The notes under the pieces were generated by a model that was not told the origin of the DNA, made no database searches, and saw only the letters and a list, made by a program, of their open reading frames with translations. From NCBI GenBank assembly GCA_026984795.1, contig JALSRK010000007.1, positions 1-64,000 of the forward strand: DNA of 64,000 nucleotides, in the 5' to 3' direction. Source of the DNA: Solibacteraceae bacterium (GTDB taxonomy: Bacteria > Acidobacteriota > Terriglobia > Bryobacterales > Bryobacteraceae). The translations under genes were made by a program, and so were the position numbers. Below are positions 1-64,000 of the stretch, piece after piece. Each line of letters begins with the position of its first letter. The first letter of the stretch is position 1.

Positions 1-176
1 TCGGTGACAGGCTACGCAATCCCCAATTACACCCCCGCCTCCGAACCGGCGCCCGATAAGGTGAACCTTTCCCGAAAAGCTTCGTCTGTACTGGCAGGAA
101 CCGCCGCTGCGGCCAGGCGGCAACCGGCCGGCGGCGGGTCGAAACCGAGTCAGAGCATCGAGAAGGAGAAAGAACA
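1..176. other. left-edge region without a supported gene
   Basis: No convincing gene is visible here. One plus-strand frame is open from base 3 to a TAA at 57-59 and could be the last 18 codons of a gene that starts outside the window, but it is too short to judge. The rest (60-170) is GC-rich and may form hairpins. I compared it with the cobalamin, c-di-GMP and SAM-type riboswitch cores I know and saw no match. It ends in the purine-rich ribosome binding site of the small gene at 177. Confidence 0.4.
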
Positions 177-290
177 ATGTTCCGGACCGCAATCCAGCCC
201 GACACCCCCATCGACTACCGCAGCATCATCGGGGCGGTGGCCGCATTCCTCGCCTTGGTCCTCTGCGGCTACCTCTTGATCGCCGGCTGA
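177..290 (+). CDS. 37-residue single-pass membrane protein
   Basis: A small reading frame of 37 codons. The first 15 residues are polar (MFRTAIQPDTPIDYR) and are followed by one hydrophobic segment of about 20 residues ending LCGYLLIAG at the C-terminus, so it should be a single-pass inner-membrane peptide. The start is supported by a good Shine-Dalgarno (AAGGAG, with further purines) about 9 nt upstream of the ATG. It points toward the end of the cytochrome-oxidase assembly operon (convergent, about 100 nt apart). Any plus-strand partner genes would lie left of the window. A small cytochrome-oxidase or other respiratory-complex subunit is possible from context, but no family is recognised. 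Confidence 0.5.
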   Translation: MFRTAIQPDTPIDYRSIIGAVAAFLALVLCGYLLIAG

Positions 291-388
291 GACCGCACCC
301 CGGCCCGGCTGCGCGACCCGCAATCGGAGGAAACATTCCGGGCGTCCGCCGGAGGGATCGACCACGTGCCCAGGCGGGCGCCCGGCCT

Positions 389-802
389 TCACATCCGGTA
401 GAGCATCCAGTAGACGGCCACGCCGGTGGCGCTCACGTAGAGCCACACCGGTAGCGTCCAGCGGGCGATCTTGCGGTGGGCCTCGTAGCGCCCTTTGATC
501 GCCCGCCACAGCGTCACCACCGCCAGCACCGGCACCGCCGCCGCCAGAATGCTGTGGGAGATCAGGACGGTGAAATACACGGTCCGGACCGTTCCCGTCC
601 CGGTGAACCGGACGGATCCCACCTGGGAATGGTAGGCAAGATAACTGATCAGGAACAGCGTCGAGACGCCGAAGGCCGCTACCATCAGCGCCCGGTGCGC
701 CTTCCACCGTCCCCGCCGGATCATAGCGTACCCGGCCGCCAGCAGCGCCGCCGCGGTGGCGTTCAGCCCCGCGTTCAACGCCGGCAGGTCGCCCCAGCTC
801 AT
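389..802 (-). CDS. DUF420 family membrane protein
   Basis: 137 residues with four predicted membrane helices. Conserved histidines sit in segments such as RWKAHRALM, SYLAYHSQVG, LISHSILA and YEAHRKIARW, the pattern of the DUF420 (YozB/CtaM-like) family. CtaM is needed for maturation of heme-copper oxidases in Firmicutes, and DUF420 genes recur next to cox genes. The ATG overlaps the stop of the SCO gene (ATGA), and it is the last gene of the ctaA-ctaB-ABC-SCO-DUF420 operon. A role in cytochrome oxidase assembly is inferred from family and position. No terminator with a T-run was seen after it. Confidence 0.85.
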   Translation of the reverse strand: MSWGDLPALNAGLNATAAALLAAGYAMIRRGRWKAHRALMVAAFGVSTLFLISYLAYHSQVGSVRFTGTGTVRTVYFTVLISHSILAAAVPVLAVVTLWRAIKGRYEAHRKIARWTLPVWLYVSATGVAVYWMLYRM

Positions 803-1386
803 CCGGCGCCCCTGGTCAGCCGGCGCACGTCCCGCTCCAGCCGTTGCATCGCCTCGCTGTCGCCGCTCAGGTAGTAGCCCCGGATGACGCCGTCGCGGTC
901 CACCAGCACGAACCGCGTCGAGTGGTCCAGCTTGCCTTTGACTTCCCCGAGCAGGAATGTCTCCCGGCACAGCCGGTCCAGCTCCTCCATCGGCCCGGTG
1001 AGGAACCACCACCGCCCCGGTTCGGCCTGGAACTTCCGCGCGTAGTCGGCGAGCGCCTCGGGCGTGTCGCGCTCCGGGTCCACCGTGAAGGAGACCAGCC
1101 GCAGGTCCTCGACATCGGCCAGGTCGTTCTGCAGCCGCCGCATCCGGGCGTTCATCCGCGGACACGGCCCCGTGCAGCTGGTGAAGAAGAATTCTGCGAT
1201 CCAGATCTTGCCGGCCAGCTCCTCCCGGCTGTGGAACGCCTCGCCGGTCTGGGAAGTGAGGGTGAACTGGGGTACCGTCTTGTAGGAGGGCAACTCGCGC
1301 GCCCCGGCCCCGCACGAGCTGGCTGCGCCGGCCGCCGCCATGGCGATCGCCAGAAGCCAGATGAATCGCCGCCGTGAGCCCATCAT
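799..1386 (-). CDS. SCO1/SenC-type copper chaperone, likely lipoprotein
   Basis: About 195 residues of the SCO1/SenC/PrrC thioredoxin-fold family, which delivers copper to the CuA centre of cytochrome oxidase subunit II. The copper/redox motif C-x3-C is present in FFFTSCTGPCPRM, and the distal conserved histidine is in LDHSTRFVLVD. The N-terminus has basic residues, a hydrophobic stretch and a likely lipobox cysteine (GAASSCGAG), suggesting a membrane-anchored periplasmic protein. The chosen ATG follows AGGAAAG by a few nt. An upstream ATG at 1398 overlaps the permease stop (ATGA) but lacks its own ribosome binding site. It lies between the ABC permease and DUF420 genes. Confidence 0.9.
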   Translation of the reverse strand: MMGSRRRFIWLLAIAMAAAGAASSCGAGARELPSYKTVPQFTLTSQTGEAFHSREELAGKIWIAEFFFTSCTGPCPRMNARMRRLQNDLADVEDLRLVSFTVDPERDTPEALADYARKFQAEPGRWWFLTGPMEELDRLCRETFLLGEVKGKLDHSTRFVLVDRDGVIRGYYLSGDSEAMQRLERDVRRLTRGAG

Positions 1387-1394
1387 CTCTTTCC

Positions 1395-2144
1395 TCATGC
1401 CGAACTCGATGCGCCGCGCCGCCGCGCCGCCGCCGTCGCTGCCGCCCACAACACCAGGCCGCATACCGCCGTGACCGCCAGGCTCAGGCCGAGCGCGGGC
1501 GTCCCCGCCTCCACCTGGGGAGCGAGCAGCCGCCGCAGCGCCGCCGTCGCATAAGTCAGCGGATTCACCCGCATCACCCAGCGGATCCAGCCGTGGGCGC
1601 TCGCGAAACCGAACAGCGAGCCCGAAACCATCCACATCGGAAACAGCACCAGGTTCATCACCGCATGGAAGCCCTGGGCGCTCTCCATTTTCCAAGCGAT
1701 CAGGAATCCCAGCGCCGTAAACGTGAAGGCCAGCAGGTACAGCACTCCAGCCAGCCCCGCTACTCCCTGGGCGCCGGGATGGAAGCCCGCCAGCGGCAGG
1801 AACAGCAGCAGGATCATCCCTTGGACCCATGCCAGCGTCGCCGCCCCCAGGAGCTTGCCCAGCACCATCGCGCTCCGCGGCGCCGGGCTCACCAGCATCG
1901 ACAGCAGGAATCCCTCCCGGCGGTCCTCGATGATCGACATCGTCGAGAAGACCGCCGAGAACATCACCGTCAAGGTGATCGCCCCCGGATAGAAGAACCC
2001 GAGGTCGCCGAAGCCCGACCCGATCACCACCCAGAAGATCAGCGGCGAGGCGACGAAGCCGGCCACGCGCGCCTTCTCCCGCCAGAAGCGGATCATCTCC
2101 CGGCGCCACAGCGTCCAGACCGGCAGCCAGAAGCTTCTACCCAC
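1395..2144 (-). CDS. ABC-2 type transporter permease
   Basis: 249 residues with about six hydrophobic segments and the ABC-2 (NodJ/DrrB-like) layout: a cytoplasmic start (WRREMIRFWREKARV), then helices, with a conserved loop IIEDRREGFLLSMLVSP characteristic of ABC-2 permeases. It starts with GTG preceded by a strong GAGGGGAGG site and is the membrane partner of the ATPase encoded 45 nt upstream. The pair sits between ctaB and SCO in a cytochrome oxidase assembly operon. The substrate cannot be read from the sequence; export of a heme- or copper-related compound would fit the context but is speculation. Confidence 0.85.
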   Translation of the reverse strand: MGRSFWLPVWTLWRREMIRFWREKARVAGFVASPLIFWVVIGSGFGDLGFFYPGAITLTVMFSAVFSTMSIIEDRREGFLLSMLVSPAPRSAMVLGKLLGAATLAWVQGMILLLFLPLAGFHPGAQGVAGLAGVLYLLAFTFTALGFLIAWKMESAQGFHAVMNLVLFPMWMVSGSLFGFASAHGWIRWVMRVNPLTYATAALRRLLAPQVEAGTPALGLSLAVTAVCGLVLWAAATAAARRRGASSSA

Positions 2145-2189
2145 GCCGAGCCTCCCCTCTCGTTCGGCCTGAAACGGTCCGCTTCATGT

Positions 2190-3101
2190 TCATGTGATGC
2201 GCGCCCCCGTCTCGTCGAGGAAGACGTCTTCGAGCGTCGGCTTGTGCAGGGCCACCGAATCGATCCGCCCGGGGAAGGCCTCCACCACGTCGGTAATGAA
2301 CCGGTGCCCGTTCTCGATCTCCACCCGCAGCGTGCCGTTCACCCGCGTCACCGGCGCCCCGAACTGCCGCCGGATCTCAGCCGCAAGCGCCTGGGCGTCG
2401 CGCGCCTCGAGCATCACCACGTCGCCGCCGACCCGGGCCTTCAGCTCCTCCGGGGTACCCTCGGCTACCTTCCGGCCCTCGTGCAGCAGCAACAGCCGGT
2501 CGCAACGGTCGGCTTCGTCCAGAATGTGGGTGGTGAGGATCACCGTCACGCCCTCCCGGTCGCGCAGCTCGGCCACGTAGTCGGCCAGTTCCCGGCGCGC
2601 CCCGGGGTCCAGCCCCGTGCTCGGCTCGTCCATCAGCAGCACCCGGGGCCGGTGGAGCATCGCCTTGGCGATCTCGGCCCTCCGGCGCAGCCCGCCCGAG
2701 AGTGTCTCGACGATGTCGTCGCGCCGCTCGGCCAGCCCTAGCCGCTCCAGCGCTTCACTGGTGCGTTCTTTCAACAGCGCCCCGCTCAGCCCATAGAGGT
2801 GGCCTTGGGCGGTCAGGTTCTCCATCACCGTCAGCTTCTTGTCCAGACTCTGTGATTGGAAAACCACCCCGATGCGCCGCCGCACTTCGTCCGGGGCGGC
2901 GGCAGCGTCCACCCCCGCAACCACAATGCGCCCCTCGTCGGGTTCCATCATCGTCGCCAGGATCCGGAAGAGAGTGGACTTCCCGCTGCCGTTCGGACCA
3001 AGCAGGCCGAACAGCATGGCCTCTTCGACCGCGAAGCTCAGGTTCCGGAGAGCCGCCCGGCTCCCGTAGCTGTGGCTGAGATGTTCAACAGAAACGATCA
3101 C
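2190..3101 (-). CDS. ABC transporter ATP-binding protein (CcmA/NodI-like)
   Basis: 303 residues. Walker A is GPNGSGKST, the Q-loop is in VVFQSQS, the signature motif is LSGGLRRRAE, Walker B is VLLMDEPSTGLDP, and the H-loop is in ILTTHIL. The C-terminal ~80 residues form the extra domain typical of drug or polysaccharide exporters of the DrrA/NodI type. The start is a GTG whose last two bases overlap the ctaB stop (GTGA), so translation is probably coupled to heme O synthase. It forms an exporter with the following ABC-2 permease. Confidence 0.9.
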   Translation of the reverse strand: MIVSVEHLSHSYGSRAALRNLSFAVEEAMLFGLLGPNGSGKSTLFRILATMMEPDEGRIVVAGVDAAAAPDEVRRRIGVVFQSQSLDKKLTVMENLTAQGHLYGLSGALLKERTSEALERLGLAERRDDIVETLSGGLRRRAEIAKAMLHRPRVLLMDEPSTGLDPGARRELADYVAELRDREGVTVILTTHILDEADRCDRLLLLHEGRKVAEGTPEELKARVGGDVVMLEARDAQALAAEIRRQFGAPVTRVNGTLRVEIENGHRFITDVVEAFPGRIDSVALHKPTLEDVFLDETGARIT

Positions 3102-3949
3102 AGGGCCGGCCGATCCATCACCATCAACCCGAACAGCGCCGGCAGGTAGATCACGGTGGCGATGAGCACCGCCCGGGCTGCCGGCAACGTCCGGCGCGCC
3201 GCCGCCCGCAGGCCCGCATGGAGCAGATAGACGCCCATCGCCGCCGCCCCCGCCGCATAGATCCAGCCGGCCATGCCCGCCGCCACCGGCAGCAGGCTCA
3301 CCGGTACGAGCAGCGCCGCCGTGACCACGATATGGCGGGCCGTCGAAACCGGATCCGGTTCCACCACCGGTTTCATCCGGATCCCTGCCCGCGCGTAGTC
3401 GTCGCGGTACATCCAGGCGATCGAATAGAAGTGGGGAAACTGCCAGAGGAACAGGATAGCGCCCAGGATCCACGCCTCGGCTCCGAGCGCACCTCGGGCT
3501 GCCGCGTAGCCGATCAGCGGGGGCATCGCGCCGGGGATCGCTCCCACTGTTGTCGACAGCGGCGAGATCTGCTTCAGCGGCGTGTAGAGGAACAAGTAGC
3601 TGAGCAGCGTGAACAGCCCCAGCAGCGCCGCCGCCGGGTTCACCCAGGCGAGCAGCTCGGCAAAACCCACCACCGAGAGCGCCACGCCCCACGCCAGCGC
3701 CCGCCCTGGGGTGACTCTGCCGGACGGCAGCGGCCGCCGCCGCGTCCGGCGCATCCGGCTGTCGGCCTCGCGCTCCATCCACTGGTTGAGAACCGCCGTC
3801 CCCGAAGCCAGCAGCCCGGTGCCCAGCAGCATGTGGACGAGAACCACCAGGTTCCACCCGGCGCCCCGGCCGTAAACGTACCCGATCGCCGCGCTCATCA
3901 GGATGAGCCACGTGATCCGGGGCTTGGTCAGTTCGATGTAGTCTCTCAT
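3098..3949 (-). CDS. ctaB: protoheme IX farnesyltransferase (heme O synthase)
   Basis: 283 residues of the UbiA prenyltransferase superfamily with about eight to nine membrane helices. It transfers a farnesyl group to heme B, giving heme O, the first step toward heme A for cytochrome oxidase. The family start (TKPRITWLIL) and the prenyl-diphosphate/Mg site with NQWMEREADSRMRRTRRRP are clear, as is the second polar loop YRDDYARAGIRM. The ATG overlaps the ctaA stop (ATGA). Length and motifs fit CyoE/CtaB well. Confidence 0.95.
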   Translation of the reverse strand: MRDYIELTKPRITWLILMSAAIGYVYGRGAGWNLVVLVHMLLGTGLLASGTAVLNQWMEREADSRMRRTRRRPLPSGRVTPGRALAWGVALSVVGFAELLAWVNPAAALLGLFTLLSYLFLYTPLKQISPLSTTVGAIPGAMPPLIGYAAARGALGAEAWILGAILFLWQFPHFYSIAWMYRDDYARAGIRMKPVVEPDPVSTARHIVVTAALLVPVSLLPVAAGMAGWIYAAGAAAMGVYLLHAGLRAAARRTLPAARAVLIATVIYLPALFGLMVMDRPAL

Positions 3950-4842
3950 GAGGCCACCGACATGCTCCCGGCCGGCTCGCTCGCCGGCCGCAGGTTCCGG
4001 CGGGTTTGGATGGCAAACACCACGCTCGCCGCCAGCGTCAGCGCCCCCACGGCTACGTGGCTCACCGTGAAGGCCACCATCAGCGCCGTCGGGCCGTTGC
4101 TCTCAGCCGTGTAGATGCGGCTCATGTAGGCGGCGATGCCCAGAAAGATCTGCGCGATCGTCACCCCCGTCAACACCAGTGCCGATTTCCGGATCGTCCG
4201 GTGCCGCGGAAACTGCTCCAGCGCCATCATCGCCACCGCCAGCACCGCCCCGGCCACCACCAGCGCCCCCACTACGTGAGGCACCAGCCCCAGCACCTTG
4301 TGCCGGTAGGCCGCCCCCAGGGCGATCTGGCAGAAGACCGTCGCCGCGGCGAACAGCGCCAGCGACCTCAGCGGCGGCGTCGCTTCGTCGATGGCGATCT
4401 CCGGTCCCCGCTTCCAGGAAGGGGATGTGAAGAGCGCGATGGCCACCGTCGTGGAAAAGAACAGTTGCGCCAGACACGCGTGGACGATGCTCACCGCCGG
4501 CGGCAGCTTCAGCAAGACCGTCAGCCCGCCGAACAGCCCCTGCACGATCACCCCGGCCAGCGCCGCCAGCCCCAGTTTCTTCATCCAGCGACGGTCCTCC
4601 GCCCGCCACAGCCAGACGGCCAGGACGATGGTCAGGATCCCCACCGTCGTCGCCACCATCCGGTGGCCGTGTTCGTAAAATACTCCGCCGGTCATCGGTG
4701 GCATCAATTGGCCATAGGAAAGCGGCCAGTCCGGCACGCTCAGCCCCGCCTCGTTGCTCGTCACCGAAGCTCCGGCCACCACCAGCAGCAGCGTGCACGC
4801 CGCCAGCAGAATCGTGAACCGGTGAAGTCCTTTGCCCGCCAT
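3946..4842 (-). CDS. ctaA: heme A synthase (COX15/CtaA family)
   Basis: 298 residues with eight predicted membrane helices. Heme-ligand histidines are seen in FYEHGHRMVA, SIVHACLAQ, VPHVVGALV and FTVSHVAVGA, the COX15/CtaA pattern; the opening SNEAGLSVPDWPL is also typical. It converts heme O to heme A in the membrane. It is the first gene of the six-gene minus-strand operon, and each neighbour overlaps or nearly touches the next. A possible -10 (TAGAAT) lies at 4914-4909 but I found no good -35. Confidence 0.95.
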   Translation of the reverse strand: MAGKGLHRFTILLAACTLLLVVAGASVTSNEAGLSVPDWPLSYGQLMPPMTGGVFYEHGHRMVATTVGILTIVLAVWLWRAEDRRWMKKLGLAALAGVIVQGLFGGLTVLLKLPPAVSIVHACLAQLFFSTTVAIALFTSPSWKRGPEIAIDEATPPLRSLALFAAATVFCQIALGAAYRHKVLGLVPHVVGALVVAGAVLAVAMMALEQFPRHRTIRKSALVLTGVTIAQIFLGIAAYMSRIYTAESNGPTALMVAFTVSHVAVGALTLAASVVFAIQTRRNLRPASEPAGSMSVAS

Positions 4843-5290
4843 CGCAGACCGTCCAAGCCGGGAGCCGCCGGGCCGGAAGATTCTCCCCCCACCGAGCAGC
4901 TCTCTTCTATTCTACATAGACAAGAAAAATTCCTCTGAGGCTGCAAAATCTTTTTCGCCACCGCGCTGTCCGCCGCCCGACAGGGCCGGGTTCGCCGGTC
5001 ACCGTGGCGACGAGTCCGTTTCGCCTCGCGTTTTCAACGGGTTGTGGCCCGCCTGCGCCGCCCCGCCGCCCACTCTCCGTTAAACTGGCTGTCGCCGGCG
5101 CTCGTGCCGGCCTTTTCGGGATCCGGACGGCCCGCCGCGGGCGCGGAACGGGGCTGGAGCCGCCGGATTCCGGTGACGCGCCGGCGTCGCCGACGCGTCA
5201 CACTAGTCTGTAACAATGAGAAAACACAGGAGATATCGCTTTTCATTCGGTTGCGAGCTTCAGGCGTCACCCGTCGCCTCTGGCGGCCTG
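4843..5290. other. intergenic region upstream of ctaA
   Basis: 448 nt between the start of ctaA and the stop of the minus-strand secreted-protein gene. It should hold the ctaA operon promoter; an AT-richer patch with TAGAAT on the minus strand (4914-4909) is the best candidate. Near 5173-5201 there is a near-perfect palindrome, listed separately. Frames crossing the region have no ribosome binding site, no recognisable protein and arginine/proline-rich shadow composition, so I call no gene. Confidence 0.6.
5173..5201. repeat. 29-nt near-perfect palindrome
   Basis: Arms GTGACGCG (5173-5180) and CGCGTCAC (5194-5201) enclose a second inverted repeat CGGCG-T-CGCCG (5182-5192), so the whole element folds with a single C/A mismatch. 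It is followed by ACTAGT and has no T-run on either strand, which argues against an intrinsic terminator. It could be an operator or a RNA/DNA hairpin. It lies about 90 nt beyond the stop of the minus-strand gene at 5291 and some 330 nt upstream of ctaA. Confidence 0.5.
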
Positions 5291-5935
5291 TCAGCGCTTG
5301 TTCCGGCCCGGGAGCAGCCGCTTGAGATCCGGCCAGAACTCTGTCAGGGCGTGCGACGCCGCCCGGCCGGCGAAGCCCCAACCGGTCCGGACCAGCGCCG
5401 GTCCCACCCCCTGCTCACTCGGCTCCCGCCAGGGCCACGTAAGGAAGTTGTTGCCCGCCGTCCCCACCCAGCGGGCATAGGCCGGCTTGACGGAGCCGTC
5501 CGGCCGGTAGGTGAAGAAGGTCATCTTCAGGACGTAGCGCACTCGCCCCCAGAACGGCAGCCCCTGGGAGCGGATGTAGCGCGGATCCTCGCCCCAGATC
5601 GCCCCCAGGCCCGCCTCGATGGCGTTGCCCGTCGCGACTCCGTAGAGCCGGATGGCGTAGCGCTTGCCGAAGCCCTCCGGCGTGCGCCCGTACTCGGGCG
5701 GCAGGTTCCAGAGGTTGCCCCAGGCGGCGCTCAGCGCTCCGGTGGCCAGGCTCCGCGGCCCGATCGAGGCCTCTGCGATCCAGTCGATCCGCTCCTCGCC
5801 AGTTACCGGCTCGTACGTTTGGCGGACCGCTGCCTGGGATGGGGGCCTGATCTGGCCCGGCTGCGGCCTGGCCTGTCCGGAGAGCAGACTGGCGCCCGCA
5901 ACGAGTGCGCACACGGCGATGGCGGCGGTTCGCAT
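5291..5935 (-). CDS. secreted protein of unknown function
   Basis: 214 residues starting with a Sec signal peptide (MRTAAIAVCALVAGASLLSG, cut likely after SGQA). The mature part has aromatic-rich segments (WGNLWNLPPEYGRTPEGFGK, FWGRVRYVLKMTFFTY) and ends basic. I do not recognise a family; the repeating glycine/aromatic pattern could fit a small outer-membrane or periplasmic protein. It begins 15 nt after the Gfo/Idh/MocA gene on the same strand, so the two are probably co-transcribed. No clear Shine-Dalgarno precedes it. Confidence 0.7.
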   Translation of the reverse strand: MRTAAIAVCALVAGASLLSGQARPQPGQIRPPSQAAVRQTYEPVTGEERIDWIAEASIGPRSLATGALSAAWGNLWNLPPEYGRTPEGFGKRYAIRLYGVATGNAIEAGLGAIWGEDPRYIRSQGLPFWGRVRYVLKMTFFTYRPDGSVKPAYARWVGTAGNNFLTWPWREPSEQGVGPALVRTGWGFAGRAASHALTEFWPDLKRLLPGRNKR

Positions 5936-5950
5936 GTCGCAGGGCGCGCC

Positions 5951-7168
5951 TCAGAGCGGCAGGATCACTTCGCGGATGGGATCGAACTCCAGCCGGCGCT
6001 TCTGTACATAGGCGATGTTGCCCAGATGCGACGCCTGGGCCGAACGGTGCCCGATGAGCACGTCGCCGTTGGGCCGCTGCCGGGTCTCCACGCATTGGAG
6101 GAAGTTGCGCACATGCTCGATGGTGAAGTCCTGGTCGTAGTGCGGCGTCACGACCACCGGCTCCGCCCCCTTTTCGGCCGCTTTGAAGACGTACTTGCTC
6201 CGGCTGATCCACAGGCTGCCCTTGGTGCCAACGAATTCGATCGCCGCCCCCTTCACCCCCGGCGCGAGCGTCGCCTCGAAGGTGGCCGTGAACTCGCTCG
6301 GGTATTCGAGCAGGACGTTGATCGTGTCCGGCGCCGTCCGGCCGTCCTTGAAGTGGTAGACGCCACCCGCCGCCGAGGCCGACTTCGGGATCTCGTCCTT
6401 CAGGAACATATGGACCACGTCGATCCAGTGGGTGAACAGGTCCGTCACCTGTCCGCCGCCGAAGTCCAGGTAGGCCCGCCAGTTCCAGTACTGCTGCGGA
6501 TCCCAGTCGCGCCACTTCAATGGTCCCAGGAACCGCGCCCAGTCGAGATTCGAGGGCTTCGTCTGCAGGAACTCCGGGGCCCGGCGGGTGTGATAGCTGT
6601 TGCCGTACCACCACGTCCTGGCCAACGTCACCTTGCCCAGCAGGCCCGTATCGACGAAGCGCCGTTTGGCCTCGATGTAGTGCGGTCCGGAGCGCTGCTG
6701 CATGCCTACCTGGCAGACCCGCCGGTTCACCCGCGCCGCCTTGACGATCTCCGGACCTTCTTCAATCTTCCGGGTCAGCGGCTTCTCAACGTAGACGTCC
6801 TTGCCGGCGTTGAGGGCGTCGATGGTCGTCGCCGCGTGCCAGTGGTCCGGCGTAGCGATGAGGACGATGTCCAGCTCTTTGTGTTCGAGCAGCTTCCGGT
6901 GGTCGCGGTACGTCTTGGCACCCGGCGCCAGCTCGAGCGCCTTGTCGAGCTGATAGGAATAGATGTCGCACAGCGCCGTCACCCGAACCCGGGAGTCCTG
7001 CTGAAACAGCGACATCACGTGCCGGCCCCGCACGCCCGGGCCGATCACCCCCAGCAGGATCGCGTCGTTGGCCCCCAGAACCCGCGAGTAGGAAGCTGCG
7101 GTCATCGCCGTTGCGCCTGTCGCTGCACCTTTCAGAAACTCGCGCCTGCCGATTCCCTTCGAATCCAT
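5951..7168 (-). CDS. Gfo/Idh/MocA family oxidoreductase, Tat-exported
   Basis: 405 residues. The N-terminus is a Tat signal (IGRREFLKGAATGA), then an NAD(P)-binding Rossmann domain (GVIGPGVRGRHVMSLFQ), the conserved VYVEKPLTR motif of the family (catalytic lysine), and the C-terminal alpha/beta domain with RTWWYGNSYHTR and DWDPQQYWNWR. Such proteins oxidise or reduce sugars or sugar derivatives; the Tat signal implies the cofactor is bound before export to the periplasm. Substrate unknown. The ATG has no Shine-Dalgarno but sits 6 nt after a TATAAT box, suggesting a leaderless mRNA. The secreted protein at 5291 follows it. Confidence 0.9.
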   Translation of the reverse strand: MDSKGIGRREFLKGAATGATAMTAASYSRVLGANDAILLGVIGPGVRGRHVMSLFQQDSRVRVTALCDIYSYQLDKALELAPGAKTYRDHRKLLEHKELDIVLIATPDHWHAATTIDALNAGKDVYVEKPLTRKIEEGPEIVKAARVNRRVCQVGMQQRSGPHYIEAKRRFVDTGLLGKVTLARTWWYGNSYHTRRAPEFLQTKPSNLDWARFLGPLKWRDWDPQQYWNWRAYLDFGGGQVTDLFTHWIDVVHMFLKDEIPKSASAAGGVYHFKDGRTAPDTINVLLEYPSEFTATFEATLAPGVKGAAIEFVGTKGSLWISRSKYVFKAAEKGAEPVVVTPHYDQDFTIEHVRNFLQCVETRQRPNGDVLIGHRSAQASHLGNIAYVQKRRLEFDPIREVILPL

Positions 7169-7174
7169 GTGCGA

Positions 7175-7180
7175 ATTATA
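7175..7180 (-). promoter_or_regulatory. -10 box for the Gfo/Idh/MocA gene
   Basis: A perfect TATAAT on the minus strand ends 6 nt before the ATG at 7168. No convincing -35 is found at 16-19 bp. Transcription would start at or next to the start codon (leaderless). A plus-strand TATTCT at 7198-7203 lies exactly 17 bp away and may serve the divergent BON gene. Confidence 0.5.
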
Positions 7181-7207
7181 GCGCCGCGCGCGGACCGTAT
7201 TCTTTGG

Positions 7208-7594
7208 ATGTCGGTGCTGCGTATCGTGGTTCTGGCTCTGGCCGCTCTCGCGTTGTGGGCCGAGGACGGCAAGGCGCCGGCGCCGGCTTCGCGGAGCGAG
7301 GAACCACGGTCCGATGCGCAACTGGAGGACGCCATCCGCGCCCGTTTCGCCCGCTCGAAGATCGCCGTCAACGGCTTCACGGTCCGCGTCCGCAGCGGCG
7401 TGGCGATCCTCGAGGGCAAGACCGATGTCGCCCAGCACAAGGGCGTCGCCACCCGGCTGGCCCGCCTGGCCGGGGCCCGCCGCGTGGAAAACCGCATCCA
7501 GGTCAGCGAGCGGGCCCGCGAGAAAGCCCGCCGCAGCCGCCGCCCGCCCCGGCGGGTCCACGTCCGCTGGGTCGAGCGCCACAAGCGCCGCTGA
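7208..7594 (+). CDS. BON-domain exported protein
   Basis: 128 residues. A Sec signal peptide ([20 protein letters not shown]) is followed by one BON domain (roughly residues 37-98): [47 protein letters not shown] domains bind phospholipid or peptidoglycan surfaces in OsmY-like periplasmic proteins. The last 30 residues are very basic ([13 protein letters not shown]), which might contact the membrane or another polyanion. The ATG lacks a Shine-Dalgarno and lies 4 nt after a TATTCT box. Divergent from the Gfo/Idh/MocA gene with only 39 nt between the two start codons. Confidence 0.8.
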
Positions 7595-7613
7595 GCCCGT
7601 CCGGGCCGTGTGC

Positions 7614-7619
7614 TATACT
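7614..7619 (+). promoter_or_regulatory. -10 box for rpmB-rpmG
   Basis: TATACT about 60 nt before the rpmB start. The matching -35 is weak by eye. It would give a leader of about 54 nt ending in GAGGAGCGAGTT ahead of the ATG, which contains a good Shine-Dalgarno. Confidence 0.4.
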
Positions 7620-7679
7620 AGCCGAAGGATATCCGATCCTGCTCCGAGACAACTCCGCGAGCATCCCGAGGAGCGAGTT

Positions 7680-7916
7680 ATGTCCCTTGTTTGCCAAGTC
7701 ACCGGAAAGCGGCCTGTGAGCGGCCACCGGATCTCGCACGCCAACAACAAGACCAAGCGCGTCTTCAAGCCGAACATCCAGACCAAGCGCTTCTGGCTGC
7801 CCAGCGAGAACCGGTGGATCAAGCTGCGCGTCAGCGCCAAGGGCATCAAGATCATCACCAAGCGCGGCATCGAGGCCGTCGTGAGGGATTTGAGAAAGAA
7901 GGGGGTCAAGGTCTGA
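7680..7916 (+). CDS. rpmB: 50S ribosomal protein L28
   Basis: 78 residues matching bacterial L28: the start [19 protein letters not shown], the central [17 protein letters not shown] and the end ISAK-type stretch [17 protein letters not shown]. The start is preceded by GGAGCGAG. Only one cysteine is present, so this is the zinc-free form. rpmG follows after one base, giving a ribosomal pair that ends at a strong terminator. Confidence 0.97.
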
Positions 7917-7917
7917 C

Positions 7918-8079
7918 ATGGCAGGCAACCGCATCAAGATCCGGCTCGTCTCCACCGCCAAGACGGGGCACTTCTACACCACCACCAAGAACCCCAAGAA
8001 GCGCCAGGAGAAGCTGGAGCTCAAGAAGTACGATCCGGTGATCCGCAAGCACGTCATCTATAAAGAAGCCAAGATCTAA
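7918..8079 (+). CDS. rpmG: 50S ribosomal protein L33
   Basis: 53 residues: [20 protein letters not shown], then [17 protein letters not shown] and the family end [10 protein letters not shown]. It lacks the CxxC pairs of zinc-binding L33, so it is the zinc-free paralogue. The ATG is one base after the rpmB stop, so translation is likely coupled. It is followed within 10 nt by an intrinsic terminator. Confidence 0.97.
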
Positions 8080-8087
8080 GGCTCGCT

Positions 8088-8113
8088 CCGGACGCCTCCT
8101 GCGCCGGTTTTTT
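8088..8113 (+). terminator. intrinsic terminator after rpmG
   Basis: Stem CCGG-A-CGC (8088-8095) pairs with GCG-CCGG (8101-8107) around loop CTCCT, with one bulged A, followed directly by six T residues. This is a textbook rho-independent terminator for rpmB-rpmG. Confidence 0.85.
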
Positions 8114-8114
8114 C

Positions 8115-8143
8115 AGGCGCCCGCCGCCAGCGGCTGGGCGCCT
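8115..8143. repeat. second hairpin in the rpmG/8171 gene gap
   Basis: AGGCGCCC (8115-8122) pairs perfectly with GGGCGCCT (8136-8143) around a 13-nt loop. On the plus strand it is followed by only TTT. It may back up the rpmG terminator or stop transcription arriving from the minus-strand gene that ends at 8171. Confidence 0.5.
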
Positions 8144-8170
8144 TTCGAGTCTCCGGGCGCTCGTTGGGGG

Positions 8171-10390
8171 CTATTCCGACCCCGCCCGGGCGCCGGCCGC
8201 CTTGTAAGGCCGCGTGTCCGGCTCCGGCTGAAATGCCTGCCACAGAGGCAGCGCCGCGGCATCGAACCAGGTCATCGGGTTCAGGCCCAGGATCAGCTCG
8301 ACGGTCCGCAGCACCGAGGCCGAGTTGTAGAAGGTACTGTCCACGAATCCCCGGCGGGCGTAGGGAGAGACGGCCAAGGCGACCGAGCGGCGGGGATCCA
8401 CGTGGTCCCGGCCGCCCGGGGCGCTCTCGACGACGAAGATCGCCATCTGCGGCCAGAAGCGGCTCCGCGTGCAGGCCTCGACGATCATCCCCAGGGCCCG
8501 GTCGTCGTCCGCCACCGCCTCCGGAGTGCGGGCGGCGTCCCGGGCCAGCCGCATCACCATCAGGCGCGGCATCTCGCCGGCCTGCTCCATGCGCTCCAGG
8601 TCGCGCAGGAAAGCCCGGGCCCGTTCGACGTCCGGGTAGCTGGGGTCGGGGCCGCGGAAGGCGCGGTCGGTGAAGCGTTTGATGCCCGGGTCCAACACGC
8701 GGCGCACCTGGGGGCCGCCCGGCGCCGCCGGCTCGGCGTTCTGCACGGCGAAGCCATAGTTGCGGACGCTCAGGCCGGCGAGCGCCGCCTGGGTCCAGAG
8801 GTACCCCGCCGGGGGCGCCGCGGCCAGCTCCGAGGGCCGGAAGATCTCCCGGCCCAGCCGCCCCGCCGCCACCGCCGGCCAGAGCCGCTCGACGAAGGCC
8901 GGCGCAATCGCCGCCGTCGCCCAGTAGAGGCCCGGGGCATCCCCGGCTCCGCAGGTGTAGAAATTGTCGAAGGTGACGAACTCCCGGGCCAGCTTGCGGT
9001 GGTTCGGGGCCGCTTCGGCGAACCGGACCAGCGCCCGGTCGCCGTTGCCCCGTCCTAGATCCCCGAGCACCTCGTCGAAGCTGAGGCGGCCCTTGACGAT
9101 GTAGAGCACATGCCGGATGGGTGACCGGTACTCTTCCGGCAACTCTGCCGCCGGCGGCACCGGACTTCCAAGCGGGATCTCCCGGAAGCCGATCATCCGC
9201 TCGTCGATGTATGGCGAGAGCCGCAGCACCTGCTTCGTGTAGTCGAACAGCGCCACCTCGTCCAGCGGCCCGATGACCGACGCCGTCCCCGAAGCCGTGC
9301 CCGAGCCCTTGGCGTTCAGCACCACGGCCCGGCCGCCGGGAAGCGCCGAGACGGCCGTCGGGTAAGCGCCCGCTGGGACGAATCCCAGCACCCGGGGCTC
9401 ACGCTTGGAGACGTCCACCACCGCCACCGTGTTGGCGCTCGAGCAGACGACGTACAGGCGCTTCTGGTCCGGCGCCAGCGCCAGCGCCGCCGGCGTCATG
9501 CCCGCCGGCTGCCGTGGCCACATCGCCATCCGTACTGGTTCGAGGCGCTCCAGCACGCCGCCCTCGCGGACTCCGATCACCTGCACCCGGTCCGCTCCGG
9601 CCACGGCCACGAAGATCCGCGCCTTCCACAGCGGCGGCTCTTCTTCCTCTTCGAGATCCGGCGGCCGGTCTTGCCAGACCATGTCCATCGGCTGCAGCCC
9701 CAGGCGTTCCAGATCCAGGTGGTGGCCCTCGTCGTCGAACTGGTGCACCGAGCCCTCCGCCCAGCTGGTGACGAAGTAGGAACCGCCGTCCGGATGCAGC
9801 AGCACCCGGTAAGGCCGCCGTGGGGCGGCGAACCGCTCGATCACCCAGCCGGACTGCGGATTGATCACTTGGACCTCGTTGCGGAACAGCGCTGTGATGT
9901 AGAGCAGCCGGCCGTCCGGCGTGACCTCGATGTCGCCGGCAAAGTCCTTGGGCGATTTCGGCTCGCCCCGCGGCACGGTGGAGAACGTCCTGCCTCTCTT
10001 CAGCTCGCCCTCGGCGGTCAGAGTGAACTCGTAGACCGCGGCTGCCGCGCCCCCGGTCACGTAGAGCGTCTTGCCCTCGGGGGTGAAGGCCAGGCCGTAA
10101 CCGGTGTCCGGCAGCTCCGCGCGGTCCGCTTCGCGGAAGTCCTGAGTCGAGAAGACCGCCACAGAAGGCTGCGCCCCGGCGTTCAAGACCGCCAACCAGC
10201 GGCCGTCCGGCGAGACCCGGCTCCTGACGGGAAACGAGCCCACGGGAACCTGCCGCCCGGCGGGCTGAATCCGCCAGCCGGTCACCAGGACGGTGGTTCC
10301 GTCGGGCGCGGGACCGGGGCGTTCCGGAAGCGGCGGCTGGGCCAGGCCGGCGGCGCACGCGGCGGCGAGCAAGACGGCGCGGCTCTTCAT
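8171..10390 (-). CDS. exported YncE-like beta-propeller / phosphoesterase-like fusion
   Basis: 739 residues. A signal peptide (ends near LAQ, residue 18) is followed by a seven-bladed propeller of the YncE/YVTN type (about 30-400; blades such as RVSPDGRWLAVLN, AFTPEGKTLYVTGG, LAPDQKRLYVVCSSAN) and a C-terminal alkaline-phosphatase/phospholipase-C-like domain (about 425-720). In known fusions the domain begins KENRT/SYDQ; here it reads VKGRLSFDEV, so the catalytic Asn/Thr positions are changed. The DGHNW-like motif is DAPGLYW, and the acidic pair before PDHVD is lost (VESAPGGRDHVD). The enzyme domain is therefore probably inactive. The ATG overlaps the nadE stop (ATGA). Confidence 0.8.
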   Translation of the reverse strand: MKSRAVLLAAACAAGLAQPPLPERPGPAPDGTTVLVTGWRIQPAGRQVPVGSFPVRSRVSPDGRWLAVLNAGAQPSVAVFSTQDFREADRAELPDTGYGLAFTPEGKTLYVTGGAAAAVYEFTLTAEGELKRGRTFSTVPRGEPKSPKDFAGDIEVTPDGRLLYITALFRNEVQVINPQSGWVIERFAAPRRPYRVLLHPDGGSYFVTSWAEGSVHQFDDEGHHLDLERLGLQPMDMVWQDRPPDLEEEEEPPLWKARIFVAVAGADRVQVIGVREGGVLERLEPVRMAMWPRQPAGMTPAALALAPDQKRLYVVCSSANTVAVVDVSKREPRVLGFVPAGAYPTAVSALPGGRAVVLNAKGSGTASGTASVIGPLDEVALFDYTKQVLRLSPYIDERMIGFREIPLGSPVPPAAELPEEYRSPIRHVLYIVKGRLSFDEVLGDLGRGNGDRALVRFAEAAPNHRKLAREFVTFDNFYTCGAGDAPGLYWATAAIAPAFVERLWPAVAAGRLGREIFRPSELAAAPPAGYLWTQAALAGLSVRNYGFAVQNAEPAAPGGPQVRRVLDPGIKRFTDRAFRGPDPSYPDVERARAFLRDLERMEQAGEMPRLMVMRLARDAARTPEAVADDDRALGMIVEACTRSRFWPQMAIFVVESAPGGRDHVDPRRSVALAVSPYARRGFVDSTFYNSASVLRTVELILGLNPMTWFDAAALPLWQAFQPEPDTRPYKAAGARAGSE

Positions 10391-12036
10391 GGGGTGAACC
10401 TTTGGGCGATGGGGAAGCGCCGGCCGATGCCGAACGCTTTCGAGGTCACCTTCAGGCCCGGCGGCGCCTGCTGCCGTTTGTACTCGTTGCGGTCCACCAT
10501 CCGGATCACCTCCTGGATCACGGCGAGGCCGAAGCCGGTCTCGGCGGCGATCTCCTCGGGCGCCTTGTACTCCTCGATGTAGCGGTGGAGGATCGCGTCC
10601 AGCATCTCGTAGGCCGGCAGCGAGTCGGTGTCCTTCTGATCCGGCCGCAGCTCTGCCGAAGGCGGTTTGACGAAGACCCGCTCCGGGATCACGCCGCCGT
10701 GGCGCCGGTTCGCCACTCGGCCCAACTCGTAGACCATGGTCTTCGGCACGTCGCTGATCACCGCCAGCCCGCCGGCCATGTCGCCGTACAGGGTGCAGTA
10801 GCCCACGGCCAGCTCGCTCTTGTTGCCCGTGGTCAGCACCATCGCCCCCCACTTGTTCGATAGCGCCATCAGCACCAGCCCCCGGAGCCGAGCCTGGATG
10901 TTCTCCTCGGTGACGTCCGGCGGCCGGTCGCCGAAGAGCGGCTGCAGCGCCTCCAGGCAAGCCTGATACGGACCGTTGATCGAGGCCACTTCGAACCGGA
11001 TACCGAGGTTCCGCGCCAGCGTCCGGGCGTCCTCGAGGCTGGCTTCCGAGGAAAACGGGCCGGGCATGGCGACGCCCGTGACATTCTCCCGGCCCACGGC
11101 GTCGGCGGCGAGGACGGCGGTCACTGAAGAATCGATCCCGCCGCTCAGCCCCAGCAGCACCTCCTGGAAACCGCACTTGCGGATGTAGTCCCGGGCGCCC
11201 AGCACCAGGGCCTCGTAGACGGCTTCGATCTCCTCGGGCAGGTTCTCGCGACGGTCGCCCTGGCCGGTTTCCAGATCGGCGAAGATCAGGTCCTCCTCGA
11301 AAGAGGCCGCCGCCGCGGTCACCCGGCCCTCGGGATCCATTACGAAGCTGCTGCCGTCGAAGATGAGCTGATCGTTGCCGCCCACCTGGTTCACGTAGAT
11401 CACCGGCATGCGGTACTTGCGGGCGGTGGTGGCGAAAATCTCCCGCCGCAGCTCGCGCTTGCCCATATGAAACGGCGAGGCGTTGATGCTGATGAGCGCC
11501 TCGGCCCCCTGCCGGGCGAGCTCCTCGACCGGGTCGCGGTCATAGCGCCGCCGCCGCCAGAACTGCTTGTCGTTCCAGGCGTCCTCGCAGACCGTCAGAG
11601 CGAACTTCACCCCCTCGGATTCCCAGACCCGCTGCGAGGCCGCCGGCAGGAAATACCGCGCCTCGTCGAAGACGTCGTAGGTGGGCAGCAGCATCTTGGT
11701 CTGGCGGAAGAGCTCCCGGCCGCGCTCGATGACCACCGCCTGGTTGTAGGCCGGCTTGCCGGCCTCGGAGTTCGTCGGGGCCACCGTGCCGTAGACGATC
11801 TTCAGATCCAGCTCCGCCGTCTCCTCGGCCAGCCGCGCCTCGGCCTCCTTGGTCCGCCGGTAGAAGCTGGGCTTCTCGAGCAGGTCCCGCGGCGGGTAGC
11901 CCGGCACGGCCAGCTCCTGGAAGACGGCCATCCGGGCGCCTGCCTCGGCTGCCCGGCGCGCCATGGCGGCGATGCGGTCGATATTGCCCGGAAAGTCCCC
12001 CACGGTGGTGTTGATCTGCGCCAGGGCGACCTTCAT
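10387..12036 (-). CDS. nadE: glutamine-dependent NAD+ synthetase
   Basis: 549 residues, two domains. The N-terminal nitrilase-fold glutaminase (1-260) has the Glu of FQELAVPGYPP, the Lys of KMLLPTYDVFDEARYF and the Cys of LTVCEDAWN. The C-terminal ATP-pyrophosphatase (280-549) has LLGLSGGIDSSVTAVLA and NKSELAVGYCTLYGDMAGG. It amidates nicotinate adenine dinucleotide to NAD+ using ammonia channelled from glutamine. A longer frame upstream exists, but this ATG begins the conserved fold (MKVALAQIN). A -10-like TAGAAT lies at 12053-12048. The propeller/phosphoesterase-like gene follows with ATGA overlap. Confidence 0.95.
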   Translation of the reverse strand: MKVALAQINTTVGDFPGNIDRIAAMARRAAEAGARMAVFQELAVPGYPPRDLLEKPSFYRRTKEAEARLAEETAELDLKIVYGTVAPTNSEAGKPAYNQAVVIERGRELFRQTKMLLPTYDVFDEARYFLPAASQRVWESEGVKFALTVCEDAWNDKQFWRRRRYDRDPVEELARQGAEALISINASPFHMGKRELRREIFATTARKYRMPVIYVNQVGGNDQLIFDGSSFVMDPEGRVTAAAASFEEDLIFADLETGQGDRRENLPEEIEAVYEALVLGARDYIRKCGFQEVLLGLSGGIDSSVTAVLAADAVGRENVTGVAMPGPFSSEASLEDARTLARNLGIRFEVASINGPYQACLEALQPLFGDRPPDVTEENIQARLRGLVLMALSNKWGAMVLTTGNKSELAVGYCTLYGDMAGGLAVISDVPKTMVYELGRVANRRHGGVIPERVFVKPPSAELRPDQKDTDSLPAYEMLDAILHRYIEEYKAPEEIAAETGFGLAVIQEVIRMVDRNEYKRQQAPPGLKVTSKAFGIGRRFPIAQRFTP

Positions 12037-12093
12037 CGCGAACTTCCATTCTACTGCCCGGGGCGCTCGCAACCCGGAAGGCGCGAAAAACTC

Positions 12094-12122
12094 TTGCGCC
12101 GGCGGCCCGCCTCGCATAGAAT
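12094..12122 (+). promoter_or_regulatory. promoter of the bicupin gene (leaderless layout)
   Basis: -35 TTGCGC (12094-12099), a 17-bp spacer and -10 TAGAAT (12117-12122). The GTG start at 12130 is 7 nt beyond the -10, so transcription would start at the start codon itself. No Shine-Dalgarno is present. Confidence 0.65.
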
Positions 12123-12129
12123 CCGAGGC

Positions 12130-13005
12130 GTGCGGGCATCCAGGCTTCTAGTTCTCCTGGTCGGCATGGCCTTGCTCGGTCCGCTACCATCGCTGCGGCC
12201 AGTGGAACGGACCGTCGCTCCAACGTTCCTCTACCGGCACCTCCCCAGTCTTCCGGAACGCCCTTCCGACATCACGACCCCATCGTGCCGCTACAAGCCG
12301 ATCTTCGGCGCCGGCGACTCGGAGACCCGCATCGTCAAGAGCGTCGCCCGGTTCGGCGAGGCCATCATCGAGCCCGGCGGCCGCTGCGCCATCGTGAACT
12401 ACCCGCGCGAAGAACAGGTCTACGTCGTGCTCGAAGGCTCGCCCGTGCTCCACTACGGCGGCGAGCGGCGTCCCCTGCGCCGCTACGACTACATGTACCT
12501 GCCGCCGGCCGTCTCGCACGGGCTCTCGAATCCCGGCTCCCAGCCCGCCAGAGTGCTCGTAATGGGTTGGAGGATTCCCCAGGGTCTGGCGCTCGAGATC
12601 CCCGATTCGCTTCAGCTCGCCAACATCGACGACGTGCCGCTCCAGGTGGTGGGCGGGCACCCGCCAAGCACCAAGTACCGCCTGCTGATGGGCACGACGG
12701 AAAGCAAGCGCGACCGCATCGCCGCTTCCCACGTGCTCACCAGCCTTTTCATGATGGAGTTCGAGCCGGGGGGCACGAACTTCCCACACCATCATCCGAG
12801 GGAAGAGGAGTTCTACCTGCTGCTGAGCGGCGAAGGGGAGATGGTAGCCGGCGGCGGCATGGACGGCATCGAGGGCCGCCATCCGGCCAAGGCCGGCGAC
12901 GCTTACTTCTTCCGCCTGAACTGCACCGTCGGGTTCTACGCGACCAAGGATCCCCGCGCCCCGAAAGCCCGCATCCTGGCCGCCCGCAGCCTTTACCCGC
13001 GCTGA
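12130..13005 (+). CDS. exported bicupin protein
   Basis: 291 residues from a GTG start that gives a good signal peptide (MRASRLLVLLVGMALLGPLP). Two cupin domains are visible: the first around residues 95-155 (EQVYVVLEGSPVLHYGG, PPAVSHGLSNPG), the second around 205-275 with the metal-binding motif FPHHHPREEEFYLLLSGEGE. Only the second has a full H-x-H-x-E set, so it probably carries the catalytic or structural metal. The layout recalls (S)-ureidoglycine aminohydrolase-like or oxalate-decarboxylase-like bicupins, but the substrate is not clear. It is followed 33 nt later by the enolase-superfamily gene, likely one operon. Confidence 0.75.
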   Translation: MRASRLLVLLVGMALLGPLPSLRPVERTVAPTFLYRHLPSLPERPSDITTPSCRYKPIFGAGDSETRIVKSVARFGEAIIEPGGRCAIVNYPREEQVYVVLEGSPVLHYGGERRPLRRYDYMYLPPAVSHGLSNPGSQPARVLVMGWRIPQGLALEIPDSLQLANIDDVPLQVVGGHPPSTKYRLLMGTTESKRDRIAASHVLTSLFMMEFEPGGTNFPHHHPREEEFYLLLSGEGEMVAGGGMDGIEGRHPAKAGDAYFFRLNCTVGFYATKDPRAPKARILAARSLYPR

Positions 13006-13038
13006 GCCGGCGCGGCCTTTTCCAGGAGCATCAGCACC

Positions 13039-14415
13039 ATGAAAGACAAACTCAGCCGACGCGACATTCTGCACGCTTCCGCCGGGGCCGCCGCCATGGC
13101 TTCCGGCTTCGCCGCCGAGGCCGCCCAATCGGCCCCGGACGTCAACAAGAACTCGGCTCCGAGCAAGCTGCGCATCACCGACATGCGCGCCGTGACCATC
13201 GCCGCCAACTATGACTACCCGATCATCCGCATCGACACCAACCAGGGCGTCTACGGCTACGGCGAGGTGCGCGACGCCGGCGTCAAGGGCATCGCCCTGA
13301 TCCTGAAGGCCCACCTCGTCGGCGAAAACCCACTGAACATGGAACGGCTTCTCCGTAAGATCCGGCTCTTCGCCGGGCAGGGACGGATGGGCGGCGGTTA
13401 CTCGGCCGTGGACATGGCCCTGCACGACATCGCCGGCAAGGTCTACGGCGTCCCGGCCTGGCGGCTGCTCGGGTCGAAGCAACGCGACAAGATCCGCATC
13501 TATTGCGACACCACCGGCCACGAGGATCCGAAAATCTACGCCGAACGGATGAAGAAGCGGCAGCAGATGGGCTTCACCTTCTTCAAGATGGACCTCTACA
13601 CACGGCTGGTAAAGAACCGCCCCGGCGCGGTAAACCATCGCGGCGTGGCCACCGAGAAAGGCCTCGGCTACCTTTGCGAGTATATCGAGGCCGTCCGCGA
13701 CGCCATCGGCTGGGACGTTCCCCTGGCGGCCGACCACTTCGGCCCGCTGAACCTCAACGACTCCATCCGTTACGCCCGCGCCTTCGAGCCCTATGATCTG
13801 GCCTGGGCCGAAGACATCCTCCAGGTCGGGCACCTGGGCCCCGGCGGCGACGCGCCGCGCAACTGGCGGGCCTACCAGGAGATCAAGCAGGCGACGACGA
13901 CGCCCCTGGCTATCGGAGAGGGCCTGTTCGGGCTAGAGGAAGGTTTCAAGGACTTCCTCGACAACCACGCCGTGGACATCATCCACCCGGATCCGGAGAC
14001 TTCCGGCGCCTTGATCGAGACCAAGCGCATCGCGGACTACGCCGACCTGCAGGGCATCCCCACCGCGGTCCACTTCGCCGGCTCGCCGGTCGGCTGCATG
14101 GCCAGCGTCCACATGGCGGCCACCATCCGCAACTTCGTGGCCATGGAGAACCACGCCGTGGACATGCCCTGGTGGAGCGACCTGGTGACGGGCCTTCCCA
14201 AACCCATCATCCAGAACGGTTACATCCAGGTGCCCGACACGCCCGGGCTGGGCGTCGAGCTCAACGAAGAGGTGGTCAAGGAGCACCTGCGCTACCCGGG
14301 CTACTTCGAGCCGACGCCGGAGTTCAATGAGGTGATCGTGAGCGGCTTCCGCCGCGTGGGACCCTGGCCGCACTACGACGAGAACGGCAACTGGTGCAAC
14401 TGTGTGACCTACTGA
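13039..14415 (+). CDS. mandelate racemase/enolase superfamily protein, Tat-exported
   Basis: 458 residues. Tat-like signal (LSRRDILHASAGAAAMASGF), then the N-terminal capping domain and the TIM barrel. Catalytic features include the KMD segment at the end of beta-2 (FTFFKMDLY), metal ligands in LAADHFGP, WAEDIL and AIGEGLFG, and the late-barrel DIIHPDPETSGAL and HFAGSPVGC. It is longer than typical mandelate racemases because of the signal and an extended C-terminus. It probably acts as a sugar-acid dehydratase or racemase; specificity cannot be read. CAGGAG precedes the ATG, and it is transcribed with the bicupin gene. Confidence 0.85.
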   Translation: MKDKLSRRDILHASAGAAAMASGFAAEAAQSAPDVNKNSAPSKLRITDMRAVTIAANYDYPIIRIDTNQGVYGYGEVRDAGVKGIALILKAHLVGENPLNMERLLRKIRLFAGQGRMGGGYSAVDMALHDIAGKVYGVPAWRLLGSKQRDKIRIYCDTTGHEDPKIYAERMKKRQQMGFTFFKMDLYTRLVKNRPGAVNHRGVATEKGLGYLCEYIEAVRDAIGWDVPLAADHFGPLNLNDSIRYARAFEPYDLAWAEDILQVGHLGPGGDAPRNWRAYQEIKQATTTPLAIGEGLFGLEEGFKDFLDNHAVDIIHPDPETSGALIETKRIADYADLQGIPTAVHFAGSPVGCMASVHMAATIRNFVAMENHAVDMPWWSDLVTGLPKPIIQNGYIQVPDTPGLGVELNEEVVKEHLRYPGYFEPTPEFNEVIVSGFRRVGPWPHYDENGNWCNCVTY

Positions 14416-14480
14416 CCGAGCGCGTTCCCCCGGCTGGAACGGGCGGCGGCCCCGGGGCGCTCCGGCGCAAACCGCTTGCA

Positions 14481-14509
14481 TTGCGCCCCGCACGCCGGGC
14501 GGTCATAAT
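14481..14509 (+). promoter_or_regulatory. promoter of the DinB gene (leaderless layout)
   Basis: -35 TTGCGC (14481-14486), 17-bp spacer, -10 CATAAT (14504-14509), then 6 nt to the ATG at 14516. The -35 sequence and spacing match the promoter of the bicupin gene at 12094. No Shine-Dalgarno is seen. Confidence 0.6.
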
Positions 14510-14515
14510 CGAACC

Positions 14516-15019
14516 ATGGCGCTTGCAGCATCCTTGCTTCCCGAACTCGAACAGGAGGCCAAGGCGACGCGCCGGCTCCTCGAGCGGGTTCCCCAGGACA
14601 GCCTCTCGTGGAAGCCCCACGAGAAGTCGTTCTCCCTGGGGGAGCTGGCCTGGCACATCGCCTTGACGCCGGCTCAGATCGTGGCGGCGGCCACGCCGGA
14701 CGTCTACGAGGTCGACGAGTTCACCCAGCCGCCGGTCCCGGCCCAGACGCCGGAGATCCTCATGCAATTCGACGACAGCGTCAAGCGCGCCGCCGAGTAT
14801 CTGGCGCGGCTGGACGACGCCGCCGCCACGGCCACCTGGCGGCTGAAGATCAAAGGCCGGGAGGTGATGGCCATGCCCCGGATCGCCTTCATGCGGTCGC
14901 TGCTGTTCAACCACCTTTACCACCACCGGGGCCAGCTCACCGTCTACCTGCGCCTGCTCGACGTGCCGGTGCCGGGGCTCTACGGTCCCAGCGCGGACGA
15001 AGAGGCTCTTGCCGGCTGA
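14516..15019 (+). CDS. DinB/YfiT-like four-helix protein
   Basis: 167 residues of the DinB fold, a metal-binding four-helix bundle. The first histidine is in LGELAWHIALTP and the other two are in LFNHLYHHRGQLTVYLRLL, the family signature. Members include bacillithiol/mycothiol-dependent transferases, and many are uncharacterised, so the reaction is unknown. It stands alone with its own promoter and converges on the sugar isomerase gene 16 nt away. Confidence 0.85.
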   Translation: MALAASLLPELEQEAKATRRLLERVPQDSLSWKPHEKSFSLGELAWHIALTPAQIVAAATPDVYEVDEFTQPPVPAQTPEILMQFDDSVKRAAEYLARLDDAAATATWRLKIKGREVMAMPRIAFMRSLLFNHLYHHRGQLTVYLRLLDVPVPGLYGPSADEEALAG

Positions 15020-15035
15020 AGGCGCCGTTGGCGGC

Positions 15036-15917
15036 TCAGGCGCCGAAGCGGTAAGGGCGCACCAGCTCGGCCAGCCGTCTCATGTGCTTGGGGAAGGCCT
15101 GCAAGGCCGGCTCCTTGGCCTCGTACTCGATGGCGAGATAACCGCGGTAGCCTGCGTTGGCGAAAAGCTTTACGATCCGCGCCCAGTCCGACGGCTCGCG
15201 GCGGCCATCGGCATACTCGATCTCCGTCTTGAACTGCGCGTTCACGGCGTACGGCAGGCACATCTCGATCTGCCGGTAGGGCTCCTCCCGGAAGTTGCCG
15301 GTGTCCAAGTTGATGCCCACCCACGGGGAATCGACTTTCTTTACGATCTTGATGACGCGCTCGGCCCGCAGCGTGATGCCGCCGTGGTTCTCCAGGCCGA
15401 GGATCACCCCGCGCTTGGCGGCGTACTCGGCGCCCCGCGCCAGCACGTCCGCGGCCCACTCCATGGCCTGGTCCTCGGTCGCGCCCTTCGGCACGCGGCC
15501 GCCGAAGACCCGGATGTGTCCGGCCCCGAGTTTCGTAGCCACGTCGACCCACTTCTTGATCCCGGCCACTTCGCGGGCGCGCTCCTCGGCCGTAGGGCGG
15601 GTCATCTCGGTGCGCACGGAGATGCTGTAGATCTCCACCCCGTTGCGGTAGGCGAAGTTCTTGAGTCCCAGCAGGAACTCGTCGCCGGTGTTCGGGAACC
15701 AATAGACGGTCAGGTCGAGTCCGTCGATGTTCTGGTCCACGGCCATGGTCACCAGGTCTTTGTAGCTGAGCGAGCCCTCCTTGAGCTCCTTGCGGAACGA
15801 GTAGGCGCAGATCGCCGTGCGGAACCGGGCCTTTCTCGCCTTGGCCGATGCCGCGCCGGCGAGCGTCGCGGCCCCGGCCAGCGCCGGCGCGAGGCCCAGC
15901 AAATCCCTTCGTCTCAT
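15036..15917 (-). CDS. sugar phosphate isomerase/epimerase-like TIM barrel, Tat-exported
   Basis: 293 residues. Begins with a twin-arginine signal (MRRRDLLGLAPALAGAA), then an AP-endonuclease-2-type TIM barrel: FRTAICAYSF, NIDGLDLTVYWFPN, HIRVFGGRVP, LGLENHGG with metal-binding Glu/His, WVGINLDTGNF and YLAIEYEAKEP carrying the last Glu. This is the xylose-isomerase-like superfamily found widely in exported form with Gfo/Idh/MocA enzymes. AAGGAGG precedes the ATG, which fixes the start over longer upstream frames. Substrate unknown. Confidence 0.88.
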   Translation of the reverse strand: MRRRDLLGLAPALAGAATLAGAASAKARKARFRTAICAYSFRKELKEGSLSYKDLVTMAVDQNIDGLDLTVYWFPNTGDEFLLGLKNFAYRNGVEIYSISVRTEMTRPTAEERAREVAGIKKWVDVATKLGAGHIRVFGGRVPKGATEDQAMEWAADVLARGAEYAAKRGVILGLENHGGITLRAERVIKIVKKVDSPWVGINLDTGNFREEPYRQIEMCLPYAVNAQFKTEIEYADGRREPSDWARIVKLFANAGYRGYLAIEYEAKEPALQAFPKHMRRLAELVRPYRFGA

Positions 15918-15939
15918 GTGCAGCCTCCTTTCCATTCGG

Positions 15940-15954
15940 TTCGGCGACGCCGAA
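15940..15954. repeat. 15-nt perfect palindrome upstream of the sugar isomerase gene
   Basis: TTCGGCG-A-CGCCGAA, 22 nt upstream of the ATG at 15917. Its core is the same CGGCG-N-CGCCG found inside the palindrome at 5173-5201. It might be an operator, but such GC palindromes also arise by chance here. Confidence 0.35.
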
Positions 15955-16080
15955 GACGACAATTCTGTCACATGCGGCCGCGCGGGGGGGTGCGCACCGG
16001 GACCCGCCGCCGCGCGGTTGTCACGCGATTCGCTCGGGGCGACTCTATATGAATGAGACCCCCCACGGACGGGAGCAGCC

Positions 16081-16980
16081 ATGGAAGTCTCTGTCACATT
16101 CCAGCCGAAAGCGATGCTCGCCCCGTATGACTACAGCGAACCGTCGAACCTGGCCTTGAAATACGCTTGCGTCGGAGCTCGAATCTACGGTGCGCGGCTG
16201 ACGATCCTTCATGCCCGGCCCCTCGATCTGCCGCCCTACTTCACCGAGGAGGGGCAGGAGCGGCTGCTGGCCGAGCTCGAAGCAGCCCGGCGGAAGGTCC
16301 GGACCCATCTAGCCACCCAGGTCGGCCGCATCTTGGAGTTGACGGAATGCGGCCCGCAGGTAGAGTTCGAGGTCGCCGACATCCACCCCGTGGACGCCAT
16401 TCTCGAAGCCGTGGAGAAACACGGGGCGGAGCTGGTCGTCCTCGGTACGCACGGCCGCGGCGGCGCGAAACGGCTCCTGCTCGGTTCGGTCACGGAGAAT
16501 GTCGTACGGCAGATCACCGTCCCGGTTTTCGTGGTGCGCCAGAAGCAGCATGAGATCATCGATCCGGCGGACCCGTCGCGGATGCCCACGATCAAGCGCG
16601 TGCTTTGCCCGGTCAATGACACGACTATCTCGCGGCGAGCGGTGGGTTATGCGGTGGCGATCGCGTCCCGCTTCGGGGCAGCCCTGACGTTGTTGCATAT
16701 CGTCGAGGGCGATGGGGCTTCCCGCGGCGCCGCCCGGGAGCAGTTCTCCCCGTGGCTCGAGGAGTGCCGCCGGGCGGATGTCTGCGCCACACTCGAAGTC
16801 CGCCGGGGCAAGGCGGCCGACGCGATCATCGACTACGCCCGCACCACGACTCAAGACCTGATCGTGGCCGCTGCGCGCCAGCGTGACGCGGGATCGCCAC
16901 TATTCAGCTCGACTACGGACGCCCTCCTGCGGCGCGCTCCCGCGCCGGTCCTCCTCATCCCCGGTGGGAGGGCTGACTGA
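16081..16980 (+). CDS. two-domain universal stress protein (UspA family)
   Basis: 299 residues formed by two Usp domains in tandem. Domain 1 (about 8-152) ends with the ATP-binding pattern VVLGTHGRGGAKRLLLGSV plus NVVRQITVPVFVV. Domain 2 (about 163-296) begins IKRVLCPVNDTTISRRAVGY, but its G-2x-G-9x-G motif is degraded to ARQRDAGSPLFSSTT, so only the first domain should bind ATP. Cytoplasmic stress protein with no specific partner nearby. GGGAG lies 6 nt before the ATG. Confidence 0.9.
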   Translation: MEVSVTFQPKAMLAPYDYSEPSNLALKYACVGARIYGARLTILHARPLDLPPYFTEEGQERLLAELEAARRKVRTHLATQVGRILELTECGPQVEFEVADIHPVDAILEAVEKHGAELVVLGTHGRGGAKRLLLGSVTENVVRQITVPVFVVRQKQHEIIDPADPSRMPTIKRVLCPVNDTTISRRAVGYAVAIASRFGAALTLLHIVEGDGASRGAAREQFSPWLEECRRADVCATLEVRRGKAADAIIDYARTTTQDLIVAAARQRDAGSPLFSSTTDALLRRAPAPVLLIPGGRAD

Positions 16981-17307
16981 GAAACAGGTGGCGGCACGGA
17001 ACCGACGTGGGAAGAGGATGCCGGGGGTTCGGACTCCCGGCCGGTAGGGAACAGGCGTGCCGCCCGTCTAGTTCGCTCAGGGCGCCGACCCGCGTCTGTA
17101 CCCCGGCTCGCACCCGCTGGAGCCGGTGAAGGCCGCCGTTCCTCGAAGACGCTCGTGACGCTCCCCGCCGTTCGGGGCCTGGCCCGCGCCGGTTGGATCC
17201 TCCTCCGTCCCGATGAGAACCCGGGACGTCGCCACCGGCGTCGGTTCTCCCCAGTGATGCGGCAGCCCATGGTCTGTGATTAACTAGCAACGATCGGAGG
17301 CATGCCG
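16981..17307. other. intergenic region upstream of the M20 gene
   Basis: 327 nt. GC-rich, with several short inverted repeats but none followed by a T-run. A segment near 17029-17043 resembles a tRNA T-arm, but no acceptor, D-arm or anticodon arm fits around it. Frames through the region are shadow-like. The end contains TTAACT (17280-17285), a weak -10 candidate, and the GGAGG ribosome binding site of the next gene. Confidence 0.6.
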
Positions 17308-18729
17308 ATGAAAGTTGCAGCCTGTGTTCTTTGTCTGGCGGGGTTTGCCGCCGCCCAGCCGCTTCCGTCGTTGAAGCAGGCCACTGAGACTGAAGCCGGC
17401 GCCCTGACCGACGACATTCGCCGGATCTCGATGGAGCTGTGGAAGCTGTCGGAGACGGGCTTGAAGGAGCGCCGCTCGTCCGAGCTGCTGATGGAGTATC
17501 TCGAGCGCCAGGGCTTCCGGGTCGAGCGCGACGTCGCCGGGATGCCCACCGCCTTCATCGCCAGCTACGGCAGCGGGCGGCCCATCATCGGCATCCTGGC
17601 CGAGTACGACGCGCTGCCGGGGGTGGGCAACCAGCCCGTACCGCGCCGAGCTCCGCGGGACGACGGGGTGACCAGCGGCCACGGCTGCGGCCACAACCTC
17701 TTCGCCGCCGGCTCCGTGGCGGCGGCGGTGGCCATACGCCGGGTGATGGAGAAACACGGCCTGGCCGGGACGGTGCGGCTCTACGGAACGCCGGCCGAGG
17801 AGACGCTCATCGGCAAGGTCTACATGGCCAAGGAGGGCGTTTTCGACGATCTCGATGCCGCTCTCGAGTGGCACCCGAGCACGAAGACCAAGGTCCGGAA
17901 CCAGCCGGGCCGGGCGATGAACAATTTCGAAGTCGAGTTCTTCGGCCAGGCGGCCCACGCCGCGGCCGATCCCTGGAACGGCCGTAGCGCTCTGGATGCC
18001 GTGGAAATGATGGATTACGGCGTGAACCTGATGCGCGAGCACGTCAAGCCGACGGCGCGCATCCACTACGTGATCCCGAACGGCGGTGAGGCGCCGAACG
18101 TAGTGCCGGAGTACGCCAAGGTTTGGTACTACGTGCGCGACGTGGACCGGCCCGCCGTCGAGGGCGAGTACGACTGGATTCTCAAGATCGCCGAAGGCGC
18201 GGCCCTGGCCACCCGCACCACGCACAAGGTCCACCTGATCGCCGGGGTTCACGAGTACAATCTGAACCGGCCCTTGCAGGAGGCGATGCAGAAAAATCTG
18301 GAGGCGGTGGGTCCGCCCAGGTTCACGGACGAGGAGCAGACGTTCGCCAAGAAGTTGCAGGAATTCCTGAAGGTGGAGACCAAGGGCTTTGATACGAAGC
18401 TCTATCCGCTGAAGCCGGAGCCGGAGCCGGTGGAAGGCGGCTCGACCGATGTGGCTGAAGTCAGCTACATTGTGCCGACCGTCGGACTCCAGGTCACTAC
18501 GGCAGCCGCCGACATCCCCTGGCACAGTTGGGCCACGACGGCCTGCCACGGGACCGAGGCAGGAGTGAAAGGGGCCGTGGTGGCCGCCAAGGTCCTGGGG
18601 CTGACCGGGATCGACCTGCTCACCGACGCCGCGCTGCGGGAGAAGGCCAAGGCGTTCTTTCTCGAGAAAACCGGCGGCAAGCCGTATGAGTCTCCGATAC
18701 CGAAGGATCAGAAACCGCCGCTGCCGTGA
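17308..18729 (+). CDS. exported M20 family amidohydrolase (AbgB-like)
   Basis: 473 residues. Signal peptide MKVAACVLCLAGFAAAQ, then the M20 peptidase fold: GILAEYDALPGVGNQ (metal Asp), SGHGCGHNLFAAGS (metal His and Asn), GTPAEETLIGKVYM (catalytic and metal Glu), LEWHPS, and the dimerisation lid beginning NNFEVEFFGQAAHAAADPWNG. It most resembles aminobenzoyl-glutamate hydrolase subunit B-like amidohydrolases, which hydrolyse N-acyl or peptide-like amide bonds. The ATG at 17308 has GGAGG at 7 nt; an ATG two codons earlier is too close to that site. The ligase gene follows directly. Confidence 0.88.
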   Translation: MKVAACVLCLAGFAAAQPLPSLKQATETEAGALTDDIRRISMELWKLSETGLKERRSSELLMEYLERQGFRVERDVAGMPTAFIASYGSGRPIIGILAEYDALPGVGNQPVPRRAPRDDGVTSGHGCGHNLFAAGSVAAAVAIRRVMEKHGLAGTVRLYGTPAEETLIGKVYMAKEGVFDDLDAALEWHPSTKTKVRNQPGRAMNNFEVEFFGQAAHAAADPWNGRSALDAVEMMDYGVNLMREHVKPTARIHYVIPNGGEAPNVVPEYAKVWYYVRDVDRPAVEGEYDWILKIAEGAALATRTTHKVHLIAGVHEYNLNRPLQEAMQKNLEAVGPPRFTDEEQTFAKKLQEFLKVETKGFDTKLYPLKPEPEPVEGGSTDVAEVSYIVPTVGLQVTTAAADIPWHSWATTACHGTEAGVKGAVVAAKVLGLTGIDLLTDAALREKAKAFFLEKTGGKPYESPIPKDQKPPLP

Positions 18730-18767
18730 GCCGGCGGCCGCCGGAATGGCGGGGGAAAAGGACCGCG

Positions 18768-20300
18768 ATGCTGCTGGCGGAACTGGTAGAGAGGTCCGGC
18801 CGGATCGCTGCGACGAGCCGGCGGACGGAAAAGATCCGGCTGCTGGCGGACCTGCTCCGCAAGCTGCCGGCGGAAGAGATCGCCCCGGCCATCGCGTTCT
18901 TGTCGGGTTCTCCGCGGCAGAAGCGCCTGGGTATCGGCCCGGCGGCTCTTCGGGCCGCGGCGGCTCCGCCTGCTTCCGGACCTACGTTGACGCTGCGGCA
19001 AGTGGATGAGGCCCTGGAGCACATCGCGGAAGTTTCGGGGCCGGGCTCGGCGGCGCTGAAGACCGGCCTGCTGAGGAACCTGTTCGCCCAAGCGACGGCT
19101 CCGGAGCAGGAGTTCCTCGAGCGGCTGCTGATGGGCGAGCTGCGCCAGGGAGCGCTCGAAGGGGTGATGGTGGAGGCCGTCGCCCAGGTGGCGGGCGTGC
19201 CCGCGCAGCGGGTTCGGCGGGCGGTGATGTTCGCCGGCGATCTCACCGAGGTGGCCGAGGCGGCCCGGCGCGAAGGTGAAGCCGGCCTGGCGCGCTACGG
19301 CGTCCGGCTCTTCCGTCCGGTGCAGCCGATGCTGGCGCAGCCGGCCGAGGATCTCGACGAGGCTCTCGGCGAGCTGGGCGAGGCGGCGCTCGAGTTCAAG
19401 CTGGACGGGGCGCGCATCCAGGTCCACAAGTCCGCCGGCGAGGTGCGGTTCTTCTCCCGGCGGCTGAATGACGTCACGGCGGCGGTGCCGGAGATCGTCG
19501 AGGCGGTGCGGGCGCTGCCGGCGCGGGAAGCGGTGCTCGACGGCGAGGCGATCGCGCTGAAAGAAGACGGCCGGCCACAGCCGTTCCAGGTGACGATGCG
19601 GCGGTTCGGCCGGCGCTTGGACGTCGAGCAGATGCGCCGGAAGCTGCCGCTGCGGCCCTACTGGTTCGATCTGATCTACCTGGACGGCGGCGGCGTGATC
19701 GACGAGCCGCAAGCGCGGCGCTTCGAGCTGTTGCAGGGAATCGTTCCACCCGACACGGTCATCCCCCACCGGCGGGCGATGGAGCCCGGCGCCGCCGAGC
19801 AGTTCTTGCGGGAGGCCGTCGAGCGCGGCCACGAAGGGATCATGGCGAAGTCACCCGAAGCCCCGTACGAGGCGGGCAGCCGCGGCCGGAGCTGGCTGAA
19901 GATCAAGCCGGCGCATACGCTGGACCTGGTGGTGCTCGCCGCCGAGTGGGGCCACGGCCGGCGCCGCGGCTGGCTCAGCAACCTGCACCTCGGGGCGCGG
20001 GATATCGAGAAGGGCGGCTTCGTGATGGTGGGCAAGACGTTCAAGGGGCTCACCGACGAGATGCTCGCCTGGCAGACCGAGCAACTGCAGAAGCTCGAGG
20101 TCCACCGCGACGAGTGGACGGTCTACGTCGAGCCGAAGCTGGTGGTCGAAGTCGAGTTCAACGATGTCCAGGTGAGCCCGCGCTATCCCGGCGGAGTGGC
20201 GCTGCGCTTCGCCCGGGTGAAACGCTACCGGCCGGACAAGAGCCCGGCCGAAGCCGATACGCTGCAGGCGCTCCAGGCGCTGGCGCCGGCAAGCTCCTGA
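18768..20300 (+). CDS. lig: ATP-dependent DNA ligase
   Basis: 510 residues. An N-terminal DNA-binding domain (1-195) is followed by the adenylation domain with motif I EFKLDGARIQVHK (adenylated lysine), motif III FSRRLNDVT, motif IIIa PYWFDLIYLDG, motif IV HEGIMAKS and motif V SWLKIKPAHTLDLVV, and an OB domain to the end. This three-domain layout is that of archaeal ligases and mycobacterial LigB, so it is an accessory repair ligase next to the NAD-dependent LigA expected elsewhere. AAAGGA precedes the ATG; a GTG at 18726 overlapping the previous stop is also possible. It is co-directional with the M20 gene. Confidence 0.93.
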   Translation: MLLAELVERSGRIAATSRRTEKIRLLADLLRKLPAEEIAPAIAFLSGSPRQKRLGIGPAALRAAAAPPASGPTLTLRQVDEALEHIAEVSGPGSAALKTGLLRNLFAQATAPEQEFLERLLMGELRQGALEGVMVEAVAQVAGVPAQRVRRAVMFAGDLTEVAEAARREGEAGLARYGVRLFRPVQPMLAQPAEDLDEALGELGEAALEFKLDGARIQVHKSAGEVRFFSRRLNDVTAAVPEIVEAVRALPAREAVLDGEAIALKEDGRPQPFQVTMRRFGRRLDVEQMRRKLPLRPYWFDLIYLDGGGVIDEPQARRFELLQGIVPPDTVIPHRRAMEPGAAEQFLREAVERGHEGIMAKSPEAPYEAGSRGRSWLKIKPAHTLDLVVLAAEWGHGRRRGWLSNLHLGARDIEKGGFVMVGKTFKGLTDEMLAWQTEQLQKLEVHRDEWTVYVEPKLVVEVEFNDVQVSPRYPGGVALRFARVKRYRPDKSPAEADTLQALQALAPASS

Positions 20301-20311
20301 CGGAGGAAATC

Positions 20312-22636
20312 ATGCCGAACTCCTATCTCTACTTTTGTTTCGGGCCGCGGAGGCGGCTGACTGCGCCGTGGCTGGCCCTGCTGGCCGTGGCGGCACTGTT
20401 CGCGGCGGCTTGCGGCCCAGAGCCCGCGCCGCCGGTGAAAGAGTGGAAGATCCTCGGACCCGGCGGCGGAGGTTCCCAATACTTTCCCACCATCAGTCCG
20501 CACGATCCCCGCCACGTACTGGTGGGCTGCGACATGACCGGCTCCTACATCAGCCATGACGGAGGCGCTTCCTGGCGGATGTTCAACCTGCGGTCGCCCG
20601 CCCGGGCGTTCGTCTTCGATGCGGCGGACCCGCAGACCATCTACGTGATCGCTCGGGGCTTGTGGCGCAGCACCGACCTGGGCGAGACGTGGAACCTCGT
20701 CTATCCCGATCCAGCCAACGTCACCGGCCTGGTGATGATCGGCGACCACGCCACGCCGCGGTTCGTACTTCGGGAAGGCTCCTACGGGCGGATGCGGGCT
20801 CTGGCGGTGGATCCGGAGGACTCGAACGTCTTGTACGCCGCGATCGAGGAAGAGGGCGCCGTGCATCTCTACCTCTCCGAGGACCGCGGCGCCACGTGGC
20901 GCAAGGACGAGGCGCTCGACGGCGGCGTAAAGCGGATCTACGTGGATCCGCGCTCGCCGGCCGGAGACCGGACGCTCTACGTGCTGGGCGCAAACGGCGT
21001 CGCGGTGCGCGAAGGCGGCCGGTGGCGGCAGGGGACGATGCCACGGGATGCCGAACGGTTCGCCGACATCGTGCTGAGCTTCCCGGACACCGGCCCTCCC
21101 GTCGTCTACGCCGTCTCGGCGGAGGCGCCGTACGTCTCGACGGACGGGGGCAGGAGCTGGACGCGGCGGCCCTTCCCGGGCCAGGGGGCGCGGCTGCAGG
21201 CCGTGGGGGCGAGCCTCGACCATCCGGATGTGGTCTACGTCTCTTACCGTAATCTCGAGCTGGAGGGCCGGACCTACCTCGGCGTGGCCCGCAGCGGCGA
21301 CCGCGGCGCGACGTGGGAGCTGGCCTGGAAGGATTCGCGGGACGCGCCGGCGGCCAACGTCCACGGCGGCTGGCTGCGCGAATGGTTCGGCCCGCTGTGG
21401 GGCGGCAATCCGTTCACTCTCGGCGTCGGCCCGCACGATCCGGATCTCTGCTACGGCACCGACTTCGGCCGGACGATGAAGACGGCCGACGGCGGCCGCA
21501 CCTGGTACGCCATGTACTCGAAGCGGCAGCCGGACGGTTCGTGGACCTCGACCGGCCTCGACGTCACCACCTGCTACGGCGTCCACTTCGATCCCTTCCA
21601 TTCCGAGCGCATGTTCATCACCTACACCGACATCGGGCTGTTCTCGAGCGACAACCGCGGCCGGAGCTGGCGGAGCGCCACCATCGGCGTTCCCCGGCGC
21701 TGGCGCAACACCACCTACTGGATCGTCTTCGACCCCGAGGTGGAGGGCAAGGCCTGGGCGGTGGTGAGCGGAACCCACGACCTGCCGCGCCCCAAAATGT
21801 GGCGGAACCGCTCGCCGCAGACCTTCACCGGAGGCGTCGTCGTCACCGAAGACGGAACTCGCACCTGGCGGGTCTCCAACAACGGCATGCCGGAGACGGC
21901 GGCCACGCACATCCTGCTCGATCCGGAGAGCCCGAAAGAGCGGCGCACGCTCTACGTGGCGGGCTTCGGCCGGGGCGTCTACAAGTCGGTGGACGGCGGC
22001 GAGAGCTGGACGCTGAAGAACAACGGCATCCGGGGCGAGGAGCCGTTCGCGTGGCGGTTTGCGCGCGACCGGGACGGCGTCATCTATCTGATCGTCGCCC
22101 GCCGCAGCGACGACGGCAGCATCGGCAACGAATACGACGGCGCGCTCTACCGTACCACCGACGGGGCCGAGACCTGGACGCCGGTGAACCTGCCGGAAGG
22201 GGTGAACGGGCCGAACGGGCTGGCGATCGACCCCGACGACCCCAAGCGCCTCTACCTGGCGGCCTGGGGGCGGAATACGCCCGGCGGGGCCACCGGCGGC
22301 GGCATCTTCCTCTCCACCGACGGAGGAGCGACGTGGCGCAACGTGCTCTCGAAGGACCAGCACGTCTACGACGTCACCATCGACCCGCGCAACCCGGAGA
22401 TCCTCTACGCCACCGGCTTTACTTCTTCAGCCTGGCGCTCGACGGACCGCGGCGAGACCTGGACGCGCATCCCCGGCTACAACTTCAAGTGGGGTCACCG
22501 GGTGATCCCCGATCCGGAGAATCCGGACATGATCTACATCACGACGTTCGGCGGCAGCGTCTGGTACGGGCCGGCGGAAGGCACTCCGGGCGCGGTGGAG
22601 GACATCGTCACACCCCAGGCGGCCTACGGGCGATGA
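20312..22636 (+). CDS. lipoprotein with 12 BNR/Asp-box repeats (sortilin/GH74-like propeller)
   Basis: 774 residues. The N-terminus has a lipoprotein-type signal (VAALFAAACGPEP). The remainder is built of beta-propeller blades marked by Asp-boxes (S/T-x-D-x-G-x-T/S-W): I count 12, for example SHDGGASW, STDLGETW, STDGGRSW, TADGGRTW, SVDGGESW and STDRGETW. This is the VPS10/sortilin-type or GH74 (xyloglucanase-like) double propeller. Glycosidase activity is possible but no catalytic residues could be assigned. GGAGG precedes the ATG. Its stop overlaps an ATG of the next gene, suggesting co-expression with the exported hydrolase. Confidence 0.8.
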   Translation: MPNSYLYFCFGPRRRLTAPWLALLAVAALFAAACGPEPAPPVKEWKILGPGGGGSQYFPTISPHDPRHVLVGCDMTGSYISHDGGASWRMFNLRSPARAFVFDAADPQTIYVIARGLWRSTDLGETWNLVYPDPANVTGLVMIGDHATPRFVLREGSYGRMRALAVDPEDSNVLYAAIEEEGAVHLYLSEDRGATWRKDEALDGGVKRIYVDPRSPAGDRTLYVLGANGVAVREGGRWRQGTMPRDAERFADIVLSFPDTGPPVVYAVSAEAPYVSTDGGRSWTRRPFPGQGARLQAVGASLDHPDVVYVSYRNLELEGRTYLGVARSGDRGATWELAWKDSRDAPAANVHGGWLREWFGPLWGGNPFTLGVGPHDPDLCYGTDFGRTMKTADGGRTWYAMYSKRQPDGSWTSTGLDVTTCYGVHFDPFHSERMFITYTDIGLFSSDNRGRSWRSATIGVPRRWRNTTYWIVFDPEVEGKAWAVVSGTHDLPRPKMWRNRSPQTFTGGVVVTEDGTRTWRVSNNGMPETAATHILLDPESPKERRTLYVAGFGRGVYKSVDGGESWTLKNNGIRGEEPFAWRFARDRDGVIYLIVARRSDDGSIGNEYDGALYRTTDGAETWTPVNLPEGVNGPNGLAIDPDDPKRLYLAAWGRNTPGGATGGGIFLSTDGGATWRNVLSKDQHVYDVTIDPRNPEILYATGFTSSAWRSTDRGETWTRIPGYNFKWGHRVIPDPENPDMIYITTFGGSVWYGPAEGTPGAVEDIVTPQAAYGR

Positions 22637-22668
22637 TACCGCGCCCCCGTGATACGCTTTCTGAAGCG

Positions 22669-24792
22669 ATGACCCGGCGCGACCTGCTGCGGACCACGGT
22701 GGCGCTCCCGCTGGCTGGAGGGCTGCGCGGACAGCCTGCTCCCGCCGCCCGGGTCGACTACCGCACTTACTCCCGTTGCCTGCCCGATCACCTGCGCGAT
22801 CTCGCCGCCCGGGCCTACGAGAAGCGCACCCGTGAACTGGCGAAACTCGCCACCCCGGAGGCCGTGCGCCGGCGCCAGCAGTGGGTGCGGGAAACGTTCT
22901 GGCGGCTCGTGGGAGGCATGCCGGAGCGCACGCCGCTGAACGCCCGCGTCACCGGGGCCTTCAAACGCGACGGCTACCGCGTCGAGAAGATCGTCTACGA
23001 GAGCCGACCGCGGTTCTTCATCCCCGCCAACCTGTACGTCCCCACCCGCGGGGAGCCGCCGTTTCCGGGCGTGCTGTTCCAGATGGGGCACTCGCTCAAT
23101 GGCAAGGCGGCCGGGGTCTATCAGAAATGCTGCCAGGGCCTGGCACGCCTCGGCTATCTGGTGCTCGGCTTCGACCCGATGGGGCAGGGCGAGCGGGCCT
23201 ACTATCCCCGCGAATCGGGTTACATGACACGGCTGGCCTCGGCCGACGACGAGCACACGGTCCCCGGCAAGCAGATGTTGCTCACGGGCGATACGAGCAC
23301 GCGGCTGCAGGTCTGGGATGCGATCCGCAGCCTGGACTACCTGGCGGCGCATCCGCTCGTCGATCCCAAGCGCCTGGCTTCCACCGGCAACTCCGGCGGG
23401 GGCACGCTGACGATGATGCTGGCCGCCGTGGACGACCGTCTGGCGGCCGCCGCCGCGTCCTGTCCGAACACCGAGAACGTCGCCTGCGCCGATTTCAACC
23501 CTCCGGGCGCCACCGACGACGCCGAGCAGAACTTCATCGGAGCCGGCCCGGCCGGTTTCGCCCGCTGGGACCTCTTCTACCCGCTGGCCCCCAAGCCGCT
23601 GCTCATCCTGGTGAGCGCCCGCGACTTCTTCGGCACTTACTCGCCGAACTACCTCGCCAACGGCCGGGAAGAGTTCGCCAGGCTACGGCACGCTTACGAG
23701 GCGCTGGGCGCCGGGGACCGCGTCGAGTGGTATGAAACCCCGCTGCCGCACGGGCTCGCCTACGAGATGCGGCTGCGCATCTACGACTGGTTCGGCAAGT
23801 GGCTGAAAGGCGACCCGCGCCCGGTCACCGAAGAGCCTCCGGTGGAGCCGGAGCCGGACAAGACGCTCTGGGTGACCCAAAGCGGCAGCGTGGTGCGGGA
23901 CTTCGGCAGCGAGACGCCGTTCACGTTGAATCGCAAGCGCGCCGCCGCGATCCGGACGCCCGCCAAGCCGCCCGATCTCGCGGCCCTCACCGGGGCGCGC
24001 CGGCCCGGGGCGGAGTTACGGCCGGCGGTCAAGGGGCATGCCCGTTCGGTCCACGCCATGGTCGAGGCGGTCGAGGTCCGCTCGGCGCCGAGAGTCTGGG
24101 TTCCTGCGTACGTTTACCTGCCGCGGGCCACTGACCCTGCTCATCCCCTCGTCCTTGCCCTGGAGCCTTCCGGGCGCGCCCGCTGGCGCGAGGACGAAGT
24201 CTACGAGGCGGTGGCGGCCCAGGGCTGCCCGGTCTGTCTGGCGGATTTGCGAGGCATCGGAGACCTGCGGCCCGAATTTCCCCGCGGCGCTCCCGGCCAT
24301 GCCCGGTGGCATCAAGACGAAGAGGCCTTCGCGTGGTCGTCGCTCATCCTGGGCGAGCCGCTGCTCGGCCAGAGAATCACCGACATCCTCGCGCTGGCCG
24401 CGGCGCTGCGCAACTATTCGCCCGTACGGGGCCGCCGGCTGGTGATCGCCGCCCGGGGCCACCTGACGGTTCCCGCGCTGTTCGCTGCAGCCCTCGATGC
24501 CCGCATCGATGAACTCTACCTCGCCGGCGCGCTGGTTTCCTACCGCAGCATCGTCGAAATGGAAGATTACAAGCACCCGCTCGCCAACTTCGTGCCGGAT
24601 GTGCTCCGCCACGCCGATCTGCCGCAGATCGCCGCCTCGATCGCCCCGCGCCGCATCCGGTTGGCCGGGCCCGTGGACGCCGCCGGGCAGCCCGTGCCGG
24701 AGGGGGAGGCCCGCGAGGTCTACCGGGCGGTTTCCAACGTCCAAATCACCGCCGAACCGGCCTGGGACGCGGCGGCGTTGAGCCGCTGGTAA
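22669..24792 (+). CDS. exported tandem alpha/beta-hydrolase (acetyl xylan esterase-like)
   Basis: 707 residues from the ATG that begins a twin-arginine signal (MTRRDLLRTTVALPLAGG); an ATG at 22633 overlapping the previous stop would add 12 residues. The first half is an alpha/beta-hydrolase of the acetyl-xylan-esterase/Abhydrolase_7 type: GVLFQMGHSLNGKAAG, nucleophile elbow STGNSGGGTLTMM, and a late His near PLPHGLAYEMR. The second half (about 435-660) has the same fold pattern (LVLALEPSGRA, CLADLRGIGDL), but the elbow reads VIAARGHLTVPA without the serine. It probably removes acyl groups from polysaccharide, with the second domain structural. Confidence 0.8.
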   Translation: MTRRDLLRTTVALPLAGGLRGQPAPAARVDYRTYSRCLPDHLRDLAARAYEKRTRELAKLATPEAVRRRQQWVRETFWRLVGGMPERTPLNARVTGAFKRDGYRVEKIVYESRPRFFIPANLYVPTRGEPPFPGVLFQMGHSLNGKAAGVYQKCCQGLARLGYLVLGFDPMGQGERAYYPRESGYMTRLASADDEHTVPGKQMLLTGDTSTRLQVWDAIRSLDYLAAHPLVDPKRLASTGNSGGGTLTMMLAAVDDRLAAAAASCPNTENVACADFNPPGATDDAEQNFIGAGPAGFARWDLFYPLAPKPLLILVSARDFFGTYSPNYLANGREEFARLRHAYEALGAGDRVEWYETPLPHGLAYEMRLRIYDWFGKWLKGDPRPVTEEPPVEPEPDKTLWVTQSGSVVRDFGSETPFTLNRKRAAAIRTPAKPPDLAALTGARRPGAELRPAVKGHARSVHAMVEAVEVRSAPRVWVPAYVYLPRATDPAHPLVLALEPSGRARWREDEVYEAVAAQGCPVCLADLRGIGDLRPEFPRGAPGHARWHQDEEAFAWSSLILGEPLLGQRITDILALAAALRNYSPVRGRRLVIAARGHLTVPALFAAALDARIDELYLAGALVSYRSIVEMEDYKHPLANFVPDVLRHADLPQIAASIAPRRIRLAGPVDAAGQPVPEGEAREVYRAVSNVQITAEPAWDAAALSRW

Positions 24793-24848
24793 AGCGGGTG
24801 GCGGACCCAAGGTGGGATAGAATGCTGGTTTCCGGGAAGGAGACGGCG

Positions 24849-25511
24849 ATGAGACGCACGGTTTGGATTCTGACGGCGGCGTTGGCGGCGGCGACCGCGG
24901 TTGCGGCGGCCGGGAAGATCGCCCTGTTCAACGGCAAGGACCTGAACGGCTGGACCTACTATCTCTGGGACCGCGGGGCCAAGAAACAGGACACCAAGAC
25001 GCCGATGTCGGCCGTCTGGAGCGTCCAGGATGGCGTGCTGCGCTGCAAGGGCCGGCCCACCGGCTACATCTGCACCGAGAAAGCATACGAGAACTACCGG
25101 CTGACGCTCGAGTGGCGCTGGCCGGAAGGCACCGAACGGGGCAACAGCGGCGTGCTGGTCCACACGACGACGCCGAACGCCCTGGGCCAGTGGCCGAAGT
25201 CGATCGAAGTACAGTTGGCCAAGGACAACGCGGGCGACTTCTGGGTGATCGGCACCGATCTCGACGTGCCGAACGAGGAGACGCGCAAGAAGGGCCGCCG
25301 GCACCTGAACTTGACCGACGGCTCGGAGAAGCCCGTGGGCCAGTGGAACCAGATGGTGATCGAAGCCCGCGGCGACACGCTGAAAGTCTGGGTGAACGGC
25401 GATCTGGTCAACGAAGCGACGAATCTCAGCCAGACGAAGGGCACGATTTGCCTGCAGTCGGAGGGGGCCGAGATCCACTTCCGCAACATCTATCTCGAGC
25501 CGCTGGATTGA
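24849..25511 (+). CDS. exported DUF1080 (3-keto-disaccharide hydrolase-type) protein
   Basis: 220 residues. Signal peptide MRRTVWILTAALAAATAVAAA, then a concanavalin-like fold of the DUF1080 family: ALFNGKDLNGWTYY, WSVQDGVLRCKGRPTGYICT, LEWRWPEGTERGNSGVLVH, KSIEVQLAKDNAGDFW and the end IHFRNIYLEPL. Several family members cleave 3-keto-glucosides made by Gfo/Idh/MocA-type dehydrogenases, which fits the exported oxidoreductase and isomerase genes elsewhere in the window. AGGAG precedes the ATG. A TAGAAT (24818-24823) may be its -10. Confidence 0.88.
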   Translation: MRRTVWILTAALAAATAVAAAGKIALFNGKDLNGWTYYLWDRGAKKQDTKTPMSAVWSVQDGVLRCKGRPTGYICTEKAYENYRLTLEWRWPEGTERGNSGVLVHTTTPNALGQWPKSIEVQLAKDNAGDFWVIGTDLDVPNEETRKKGRRHLNLTDGSEKPVGQWNQMVIEARGDTLKVWVNGDLVNEATNLSQTKGTICLQSEGAEIHFRNIYLEPLD

Positions 25512-25575
25512 AGCGGCGCGCGAGGGGCGCGGGAATCCGGAACCCGGAGGCGGTCCGCTTGCCGAACGGCGGGCC

Positions 25576-27213
25576 TCAGTGCCACTCCCAGTCGATGAAG
25601 CCGGGCTTGACGTCCTCCATGGCGTTGACGATCAGCTCGACGAGGCCGCCGTAGCCGATGCGGTACTTCTCCCAGAGGCCGTAGTAGGCGATGATGTCGC
25701 GGAACTGGCCCTTGCAGTTCGAGCACGGGGCGCAGACGTACTTGTTTACGTTGGGATCGTCCACGCAATCCGAGAAGGCGTTCAGGATCTGCTCGAGCTT
25801 CTTGCGGCCGGAGACGTGGAAGCGCCAGTCCTCGAAGTTGTTGCCGCTCATGATGGCGAAGCCCGAGCCGCCGCCGCAGCAGTAATTGTCCACCCCGTGG
25901 GGGTGCATTTCGCGGAACTGCGGGCAGATCTTGTGCAGGATCTCCCGCTGGGGGTTGACCACGCCCATCAGCCGCACCAGATTGCACGGGTCGTGGAGGG
26001 TGACCGGGAAGTCGTTGCGCGAGGGGTCGAGCTTCAGCTTGCCGCTCATGACGATCTCATGAAGCAGCGTCATGGCGCTCTCGCGGGGGATGTTGTCTTC
26101 GCCCAGCAGTATCCGGTCCGCAATCACCGAGAGCGCTTTGTGGGCGTGGCCACACTCTCCCAGCACGATGCGCTTTACCTTGAGCTTGCGGGCGGCCTCG
26201 GCGTGCTTGAGGGCCACGCGGGCGAACTGGGCGTCGTCGTACCAGAGACCGTAGTTGACCGAATCGTAGCCGGCGAGCTCTGAGGACATCGTCCAACTGA
26301 TGCCCGCCTGCTGGAGGATCAAGGCGAAGGCGCCTGGGTTCTCCGGCCAGGCCAGGATCTCCCCGGCGTTGTGGATCAGGAGCACGTCGGCTCCCTGGAC
26401 GTCCCAGGGCGTGTGGACCTCGATGCCGGTCTTCTCGCTGATCTCCTCGTCGATGAACTCGATGTTGTCCTTCACCACCTCGGCGTTCATGCCGGTCGAG
26501 GAGCCGACCTTGAGCTGGAGCATCGAGCCGTTGTCGTGGATCTCCTTGGCGGCGATGCCCATCTCCTGGCTGAAGAGCTTGCGCAGCTCGTGGGCGATCA
26601 GTCCGTTGTCCACGCCGATGGGGCAGGTCTGGGCGCACCGGCGGCAGAGGTTGCACCGGTACGAAAGCTCGATCAGGCGCGCCACCAGCGCCCAGTTGAG
26701 CTTGATGTCGCCGTGCTCGAAGGCGGCCAGGAAGCCGCCGTGCTTGACGTACTTGAAGTAGAGCCGGCGCATGATCTCGGAGCGGTAGGTGGGCCGGTAG
26801 AGCTCGCTGTAGCCGCTGGCCTCATAGATGTGGCAGGCCTCCGAGCAGGTCTGGCACTTCACGCAATACTCCATGGAAAGGACCAGCGGCTGGAGGAACG
26901 TCCAGTTGTCTTCCTTGAGAAACAGCTTGTCCAGGCCGGCGAGGAACTTCTTGACCAGCTCGCGCTCCTCTTCTTTCGTCTTCGGCTTGGGGACGTTGAC
27001 GGCGACGGTATCGTCGAGGATGCACTCGTACTTCTCGCGGGCCGAGTCGGGGATGGGGCGCCAGGGGCGGTCCTTCGCTGGGTCGTCCAAGGGGGGCGGC
27101 AGCCGCATCAGATCCTCGTTCTCCAGATGGAGCAGCGGCTGCCCGTCCTCCCGCGCCATGTCGGAGAGCTTCACGAAGTTCTTCTTCTGCCGTTTCGTCT
27201 TCTCGTCGCTCAT
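25576..27213 (-). CDS. DsrK/TmcB-like iron-sulfur protein with CCG domains
   Basis: 545 residues, cytoplasmic. Two [4Fe-4S] ferredoxin motifs, C117-x2-C-x2-C-x3-C127 and C187-x2-C-x2-C-x3-C197 (CNLCRRCAQTCPIGVD), precede the heterodisulfide-reductase-type CCG region: LGECGHAHK (C354), HDPCNLVR (C410), NYCCGGGSGF (C445/446) and CAPCSNC (C494, C497, C500). In HdrB/D and DsrK this region holds a noncubane cluster that reduces disulfides. It is encoded with a NarI/DsrM-like heme-b subunit whose stop overlaps its ATG (ATGA). The pair probably moves electrons between the quinone pool and a cytoplasmic thiol/disulfide carrier; no DsrAB, DsrC or TmcA is visible here. Confidence 0.88.
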   Translation of the reverse strand: MSDEKTKRQKKNFVKLSDMAREDGQPLLHLENEDLMRLPPPLDDPAKDRPWRPIPDSAREKYECILDDTVAVNVPKPKTKEEERELVKKFLAGLDKLFLKEDNWTFLQPLVLSMEYCVKCQTCSEACHIYEASGYSELYRPTYRSEIMRRLYFKYVKHGGFLAAFEHGDIKLNWALVARLIELSYRCNLCRRCAQTCPIGVDNGLIAHELRKLFSQEMGIAAKEIHDNGSMLQLKVGSSTGMNAEVVKDNIEFIDEEISEKTGIEVHTPWDVQGADVLLIHNAGEILAWPENPGAFALILQQAGISWTMSSELAGYDSVNYGLWYDDAQFARVALKHAEAARKLKVKRIVLGECGHAHKALSVIADRILLGEDNIPRESAMTLLHEIVMSGKLKLDPSRNDFPVTLHDPCNLVRLMGVVNPQREILHKICPQFREMHPHGVDNYCCGGGSGFAIMSGNNFEDWRFHVSGRKKLEQILNAFSDCVDDPNVNKYVCAPCSNCKGQFRDIIAYYGLWEKYRIGYGGLVELIVNAMEDVKPGFIDWEWH

Positions 27214-28148
27214 TTCGACTGCCCCCCTGCATGCGGATTGGTGGTGGCGATCTCGGCCCAGGTCTTCTGGCCGTCGGCCCGGATGTGCGGGGCGGACCAG
27301 TGGGGCCTGTAAGCAAGGTACTGAGCGATCTTTTGCTGGATCTCGTTCGCCTCGTTCGCCGGCAAGTCGTCCCAGCGGATCGAGTGGTAAGTGAAGTACT
27401 TGCCGACGTAGTGGGCCATGTGCGTGAGCGGGATGTAGGTGATCAACAGCGACATCAGGATCAGGCCGGCAGCCAACAGGATGGGGATCCGGACGCTGGT
27501 GTCGAAGGTGAACAGCGCCACCGCCATCGCTACGGTGCCGGGGTAGTCCGGGCCGCGCAGCAGGTAGCCGGCCGCCAGCACGCCGAAAGCCGCCAGGAAG
27601 AAGAGAAGGTTGAAGATATCGCCCGGGGCGGTGTAGTTCTTCAGGTCCGGATCGCGCAGCCGCTTCAGCAGCAGGGCGAAGGCCCCGATCATCGCCAGGA
27701 AGGCCCCGAGGGCGCCGCAGACGGCCACCAGAGCGCCGAGGACCGCGCCGAAGGCCCCGGCCATCGCCGCCGGCCAGAAGATGGCGAGCAGGGCGCTCAG
27801 GATCAGCAGCTTCACCGAGGCGATCAGCAGGTAGAGGCCTGCGTGGAAGGGAAAGGAGCGGAACCAGAGCCCGCGGTTGAACTCCCAGAGCGCCTTCAGG
27901 AAGAGCATCTCCGAGAGCATGAACTTGAGCTCCGTCAGCCGGTTCACCGTCCGCGGCTTCTCCCACCACTTCGATTCTTCGAAGTAGGAGCCGCCGTGGG
28001 CGACGCGCTCAGACGGCTCGTGCGGCACGGGGTAGAGCTCCCAGCGCAGGTGCAACGGCTGGCGGGCGTACATCACCGCCCGGACCAGGGAGGCGACAAG
28101 GAAGCTCACCAGACCGACATAGACGATCAAGAAGACGAATGTTGTCAT
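27210..28148 (-). CDS. NarI/DsrM-like b-type cytochrome membrane subunit
   Basis: 312 residues. One N-terminal helix is followed by a ~60-residue cytoplasmic loop and about five further helices. Likely heme-b histidines are in SFPFHAGLYLL and in the last helix YIPLTHMAHYVGKYFTYH, as in the nitrate reductase gamma / DsrM / TmcC family. It would exchange electrons with quinone and pass them to the Fe-S partner encoded downstream. It is first gene of a two-gene operon with a recognisable promoter about 50 nt upstream. Confidence 0.85.
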   Translation of the reverse strand: MTTFVFLIVYVGLVSFLVASLVRAVMYARQPLHLRWELYPVPHEPSERVAHGGSYFEESKWWEKPRTVNRLTELKFMLSEMLFLKALWEFNRGLWFRSFPFHAGLYLLIASVKLLILSALLAIFWPAAMAGAFGAVLGALVAVCGALGAFLAMIGAFALLLKRLRDPDLKNYTAPGDIFNLLFFLAAFGVLAAGYLLRGPDYPGTVAMAVALFTFDTSVRIPILLAAGLILMSLLITYIPLTHMAHYVGKYFTYHSIRWDDLPANEANEIQQKIAQYLAYRPHWSAPHIRADGQKTWAEIATTNPHAGGQSK

Positions 28149-28198
28149 CGGCGCCCCCAGAACGGAGTCCCGACGGCCGAAACCAATCCGTACCGTCC

Positions 28199-28228
28199 AG
28201 TATGAAACAACCCATAAACATGATACAA
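28199..28228 (-). promoter_or_regulatory. promoter of the DsrMK-like operon
   Basis: On the minus strand: -35 TTGTAT (28228-28223), 18-bp spacer, -10 CATACT (28204-28199). Transcription should start near 28192, giving a leader of about 44 nt. The surrounding 100 nt are clearly more AT-rich than the coding regions. Confidence 0.5.
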
Positions 28229-28299
28229 CGGATTTCAGAGTTTCAGTGCTGTTGATCTGAATATGTCCCCTCTGCGCCGCCCAGCCGCTTGCCGGACCG

Positions 28300-29622
28300 T
28301 TATTGCCGCTCAGGCAGCAGGTACCGCCGGAGGCGCCCGGCGCGATTCGTGACGGCTTCGGCGGCCAGGTAGCCGCTGCGGACGGCTCCCTCCATGGTGG
28401 AAGGCCAGCCGGAACGCGTCCAGTCGCCGGCGAGGAAGAAGTTGGGCCAGCGCGTGTGCGTTCCGGGCCTTCGGGGTTCGATCCCCGGCGCCGGCGACAC
28501 GGTGGCCCGTAGTTCCTTCACGACGTGCGAGCGCTCGAGCTTCGCCTCGCCGGCCGCCGGCAGGAATTCTGCCAGTTCCCGCACGGCCAGCTCGACGATC
28601 GCGCCACGGCTCATGGGAAGCAGCGCGCGGGAGGCGCTCACCACGAGCTGCAGGTAGCGGCCTTCGCCGCGGTCGAAGAACCACTGGATGGTGCGGCCGA
28701 GCAGGGCGGCGTGGGGCAGCGTGGTGACGGGGCGGTCGAACCAGAGGTGGATGCCGGTGATCGGCGAGCGCTCCCAGCCGGCGGTGTCGAGCTCCAGCTC
28801 GGGGAGCAACTCCGCGGCGCGGTCGAAATCGACGGCCGAGACATAGTAGTCCGCCCGCCTCGGCTCGCCGCCCACCACGGCCGCGGCCACGCGGCCCCCT
28901 TCGAGGACGAAGCGCTCGACGGGCTCGCCGAGATGCAGGCGAACGTGCCGCCGGCTCCGCCAGAGGCCGGGGTGATAGAGCCGGCCCAGGGAGACCGCCG
29001 GCACCCCCAGTTGGTAGTTGTCGCGCCGGGCGAGGAAGCCGAGCCAGACCACTTGCAATCCGTGGCGGGCGGCCACGCGCGCGGGGGACTCGTTGAGCGC
29101 GCTGACGATCACCGGCTCCCAGAAGCGTTCGGTCGCCCCCCGGGTCTGGCGCTTCTCGCGGAGCCAGTCTAGGAAGGTGATGCGGTCCAGGTCGCTGCGG
29201 CGGGGCCAGTCACGCCGGACGGCCTTCATCGCCCGCACGAGGGCTGCTTTGTCGCGCCAGCCCAGGAACCGGAGCCGGGCCAGCGAGCCGGTGAAGTGGA
29301 AGGGCTCCGGCCAGGGGCCCGCCCGCAGCACGGACCGCCGGCCGCCGGGCTCGAGGAAGACGATGGTGTCGTAGAAGCGGATCTTGTCATCGACGCCGAG
29401 GCGCCGGTAGAAATCGAGCAGATTGACGCAGCAGCGCAACAGGATGTGCTGGCAGTTGTCGATCTCGACGGTCCCGCCGCCGGTGCGGACGAAGTACGAG
29501 GCCGCCCGGCCGCCGAGGAACGGCCGGGCTTCGAACAGATCGACGCAGAAGCCGGCGTCGGCAAGGGCGGCGGCGCAGGAGAGGCCCGCGAGTCCGCCGC
29601 CGGCGATGAGGCAAGTGGGCAT
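28300..29622 (-). CDS. hpnE: squalene-associated FAD-dependent desaturase
   Basis: 440 residues. FAD-binding motif CLIAGGGLAGLSCAAALADAG at the N-terminus, the hallmark segment VEIDNCQHILLRCC of HpnE, and the C-terminal FAD motif NFFLAGDWTRSGWPSTMEGA. HpnE acts with HpnC and HpnD to make squalene from farnesyl diphosphate for hopanoids; those partners and squalene-hopene cyclase are not in this window. The start is placed where the Rossmann fold begins; a CATACT (-10-like) lies roughly 90 nt upstream. It is divergent from the ATP synthase operon. Confidence 0.9.
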   Translation of the reverse strand: MPTCLIAGGGLAGLSCAAALADAGFCVDLFEARPFLGGRAASYFVRTGGGTVEIDNCQHILLRCCVNLLDFYRRLGVDDKIRFYDTIVFLEPGGRRSVLRAGPWPEPFHFTGSLARLRFLGWRDKAALVRAMKAVRRDWPRRSDLDRITFLDWLREKRQTRGATERFWEPVIVSALNESPARVAARHGLQVVWLGFLARRDNYQLGVPAVSLGRLYHPGLWRSRRHVRLHLGEPVERFVLEGGRVAAAVVGGEPRRADYYVSAVDFDRAAELLPELELDTAGWERSPITGIHLWFDRPVTTLPHAALLGRTIQWFFDRGEGRYLQLVVSASRALLPMSRGAIVELAVRELAEFLPAAGEAKLERSHVVKELRATVSPAPGIEPRRPGTHTRWPNFFLAGDWTRSGWPSTMEGAVRSGYLAAEAVTNRAGRLRRYLLPERQ

Positions 29623-29934
29623 CCGACCAGACGAAGACCGGGCGACAACCGAAACAGGCAGGCCTGCCGGCGCCCGCCGCACCCCAGGCGTCCCTGTCCG
29701 CTTCGCCCGCTCCGTTCCAGTATGGGAGGAGCCGGAACGAGGCCGCAACAGCCAGCCGTCGCAGGGGTTGGGGAACTGCTGGTCCGGGTTCCGCGGGCCA
29801 GCGGCCGGCGTGCCGACCGGCGCGATTCAGTTGCACGGATAGGCTGGATATGCTAGCGTAATCGGTTTGGAGCAGTGGCCGGTAACCGCTACTGAATATT
29901 CGATTTATCCGCTACACTTTCCTGGTTTCGCCAA
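29623..29934. other. divergent region between hpnE and the ATP synthase operon
   Basis: 312 nt that must contain both divergent promoters. For atpF, TACACT (29913-29918) lies 16 nt before the ATG but lacks a good -35; TTGCAC (29831-29836) followed 17 bp later by TAGCGT is another weak candidate. The stretch 29830-29930 is AT-richer than its surroundings. I see no gene or T-run terminator in it. Confidence 0.5.
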
Positions 29935-30384
29935 ATGGAAAGCCTACTGGATGCCCTAGGGCAACTCGTCGTCAAGGCCCTACCCACCTGCGCTCTGGTG
30001 ATCCTGCTGCATTTCTTCCTCAAGCGCACGTTCTACCGGCCTCTGGAAGCAGTACTGGAGGAGCGGGACGCAGCCACCGAGGGAGCGCGGAAGGCGGCCC
30101 AGGCCGCTGCGGAGAAGGCGGACGAGATCGCCGCGCGTTACGAAGCGGCGCTTCGCGAGGCTCAGGGGGAGATCTTCCGGGAACAGGAGGCCGCCCGGCA
30201 GCGGATGAGGGGGCAACAGCGGGCGGCTCTCGAGGAGGCCCGGAGCCGGGCTAACGCTATGGTTCACCAGGCCAGGGCGGAGATCCAGGAGGAAATGCAG
30301 GCCGCCAGACGCGCCCTCGAGGCCGAGAGCGAGGCCCTTGCCGGGGAGATCGTTTCGGTGCTCTTGGAGAGGAGGGCAAGCTGA
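29935..30384 (+). CDS. atpF: ATP synthase subunit b' (first b-type subunit)
   Basis: 149 residues. One N-terminal membrane helix (ALPTCALVILLHFFLKRTFY) is followed by a long charged coiled coil rich in Ala/Glu/Arg to the end, the layout of F-type ATP synthase b subunits, which form the peripheral stalk. It is the first gene of the operon and is followed by a second b subunit, so it is best called b'. Its TGA overlaps the next ATG (TGATG), which suggests coupled translation and balanced b/b' amounts. Confidence 0.9.
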   Translation: MESLLDALGQLVVKALPTCALVILLHFFLKRTFYRPLEAVLEERDAATEGARKAAQAAAEKADEIAARYEAALREAQGEIFREQEAARQRMRGQQRAALEEARSRANAMVHQARAEIQEEMQAARRALEAESEALAGEIVSVLLERRAS

Positions 30385-30965
30385 TGAGGCGGACCGGAAA
30401 CCTCCTGGCCTTGGTATTTCTGTGTGCCGTTTCCGTGGCGCTGGCGGCGGCGGAAAGGGACGCCGCCGGCGGGGGCCATTTCAACCTCGAGTTGTGGAAG
30501 ACGGTCAATTTCGTCCTGCTGGCGGCGGGGCTCGGCTGGCTGATGTACAGGTTGCTGCCTCCGTTTTTCCGCGGGCGCACCAGGTCAATTCAGAAAGAGA
30601 TCGCGGAAGCGCAGGAGCTCAAAGAGAAAGCCGAGGCCCGAACGGCGGAAATGGAGCGCCGGATGGCCAACCTCGAGCATCAAATAGCCGAGTTGCGCGA
30701 AGCGGCCAAGGCAGAACTGGTGGCTGAGGAGGCCCGGATCCAACAAGAGACCGAATGGGCGGCGGCGCGGCTGGAAGCCAACGCCAAAGGAGAGATCGCT
30801 TCAGCCCTCACCCAAGCGCGGCGGGAACTTCGTGCGTTCGCCGCCGAGCTGGCGGTGGACCTGGCTCGGCGCAAGATGGAAGAGCGGATGACGCCTGAGA
30901 TCCAGGAGCGCCTGGTGAATTCTCTGGCGGACAGCTTGGAGCGGAGGGGCGGCAAGCGGGTTTGA
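30384..30965 (+). CDS. atpF: ATP synthase subunit b
   Basis: 193 residues. It starts with a signal-peptide-like stretch (MRRTGNLLALVFLCAVSVALAAAE), then FNLELWKTVNFVLLAAGLGWLMY as the true b-subunit membrane helix, then a coiled coil. The second half has the delta-binding type end (QERLVNSLADSLERRGGK). The N-terminal extension may be cleaved, which would leave the b N-terminus outside the cytoplasm, as expected. GGAGG precedes the ATG. It forms the b/b' stalk pair with the previous gene. Confidence 0.9.
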   Translation: MRRTGNLLALVFLCAVSVALAAAERDAAGGGHFNLELWKTVNFVLLAAGLGWLMYRLLPPFFRGRTRSIQKEIAEAQELKEKAEARTAEMERRMANLEHQIAELREAAKAELVAEEARIQQETEWAAARLEANAKGEIASALTQARRELRAFAAELAVDLARRKMEERMTPEIQERLVNSLADSLERRGGKRV

Positions 30966-30983
30966 GCCGCCTGCGCAGGCGGC
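30966..30983. repeat. 18-nt perfect palindrome between atpF and atpH
   Basis: GCCGCCTGC directly followed by GCAGGCGGC, beginning one base after the atpF stop. As RNA it makes a tight hairpin just before the GGAGG of atpH (31002). It could stabilise or adjust expression between the cistrons. No T-run follows, so it is not a terminator. Confidence 0.55.
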
Positions 30984-31001
30984 GCGGGAGGACAGGAAAC
31001 T

Positions 31002-31547
31002 ATGGCACTTGCCGTTGCCAACCAGTACGCGCAGGCGCTTGCGGACGTTTTGGCGGACGGGGAGAGCGGTCTGGACGGGCCAGAGGCCGTGGCGCAGCTC
31101 CAGGCCTTCGAGCATCTCCTGTCGGAGTCCCGCGAGCTGTGGAACGTCCTGCTGAGCCCGGCCGTAGGGGCAAGTGACAAACAGGCTGTCGTGCACCGTT
31201 TCGCTGATGCCTTAGGGTTGGCGCCGGTGGTCCGGAACTTCCTGCTGGTAGTGGTGCACCGGCGGCGCATTGGGCTTCTTGGCGAGATCCGCGAAGCGTT
31301 GGAGGAGGTGCTCGACGCCCGCGCGGGCATCATTCGCGCGCACGTGCGATCCTGGAATGAGCTGGACGCAGCTTTGCGGGCCAGACTCACGACGAGCTTG
31401 TCGGCCGTGGCGGGTTCGCGGGTCCGGTGTCGTTACGAGATCGACAGATCCTTGCTCGGCGGCGTGGTGGTGCGAATCGGGTCTACCGTGTATGACGGTT
31501 CCGTCCGTGGCCGGCTCGAAGCGCTGCACGAGCGGCTGGTGAAATAG
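31002..31547 (+). CDS. atpH: ATP synthase subunit delta
   Basis: 181 residues of the OSCP/delta family: the start [15 protein letters not shown], the middle [21 protein letters not shown] and the typical end [29 protein letters not shown]. It joins the b/b' stalk to the top of the alpha3beta3 head. Ribosome binding site GGAGGACAGGA. Followed 14 nt later by atpA. Confidence 0.95.
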
Positions 31548-31561
31548 CCGGAGAGGATTCT

Positions 31562-33085
<1,524 letters not shown>

Positions 33086-33095
33086 GGACACCCAG

Positions 33096-35428
<2,333 letters not shown>

Positions 35429-35435
35429 GGGCGCC

Positions 35436-35843
35436 ATGGCCGACAGCTTCGAACTGGAAATCGCGACGCCGGACCGGTTGCTGGTCAAGGAGCGCGTACG
35501 CGAGGCGCAGATCCCCGCCGCCAAGGGCTACATCGGCGTCCTGCCCGAGCATTCGCCCTTTCTGGAGTTGCTCGGCATCGGCGAGCTGACCTACGACGCC
35601 GGCGGGCGCCGGGCCAGCCTGGCGGTGGCGGGCGGGTTCGTCGAGGTGCTGCCGGACCGGGTGCGGGTGCTGGCCGAGCGGGCCGAGCGAGCCGAGGAGA
35701 TCGATGTCGAGCGCGCCCGGCGGGCTCTGGAACGGGCCGAGGAGAGGCTCAAGAACCCGCTCGAGGGCAAGGTGGACATCGCCCGCGCTCTGAACGCCAT
35801 GAGGCGGGCCGAGGCGCGGCTCCAAGCGAGCGGACGCGGCTGA
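35436..35843 (+). CDS. atpC: ATP synthase subunit epsilon
   Basis: 135 residues: beta-sandwich domain with FELEIATPDRLLVKE and KGYIGVLPEHSPFLELLGIG, then a two-helix C-terminal hairpin (ERARRALERAEERL, ALNAMRRAEARLQ) that can inhibit hydrolysis. Last gene of the operon, starting 7 nt after atpD. Subunits a and c are not in the operon or elsewhere in the window. Confidence 0.95.
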   Translation: MADSFELEIATPDRLLVKERVREAQIPAAKGYIGVLPEHSPFLELLGIGELTYDAGGRRASLAVAGGFVEVLPDRVRVLAERAERAEEIDVERARRALERAEERLKNPLEGKVDIARALNAMRRAEARLQASGRG

Positions 35844-35931
35844 GGAGAGCCGGGACGCTGCGACCCCGCAAACCGGGCGCCGAAAACCGAGTATGCTACG
35901 GTAGATCGAGAAAGGCAGTTCCCGTCCGCAT

Positions 35932-36783
35932 ATGGCTTGGTTCACGCGCAAGAAACCGCCCGTCGCCGGAACTCCGGGCGAGCGGACGGTGCGCACCGAA
36001 GGGCTCTGGCAGAAGTGCCCCGGATGCGGCCAGATCCTCTGGCGCAAGACCCTCGAGGAGAACCTGCAAGTCTGTCCGAAGTGCGGCCACCACTTCAAGA
36101 TCGACGCCCGCACCCGGCTGAAACTCCTCTTCGACGGTGAGTGGGTGGAGCACGACCAGAACATGGAGTCGGCCGATCCTCTGGAGTTCACCGACGCCAA
36201 GCCTTACAAGCAGCGCCTGGCGGCGATGCAGGAGAAGACCAAGCTCAAGGATGCCATCATCTCGGCTACCGGCACGATCGGTGGGCGGAAGGTGAACGTC
36301 TGCGTCCTCGAGCTGGCCTTCATCGGGGGCAGCATGGGCTGCGTGGTGGGCGAAAAGATCACCCGGGCCATCGAGCGCTCTTTGAGCGAGAAGATCCCGC
36401 TGATCATCGTCTCGGCGTCCGGCGGGGCCCGGATGCAGGAGGGCGCCGTCAGCCTGATGCAGATGGCCAAGATCTCCGCCGCCTTGATGAGGCTCGACGA
36501 GGCTCGCATCCCGTATATCAGCGTTCTCACGGACCCTACCACCGGCGGCGTGACGGCGAGCTTCGCCATGCTGGGCGATCTGAACATCGCCGAACCCGGG
36601 GCGCTGATCGGCTTCGCCGGCCCGCGAGTGATCGAGCAGACGATCCGCCAGAAGTTGCCCGAAGGCTTTCAGCGCAGCGAGTTCCTGCTCGAGCACGGAT
36701 TTCTGGATTCCATCGTGCCGCGCCGGGATCTGAAGGACTACATCATTAAGGCCTTTGACGTTTTTCTCGGACCTCTCCAGTAA
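35932..36783 (+). CDS. accD: acetyl-CoA carboxylase carboxyltransferase subunit beta
   Basis: 283 residues. N-terminal zinc ribbon with two CxxC pairs (KCPGCGQILW, QVCPKCGHHF), then the crotonase-like carboxyltransferase core with SASGGARMQEGAVSLMQMAK and TDPTTGGVTASFAMLGD, and the end LDSIVPRRDLKDYI. It transfers CO2 from biotin to acetyl-CoA for fatty acid synthesis; accA must be elsewhere. It is separated from atpC by 88 nt, with TATGCT as a weak -10. A 7-bp GC hairpin follows at 36793-36810 without a T-run. Confidence 0.97.
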   Translation: MAWFTRKKPPVAGTPGERTVRTEGLWQKCPGCGQILWRKTLEENLQVCPKCGHHFKIDARTRLKLLFDGEWVEHDQNMESADPLEFTDAKPYKQRLAAMQEKTKLKDAIISATGTIGGRKVNVCVLELAFIGGSMGCVVGEKITRAIERSLSEKIPLIIVSASGGARMQEGAVSLMQMAKISAALMRLDEARIPYISVLTDPTTGGVTASFAMLGDLNIAEPGALIGFAGPRVIEQTIRQKLPEGFQRSEFLLEHGFLDSIVPRRDLKDYIIKAFDVFLGPLQ

Positions 36784-36855
36784 TCCTGAATCCGCGCCGC
36801 AGGCGGCGCGCCGGCGAGGAACAATTGAGTTAGGATTCCCGAGAGGGAAAACGCG

Positions 36856-38433
36856 ATGCTGCTGAAGATCTTTCTCGCCGTTTGTCTGACACTGACCGCG
36901 GCCCGCGCCGAGTACGATTGGTTGTTCCGCAACGCACGCGTGGTGGACGGGACCGGCGATCCGTGGTTCGTAGCCGACGTGGCCGTTGAGGATGGGCGCA
37001 TCGCCGCCATCGGCCACATGCCCAATGCCGACGCCGGCCACATCGTTGACGCATCGGGACTGGTGCTGGCCCCAGGGTTCATCGATGTCCACACCCATAT
37101 CGAAGGAAGCATCTTGAAGGTGCCTCTGGGTGACAACTTCGTCTTCGATGGCGTCACCACCGTGGTCACCGGGAATTGCGGCGGATCGAAGGTGGATCTC
37201 GAAAAATGGTTCGCCGAGCTCGAGCAGGCCGGTCTCGGGCTGAATGTCGCCTCGCTGATCGGCCACAACTCGGTGCGCCGGGAAGTCATGGGCATGGAGA
37301 ACCGGGCCGCTACGCCGGAAGAGCTCGACAAGATGCGCGAGCTCGTGGCCAAGGCGATGAAGGCCGGGGCGGTGGGCTTCTCCACCGGTTTGATCTACAC
37401 GCCCGGCACCTATGCGGACACCGAGGAGATCGTGGCCCTGGCGAAGGTGGCCTCCCGTTACGGCGGTGTTTACGCCACCCACATGCGCGACGAGGGCGAA
37501 AAGATCGAGCAGGCGATCCACGAGGCGGTCCGCATCGGCCGCGAAGCCGATCTCCCGGTGGAGATCTCGCATTTCAAGATCGACAACAAACTGCTGTGGG
37601 GCTCGAGCGCCAAGACCCTGGCGATGATCGAGAAGGCCCGCGCCGAAGGCGTGGACGTGGTGGTGGATCAGTACCCCTACGACCGCTCCTCGACCAGCCT
37701 CTCCATCGTCCTGCCGAGCTGGGCGCTCGCCGGCGGCAAGGAGAAGCTCAAGGAGCGGCTGAAGGACCCCGAAATGCGCGCCAGAATCGCCGCCGAGATG
37801 GAGAAGCTGCTGCGCGAAAAGGGCTACGAAGACTACTCCTACGCCATGGTGGCGCGCTTCGAGCCGGACCCGAGCCTCGAAGGCAAGACGATCAGTGAGA
37901 TCAACCTGCTGCGCGGGCGCAAGAAGACCCTGGCGAACGAGATCCTCACGGTGATGGAGCTGCTCAACCAGGGCGGCGCACAGATGGTCTACCACTCCAT
38001 GTCGATGGAAGACGTCGAGCGCATCATGCGTCACCCCTACACGGCCATCGCCAGCGACGGCGGCGCCCGCGTCTTCGGTGAGGGTAAGCCCCACCCGCGC
38101 TCCTATGGAACCAACGCCCGGGTGCTGGCCCGGTTCGTGCGCGAGAAGAAGATCCTGAGTCTCGAAGACGCCATCCGCAAGATGACGTCGCTGCCGGCCC
38201 GGACCTTCGGTTTCTACGAGCGCGGCCTGATCCGGGAGGGCATGGCCGCCGACCTGGTGCTATTCGACCCGGAGCTGGTGGAGGACCGGGCAACGTTCGT
38301 CAACCCGCACCAGTACTCGACGGGTTTTGGCCTTGTGCTGGTGAACGGCGTGGCCGTGGTGGAGGACGGCAAGCTGACCGGGCGGCGCCCCGGCAAGGTC
38401 CTGCGGCACCGGCCGCCGGAGCACGTCGAGTAG
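36856..38433 (+). CDS. exported D-aminoacylase-like amidohydrolase
   Basis: 525 residues. Signal peptide MLLKIFLAVCLTLTAARAE, then a metal-dependent amidohydrolase barrel of the N-acyl-D-amino-acid deacylase type: LAPGFIDVHTHIEG (H-x-H), TTVVTGNCGGS with the conserved metal Cys, VYATHMRDEG, VEISHFKID, and IASDGGARVFGEGKPHPRSYG with the catalytic Asp. It should release N-acyl groups from D-amino acids or related dipeptides in the periplasm. GAGAGGG lies before the ATG. It stands between accD and the ABC-F gene without evident functional link. Confidence 0.9.
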   Translation: MLLKIFLAVCLTLTAARAEYDWLFRNARVVDGTGDPWFVADVAVEDGRIAAIGHMPNADAGHIVDASGLVLAPGFIDVHTHIEGSILKVPLGDNFVFDGVTTVVTGNCGGSKVDLEKWFAELEQAGLGLNVASLIGHNSVRREVMGMENRAATPEELDKMRELVAKAMKAGAVGFSTGLIYTPGTYADTEEIVALAKVASRYGGVYATHMRDEGEKIEQAIHEAVRIGREADLPVEISHFKIDNKLLWGSSAKTLAMIEKARAEGVDVVVDQYPYDRSSTSLSIVLPSWALAGGKEKLKERLKDPEMRARIAAEMEKLLREKGYEDYSYAMVARFEPDPSLEGKTISEINLLRGRKKTLANEILTVMELLNQGGAQMVYHSMSMEDVERIMRHPYTAIASDGGARVFGEGKPHPRSYGTNARVLARFVREKKILSLEDAIRKMTSLPARTFGFYERGLIREGMAADLVLFDPELVEDRATFVNPHQYSTGFGLVLVNGVAVVEDGKLTGRRPGKVLRHRPPEHVE

Positions 38434-38452
38434 GCGTCGGGCTTCGGAGCCT

Positions 38453-40396
<1,944 letters not shown>

Positions 40397-42103
40397 GGCG
40401 ATCCTGCCCACCCGGCGGGAAGTAATACAGGAGTACTCCTTTGCCGACTCTTTCGGCCGGCTCGATCCGCTCGGGCCAAAGCGCTATGCCGGCGCCGTCG
40501 CGCCCCAGACCGAGGCGGAACACCTTCAGCATCGTGATGCTCACCGCATTCCAGCCGGGGGACGGCTCGAAGGGATCCATCGGCTTCACCGGCGGGAACC
40601 CGTGTCTCGCCTCCAGGTCGGCGACGATGACCGGGGTGAAGGTGACCTCGCGGGCGCCCAACTCGCGAAGCCGCCGCGCCAGCCGCTTCATGTCCTGGCC
40701 CCAGTCGAGGTCGGAATCCACGATGATGCGCTCCGGCCTTTCCCCCGCCAGGAAATTGAAGTAGGCCAGATAGTCCGGGTGGGCGGCCAGCGAGCTGCCG
40801 GCGTACCAGACCAGCAGCGCCCCCACCGCCCAACCGGCCCACCGGGCGCGCTTCGCACGGTCCAGAAGGTGCAGCGTAGCCACGGCCGCCGCGATCGACA
40901 TCCCCACATAGACGGGCAAGATGTGCCGGACGCCGATGTGGATACGCCCGAAGGAGGCCCCCACTACGATGACGCCCGAGAAGACCAGAGGCAGCCACCA
41001 GCGGACTCCGGACCGGCGGCGCCGCCACATCCAGACCGCGCCCAATCCGGCGAGAACCAGCAGCGGCAAAGGCGTCTTCACCGCCAAGGCGACGAGGTAG
41101 TAGTACCACCAGCCGGTTTCGCTGTACTGTCCCAGAAGATAGGCCGGGTGCCCGCGGTAGTGATGGCCCAACACCACGTAGACGCCCTGAAACAGCTCCG
41201 GCAGCGGGATCGGCGGCCAGCCCTTGCCCGGTTCCCCGAAAGTGAACCGGTAGAACGCGCCGGTGAGCAGCACGAGCGCCGCCACGCTTGTCCCCAGTGA
41301 CCGCGCCCGCGCCCGCGCGGCGGAGAAGATGTCCGCCGGCCGGTTCCAGCGCCAGAAGGCCACGGCGCTCACCCCCGCCGCAGCGGCGAAGTAGAACAGC
41401 GACGAGAACTTCGAGAGCACCGCCAGAGCTCCCATGAGGCCGAAGACAACGGCGTAAGGCGCAGTGGGCCGTTCCAGCCACACCCACATGGCGAGGAAGG
41501 CGGCGGTGAGCGTGCCGGTCAGCGCCATGTCGGTGGTGGCCAATCCGGCGTGGGCGAGAATGGGCGGCAGGAACGTGAAGAAGAACGTGGCGAGGACCGC
41601 CGCAGCCGGCCCGAAGCCGCGCTTCGCCCACAAGTAGACCGCTCCGGCGGCCAGCCAGAAGAAGGGCAGGACCCCCAGGCGGGCCAGGCTCAAGTGCAGG
41701 TCGTAGTGGTTGTGGGCGTAGAGCAGGTCCACCCCCTCGTCGTACATGTCGGGCCGGCCGATCGTGCGAACGCCCTCCAGGTAGAGACCCAGGGCCGCCG
41801 CAACGCGCGCCAGCGGCGGATGCTGAGTCTCGTAGCGGTAGACGCCCTTCGACAGCCATTCCATGCCGCAGGCGATGTGCGCCGGCTCGTCGATGGTGTG
41901 GTTGAAGACCCGGTAAGTGAGCACGATGCGCAGCGTGCCGACGGCCAGGAGCGCGAGCAACAACAGCGCCGAGCGGCGCTCCAGGAAGCTCAACGCCCGC
42001 GCCCCGGCCGGCGAGGCGCTCCCGGCCGAAGATGCGGACTCCGTCCCCCGTCCAGCCGTGGGGTGGGCGCCGGTCTCAGAGGGGCCGTTGCCTGGTTGCC
42101 CAC

Positions 42104-43525
42104 TCATTTGCGGGGCTTCCGCTTCCGGCTTCTTCGCGGCGCCTGTGGCTCGGGCTCGGCGGCCGCCGGTTCGGCGGGGGCTCTGAGCGCCAGGAACGCC
42201 GCCAGCAGCAGGCCAGGCAGGAGCTGGACGTAGAGCCGGACGAGCGAGGTGTTCAACAGCCAGGTGAGGTCGTTCGGCGTGACCAAGTAGACCCCCCAAT
42301 AGACGGCGAGCATCACCGCCACGACGGCGCCGCAGGCGGCCGCCGGACGCCTGGCTCCGGGTGGGACGAAGCGCAATGCGAGGGCCAGCGCCGCCAGGAT
42401 GAGCAGGGGATGGCTGGGGCCGCGGCCGAGTTCGAGAAGCCCGTCGAACGAGCTGGCGAGAATCATCTGGTAACGAGCCGGGTTGGTGAGCTTGTCCGCC
42501 AGTTGGGCGAAACTCTGGCCGCCCAATGGGCCGATCGCCGGGGCGATGAAGATCTTGAAGGCCGCCAGCAGCAACGCCGGGCCGGCGGCCCCGGCGCCCC
42601 ACAAGCCCAGGTTCCGCCGCAGGGCGCCGCCACCCTGCTTGCGCCAGACCAGAAGCGCCCAGAGCGCCGGGACGACGGCCAGGAAGGGAATGCCTTCATT
42701 CTTCGTGCACGCCGCGAAGCCGGCGAACAAGCCCGAGAGCGGCAGCAATGCTTTTTCGGCTTCAGCCTCTGCGGCAGCCAGGGCGAGCAAGCCCAGCGTC
42801 GCGAGAAAGTAGTACGCCAGCGGAATATCCGCATACTGCCACGTGGACTGCTCGAGAAGCGGCGCCGCCGTCGCCAGCGCCAGCGCTCCCAGCACGGCGA
42901 CAGCCGTCCCACGCAACACGGCCACTGACGCTACCAATAGGGCGGCCGCGGCCCAAAAGAAGGCAAGGCTGAGGATGAGCGGAACCGCAGCTTCGCCCGC
43001 CGTGCCGGTGAGCTTCCAGAACGCCGCCACGGCCGAGGAGAGCAGCGGCGGATACTCCGGGTGCATCTCCACGACGATGGTGTTGACGGCGTGCTTCCAA
43101 GACTCCCCGGGGCCGGCAAAGAACCGGGCGCGGAGGTTCCAGATGGAGAAGGCGTCCCACTGCCCGTACGGAGCGGCCCGGGCGGCGATGATCTGCGCGC
43201 CGAGGATCAGCACGCCCATGGCGCCGATGATCATGGCCAATGGCCGCACCCAGCGCAACGGCGGAGCCCCGGCGGCGGCCGCCTGCGCCGGAAGCGTCTT
43301 GCGGCGGAAGCCGGCCACGGCCCCCGCGAGAACGATCCCCAGTACGGGCACAGTCCACCAGCGGCCCGTAAGCCCGGCGGGCAGAAGCAGGAAGTGCAGC
43401 AGTCCCAGTCCGCCGCAGACGTAACCGAAGGCTAGCGCTGCCGCCAGCAGGCGGCCCGCCCACCGCGGCTCGAGGCGGGCGAGATCGCCGAACGGAAGCA
43501 GCAAACCCTGGACGAGCCCTCTCAT
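42104..43525 (-). CDS. GT-C-like multi-pass membrane protein
   Basis: 473 residues with roughly 11-12 hydrophobic helices and a very basic C-terminal tail (RRSRKRKPRK). The first outer loop contains APYGQWDAFSIWNLRARFF with an aspartate, and a later one MHPEYPPLLSS; these resemble the acidic loop motifs of GT-C glycosyltransferases of the ArnT/DUF2079 type. It is linked by ATGA overlaps to a small anchored protein upstream and a GT39 enzyme downstream, so the three probably work together on envelope glycosylation. A specific family was not recognised. Confidence 0.7.
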   Translation of the reverse strand: MRGLVQGLLLPFGDLARLEPRWAGRLLAAALAFGYVCGGLGLLHFLLLPAGLTGRWWTVPVLGIVLAGAVAGFRRKTLPAQAAAAGAPPLRWVRPLAMIIGAMGVLILGAQIIAARAAPYGQWDAFSIWNLRARFFAGPGESWKHAVNTIVVEMHPEYPPLLSSAVAAFWKLTGTAGEAAVPLILSLAFFWAAAALLVASVAVLRGTAVAVLGALALATAAPLLEQSTWQYADIPLAYYFLATLGLLALAAAEAEAEKALLPLSGLFAGFAACTKNEGIPFLAVVPALWALLVWRKQGGGALRRNLGLWGAGAAGPALLLAAFKIFIAPAIGPLGGQSFAQLADKLTNPARYQMILASSFDGLLELGRGPSHPLLILAALALALRFVPPGARRPAAACGAVVAVMLAVYWGVYLVTPNDLTWLLNTSLVRLYVQLLPGLLLAAFLALRAPAEPAAAEPEPQAPRRSRKRKPRK

Positions 43526-43953
43526 GGCTTGCGGTAGAGCACCAGGCCGGCGCCGTAGTCCTTGACGAGCTCCAGGCCATGCTGTGCCGCCGCCTTGGCG
43601 GCGAACCGGTTGTCCTTCAGGTCAGCCGTGAAATTCCCGATCACGTAGCCGCCGCCCGGGAAGCGGTCCACCGGTACGAGCAGACGCGGAGCGAGAGCGT
43701 ACTGCGCGCCGGAGAAAGCGATGCGGGCGGCGAACTCGCCGCGCGGAAGGTCCGAGAGGTAGCCCACCACCGCCTCCGGCGGGATGGCCTCGCGCACCGG
43801 ACGGAACCGCTCCCGCTGGCGCTCCAGCCGGTAGGGATCCGGCTCCCGGGCCGCTTCTTCGGCCGCCCGGTAGTAATCCATGGCCGCGTTGAAGGCAAGC
43901 AGCGCCGCCACCGCCGCGACGATGACGAGCACCGAAGGGGGACTCTTCTTCAT
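43522..43953 (-). CDS. small membrane-anchored protein of unknown function
   Basis: 143 residues. One N-terminal membrane helix (PPSVLVIVAAVAALLAFNAA) followed by a soluble domain that should face the periplasm, ending LELVKDYGAGLVLYRKP. No catalytic motif was found. Its stop overlaps the ATG of the GT-C-like gene, so it belongs to the glycosyltransferase operon, perhaps as an accessory subunit. The start is the first Met before the helix; no strong ribosome binding site is visible. An upstream in-frame ATG (MGYPDGFPA) is possible. Confidence 0.65.
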   Translation of the reverse strand: MKKSPPSVLVIVAAVAALLAFNAAMDYYRAAEEAAREPDPYRLERQRERFRPVREAIPPEAVVGYLSDLPRGEFAARIAFSGAQYALAPRLLVPVDRFPGGGYVIGNFTADLKDNRFAAKAAAQHGLELVKDYGAGLVLYRKP

Positions 43954-44003
43954 GGCCGGGAACCCGTCAGGGTAACCCATCGGCGGGCAGTGCAACAACC
44001 GGC

Positions 44004-44033
44004 TTGTCCGCGCCGGGGCCGATCGCCTAGAGT
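44004..44033 (+). promoter_or_regulatory. promoter of the YprB-like exonuclease gene
   Basis: -35 TTGTCC (44004-44009), 18-bp spacer, -10 TAGAGT (44028-44033). Transcription near 44040 leaves a short leader of about 17 nt with AAGG ahead of the TTG start. Confidence 0.5.
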
Positions 44034-44056
44034 AGGGGAATAGAAGGCGAAGCGCT

Positions 44057-45307
44057 TTGGACATCCAGAAGCAACTCGAAGAGCTGCGCCGCCGCATCGC
44101 CGGCATCGACCGCAAGTACTCGAACGCTTCCCCCTCCGGCGACCGCCGTGCCCGTTCCGCCCCCCGGCGCTATTCGATCGAGCGGTACTTCGACGGGACG
44201 GTGGTCGAAACCCCCCACGGGAGCCACTTCGAGACGGAGCGCCTCTTCGCGCGCCACCGCCGCCACGGCAGCATGGAGATCTCCGAACTCGAGCAACTCC
44301 CGCCGGACCTGCTGTCAGCGATCTCATCCGGCGAAGCGCCGACCGTCCCAGCCGAGCGCTGGGCTTTCCTCGATACGGAGACGACAGGACTGGCCGGGGG
44401 CTCCGGGACCTACGCCTTCCTCATCGGGATCGGCCGCATCACGCCCGAGGGCTTCCGCGTGCGCCAGTTCTTCATGCGGGACTACGGCGAGGAGCAGAGC
44501 CTCCTACACGCCGTCCAGGAGCACCTGCGCGCGTTCGACGTCCTGATCACCTACAACGGCAAGACCTACGACATTCCGCTGCTCGAGACCCGCTACCGGA
44601 TGTCCCGGCTGCGGCCGCCTTTCGGACGGCTGGCCCACGTGGACCTGCTCTTCGGGGCGCGGCGGCTCTGGAAGCTGCGCTTCGACAGTTGCCGGCTGGT
44701 GGACCTGGAATACCAGATCTTCGGCGTCGAGCGGGTGGGCGATCTGCCCGGGGAGATGATCCCCTATGTCTACTTCGAATACCTGCGGAACCAGGAGGCC
44801 GAACGCCTGGTCCCGGTGTTCCACCACAACGCCGTGGACATCCTCACGCTGGCCTGCCTCACCGGCATCGTCCCGTTCGCGTTCCGCTCGCCCGGTGACG
44901 CGCCCCTCAGCCATGGAGCCGAGCTCGTGGGGCTGGCGCGCTGGCTCCGGCAAGACGGCCAGCTCGCTCAGGCTCTGGCCCTCTACCGGCGGGCGGTGGA
45001 GGCGGGACTGCCCGACGACTTGCTGTTCCGCACCCTGTGGGACATCGGGCTGCTCGAGAAGCGCCTGGGCAACTACGAAGCGGCGGTGACCGTTTTCACC
45101 GACCTGGGCTCCTGCCGGAACCCGTTCCGCGTGCAGGCACTGGAAGAGCTCGCCAAACACTACGAGCACCGGGAGAAGAACTACCCGATGGCGCTCGAGT
45201 GCACCCAGGCCGCTTTGGAGATAGAGGACACGCCCCAGCTCCGCCACCGGGCGGCGCGGCTGGAGCAAAAGACGGCGGCGCGAAGCCCCGCCCCCCGGCT
45301 GCTGTGA
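44057..45307 (+). CDS. YprB-like ribonuclease-H-fold 3'-5' exonuclease with TPR-like tail
   Basis: 416 residues from a TTG start. The exonuclease core (about 105-275) has DEDD-type motifs: AFLDTETTGLAGGSGTYAF (Exo I), LITYNGKTYDIPLLETR (Exo II) and FHHNAVDILTLACL (Exo III). This is the YprB_RNaseH-like family, seen in many bacteria, probably acting on DNA or RNA ends. The C-terminal 110 residues are helical repeats (ALALYRRAVEAGL, GLLEKRLGNYEAAVTVF, YPMALECTQAAL) like TPRs. It is transcribed alone and converges on the moeZ-like gene 34 nt away. Confidence 0.85.
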   Translation: MDIQKQLEELRRRIAGIDRKYSNASPSGDRRARSAPRRYSIERYFDGTVVETPHGSHFETERLFARHRRHGSMEISELEQLPPDLLSAISSGEAPTVPAERWAFLDTETTGLAGGSGTYAFLIGIGRITPEGFRVRQFFMRDYGEEQSLLHAVQEHLRAFDVLITYNGKTYDIPLLETRYRMSRLRPPFGRLAHVDLLFGARRLWKLRFDSCRLVDLEYQIFGVERVGDLPGEMIPYVYFEYLRNQEAERLVPVFHHNAVDILTLACLTGIVPFAFRSPGDAPLSHGAELVGLARWLRQDGQLAQALALYRRAVEAGLPDDLLFRTLWDIGLLEKRLGNYEAAVTVFTDLGSCRNPFRVQALEELAKHYEHREKNYPMALECTQAALEIEDTPQLRHRAARLEQKTAARSPAPRLL

Positions 45308-45341
45308 CGCCCGGGGCGGCTCAGGCCGGGAAGCGGCGCGC

Positions 45342-46508
45342 TCAGTATTTCGGCATCGAGGGATCGACGCGCTCGGCCCAGAGGTTGGTGCCGCCGCGCA
45401 TGTTCCTGGCCTTGCCGAAGCCCATCTGCCGGAGGAACCGCACCGCCCGGGCGCTGCGCTGCCCCACTTTGCAGACGGCGATGATCTCGTCGGCGGTGTC
45501 CAGCTCGTGGACGCGCTTCGGCAGCTCGCCGAGCGGGATCGACTTGTACTTCGGCAACGTGCAGATCTGCAGCTCGTGCGGCTCGCGGACGTCGAGCAGG
45601 ACGAACCGCTCGCCCCGGTCGAGCTTGGCCTTCACTTCCTCGGGATCGACGTCCCAACCGGTGCCGGCTTCCTCGCCCTCCCGGGCCACGCCGCAGAACT
45701 CGTGGTAGTCGATCAGCTCCTTGATCGTCGGATTCTCGCCGCAGACCGGGCATTCGGGGTTCTTCCTGAGCTTCAGCTCGCGGAAGCGCATCGCCAGCGC
45801 GTCGTAGAGCAGCAGGCGGCCGATCAGCGGCTCGCCCTTGCCCAGGATCAACTTCACCGTCTCGGTGGCCTGGATGACGCCGATGGCGCCGGGCAGGATG
45901 CCCAGCACGCCGCCCTCGGCGCAGCTCGGCACCAGCCCCGGCGGCGGCGGCTCCGGATAGAGGCACCGGTAGCAGGGTCCGTCCTTGGCGGCGAAGATGG
46001 TCGCCTGGCCCTCGAAGCGGAAGATCGAGCCGTAAACGTTCGGCTTGCCCAGCAGCACGCAGGCGTCGTTCACCAGGTAGCGGGTGGGGAAGTTGTCGGT
46101 GCCGTCGACGACGATGTCGTAGTGCTTCAGGATCTCCAGCGCGTTCTCGCTGGTCAGCGCTACCTCGTGTTTGACGATCTCGATGTTGGGGTTGATGTCG
46201 GCCATGCGCTCGGCCGCCGAATCCAGCTTCTTGCGCCCGACGTCCTTGGTGCCGTGGATCACCTGGCGCTGGAGGTTGGTGAAGTCCACCACGTCGAAGT
46301 CGACCAGGCCGATCCGGCCGACGCCGGCGGCGGCTAGGTAGAGGCCCAGCGGCGCGCCCAGTCCGCCGGCGCCGATCAGCAGCACCTTGGCCTGCTTCAG
46401 CTTGAGCTGGCCTTCCATCGCCACTTCCGGCATGATCAGGTGCCGGCTGTAGCGGAGAATCTCCTCGTTGGTCAAGGTGACGGGAGGCGTGAAGACGTCA
46501 GCGCCCAT
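45342..46508 (-). CDS. moeZ: MoeZ/MoeB-like adenylyltransferase-sulfurtransferase with rhodanese domain
   Basis: 388 residues. N-terminal E1-like ThiF/MoeB domain: ATP site LIGAGGLGAPLGLYLAAAG, RQVIHGTKDVGR, DGTDNFPTRYL, zinc CxxC pairs (GPCYRCLY and ECPVCGEN) and the catalytic cysteine VPSCAEGGVLG. A C-terminal rhodanese domain has active-site cysteine in IIAVCKVGQRSARAV. It adenylates the C-terminal glycine of a ubiquitin-like carrier and loads sulfur to form a thiocarboxylate. Encoded last in the cysteine operon; its ATG lies inside the end of the carrier gene (11-nt overlap). Confidence 0.92.
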   Translation of the reverse strand: MGADVFTPPVTLTNEEILRYSRHLIMPEVAMEGQLKLKQAKVLLIGAGGLGAPLGLYLAAAGVGRIGLVDFDVVDFTNLQRQVIHGTKDVGRKKLDSAAERMADINPNIEIVKHEVALTSENALEILKHYDIVVDGTDNFPTRYLVNDACVLLGKPNVYGSIFRFEGQATIFAAKDGPCYRCLYPEPPPPGLVPSCAEGGVLGILPGAIGVIQATETVKLILGKGEPLIGRLLLYDALAMRFRELKLRKNPECPVCGENPTIKELIDYHEFCGVAREGEEAGTGWDVDPEEVKAKLDRGERFVLLDVREPHELQICTLPKYKSIPLGELPKRVHELDTADEIIAVCKVGQRSARAVRFLRQMGFGKARNMRGGTNLWAERVDPSMPKY

Positions 46509-46782
46509 GGTTTCCCCCTGCGATGCTCGGCACGATGGAGATCACGTCGCCGTCCTTGACCGGCGTCGCGTCCTTGTCGAGGTACCGGATGTCCTCGTCG
46601 TTGACGTAGACGTTCACGAAGCTCCGCAGCTTGCCCTCGTCGTTGTAGAGGTGCCGCTTGAGTTCCCCGTAACGCGCCGTCAGCGCCTCGAGAACCTCTT
46701 TCACCGTTGCGCCGCCCAGCTCCACGCTGTCGGCCTGGTCCGTGTACTGGCGCAGCGGAGTAGGAATCAATACTTTCGCCAT
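46498..46782 (-). CDS. ThiS/MoaD-like sulfur carrier protein (CysO-like) with C-terminal tail
   Basis: 94 residues of the ubiquitin-like MoaD/ThiS/CysO family: VLIPTPLRQYTDQADSVEL, VNVYVNDEDIRYLD and the end VISIVPSIAGGNHGR. The Gly-Gly that must carry the thiocarboxylate is at 89-90 and is followed by four more residues (NHGR), so it needs processing before use. A JAMM-type protease is encoded directly upstream. In the cysteine pathway the thiocarboxylate supplies sulfide to CysM. A GTG four codons upstream is an alternative start. Confidence 0.88.
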   Translation of the reverse strand: MAKVLIPTPLRQYTDQADSVELGGATVKEVLEALTARYGELKRHLYNDEGKLRSFVNVYVNDEDIRYLDKDATPVKDGDVISIVPSIAGGNHGR

Positions 46783-46816
46783 CAGTCGCTTCACCCTCTC
46801 TTTGCTCTTGTCGGTT

Positions 46817-47245
46817 TCAGTTTCCGGACGGAATCTCTACGTCCTCGGCCTCGGCGGCCGTCTGCTCGGGGTTTGGGAGGAAACTCCTGACGTGGTCCAC
46901 CTTGCCTCCGCGCACCGAGACGACCACAAAGGAGTACCACGGGCAGGAATTCTTCAAGTCCGTGGCCGAGAAGTAGGCGTCGCAGTCCGGATGCGAGTGG
47001 TAAATCCCGATCAGATCGAGCCCGCGGTCACGCGCGGCCCGGTCCGCACGCAATAGATCTTCGGGACGCACTTCGTAGCGGTTTCGGCGCGAGCCAGTGA
47101 AGGCGTTCTCCAGTTCGACGGCTTCCTTGACGAGTTTGGCGCCGTTTTCGCAAACGCCAAGCAAGGCGCCGCAGCACTCGTTCGGATAGGCGGCCTCGGC
47201 GTGGCCGACGACGGTCCGCCAGGCATCCTTCTCAATCCGGATCAT
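46817..47245 (-). CDS. JAMM/Mov34 metalloprotease (Mec-like)
   Basis: 142 residues with the JAB1/MPN metalloprotease motif: the early Glu in AAYPNECCGALLG, then IGIYHSHPDCDAYFSATD (H-x-H-x10-D), which binds zinc. Mycobacterial Mec removes cysteine from CysO-cysteine; the Pseudomonas homologue QbsD trims the tail of the carrier QbsE to expose its Gly-Gly. Here either or both roles are plausible since the carrier has a four-residue tail. It overlaps the cysM end by 14 nt and lies upstream of the carrier gene. Confidence 0.9.
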   Translation of the reverse strand: MIRIEKDAWRTVVGHAEAAYPNECCGALLGVCENGAKLVKEAVELENAFTGSRRNRYEVRPEDLLRADRAARDRGLDLIGIYHSHPDCDAYFSATDLKNSCPWYSFVVVSVRGGKVDHVRSFLPNPEQTAAEAEDVEIPSGN

Positions 47246-48182
47246 TCCAGAAACTCTCGCTCAAATATTTCTCGGCCCCGTCGCACAGCACCGTAACGAT
47301 CACTCCCCGGCGGCCCTCCGCCAGGATTCGATGCGCCACCTGCCGGGCGGCGACCACGTTGGCGCCGGACGACAAGCCCACCAGCAGCCCCTCCCGCCGG
47401 GCCAGTTGTTTGACCATGCGATAAGCGTCCTCGGTCTCCACCCAGATATTGTCGTCGGCCAGCGTGGGGTCGTAGATGGCCGGCACGATGGCCGTGGGCA
47501 TGTGCTTGAGCCCTTCCAGCCCGTGGAACCCGGAAGATGGCTGCACCGAAACGCACTTCACCGCCGGAAGGTCGCGCCGCAGCCGCCGGGAAACGCCCAC
47601 GAAAGTGCCGCTGGTGCCCATGGCGGCGACGAAGTGCGTAATACGGCCAGCCGTCTGCGCGATGATTTCTACAGCAGTAGTAAAATAGTGCGCCTTCCAG
47701 TTCGCCGGGTTGGAATACTGGTCCGGATAGAAATAGCGGTCCGGGTCGGCCTCGTAGATCTCGCGGCACTTGCGGATCGCTCCGTCGGAGCCTTCGGCCG
47801 GATCGGTGAGGATCAGCTCCGCCCCGTAGGCCCGGAGCACCCGCTTGCGCTCTTCGGAGGCATTGGCCGGCAGGCACAACCGCACGGGGAAGCCTTTCAC
47901 CGCCCCGATCATGGCGTAGGCGATGCCGGTGTTCCCGCTGGTGGCGTCGAGTAGGATCCGGCCGGGGGCCAGTCTGCCGGTCCGCTCCCCGTCCAGGATC
48001 ATATTGAGCGCCGGCCGGTCCTTGACGGATCCTCCCGGGTTGAAATATTCCGCTTTGGCGTAAATCTCGATCCCATCCAGGCCTTCTGTGACCTTCTCCA
48101 GCCGGATGAGCGGCGTGTTGCCGATCTGGGCCAGCAGCGAGGTCTCAGAGCGAGGCCGCAAGATTGGAGCGAAAACCGCCAT
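47232..48182 (-). CDS. cysM: PLP-dependent cysteine synthase (CysM type)
   Basis: 316 residues. PLP lysine in FNPGGSVKDRPALNMI, the phosphate/substrate loop LLDATSGNTGIAYAM, GTSGTFVGVSRRL, and the C-terminal VGLSSGANVVAA. The stretch GLKHMPTAIVPAIYDP resembles the CysO-dependent mycobacterial CysM more than CysK. With the carrier, JAMM protease and MoeZ genes it forms a complete carrier-protein cysteine pathway, in which O-phosphoserine is the likely co-substrate (family inference). The ATG at 48182 was chosen; a GTG at 48197 directly abuts AAGG and is possible. Confidence 0.92.
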   Translation of the reverse strand: MAVFAPILRPRSETSLLAQIGNTPLIRLEKVTEGLDGIEIYAKAEYFNPGGSVKDRPALNMILDGERTGRLAPGRILLDATSGNTGIAYAMIGAVKGFPVRLCLPANASEERKRVLRAYGAELILTDPAEGSDGAIRKCREIYEADPDRYFYPDQYSNPANWKAHYFTTAVEIIAQTAGRITHFVAAMGTSGTFVGVSRRLRRDLPAVKCVSVQPSSGFHGLEGLKHMPTAIVPAIYDPTLADDNIWVETEDAYRMVKQLARREGLLVGLSSGANVVAARQVAHRILAEGRRGVIVTVLCDGAEKYLSESFWNDPD

Positions 48183-48235
48183 TATGGATTGCTTCACCCT
48201 TGGGGGCAGTTCCAGGCGATAGCCCTGTTGTTACC

Positions 48236-48264
48236 ATTCTACGAATTACCCAATTCCCTGTCAA
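48236..48264 (-). promoter_or_regulatory. promoter of the cysteine operon
   Basis: On the minus strand: perfect -35 TTGACA (48264-48259), 17-bp spacer, -10 TAGAAT (48241-48236). This is the closest match to the sigma-70 consensus I noticed in the window. Transcription would start near 48229, about 45 nt before cysM. Confidence 0.75.
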
Positions 48265-48346
48265 CAATAGGGGATTGGTTGTCTGGAGCTATTCGTATCG
48301 ATGTTCGACCGGCATGCGAGGATGCAGGTCACGGGACTCGAAATGT

Positions 48347-48380
48347 AAAAAGGCCGCGGTGCTCGCCCGGCGCCGCGGCC
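48347..48380 (-). terminator. intrinsic terminator after rpoD
   Basis: Read on the minus strand, GGCCGCGG (48380-48373) pairs with CCGCGGCC (48359-48352) around a 13-nt loop and is followed by five T (48351-48347). It lies about 27 nt past the rpoD stop. Confidence 0.85.
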
Positions 48381-48406
48381 CGGAAGTGGAAACGGAATTC
48401 GCGTGA

Positions 48407-49984
48407 CTATCTCGCCGCCAGCAGCGCCCGCAGATAGCGCGCCCGCTCGGGCGACCGAAGCTGGCGCAGCGCCTTGGCTTCGATCTGGCGGATGCGCTCC
48501 CGGGTAACGTCGAACTCCTGGCCGATCTCTTCCAGGGTGTGCTCGCGCTCACACCCGATACCGAAGCGGAGCCGGATCACCTTCTCCTCCTTCGGCGAGA
48601 GGGTCTTGAGCACGTTGGCCGTCTCGTCGCGAACGTTGGTGTCGATGACGGCGTCCACCGGCGAACCGACCCATTTGTCCTCGATCAGGTCTCCCAGCGC
48701 CGATTCGCCGTCGCGGCCCACCGGCGTCTCGAGGGAGACGGGATCCCGCGAAATGGTCTTCAGCTTTTGGACCTTTTCGACCGGAATATCCATCCGGCGG
48801 CTGATGTCCTCGTTGGTGGGAGCCCGCCCAAGTTCCTTTTCGAGCTCCCGCGTGGCGCGGAGGAACTTGTTCATGCTCTCGTTCATGTGCACGGGGATGC
48901 GGATGGTGCGCGACTGGTCGGCGATCGCCCGCGTGATGGCCTGCCGGATCCACCAGGTGGCGTAGGTGGAGAATTTGTAGCCGCGGCGGTACTCGAACTT
49001 GTCGGCCGCGCGCATCAGCCCGATGTTGCCCTCCTGGATCAGATCCAACAGATGCAGCCCGCGGTTCACGTACTTCTTGGCGACCGAGACCACCAGCCGC
49101 AGGTTGGCCTCGACGAGGTCCTTTTTGGCCCGTTCGGCCTCCGCTGCGCCTTTGTGCATCACGTTGACGGTGTGCCGCAGCTCGGCCACAGTCGCGCCGG
49201 CGGCGGTCTCGCGCTTCCGGATCTCCCGCTTCAGCTCCCGGATCCGGGCTTGGGCCGCCTCGCCGCCACGCTCGCTGACGCGCCGAAGTTCGGCGTCGAG
49301 GTGCATCAATTCCTCGTAAACCCTCTCGACCTCATCACCCAGCCGCTTCCACAACGCCTGCTGGAGTGGAATGGCGCGGATCGTGCGAGAGATCTCCACA
49401 CGGTTGCGGGCCAGCCGGCCCTGCCAGCGGCGCCGCAGCCTCTTGTTGCTCGCGGGGATCTTCGACAACTTCTCGCGGATCTGTTTTTGTCGCTTCAACA
49501 GGGACAGCAGATTCGCGAACCGCTCCCGAATCTCGGCCTTGCGCCTCTCCAGATCCTCGGCGCTCTCCTCGCTGTCGTTGCCGAGATCGACGAACGACTC
49601 CACCGGCTCCCTGCCCTGGGTGACTTGCTCGGCCCATTCCGCCACCAAGCGTTGGGCCACCGGCGAACGGCTGATGGCGCGCTGCATCCGCAGTTTGCCG
49701 CGCTCCATCCGCTTCGCCAGCGTGACCTCCCCCTGCCGGGTGAGAAGCGGGACGGCGCCCATCTCACGAAGGTACACGCGGACCGGGTCGTCGGTATAGA
49801 TCGACTCCTCTGGCTGCGGCGCCTGGTAGTCCTCGGTGTCGTGGACCTCTTCCGGGTGGAAGTAGTCCGCGTCTTCGTCGAACTGCAGGCTCAGCGGTTC
49901 GTTGTTGTCGTTTAGATACTGATCTTCGAATCGATCCACAGATGACTCACCCCCCCGGGGACGCACACTCACTACCATTCCCAT
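48407..49984 (-). CDS. rpoD: primary sigma factor RpoD (sigma-70)
   Basis: About 525 residues. Region 1.2 ([21 protein letters not shown]), a charged non-conserved region, region 2 ([58 protein letters not shown]), region 3 and region 4 ([37 protein letters not shown]) are all present, so this is the housekeeping sigma factor. Region 1.1 is short and acidic. The start is set at an ATG downstream of the candidate promoter; ATGs at 49984 and 49978 are both possible. A clear terminator follows. Confidence 0.96.
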
Positions 49985-50068
49985 TCGTCCGCCGGGTAAT
50001 CTGTATTGGATTTGGCAGGCCTTCTGTTCGGCCCGTGTAGGGACAGCACTCCGGACAATACCCTCGTT

Positions 50069-50097
50069 ATCATAGCACACCCGCGCACCGAAGTTAA
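50069..50097 (-). promoter_or_regulatory. candidate promoter of rpoD
   Basis: On the minus strand: -35 TTAACT (50097-50092), 17-bp spacer, -10 TATGAT (50074-50069). Transcription near 50062 gives a leader of about 78 nt before the ATG at 49984. It also argues that longer upstream starts for rpoD are not used. Confidence 0.5.
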
Positions 50098-50161
50098 GTC
50101 CCTAATAGAAAGATGTACGCCAAGAATTTCGGTTTCAACTAGTTGCGCGCTTTTTCCACAG

Positions 50162-50210
50162 ACGGCGCCGCAACTTGCGGCGGCGCCGTGCGGCAGGCCC
50201 GCCGCACGGC
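50162..50210. repeat. two overlapping 10-bp hairpins between nrdR and rpoD
   Basis: Hairpin A: ACGGCGCCGC (50162-50171) with GCGGCGCCGT (50180-50189). Hairpin B: GCCGTGCGGC (50185-50194) with GCCGCACGGC (50201-50210). Both stems are perfect and they share 50185-50189, so only one can form at a time. They start 4 nt after the nrdR stop (minus strand). No T-run follows, so rho-independent termination of nrdR is uncertain. Confidence 0.6.
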
Positions 50211-50213
50211 GGC

Positions 50214-50675
50214 TCAGGTTCGCTTCTGCCGCATGAGCTGTTGAAGTTCCGCAAAGAACGCCTCTACGTCTTGAAAGTCGCGGTAGACGGAGGCGAATCT
50301 CACGTAGGCGATCTTGTCCAGAGCGCGGAGCCGCTGCATGAGCAATTCTCCTATCTCTGTAGTAGTAATCTCACGGTCCGGATCTTCCGAGAGCCGGGCC
50401 TCGACTTCGTCCACGAGTTTCGCCAGACTTGCCACGCTCACCGGCCGCTTCTCGCATGCCCGGAGCAGTCCATTGAGCACTTTTTGCCGGTCGAACTTCT
50501 CCCGGCGGCCGTCTTTCTTGACGACCATGTATGGTATTTCGTCCACCCGCTCGTAGGTTGTGAAGCGCTTGCCGCACGAGAGGCATTCCCTCCGGCGGCG
50601 GATCAGGTCGCCCTCCTTGCTTTCGCGCGAGTCCACCACCTTGTCCTGGCGGTAGCCGCAAAACGGGCAGGTCAT
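50214..50675 (-). CDS. nrdR: transcriptional repressor NrdR
   Basis: 153 residues. Zinc ribbon with two CxxC pairs (MTCPFCGYRQ, ECLSCGKRFTT) followed by an ATP-cone domain (VVKKDGRREKFDRQKVLNGLLRAC, PDREITTTEIGELLMQRL, YVRFASVYRDF). NrdR senses dATP/ATP and represses ribonucleotide reductase genes through NrdR boxes. Its ATG overlaps the stop of the flippase-like gene (ATGA). No NrdR box was recognised in this window. Confidence 0.96.
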   Translation of the reverse strand: MTCPFCGYRQDKVVDSRESKEGDLIRRRRECLSCGKRFTTYERVDEIPYMVVKKDGRREKFDRQKVLNGLLRACEKRPVSVASLAKLVDEVEARLSEDPDREITTTEIGELLMQRLRALDKIAYVRFASVYRDFQDVEAFFAELQQLMRQKRT

Positions 50676-51679
50676 TGTGGAACCTCTTCTTCTATTCTCC
50701 TCAACTTGTGCCAGTTGACGCCTTCATGGAAGGCGAGCAGTAGCCCGAAGGGCACAATAGCGACGAGTGTCACGCCCCAGACGAGCAGGGCCAGCCCCCC
50801 GGCGGCCTCCAGGCTCAGGCCGAACAGCTCGGTCAGCACGAGGATCGAGACGACCTGGATGCCGCCGCCCACGCCGGGGATCTGCACGACGGCCCCGAAA
50901 GCCACGAAACCGACGAAGATCACGACGTCTTGCAGGCCGAAATCCTGGGTGGGCGGGAAGGCGACGCACAGGCAGTAGTAAGCCGCGATGATCAAGGCCC
51001 ACTCGAAGAGGCTGTAGAAAGCCAACTCCAGAACGGTGCCGGGCCGGTGGCTGGAAACCACGCCATGGCGAAAGGCCGTCACCACCGAGGCCACCTTGCC
51101 GTGGCGCTCTCCCGGCAGAAACGCCAAGGCCTCGAGCAGGCGCCGCTCGGCCGCCTCCGCGTAGCGGCTGAACAGTACCAGGATCGCGAGCACGGCGAGC
51201 CCTGCCAGCCCGGCCAGCCAGCCGCCGGTCTGAAGCAGCCAACTTAGCTCGGGGCCCGCTGTGATCCCTGAACTTTCCATGCGGCTCAAAGCGATGCCGA
51301 AGATCAGCAAGGCGGTCAGCAGGTCGTAGAAGCGTTCGATCAGCCAGGCGGCCACCTGCGAGGAGAACGAGACGTTCTCCTTTACAGCGATCAAGTAAGG
51401 CCGCACCATTTCGCCGGCCCGGCCGAACAACACGATCGCCGTGAACCCGATGGCCGTGGCTACAGTGAGCCGCCAGATGCTGGTCTCTTTCTTGACTCCC
51501 CGAATGAGCACTTGCCACCGCAGCGCCCGGCCCAGATAAGTGGCGAGGGCGAAACCGCTGCCGACGGCGACCCACCCCCAGCGGACGCCGCCGAGAACAG
51601 CCGCGAACTCCGCCCACTCGAAGCCGATCTGGCGCCATCGGAAGGCGATTGCCGCCACGGCGGCAACGAGGCCTGCCAC
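50672..51679 (-). CDS. flippase-like membrane protein (LPG synthase TM / AglD family)
   Basis: At least 335 residues with about seven to eight membrane helices, and the family segments ALRWQVLIRG, LFGRAGEMVRPYLIA, ERFYDLLTALLIFG and VQIPGVGGGIQV. The family (UPF0104, lysylphosphatidylglycerol synthase TM region) includes lipid or glycolipid flippases. The given start is a GTG that would truncate the first helix: the frame continues upstream through GDRHRKHPLGWYLL without ATG, GTG or TTG. An AGGAGG followed by ATA at 51724 suggests a rare start or a frameshift. Overlaps nrdR by 4 nt. Confidence 0.8.
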   Translation of the reverse strand: MAGLVAAVAAIAFRWRQIGFEWAEFAAVLGGVRWGWVAVGSGFALATYLGRALRWQVLIRGVKKETSIWRLTVATAIGFTAIVLFGRAGEMVRPYLIAVKENVSFSSQVAAWLIERFYDLLTALLIFGIALSRMESSGITAGPELSWLLQTGGWLAGLAGLAVLAILVLFSRYAEAAERRLLEALAFLPGERHGKVASVVTAFRHGVVSSHRPGTVLELAFYSLFEWALIIAAYYCLCVAFPPTQDFGLQDVVIFVGFVAFGAVVQIPGVGGGIQVVSILVLTELFGLSLEAAGGLALLVWGVTLVAIVPFGLLLAFHEGVNWHKLRRIEEEVPQ

Positions 51680-52015
51680 CAGCAGGTACCAGCCTAAGGG
51701 GTGCTTTCTGTGTCGGTCTCCTATGCCGCCCTCCTCATGGCCGGTGAATCCGGCGGCTGTGCTAAACTCTCGCCGGTCGGGCGCCGCGACAACTTCGGTG
51801 ACGCTAGAATGAGAGTCGGCCGGCGAACGGGCGTGGCGGTTGCGGATTCCGCGGGCGGCCCGTCCGGCGATGGCGATGCCTACCCCGGTCCGCCCGTGTC
51901 TGCGGCCCTGTTTTGTGTGAACTTCTTATGATAAAGCTTCGTTTCTCAGAGTGGAAGGTGAGGCCGGAGCCCGTTGGCGAAGACCTGCCGCGGGGCGGGC
52001 CCTTCCTGGTGAGAA
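51680..52015. other. divergent region before the ECF sigma operon
   Basis: 336 nt. The minus-strand gene probably begins inside it (near 51724). On the plus strand, TGAACTT (51918-51924) and CGTTT (51940-51944), 15 bp apart, resemble an ECF-sigma promoter and could be self-regulated by the sigma factor downstream. TATGAT (51927-51932) and TAGAAT (51805-51810) are present without good -35 boxes. The frame 51701-51931 has no ribosome binding site or recognisable protein. Confidence 0.45.
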
Positions 52016-52672
52016 ATGGCGGCCGCTGTAACAGCGCAGGTGACGATCTCCGGAATCGAAGCGCGACCCTGGCGTGAGGGACGGCGCAAGCGAGCGGGAA
52101 GGACCTTGGACCCGGATGCCACCCTCGTAGAACGCTGCCTGAAAGGAGACGAGGCAGCGTGGGAAGACCTGGTGAGGACCCACACGCGGCGAGTCTTCTC
52201 GATCTGCTACCGGTTCACGAACTCCCAGACTGAGGCTCAAGACATCACCCAGGAAGTCTTCCTGCGGGTCTTTCGCAGCCTGCGGAGTTACCGTCCCAGC
52301 GAGGGTTCGTTCTCCGTTTGGCTCGGCCGGCTCACGCGCAACCTGCTGATCGACCATTACCGCCGGGCCAAGCTGGACCGTGCCTCGGCGCCACTCGAAG
52401 ACGTATTCCCGGAACTCGAGCACAAGACGTCGCCCGATGGCCGCGCCGACGCCCTCGTCACCGGGCGGGAGGCGGGGGAGATCCTGCAGGCGGCGCTGCA
52501 GAAACTGTCGCCCGAACTCCGGGAGGCCGTCATCCTGCGTGACCTGGAGGATCTGGAATACAAGGAGATCGCCCGGGTATTGAAGGTCCCGGAGGGCACG
52601 GTGAAATCCCGCTTGAGCCGAGGCCGGGCGGAGTTGGCGCGCATCTTGCGGAGGCAGAGGATCGTGGTTTGA
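52016..52672 (+). CDS. ECF-type RNA polymerase sigma factor
   Basis: Up to 218 residues. Region 2 (LVERCLKGDEAAWEDLV, VFSICYRFTNSQTEAQDI, QEVFLRVFRSLRSY) and region 4 (LSPELREAVILRDLEDLEY, EIARVLKVPEGTVKSRLSRG) with the linker between them; no regions 1 or 3, so an ECF (sigma-E-like) factor. The N-terminal ~30 residues are not conserved, and a later start near 52108 (TTG before GACCCGG) is possible. It is followed 31 nt later by a zinc anti-sigma factor and then envelope proteins. Confidence 0.92.
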   Translation: MAAAVTAQVTISGIEARPWREGRRKRAGRTLDPDATLVERCLKGDEAAWEDLVRTHTRRVFSICYRFTNSQTEAQDITQEVFLRVFRSLRSYRPSEGSFSVWLGRLTRNLLIDHYRRAKLDRASAPLEDVFPELEHKTSPDGRADALVTGREAGEILQAALQKLSPELREAVILRDLEDLEYKEIARVLKVPEGTVKSRLSRGRAELARILRRQRIVV

Positions 52673-52703
52673 ACCCGAATCGCGAAGACGGAGAGGCGCG
52701 GCC

Positions 52704-53336
52704 ATGACGTGCGCAGACATCGAAATCCTGCTCTGCGACTATGTAGACGGGACGCTCAGCGGCGGGCAGAAAGCCGCCGTCGAGGAGCACCTGGTCCGCT
52801 GCGCTTACTGTGCCGAGATGGCCGCCGATGCCGGCGCCGCCGTGGAGTTCCTCAAGACGGTTCCGCGGGTGGAGCCGCCGCCCGCCCTGGTGACCAGGCT
52901 TCTTTATCAGCTCCCCGCCGCCCGTGAACGGCGGGAAACCGGCGGTCTGCTAGCCTGGCTGGGCCGCTGGATCGGGCCGGTCTTGCAGCCGCGCTTCGCC
53001 ATGGGGATGGCCATGACGGTTCTTTCTTTCTCGCTCGTGGCGCGGATCGCCGGCATTCCGGAGCGCCAGCTCCGGCCCTCAGATCTGCACCCAGCCAAAG
53101 TCTGGGCGGCGATCGACGACCGGCTGCACCGCGCCTGGGACCGCGGCGTGAAATACTACGAGAGCTTGAAAGTGGTCTACGAAATCCAGAGCCGCCTCAG
53201 CGAGTGGACCGAGGAGCCCGCCCCGGCGCCCGGCCGGACGGCTGCCCCGTGGGAGGGCTCTCCGGAACCCGTACCTCAGGCGGGGCCCGCGACGGAGGCG
53301 CCAACTATTGGAGGACAAGTCAATGACGAACGGTGA
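52704..53336 (+). CDS. zinc-finger anti-sigma factor
   Basis: 210 residues. The cytoplasmic N-terminal domain has the ZAS motif H-x3-C-x2-C in VEEHLVRCAYCAEMA with an upstream partner at MTCADIEILLCDYVDG. A single membrane segment follows around residues 95-115 (FAMGMAMTVLSFSLVARIAG), and the rest is an outer, proline-rich region. This is the usual layout of anti-sigma factors that hold an ECF sigma at the membrane, here presumably the sigma encoded upstream. Its end overlaps the next gene. Confidence 0.88.
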   Translation: MTCADIEILLCDYVDGTLSGGQKAAVEEHLVRCAYCAEMAADAGAAVEFLKTVPRVEPPPALVTRLLYQLPAARERRETGGLLAWLGRWIGPVLQPRFAMGMAMTVLSFSLVARIAGIPERQLRPSDLHPAKVWAAIDDRLHRAWDRGVKYYESLKVVYEIQSRLSEWTEEPAPAPGRTAAPWEGSPEPVPQAGPATEAPTIGGQVNDER

Positions 53337-54021
53337 AGACAGGCCCCGGGAAGAGGCGGCGCACGCCGCCGGGGCAGATTCTCAGACCGGTGGAGCAGGC
53401 GGCGCCGAGCGGCCCGCCGGTTATTGCCGTGTCTGCGGCAAACCGCTGTCGGAGAGCCAGGTCCGCAGGCGCCACGGAGTGATTTACTGCGAGGCCCATG
53501 TACCGGCTCCGGCTCCGCTTCCCCGGTCCGAGTGGGATACGCTGCCGCAAGCAACGGCCGGTACGTCTCCCGGGCTGGCGTTCGTCCTGGGCCTCATACC
53601 CGGGGTCGGAGCGATTTACAACGGCCAATACGCCAAGGGACTGATTCACGTCGTCATCTTCGGCCTGATCATCAGCATCCTGGAAGCCGGGGCCGGGGGA
53701 TTGGAACCCTTGTTCGGGATGCTGTTGGCCACTTGGGTCTTTTACATGGCGTTTGAGGCCTATCATACGGCCAAGCGGCGGCAGGCCGGCCTGCCGGTGG
53801 ACGAATTCTCGAGCCTGATCCCCTTGAAGGAAGGGGCTGGGTCCGTCGCCGGGCCGCTGGTGCTGATTGGTCTTGGCATCTTCTTCCTGCTGCTGACCCT
53901 GGATGTGATCGACCTTTACCAGGTGGTGCGCTTCTGGCCGGTCCTGCTGATCGTTCTGGGCGTGTGGATGCTTGTCTCGCGCCGGCAGCCGGGCAGAGAG
54001 GAACGGGGAGGAGCCTCATGA
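53323..54021 (+). CDS. membrane protein with B-box-like zinc motif and DUF5668/LiaF-type helices
   Basis: 232 residues. After a polar N-terminus there is a small cysteine-rich motif (YCRVCGKPLSESQ and RHGVIYCEAH) that could bind zinc. Membrane segments follow: GLAFVLGLIPGVGAIYNG with the TM2-type pattern, LIHVVIFGLIISILEAG, MLLATWVFYMAFEAY, and a C-terminal pair VAGPLVLIGLGIFFLLL and FWPVLLIVLGVWML like LiaI/LiaF. GGAGGA sits before the ATG, which lies inside the end of the anti-sigma gene. Function unknown; an envelope-stress component by context. Confidence 0.8.
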   Translation: MTNGEDRPREEAAHAAGADSQTGGAGGAERPAGYCRVCGKPLSESQVRRRHGVIYCEAHVPAPAPLPRSEWDTLPQATAGTSPGLAFVLGLIPGVGAIYNGQYAKGLIHVVIFGLIISILEAGAGGLEPLFGMLLATWVFYMAFEAYHTAKRRQAGLPVDEFSSLIPLKEGAGSVAGPLVLIGLGIFFLLLTLDVIDLYQVVRFWPVLLIVLGVWMLVSRRQPGREERGGAS

Positions 54022-54212
54022 GGGTACCGCTCGTCACCGCCGTCCGGGGACCGATCCTGATGATCACCCTGGGGCTGCTGTTCGTCGCCGACCGTTTCGA
54101 CGCCGCCGGTTTCGACCGCACCTGGCCGGTGCTGATCATCGTGTTCGGGATCCTGAAGCTGCTGGAGCGTCTGGCGCTGCGGCGCCAGGGGCTCGGGGCC
54201 GGGGGAGTGTGA
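54018..54212 (+). CDS. small LiaI/LiaF-TM-like membrane protein
   Basis: 64 residues with two membrane segments: RGPILMITLGLLFVADRF and FDRTWPVLIIVFGILKLLERL, the 'GPILLI..G..FLL...W P' repeat of the DUF5668/LiaF-TM family. The ATG overlaps the previous stop (ATGA) with GGGAGGAG just upstream. It is a stand-alone copy of the same helical pair found in its two neighbours, suggesting they interact in the membrane. Confidence 0.8.
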   Translation: MRVPLVTAVRGPILMITLGLLFVADRFDAAGFDRTWPVLIIVFGILKLLERLALRRQGLGAGGV

Positions 54213-54221
54213 GGAGGCATC

Positions 54222-55613
54222 ATGCGCCGGGGTTCACTCGTCGGGCCTTTCGTTCTGATTCTGGTGGGCGTCGTCCTGCTGCTCAACAATTTCAAACCCG
54301 AGCTGTCGCTGCTCCACCTCTTCTTCAACTACTGGCCCTTCTTGCTGGTGGGTTGGGGGGCGGTGCGCCTCATCGAGATCCTGGTTTCGGCAGCGCGCGC
54401 CCAACCGCTTCCTCGGGACGGTATCACCACCGGCGAGTGGGTGCTCGCGGTGCTGCTCTGCCTGTTCGCCTCCGGAGCCGATTTCGCCCGCTCGCAACTC
54501 CCGAAGGCCCGGATCACGATGCACGGGCTACAGCTGTTCGGCGAAACCTTCGACTACCCTTTGGCAGGCTCCGTCGAAGCTGGTCCGGCGCCGCGGGTCT
54601 TCATCGAGAACCTGCGCGGCAACGTCCGTGTCGCCGGCGGCGAGGGCAGCGAGGTGAAAGTGGAGGGCCGTGCGACGGTCCGGGCCTTCGCCAAGGACGA
54701 CGCCGACAAAGTCAATGCCAAGTGCCCGCTCGAGGTGGTGCGGGAGGGCGACCAGATCATCGTCCGCACCAATCAGGAGCGCGCCGGTGGGGACTGGAGC
54801 GTGAGCGCTGACTTGGAGATCTCCGTGCCGAAAGGAGCCTCCGTCACCGCTCGGGGCCGCTACGGAGATTTCGACATCGCGAATCTCGACGGTAATGTGG
54901 AAATCGCAAGCGACAACGCCGGGGTGCGGATAACCGGCGTCGGGGGCGACGCCCGCATCCAACTGGAGCGTAGCGACATCATCCGCATCGTGTCGCTCAA
55001 AGGCAAGGTCGAGATCAAAGGCCGGGGAGAGGACATCGAACTGGAGGATATCTCCGGCCGGGTGACGGTCAAAGGCGCCTACTCGGGCGGACTCTCCATG
55101 CGGAGACTGGCCGGGCCGCTGGTGTTCGAGAGTCGGCGCAGCGAACTCCGGGTAGCCGGCATCCCGGGCGTGCTGCACCTGGATCTCGGCGACTTGACGG
55201 CTGAAAACGTACAAGGCCCCTTGTACTTCAAGAGTTCTTCCCGGGACGTCGAACTTACCGCGTTCACGGGTCCAGTCGAAATCCAACTCGAACGCGGCGA
55301 CGTCCAGCTCCGGCCTGCCGGGAAGGATCCGCAGATCCAGGCAACGGTGCGCTCCGGCGACATCGTGCTGATCCTGCCGGAAGGCGCCGATGGCGGCGTC
55401 GAAGCCACTACCCAGCGGGGAGAAGTGGTCAACGAGTTCGGCGAGGAGCTGGCCACCGAAGATCTCGGCCAGAAGGGGGCGCGCCTGTTCGGGCCGCCGG
55501 GAAAGCCGGTAAGGATTCGGCTTTCCACCCGGCGGGGGGACATTACGGTACGCAAGACGGTCGCCGCGCCGGAGCAAGGGTCGCCGAAACGGTTGCAGAC
55601 GACATCCGTGTGA
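54222..55613 (+). CDS. DUF4097-type beta-strand repeat protein with LiaF-like membrane segment
   Basis: 463 residues. N-terminal helices LVGPFVLILVGVVLLLNN, FNYWPFLLVGWGAVRLIE and EWVLAVLLCLFASG, then about 330 residues of right-handed beta-strand repeats of the DUF4097 (adhesin-like) type: VFIENLRGNVRVAG, DFDIANLDGNVEIAS, VEIKGRGEDIELEDISG, VELTAFTGPVEIQLERGD. Related proteins are targets or sensors in envelope-stress regulons (for example next to ECF or LiaRS systems). Last gene of the five-gene sigma operon. Molecular function unknown. Confidence 0.82.
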   Translation: MRRGSLVGPFVLILVGVVLLLNNFKPELSLLHLFFNYWPFLLVGWGAVRLIEILVSAARAQPLPRDGITTGEWVLAVLLCLFASGADFARSQLPKARITMHGLQLFGETFDYPLAGSVEAGPAPRVFIENLRGNVRVAGGEGSEVKVEGRATVRAFAKDDADKVNAKCPLEVVREGDQIIVRTNQERAGGDWSVSADLEISVPKGASVTARGRYGDFDIANLDGNVEIASDNAGVRITGVGGDARIQLERSDIIRIVSLKGKVEIKGRGEDIELEDISGRVTVKGAYSGGLSMRRLAGPLVFESRRSELRVAGIPGVLHLDLGDLTAENVQGPLYFKSSSRDVELTAFTGPVEIQLERGDVQLRPAGKDPQIQATVRSGDIVLILPEGADGGVEATTQRGEVVNEFGEELATEDLGQKGARLFGPPGKPVRIRLSTRRGDITVRKTVAAPEQGSPKRLQTTSV

Positions 55614-55625
55614 GGCCGGGCGGGC

Positions 55626-56954
55626 TCAGCCCACCAGAAGGATTCGCAGGTCCATTACGTTCGTGTTCGTAGGGCCGGTCTTGACCAGGTCCCCGAGCGG
55701 GTCGAAGAAGCGGTAAGAGTCGTTTTCGTCGAGATGGGCCTGGGCGTCGAGGCCCAGCTTGCGGGCGCGTTCCACTGTCCGGCCGTCGGCGACGGCGCCG
55801 GCCGCGTCGGTGGGGCCGTCGGTCCCGTCGGTGCCGGCGCTGAGCACCACCGTGCGGGGCAGTCCGGCGATGGCCAGGGCGGCGGCGAGAACGAACTCCT
55901 GGTTGCGCCCGCCGAGGCCCCGTCCCTTGAGCGTCACCGTCGTCTCTCCGCCGCTCAGGATGCAAGCCGGCGGCTTCACCGGCCGTCCGGAGGCGTGGAT
56001 CTCCCGAGCGATCGCCGCGTGCATTCGGGCGATATCCCGCGTCTCTCCTTCGATAAAGGTCGAGAGCAGAAGCGTCCGGTAGCCAAGCCCCCGGGCGCGC
56101 TCCAAAGCCGCCTCGGCGGCCATTCGGTTGCTGCCGACGATGACGTTCTGCGTCCGCGAGAGCTCACGGGCCCCGGGTTTTGGCGTCTCGGCAATCTCAC
56201 CGCCCGCGCCCCGCTCCAAACGGCCCCGGACGCTGGCTGGAATCCGCGAGTAGATCCCATAACGTTGCAGGATCCGTATCGCATCGGCGAAGGTCGAGGC
56301 GTCCGGGGCGGTGGGCCCGGAAGCGATCACATCGAGGTCGTCGCCGATCACGTCGGAGAGTATCAGCGCGATCACGCGGGCCGGCCAGGCCAGCCGCGAG
56401 AGCTGCCCGCCTTTGATCGCCGAGATGTGCTTGCGAACGGCGTTGATCTCGTGGATCGTCGCCCCACAGGCCAGCAGCAGCCGCGTCGTCTCCTGCTTCT
56501 CGTCCAGGGTGACCGGCTCGGCGGGCAGCGGCATCAGAGCCGAGCCCCCGCCGGAGATCGGGCAGAGAATCAGATCCCGCTCGCCCGCGCCGGCGGCCAT
56601 GGCAGCGATGCGGCGGGCTCCTTCCACCCCGGATTCGTCGGGGACCGGGTGGCCGCACTCGTTCAGCTCCACCCGTTTCAGGGAAGCAGTGTGGCCGTAC
56701 TTGACGTTCACCAGCCCTCCGGAGATCCGGCGGCCCAGCGCCCGCTCGAGAGCCTTCGCCATCGCCGCGCTCGCTTTGCCGGCCCCGAGGACCAGAATGC
56801 GTTCGTAATGTTCCAGCCGGTAGCGCCTTCCGGCGACCTCGAGCGTCTCGCCTTCGCGGGCAACGTGTCTGAGGACGGCCTGCCGGGGATCGGCGGCCTT
56901 CAATCCGGCGCGGAAGATGGATAAGGCGTGCCGGCGCAATTGTGCTTCGGTCAT
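55626..56954 (-). CDS. glycerate 2-kinase (GckA/TtuD, MOFRL family)
   Basis: 442 residues. N-terminal DUF4147 domain with ILVLGAGKASAAMAKALE, GHPVPDESGVEGARRI, ILCPISGGGSALMPLP and ALILSDVIGDDLDVIASGPT; C-terminal MOFRL domain with CILSGGETTVTLKGRGLGGRNQE and SAGTDGTDGPTDAAGA. It phosphorylates D-glycerate to 2-phosphoglycerate, linking glycerate to lower glycolysis. Start at the ATG of MTEAQLRRHALSIF. The shikimate kinase gene lies 52 nt upstream on the same strand, so the two may be co-transcribed. Confidence 0.93.
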   Translation of the reverse strand: MTEAQLRRHALSIFRAGLKAADPRQAVLRHVAREGETLEVAGRRYRLEHYERILVLGAGKASAAMAKALERALGRRISGGLVNVKYGHTASLKRVELNECGHPVPDESGVEGARRIAAMAAGAGERDLILCPISGGGSALMPLPAEPVTLDEKQETTRLLLACGATIHEINAVRKHISAIKGGQLSRLAWPARVIALILSDVIGDDLDVIASGPTAPDASTFADAIRILQRYGIYSRIPASVRGRLERGAGGEIAETPKPGARELSRTQNVIVGSNRMAAEAALERARGLGYRTLLLSTFIEGETRDIARMHAAIAREIHASGRPVKPPACILSGGETTVTLKGRGLGGRNQEFVLAAALAIAGLPRTVVLSAGTDGTDGPTDAAGAVADGRTVERARKLGLDAQAHLDENDSYRFFDPLGDLVKTGPTNTNVMDLRILLVG

Positions 56955-57006
56955 CGTTTCGTCCGGCCTTCGGGGGTCTGCCGCCCGTTTCGCAGGCGGC
57001 CCAGTC

Positions 57007-57534
57007 TCAGAATATCGGAAGATCGAGGATGCGGCGCACGACCTCTTCCGGAGGCTCCTCGCCGGTCTCGATCCGGTAGTCGGCGCGGCCGTAAGCCGCC
57101 CGGCGGGCCTCGTAGAGCTCGGCGAAGCGCTTCGGGTCCCGGGCCAGCGGCCGGTCGTCGGTCTCGGCCACCCGTCGCCTACAGACTTCCAGCGGGCAGT
57201 CCAGCCAGATCGCCACCCCGTGCTCGGTGACGAGTTCCACGTTCTCGTCCCGGGTGAAGGCCCCGCCGCCCAAGGCCACCACCGTCGGCCGGCCGCGCTC
57301 GATCTGGCGCACCCGTTCGGCGATGGCCTCGTGCTCGAGGCGCCGGAACTCCTCCTCGCCGTACCGGTCGAAGATGTCGGCAATTCTCATGCCGATCTTT
57401 GCCTCGATGTCGTTGTCAACGTCGGCGAACCGCCACCCTAGCTCGTCGGCCAGTCGCCGTCCGACGGTCGTCTTGCCGCATCCCATGAAACCCACCAGAT
57501 AGAGGCCGGGAGTTCGTTTCAGCTTGAGGATCAT
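57007..57534 (-). CDS. aroK: shikimate kinase
   Basis: 175 residues. Walker A LVGFMGCGKTTVGRRLA, the D-x-D of WRFADVDNDIE, IFDRYGEEEFRRLE, the glycine loop VVALGGGAF that binds shikimate, and the lid arginines TDDRPLARD. It phosphorylates shikimate at the 3-hydroxyl in aromatic amino acid synthesis. GAGGCGG precedes the ATG. It lies between the glycerate kinase and SDR genes on the same strand. Confidence 0.96.
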   Translation of the reverse strand: MILKLKRTPGLYLVGFMGCGKTTVGRRLADELGWRFADVDNDIEAKIGMRIADIFDRYGEEEFRRLEHEAIAERVRQIERGRPTVVALGGGAFTRDENVELVTEHGVAIWLDCPLEVCRRRVAETDDRPLARDPKRFAELYEARRAAYGRADYRIETGEEPPEEVVRRILDLPIF

Positions 57535-57567
57535 CGTCCGCCTCGAGCGGGCCGCGCGGCCCGCCGC

Positions 57568-58359
57568 TCAACTTTCGTCGCTAGCCTCAGCACCACGATA
57601 CATCCGGTAGAGCTGCCAGTCCAGCAGTCCCGGCAACAGCCGCGCCACGGCCACCAGCGCCCAGCCCACCGCCGGCGTCAGGACGGTGCGCTTCTCGCGT
57701 TCCACGCCGCGCACGATCGCTTCAGCGCATTGCTCGGCGGTGATGGCGAACTTCTTGGAGCGCCGGATCGAGGGCGGCACCCTGCCGCCGAGCATGTGGT
57801 CCTGGAAACCCGTCTTCACGTAGCCCGGACAGACGGTGATCGTATGGATCCCTTTACTCTTCAGCTCCAGGCGCAAACCGTCGGTCCACGATCCCAGGGC
57901 GAACTTCGACGCCGAGTAGATGGTCATCCACGGCAGGGTGACCTTGCCGGCGATGGAGCCGACGTTGACGATCACCCCGCCGCCTTGGCCGGCCATGTGC
58001 GGCACGACGAGCTGCGCCATCGCCACCGGCACGAAGAAGTTCAGTTCCATCAGATGCCGGATATCGGCGATGTCGGCCTGCCAGCTCGGCGTGTAGAGCC
58101 CGATGCCGGCGTTGTTCACCAGCACGTCGATCGAGCCGAATCTGTCGAGGGTGGCCTCCACGCACGCCGCCCGCACCTCCGGGTCCGTCAAATCGCCTGC
58201 CGTGACGAGCCCGTCCGGGCCGGCGAGCCGTTCGAGCTTCTCCCGGGACCGGGCGACAACCGAGATGCGGGCCCCGCGCTTGCGAAAAGCCTCCACGCAA
58301 GCCGCGCCAATGCCCTCGGACGCCCCCGTGATCAGAACCGTCTTTCCCTGTAGATTCAT
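57568..58359 (-). CDS. short-chain dehydrogenase/reductase
   Basis: 263 residues. NAD(P)-binding TGASEGIGAACVEAF, VNNAGIG, catalytic Ser/Tyr/Lys in VNVGSIAG and IYSASKFALG, and the classical-SDR stretch VCPGYVKTGFQ. The basic residues after the first strand (VARSREK) suggest NADPH use. The C-terminal ~40 residues are hydrophobic and then basic (VGWALVAVARLLPGLLDW), so it may bind the membrane like lipid-active SDRs. Substrate unknown. Confidence 0.9.
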   Translation of the reverse strand: MNLQGKTVLITGASEGIGAACVEAFRKRGARISVVARSREKLERLAGPDGLVTAGDLTDPEVRAACVEATLDRFGSIDVLVNNAGIGLYTPSWQADIADIRHLMELNFFVPVAMAQLVVPHMAGQGGGVIVNVGSIAGKVTLPWMTIYSASKFALGSWTDGLRLELKSKGIHTITVCPGYVKTGFQDHMLGGRVPPSIRRSKKFAITAEQCAEAIVRGVEREKRTVLTPAVGWALVAVARLLPGLLDWQLYRMYRGAEASDES

Positions 58360-58556
58360 TCTCCGCCCCTGCCGCGGCGGCCCATCGTCGGGCCCCAGGG
58401 CGATAATGGTAACATGCCGGGCGGCCGACGCCTCCGGACGTCCTCCTCAGAGGGGCGGGCGCGAACCGGCGCCGCTTTTGGCTCCCGGCCTCAGGGGCGA
58501 GCCGGCGCCGGCCTGCCGGGCGCCCGTCGCCCGCCGGAACCTCGGACGGCTTCTCT

Positions 58557-59240
58557 ATGCGGCAGTTCCTGTTGATCGACGCCGACGACACGCTCTGGGA
58601 GAACAACGTCTATTTCGAAGAGGCGTTCCAGGAGTTCGTCGATTTCCTCGGCCACTCGACGCTTACCAAAGAGCAGATCCGCGCCATTCTCGACGAAATC
58701 GAACTGGTCAACATCAAGGTCCACGGCTACGGCTCGCTCAACTTCGGCCGTAACCTGCGGCAGTGCTACGTGCGGCTTGCCGAGCGGCAGATCCGTGAAG
58801 AGGATCTCGAGCGGGTGATGGGCTTCGCCCGCGGTATTCTGGACCGGCCGGTCGAGTTGATCGAGGGCGTGCCGGAGACGCTCGCGTACCTGGCGGGACG
58901 CCACGATCTCACACTGTTCACCAAGGGCCATCCGGAGGAGCAGCGGCTCAAGATCGACCGCTCCGGGTTGGGCCGCTTCTTCCGGCACACGGCGATCGTA
59001 AAGGAGAAAGACGTAGAGTCCTACCGCCGTCTGGTCGCCGAGGGGAATCTGGATCCCGCCCGGACGTGGATGGTGGGCAACTCGCCCAGGTCCGACATCA
59101 AGCCGGCGCTCGAAGCCGGCATCGGCGCCGTCTACGTACCCCACCCCCGCACCTGGCACCTGGAGAAAGAGCCGGTCGCCGATGGCCACGACCGGCTCCT
59201 CATCGTCGGGTCCTTTGCCGAACTGAGACGCTATTTCTGA
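58557..59240 (+). CDS. HAD-superfamily hydrolase
   Basis: 227 residues. Motif I LIDADDTLWENN (nucleophile Asp and acid/base Asp), a helical cap, motif II LTLFTKG, motif III lysine in VKEKDVESYR and motif IV WMVGNSPRSDIKPA. It fits small-molecule phosphatases of the HAD subclass IA. Its end overlaps by 10 nt the convergent nucleotidyltransferase/phosphotransferase gene. If that gene makes phospho-di-inositol phosphate, a phosphatase is needed for the last step, and this enzyme is a possible candidate (inference only). Confidence 0.88.
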   Translation: MRQFLLIDADDTLWENNVYFEEAFQEFVDFLGHSTLTKEQIRAILDEIELVNIKVHGYGSLNFGRNLRQCYVRLAERQIREEDLERVMGFARGILDRPVELIEGVPETLAYLAGRHDLTLFTKGHPEEQRLKIDRSGLGRFFRHTAIVKEKDVESYRRLVAEGNLDPARTWMVGNSPRSDIKPALEAGIGAVYVPHPRTWHLEKEPVADGHDRLLIVGSFAELRRYF

Positions 59241-60709
59241 GCCGTGGCGGCTCCGCGCCAGGGCGCCGGAGCAGTGAAGCCGGGCTTCAGCGGAGAGAGC
59301 GTCAGGGCCTCTGCCGAGGCTTTCGCCTCCCGGGGGCGGCGCAGCAGCCAACCTTTGATCAAGATGCCCACGATGCAGAAGTGCGTGAGCGCCCCGGCGG
59401 CCAGCATGGCGTAGAAGGGCTGGCCGACCAGCGCGCCGGCGCAGATGATCAGCAGGCGCAGGTCGCGCCGTTTCAGACGGTTCAGCCAGTCGTCCGGATA
59501 GGGGAAGCCGTTGCGCAGCTCGAACTCCTTGGTGACGTAGCCCGCCAGCAGGAACCCCCAGGCGGCCAGGAACCCGCCGATCCAGACCCAGTGCTCCGGG
59601 CTGGCGCTCGCGTAGGCGAAGGTCACGGCGAGGGCGACCGCCACGTCGGCGTAGCGGTCCAGCATGCTGTCGAGCCACGCGCCCCGGGCCGAGGCCATGT
59701 GTTTCAGCCGGGCCACCTCGCCGTCGCAGCCGTCCACGATCGAGCCGAATTGCACCAGCAGCGCCCCGATCACCCCAGCCGCGTACTGGCCCAGCGCCAG
59801 CAGGCCGGCCCCCGCGATGGAGATGAGGAAACTCAGCGCCGTGATCCAGTTGGGCGTCAGGCGCGTATGGGCCAGCAACGCCGACAGCCGCGTCGAGATC
59901 GGCCGGTTGACGTACTGGGAGATGAAGCCGTCGCCTGACGGCTTGCCCAGCCCGGCCAGCAGCCGCCGCACCGCCTCCCGGTAGGCTTCCGGGGTGTCCA
60001 CGTCGAGCCACAACTGCCCGGTGGCGTCGGCCGCCAGCAGCCGGCCTCGTTCAGCCAGGGAATTCGTGGCCTCCGAGAGGCTGCCGGCGTCGAGCCGCTC
60101 CAGCTCCTCGAACAAGGCCCGGGTGCAGAGGAAGACGCCGGTGTCGGCGGCGTTCCAATCAGCCAGATTCTTTCCCACCCGCACGACCCGGCCGTCGGAG
60201 ACCACCGTTTTGGTTACGTCCCTTTCATCCAGGATGGCGCCCCGGTCCCGGTCCACAGCCAGACACACCTGGCCGTCCCGCAACGGGGCCCTGCACACCG
60301 TCCGGATGAGCGAGCCGTCGATGAGGTGGTCCGCCATGAGCAGCAGGAACGGCTCCTCGCCCACCTTGGCGGCGGCCGCCCGGGCGCTGGCCCCGTTGCC
60401 CCGCTTCCAGTCGGGCGCCACCACGCACTCGATCTCGCAGTTGCGCCGGGCGGCGATCTCCTCCAGGTGCCTGCGCACCGCCTCGGCCCGGTACCCGAGG
60501 ACCACCACGAAGCGCCGGATCCCCTCCCCGATGCAAGTGGCGATCGTGCGCTCCACCAACGAGAGCCCCAACAGCGGGACCAGAGGTTTCGGCCTGCTTT
60601 TCCGGAACCGGGCCAGGCGGGATCCTTCGCCCGCAGCCAGAATCACCGCGAGTCGGGGCCGCGGCAGACCCTTTTCGACTTTCTTGGATTCAACCGGAAC
60701 CGTCACCAT
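59231..60709 (-). CDS. fused sugar nucleotidyltransferase / CDP-alcohol phosphotransferase (IPCT-DIPPS-like)
   Basis: 492 residues. Domain 1 (about 18-250) is a nucleotidyltransferase: AVILAAGEGSRLARF, SRPKPLVPL, LLLMADHLIDG, DVDTPEAYR. Domain 2 (about 265-460) is a membrane CDP-alcohol phosphotransferase with the full motif D326-x2-DG-x2-AR-x8-G-x3-D-x3-D351 (VDGCDGEVARLKH, RGAWLDSMLD). This fusion is that of CTP:inositol-1-phosphate cytidylyltransferase / di-myo-inositol phosphate phosphate synthase of thermophiles such as Archaeoglobus. It may make such a solute or a related inositol-type lipid. The ATG is chosen by GAAGGAG 7 nt upstream. Confidence 0.8.
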   Translation of the reverse strand: MVTVPVESKKVEKGLPRPRLAVILAAGEGSRLARFRKSRPKPLVPLLGLSLVERTIATCIGEGIRRFVVVLGYRAEAVRRHLEEIAARRNCEIECVVAPDWKRGNGASARAAAAKVGEEPFLLLMADHLIDGSLIRTVCRAPLRDGQVCLAVDRDRGAILDERDVTKTVVSDGRVVRVGKNLADWNAADTGVFLCTRALFEELERLDAGSLSEATNSLAERGRLLAADATGQLWLDVDTPEAYREAVRRLLAGLGKPSGDGFISQYVNRPISTRLSALLAHTRLTPNWITALSFLISIAGAGLLALGQYAAGVIGALLVQFGSIVDGCDGEVARLKHMASARGAWLDSMLDRYADVAVALAVTFAYASASPEHWVWIGGFLAAWGFLLAGYVTKEFELRNGFPYPDDWLNRLKRRDLRLLIICAGALVGQPFYAMLAAGALTHFCIVGILIKGWLLRRPREAKASAEALTLSPLKPGFTAPAPWRGAATAQK

Positions 60710-60853
60710 CTCACACTCCTTCTTTCCTCGTTTCAATCGAAGCCCCACCACAGGAGAGCTTCAGACACAAAAGAAAAAGGTCAGAAGTGAAGCGTTCAGA
60801 TTGAACCGCTCGAACTGGAAGGGGATTCCTCTGCGGAAATCCTGCCCGGCAAT

Positions 60854-60881
60854 AGTATACACCCGCAAGCGCCGGAAGTAA
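60854..60881 (-). promoter_or_regulatory. promoter of the IPCT-DIPPS-like gene
   Basis: On the minus strand: -35 TTACTT (60881-60876), 16-bp spacer, -10 TATACT (60859-60854). Transcription near 60847 would leave an unusually long leader of about 138 nt before the ATG at 60709. I recognised no riboswitch in that leader. Confidence 0.5.
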
Positions 60882-61004
60882 AAGAAGTTCTTCGTCCGGG
60901 ATGGGCCCGGCGCGTGGGAGGAGCGGGGAGATTCACGACAGGGGAGGAGAGCCGGGGGCCTGCGGGCCGCAAGCGTCCCCCACATCCCCCGCTAGTGACC
61001 GAGT

Positions 61005-62495
61005 TCAGCTTTCGGGCCCCCGGCGACCCGCACCCGTAGCTCGTCCAGAAACCGGCAGGCGGACGGTGAATATCGAGCCGCGGCCGGGGGTGGAATCCAC
61101 GGTGATCGAGCCGCCGTGCTCAGAAGCGACCTTGTGGGAGACCAGGAGGCCCAGGCCCGTACCCTCGGAGCCTTTGGTGGAGAAAAACATCGTGAACAGC
61201 TTCGCCCTGGTCTCCTCGTCCATGCCGATGCCGTTGTCCTCGACCTCGATGACGACGTCTTCTCCGTCGCGGCGGGCCCGGACCCAGACCCGGTAGTCCT
61301 TCCCCTCGTCGGTGTCGGCGGCGCAGGCGTCGATGGCGTTGGTCACCAGATTGGCCAGCAGGGCGTGGATGTCTTTCGGCTCGCCGTAGAGGGTTTCGGC
61401 GCCGGGCTCGATCCTGACCTCGAGCCGGACCCCGGCGTCCCGGGCGCGGCGCTCGAACAGATCGGCGACCTCCCGGGCGAGGCGGTCCAAGCGCACCTCG
61501 ACCCGGCGCGGTTCGCGGTCCCGGGCGCAGTAGAGCATGTCCATGATCATCGCCGAGAGGCGGTCCACGTTCCGCTGGACCATCTCCCAGCCGGTGCGGA
61601 TCGTCCGCTGGTCGTTGTCGCGCAGGCCGGCGTTGACGACGTAGACGCCGCCGCGAAGGCCCTCGAGGACGTTCTTGATGGAGTGGGCGGTGCCGGCGAC
61701 GAGCTGGCCGATGAAAGCGAGCTTGCTCTGCAGCTCCTTGACTTCGGTGATGTCGGTGGAAACCTCCATGACGGACGTGATCCGGCCGGTACGGTCGCGC
61801 ACGGCGGCGGTATGGGTGAGCACATGGAGCTGGTGGCCGTGCCGGTCGAAGACGACCTCTTCGGAGTGGTGGACGCGACCGTCCTCGAAGGTCCGGGCCA
61901 CCGGGCACTCGGAACAGGGCTCAGCGCGCCGCTTGTAGACCTCGTAACAGCGGCGGCCGAGGCGTTCGCCGAAGGCCTCCTTGAAGCGGCGGTTGGCTTC
62001 GACGATGGTGAGTTCCCGGTCCTGGACGGAGATGAAGCAGGGGACGGTGTCGAAGAGATTGTGGAACCGGGCGAGGGAGTCGTGGAGGCGATGCTCGAGC
62101 TCCTTCTGGACGGTGATGTCGGTGAAGAGCTCCATCACGGCGACGATCCGGCCGCCGTCGCGGCGCCGGAGCGGCTTGGTGTTGACGATGACGTTGTGGG
62201 GCAGGCCGCGGGCGTCGAAGATCACTTCCTCGGAAGTGTGCTCTTCGCCGTCCTCGAAGGTCCGGGCCACGGGACACTCGGGACAGCGTTCAGCGCGGCC
62301 CTTGTAAACCTGCCAGCAATAGCGGCCGAGGGGGGAGCCAAAGTCCTCGATGAGCTTGCGGTTGGCTTCCAGGACGCGGTAGTCGGGCCCCTGGATGGAG
62401 ATGTAGCAGGGAACCTCGTCGAAGAGCCGGCCGCAGGAGAGCTCGCGGATGTCGAGTTTCGGCGCTGAGCGCGCCGTCGAGGAGCTGTCCGCCAT
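61005..62495 (-). CDS. sensor histidine kinase with two Cys-motif PAS domains
   Basis: 496 residues, no membrane segment, so cytoplasmic. PAS1 (about 20-135) and PAS2 (about 145-258) are clear duplicates; each carries C-x10-C-x2-C (C60/C71/C74 and C183/C194/C197, sequences RCPECPVARTFEDG and PCSECPVARTFEDG). Then a phospho-acceptor helix with H271 (AGTAHSIKNVLEG) and a HATPase domain with LVTNAIDAC (N386), EDNGIGMDEE and STKGSEGTGLGL. The cysteines may bind a metal, Fe-S cluster or heme, or act as a thiol switch. It begins 57 nt after the Fe-S/receiver fusion gene, its likely partner. AAGGAGG lies before the ATG. Confidence 0.9.
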   Translation of the reverse strand: MADSSSTARSAPKLDIRELSCGRLFDEVPCYISIQGPDYRVLEANRKLIEDFGSPLGRYCWQVYKGRAERCPECPVARTFEDGEEHTSEEVIFDARGLPHNVIVNTKPLRRRDGGRIVAVMELFTDITVQKELEHRLHDSLARFHNLFDTVPCFISVQDRELTIVEANRRFKEAFGERLGRRCYEVYKRRAEPCSECPVARTFEDGRVHHSEEVVFDRHGHQLHVLTHTAAVRDRTGRITSVMEVSTDITEVKELQSKLAFIGQLVAGTAHSIKNVLEGLRGGVYVVNAGLRDNDQRTIRTGWEMVQRNVDRLSAMIMDMLYCARDREPRRVEVRLDRLAREVADLFERRARDAGVRLEVRIEPGAETLYGEPKDIHALLANLVTNAIDACAADTDEGKDYRVWVRARRDGEDVVIEVEDNGIGMDEETRAKLFTMFFSTKGSEGTGLGLLVSHKVASEHGGSITVDSTPGRGSIFTVRLPVSGRATGAGRRGPES

Positions 62496-62551
62496 CTCGC
62501 GCCTCCTTCGCTGCGGCCGGCCCCCTCAACGGGAGCCGCCCCCGCTCCCGT

Positions 62552-64000
62552 CTATTGAATCTGGTCGCTCGGAATCCGCGTCCCGAGCACCTGGATGGCT
62601 GTTTCGATCACCTTGTCCGGGTCGATGGGCTTTTCGAGAAACGCGTTCGGCTCCGGGATGCCCTTTTCGGCGATGAACTCGTGGAACCGGACGGTGGGCT
62701 TGTCGGTCTTGCCGTAGCCGGTGATGATGACGATGGGCAAATTCTTGTACTTCTCGTCCTTGCGGAGCTCCCAGTAGAGCTTCTCGCCGGTCTTGTGGGG
62801 CATCACGAGGTCCAGGGTGACGAGGTCGGGCTTCTGATCGCGGATCTGCCGCCAGCCCTGGTTGGCGTCGGGCGCTTCGAGCACTTCCGCGCCCTTGTCT
62901 TTGAAGATCACCCGGAGATAGGTGCGCACGTCGGGTTCGTCGTCGATGACGAGCACCTTGTAGCCGGCCAGCGCCTTGGCCGGGATCTCGCCCGGGGCGA
63001 CGGCCACCGGAACCTCGACCTTGGGCGCCGGCTTGGGCACGACGAGGGCATTGTAAACCATGTCGACGAGCTGCTTGACCTCCATGTCGAGCTGGTAGTG
63101 CTTGATGAGGTCGGTAAGCCCGTCCACGCAGTTGTGGCAAGAGGTGATGACGATCTTGGCCCCGGTGGCCCGGAGCTGCTCGGCCTTGATCTTGGCCGAT
63201 TTCAAGCGGCGCGGAGCATACTCGGCCATCGACATGGCGCCGCCGCCGCCGGTGCAGCAGAAGTTCTGCTGGCGGTTGGGATACATCTCGCGGAAGTCGG
63301 AGCAGACCAGCCGGAGCAGTTCGCGGGGCTCCTCGGTCATGCCGCAGGAGCGGGCCATGTTGCAGGAGTCGTGGTAGGTGACCGGGATGGAGTTCTTGGA
63401 CTTGTCTACCTGGATGCGACCTTCCTTGATGTAGCGGAGCATGGTGATGATGGAGCTTTCCATCTCGATGTCCGGCAGGTCGGTCTTGCTCCAATTAGGT
63501 CCCTCGCAGCGGGTGGAGCGGTAGCCGTGGCCGCACTCGCTGATGACGATGCGTTTGGCTCCGATGGTGCGGGCGGCGTCGTAGACCCGGCGGGCGCAAG
63601 CGCCGCCGAGCTCGTCGTCGCCGTTGAAGAGGCCGAAGTTGGTCATGTCCCAGCCTTCGCTCACCATGGTCCAGTTCTCGCCGGCGAAGTGGAAGATGGC
63701 GGCGGCTTCGGCGATGGTCCGGGGATCGTATTTGGCCTCGCGGGGATTGATGGTGTAGACGAGCTCGGCGCCCTTCTTGTCGATGGGGATCTTGATGTTG
63801 GGATCGTCGAATTCGTCCTGGAGCTCCTCCTCCATCCACTCGACCGTTTCCAGGTAGTCCTCCTTGAGGACGCCCATCTGATTGCCGATCTCCCACTGGT
63901 CCTTGGCGACGGTGGCCACGCCCTCGGGCATGATGCCGACGTGGACGAGCAGGCCCCGGGCGAGGCGGTTGAAGGTGGCCATATCGACACCCATCGGGCA
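62552..64000 (-). CDS. CCG-domain Fe-S protein fused to a response-regulator receiver (5' end missing)
   Basis: 482 codons are visible; the frame stays open to the window edge and begins CPMGVD, the end of a [4Fe-4S] motif (compare CPIGVD in the DsrK-like protein at 25576), so the N-terminal ferredoxin part lies outside. The rest, numbered from the Met at 63994, has HdrD/DsrK-type CCG motifs: SECGHGY (C154), HDSCNMARSCG (C211, C217), NFCCTGGGG (C246/247), SCHNC (C286, C289). A proline-rich linker leads to a complete receiver domain (346-472): DD351/352, phospho-Asp D395, T425, K455. No DNA-binding output domain. The adjacent PAS kinase is the probable phosphodonor. Confidence 0.88.
   Translation of the reverse strand, partial: CPMGVDMATFNRLARGLLVHVGIMPEGVATVAKDQWEIGNQMGVLKEDYLETVEWMEEELQDEFDDPNIKIPIDKKGAELVYTINPREAKYDPRTIAEAAAIFHFAGENWTMVSEGWDMTNFGLFNGDDELGGACARRVYDAARTIGAKRIVISECGHGYRSTRCEGPNWSKTDLPDIEMESSIITMLRYIKEGRIQVDKSKNSIPVTYHDSCNMARSCGMTEEPRELLRLVCSDFREMYPNRQQNFCCTGGGGAMSMAEYAPRRLKSAKIKAEQLRATGAKIVITSCHNCVDGLTDLIKHYQLDMEVKQLVDMVYNALVVPKPAPKVEVPVAVAPGEIPAKALAGYKVLVIDDEPDVRTYLRVIFKDKGAEVLEAPDANQGWRQIRDQKPDLVTLDLVMPHKTGEKLYWELRKDEKYKNLPIVIITGYGKTDKPTVRFHEFIAEKGIPEPNAFLEKPIDPDKVIETAIQVLGTRIPSDQIQ

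Follow-up and report, generated by a model that had tools for sequence, protein, structure and literature searches.

A receiver domain within a CCG iron-sulfur protein

The stretch of DNA analysed here (the window, 64,000 nucleotides) makes up bases 1-64000 of a contig of 90475 bases; the genome, 5.23 Mb in 77 contigs, is rated 96.8% complete. At its right edge lies a gene that raises the question of what a phospho-receiver domain does in the chain of a disulfide-reductase-type iron-sulfur protein. A preliminary description, made from the letters alone, had proposed that one frame joins the CCG part of an HdrD/DsrK-type protein to an intact receiver with all phosphorylation residues and no DNA-binding domain, and that a PAS histidine kinase follows. 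Each of these points was borne out, Pfam and NCBIfam models identifying an HmcF/TmcB/DsrK-like CCG protein. The frame at 62552-64000 is uninterrupted, and extension past the window, as had been advised, recovered a complete 594-aa ORF with a 4Fe-4S domain. The coordinates given earlier were right, except that the 5' end of the gene lies outside the window (contig 64336): the gene starts 336 bases past the edge, which places its first 112 residues, and therefore most of the two-cluster 4Fe-4S domain, outside as well. The features are as follows.

62552..64000, minus strand: in-window part of the fused gene (residues 113-594), a single open frame, open at the right edge of the window
Contig 62552-64336, minus strand: complete ORF of the fused gene, 594 codons
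63986..64000, minus strand: final residues of the Fer4_8 two-cluster 4Fe-4S domain (residues 28-117; Pfam PF13183, 41.0 bits, gathering score 27)
63128..63382, minus strand: CCG domain (residues 319-403; Pfam PF02754, above the gathering score), with C325, C360, C361, C400 and C403
62603..62956, minus strand: receiver domain, Response_reg (residues 461-578; Pfam PF00072, 66.7 bits, gathering score 30.2)
62810..62812, minus strand: codon of the phospho-acceptor D509 (D in 86 of 86 fusions)
61005..62495, minus strand: PAS-PAS histidine kinase, 496 aa (Pfam HATPase_c and PAS), starting 56 bases after the fusion

The CCG motif of the fusion reads C325-x34-C360C361-x38-C400xxC403. The receiver satisfies PF00072 both in profile score and in its acid pair (D465, D466), phospho-Asp (D509), Thr/Ser (T539) and Lys (K569); D509 corresponds to D395 of the 480-aa frame described earlier. 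No DNA-binding domain was found among the Pfam matches of the fusion, and a simple hydropathy count gave no membrane segment in the fusion or in the kinase.

Distribution and conservation of the fusion

The fusion was sought in a draw of 396 genomes of the phylum, including the source genome, each matched against both parts. Both were matched in 12 genomes: besides the source genome there were 11, with identities of 52-67%, and in G156, which belongs to the 12, the match is cut by a contig end. A close match was absent from the 20 nearest genomes and from both same-family genomes in the draw, and the matches elsewhere in the phylum rule out a lone oddity of the source genome. A scan of species genomes yielded 228 relatives, of which the best 80, ranked by likeness to our fusion, were analysed, the breadth given below being a lower bound. 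The matches of these 80 cover both parts, that of L125 stopping at residue 550, where the contig ends, and the joint between the CCG part and the receiver lies within a single ORF in 80 of 80; this includes L081, where the N-terminal part is a separate ORF. With the phylum draw, and after removal of six duplicates, 86 distinct loci were obtained.

Going by record titles and NCBI labels, the fusions are spread over no fewer than 14 phylum-level names: Acidobacteriota, Zixiibacteriota, Calditrichota, Planctomycetota, Gemmatimonadota, Myxococcota, Thermodesulfobacteriota, Elusimicrobiota, Ignavibacteriota, Poribacteria, Hydrogenedentota, Electryoneota, LCP-89 and Riflebacteria. In a second phylum, that of the L138 genome, both parts were matched in one frame in 10 of 297 genomes; a further 27 gave matches at E <= 1e-100 but lack the fusion, which is therefore a minority form there.

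The phospho-acceptor D509 is retained in all 86 fusions. D465 and D466 are kept in 85 (L141 is without that stretch), as is K569 (the exception being a contig end), and residue 539 is Thr in 71 and Ser in 15. All five CCG cysteines, together with C268 and H270, are present in 86 of 86, and the eight 4Fe-4S cysteines in 85. Mean column conservation is 0.84 for the CCG part, 0.71 for the receiver and 0.50 for the linker between them, which varies from 5 to 54 residues.

Classification and predicted structure

Among the curated NCBIfam models, the Fe-S part scored best with HmcF (NF045711; 338.8 bits, cut-off 750) and second best with TmcB (NF045724; 330.4 bits, cut-off 735), and reached 259.1 bits with DsrK (NF045796; cut-off 400). 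All three scores lie under their cut-offs, which rules out filing the fusion as HmcF, TmcB or DsrK; the L106 fusion likewise scored 333.9 bits with HmcF and 255.2 bits with DsrK, both under the cut-off. The 233-aa membrane protein encoded upstream, a NarI-like cytochrome b, scored best with HmcE (60.4 bits, cut-off 275) and TmcC (45.9 bits, cut-off 240), and was under the Pfam cut-off too (20.2 versus 22.9). The best specific model of the receiver was the DVU0259 family (NF045717; 85.9 bits, cut-off 160, again under it). The fusion thus shares with TmcB-TmcC and the DVU0259-type receiver its second-best Fe-S model and its best specific receiver model; DVU0259 itself lies near the tmc genes. 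A difference is that no ORF among those picked around our operon has a CxxCH haem motif. The fusion has a two-cluster 4Fe-4S domain joined to a CCG domain, with an adjoining gene for a NarI-like cytochrome b, which by sequence is the make-up of the broad HmcF/TmcB/DsrK type. In domains and gene order the module has the architecture of HmcE-HmcF, TmcC-TmcB and DsrM-DsrK, but by curated score it is none of them.

A structure model of the L078 homologue (single chain, 40 rows) had a mean pLDDT of 83.0 and a pTM of 0.68. The receiver blocks were mostly at 88-95, while linker residues 436-438 fell below 50, and the placement of the receiver relative to the Fe-S part is not fixed by the model. The best solved match was EtfD, the ETF:menaquinone oxidoreductase (PDB 9ojn), with a TM score of 0.55 on the query and 20% identity over the Fe-S part; it was followed by a LutA-LutB model, many receivers and, at rank 49, an Hdr chain. 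A profile search of solved sequences returned mostly receivers, plus EtfD. EtfD is the nearest full-length solved fold, and it differs from the fusion in that the receiver was not aligned in the sequence match (97-439 of the profile).

Gene neighbourhood and correlated divergence

The operon of the source genome runs on one strand as Rrf2, Rrf2, macro-domain protein, NarI-like cytochrome b, fusion and kinase. The putative macro-domain protein exceeds the profile cut-off of its family:

Contig 65079-65639 (L023:5080-5640): macro-domain protein (PF01661, 89.7 bits, cut-off 22)

As the preliminary description had advised, the neighbours of the fusion were recorded in the other genomes, and the 86 loci share much of this arrangement. 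Counted by distance on the same strand, the cytochrome b gene lies upstream of the fusion in 86 of 86 loci, the macro-domain gene upstream of the cytochrome b in 83 (two contig ends, one absent), and the PAS kinase downstream of the fusion in 80 (four contig ends, two absent). A further, stand-alone receiver follows in 62 (11 contig ends and 13 absent, our operon among the latter), a count that may take in any same-strand receiver within about 5 kb, and Rrf2 precedes in 23, including our own (nine contig ends, 54 absent). Counts at fixed positions are lower (cytochrome b 81, macro 76, kinase 79 and receiver 57 of 86) owing to wrong-frame ORFs, as in L067. Key residues are retained in the neighbours as well. 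In 79 aligned kinases, the C-x10-C-x2-C triads of the two PAS domains, both present in ours, are kept in 77 (two gaps) and 79, and the acceptor His (H271 in ours) in 76, with three gaps. Two histidines are kept in 80 and 81 of 81 cytochromes b, and the DD pair, phospho-Asp and Lys in 57 of 57 aligned second receivers. The cysteine triads suggest that the kinase probably reads a redox or (metal-)thiol state.

Pairwise-distance correlations were determined over the 50 loci holding all parts, with 500 permutations. Divergence of the CCG part follows that of the cytochrome b (r 0.73). The correlation of the fused receiver with the catalytic part of the kinase (r 0.59; partial 0.55 after control for the CCG part and cytochrome b, a value reached in 3 of 500 permutations) exceeds that with the CCG part to which it is joined (r 0.37; partial 0.33; 2 of 500). 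The second receiver gave partial values of 0.42 with the kinase (4 of 500) and 0.33 with the CCG part (0 of 500); since it tracks the kinase too, and the CCG part as closely as the fused one does, the pairing of receiver and kinase is not exclusive. Our results suggest that the PAS-PAS kinase of the operon is probably the partner of the fused receiver. The macro-domain protein tracks the cytochrome b (partial 0.28; 0 of 500) and not the CCG part (0.02; 226 of 500).

Two further families occur near the fusions, their make-up being judged by eye. One, of about 266 aa, with a MerR-like helix-turn-helix and a middle part rich in cysteine, occupies the third position upstream in 17 loci (for example L092:6863-7630 and L059:5401-6225). 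The other, of about 580 aa, combines a low-molecular-weight-phosphatase-like part, a PAS domain and a sigma54 activator and is found near the fusion in 12 loci (for example L060:11396-13192 and L089:5558-7288).

Association with dissimilatory sulfite reduction

The source genome encodes DsrA (605.2 bits) with an adjoining DsrB-like gene, two DsrC-family proteins and AprA (914.8 bits). DsrM, DsrK (736.7 bits), DsrO and DsrP, all above their cut-offs, lie on the contig of one DsrC gene. The module differs from DsrM-DsrK in that the same genome encodes a separate set of these proteins; it resembles DsrM-DsrK in its design of cytochrome b plus CCG protein and in having dsr neighbours in several loci. 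In the phylum draw, 12 of 12 fused genomes gave a DsrA match scoring 383 bits or more. Ten of these matches exceed the cut-off of 392.85, and the two in G156 and G265 are fragments; among the other 384 genomes, 19 have a match above this cut-off (Fisher p 5e-15, without correction for shared ancestry). The eight closest unfused genomes gave a DsrA match in only one (E 6.8e-4), and the ten next unfused genomes in the tree gave none. Outside the draw, 50 fused genomes were searched of the 74 distinct named loci, and 44 of them gave a DsrA match (43 above the cut-off).

The six of 50 searched genomes in which DsrA was not found are those of L084, L085, L087, L105, L114 and L140. They rule out a strict tie of the fusion to DsrA and mean that DsrC cannot be the partner everywhere. 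Gaps in metagenome-assembled genomes may account for some of the missing genes, and the module in the clade of L084, L085 and L087 may serve another carrier. These three, labelled Planctomycetota, Hydrogenedentota and Poribacteria, form one clade, none of them with a DsrA match.

The gene order in L106 is dsrA, dsrB, CobB-type protein, NAD(P)-binding protein, dsrC, macro, cytochrome b, fusion, kinase, a 179-aa protein, dsrM, dsrK, dsrO and dsrP, all on one strand. Names of neighbour families such as DsrM, DsrK, DsrN and DsrC were assigned by reading; in L106, NCBIfam models confirmed dsrA, dsrB, the CobB-type protein, dsrC, DsrM, DsrK, DsrO and DsrP. By similarity, L138, L142, L144 and L147 likewise have dsrB- to dsrC-like genes before the module and dsrM/dsrK-like genes after it. 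By gene content and position, the fused module is associated with dsr genes.

A protein of 168-179 aa precedes dsrM in both dsr clusters (L026:11614-12120 and L106:12627-13166), the kinship being judged by eye; the L026 copy had no NCBIfam match. The window itself holds a DsrK/DsrM-like pair, and related pairs were seen near the fusion in about 20 of the 86 loci:

25618-26979, minus strand: second DsrK-like CCG protein (332.3 bits, DsrK cut-off 400)
27210-28148, minus strand: 312-aa (DsrM-like) membrane protein upstream of it (no NCBIfam match)

Origin of the fusion

A quick tree of 119 CCG parts, with SH-aLRT support only and an outgroup that did not fall to one side of a branch, was calculated. 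One of the 86 fusions was left out for length, and 14 of 38 rows derived from neighbours (labelled K, chosen at random) and two paralogues of our own genome were included; two K-labelled rows are copies of the fusion rows L125 and L132. The tree places 84 of 85 fusions in one clade (SH-aLRT 99), with eight unfused rows (57-61% identity to ours) as sister (SH-aLRT 93). The divergent fusion L067, a long row, falls just outside both, with ten unfused rows further out; this may reflect loss of the fusion in the unfused sister group or a misplaced row.

None of the eight closest unfused loci has a related receiver directly beside the CCG gene, which implies that the module works without a receiver. 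Seven further unfused loci were picked from the search of the L138 phylum for read-through matches or high score, and four of them (L175-L178) have a separate receiver directly after the CCG gene. The order is cytochrome b, CCG protein, receiver, kinase and receiver in L175 and L178 (CCG-receiver gaps of 69 and 52 bases) and CCG protein, receiver and kinase in L176 and L177 (72 and 48 bases), L176 also having a fusion. L180 and L181 have two genes between CCG protein and receiver, and no receiver was found near the CCG gene in L179; together with the eight closest loci, these three contradict the notion that a receiver always adjoins the CCG gene in unfused relatives. Some unfused relatives thus have cytochrome b, CCG protein, separate receiver and kinase in the order of the fused operon, so that adjacent CCG and receiver genes probably merged into the fusion; the simplest account further assumes that they were separated or lost in other relatives.

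In several unfused operons a TPR-repeat protein takes the place of the macro-domain gene (L175:8795-9361, L178:4695-5282, L179:7665-8279 and L180:4630-5202). The source genome also carries, on contig C57 (L024, about 5766-12994, minus strand), a paralogous unfused cluster with a DsrK/HmcF-like CCG protein, an HmcE-like cytochrome, a 4Fe-4S protein (HmcB by eye), an HmcC-like protein with haem motifs, a PAS kinase with the same cysteine triads and a separate receiver.

Comparison with known systems

The hmc locus of Desulfovibrio vulgaris holds HmcE, HmcF and the regulators rrf1 and rrf2, which are said to regulate hmc expression (PMC10924467). The likeness to our operon lies in a NarI-related cytochrome b and a cytoplasmic Fe-S protein accompanied by rrf1 and Rrf2 genes (PMC10924467); the difference is that here the receiver lies within the enzyme chain and that a macro-domain protein and a kinase adjoin. 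HmcA-D were not identified in our operon, which is accordingly not an Hmc complex by its gene set, a small peptide such as HmcD being able to escape the ORF list. Among the neighbours of hdr loci, a legend in PMC2702500 names separate response regulator, histidine kinase and CheY-like genes, and is in this respect an earlier hint of the same association.

The terms "response regulator" and "histidine kinase" are absent from the main text of PMC10591310, PMC10504309, PMC10564751 and PMC8528874, and the part of PMC3333781 covered does not mention hmc, tmc, rrf1, DVU0258 or DVU0259. The preliminary description had known of no described system of this kind. For the covalent fusion this holds, as no description of a CCG-receiver fusion was found in the literature covered (mainly titles and the beginnings of abstracts, subscription journals largely outside the scope), but HmcF with a separate receiver gene nearby is known (PMC10924467). 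Within that literature we found undescribed the covalent fusion, the operon of macro-domain protein, cytochrome b, fusion and kinase, its breadth, and its tie to dsr genes.

Proposed function

From the domains, conserved residues, conserved neighbours and dsr association read in the sequences, we infer cluster types, redox partners, the direction of electron flow, phosphotransfer and the gating of the fusion as follows. The reading we favour, to which we give about an even chance, is an electron-transfer module between menaquinone and thiol/disulfide carriers, of the HmcE-HmcF, TmcC-TmcB or DsrM-DsrK kind, switched in cis by its kinase. The NarI-like cytochrome b would trade electrons with menaquinone, and the cytoplasmic Fe-S protein would pass them via two [4Fe-4S] clusters to a noncubane cluster, an assignment made from the CCG motif and from what is generally known of the CCG family. 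There a disulfide or trisulfide would be formed or cleaved; in hosts with dsr genes, its most likely bearer is DsrC. The kinase, sensing the redox or thiol state through its PAS cysteine triads, would phosphorylate D509, and the resulting change in receiver shape would alter the activity or partner binding of the attached Fe-S subunit. CheB, RssB and PleD are cases in which phosphorylation of a receiver switches an enzyme or adaptor on the same polypeptide; the fusion resembles them in that a receiver would govern its effector in cis, and differs in that the effector is a respiratory Fe-S subunit. Gating of electron flow by phosphorylation, as suggested earlier, is consistent with receiver residues kept across the 86 loci, a kinase in 80 of them and the partial receiver-kinase correlation of 0.55, while the effect of phosphorylation itself is what we infer. 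We counted against the favoured reading that our own operon is without a second receiver, that the receiver-kinase pairing is not exclusive, that the eight closest unfused relatives manage without an adjoining receiver, that six of 50 fused genomes gave no DsrA and that the structure model leaves the seat of the receiver unfixed. The macro-domain protein has no place in this model, its role being unexplained.

The signal could also run in reverse, as the preliminary description had considered, the Fe-S complex acting as a redox sensor that alters phosphate uptake or loss by the receiver, so that the fusion would be a reporter or phosphate sink with output via the stand-alone receiver or regulators such as Rrf2. 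The second receivers downstream of 62 of 86 fusions, with their phosphorylation residues intact, and the Rrf2 genes upstream of 23 are in line with this. However, the second receiver is absent in 13 loci including our own, Rrf2 is absent in 54, and a kinase with its own cysteine triads has no need of the enzyme as sensor; we consider this unlikely. To a phosphorylation-dependent docking or dimerisation module, setting assembly, membrane attachment or partner choice rather than turnover, we would give a similarly low probability. The variable linker and its low model confidence are as in a tethered docking domain, whereas the fusion has no membrane segment by hydropathy. A receiver with a role in synthesis alone, like that reported for rrf1 and rrf2 in hmc, the fusion keeping the dose of enzyme and regulator equal, is very improbable: Rrf2-family genes precede the fusion in our operon and 22 other loci but are absent near most, and the chain joins the receiver to an Fe-S enzyme and has no DNA-binding domain among its Pfam matches. 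An assembly error, frameshift or neutral read-through fusion is hardly credible even with all 80 named loci (the best 80 of 228) metagenome-assembled by title, and the artefact that homologues might have revealed is ruled out by the joint within one ORF in each of these 80, the single clade of 84 of 85 fusions and the retained phosphorylation residues.

If electron transfer is indeed switched in cis, a kinase would control the flow of electrons into dissimilatory sulfur metabolism at the level of the enzyme and not only of the gene; as the gene set tracks dsr genes and is found under 14 or more phylum-level names, this would then be a point at which the sulfur cycle is controlled quite generally. 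Beyond this locus we tentatively propose, with somewhat less than even confidence, a class of respiratory complexes switched by two-component phosphorylation, in which a soluble redox-sensing kinase acts on a receiver built into the Fe-S subunit, and this subunit connects the menaquinone pool with cytoplasmic thiol/disulfide carriers of sulfite reduction. By extension, separate receivers beside HmcF-type proteins, including Rrf1 of the hmc locus, which we take to be a receiver, would have the complex itself as a target besides gene expression. The fusion makes the role of such DNA-binding-free receivers, Rrf1 beside HmcF for instance, directly testable as one in the complex or in expression. 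The macro-domain protein might add an NAD/ADP-ribose signal, and as a partner in 83 of 86 loci it is an unexplained second lead.
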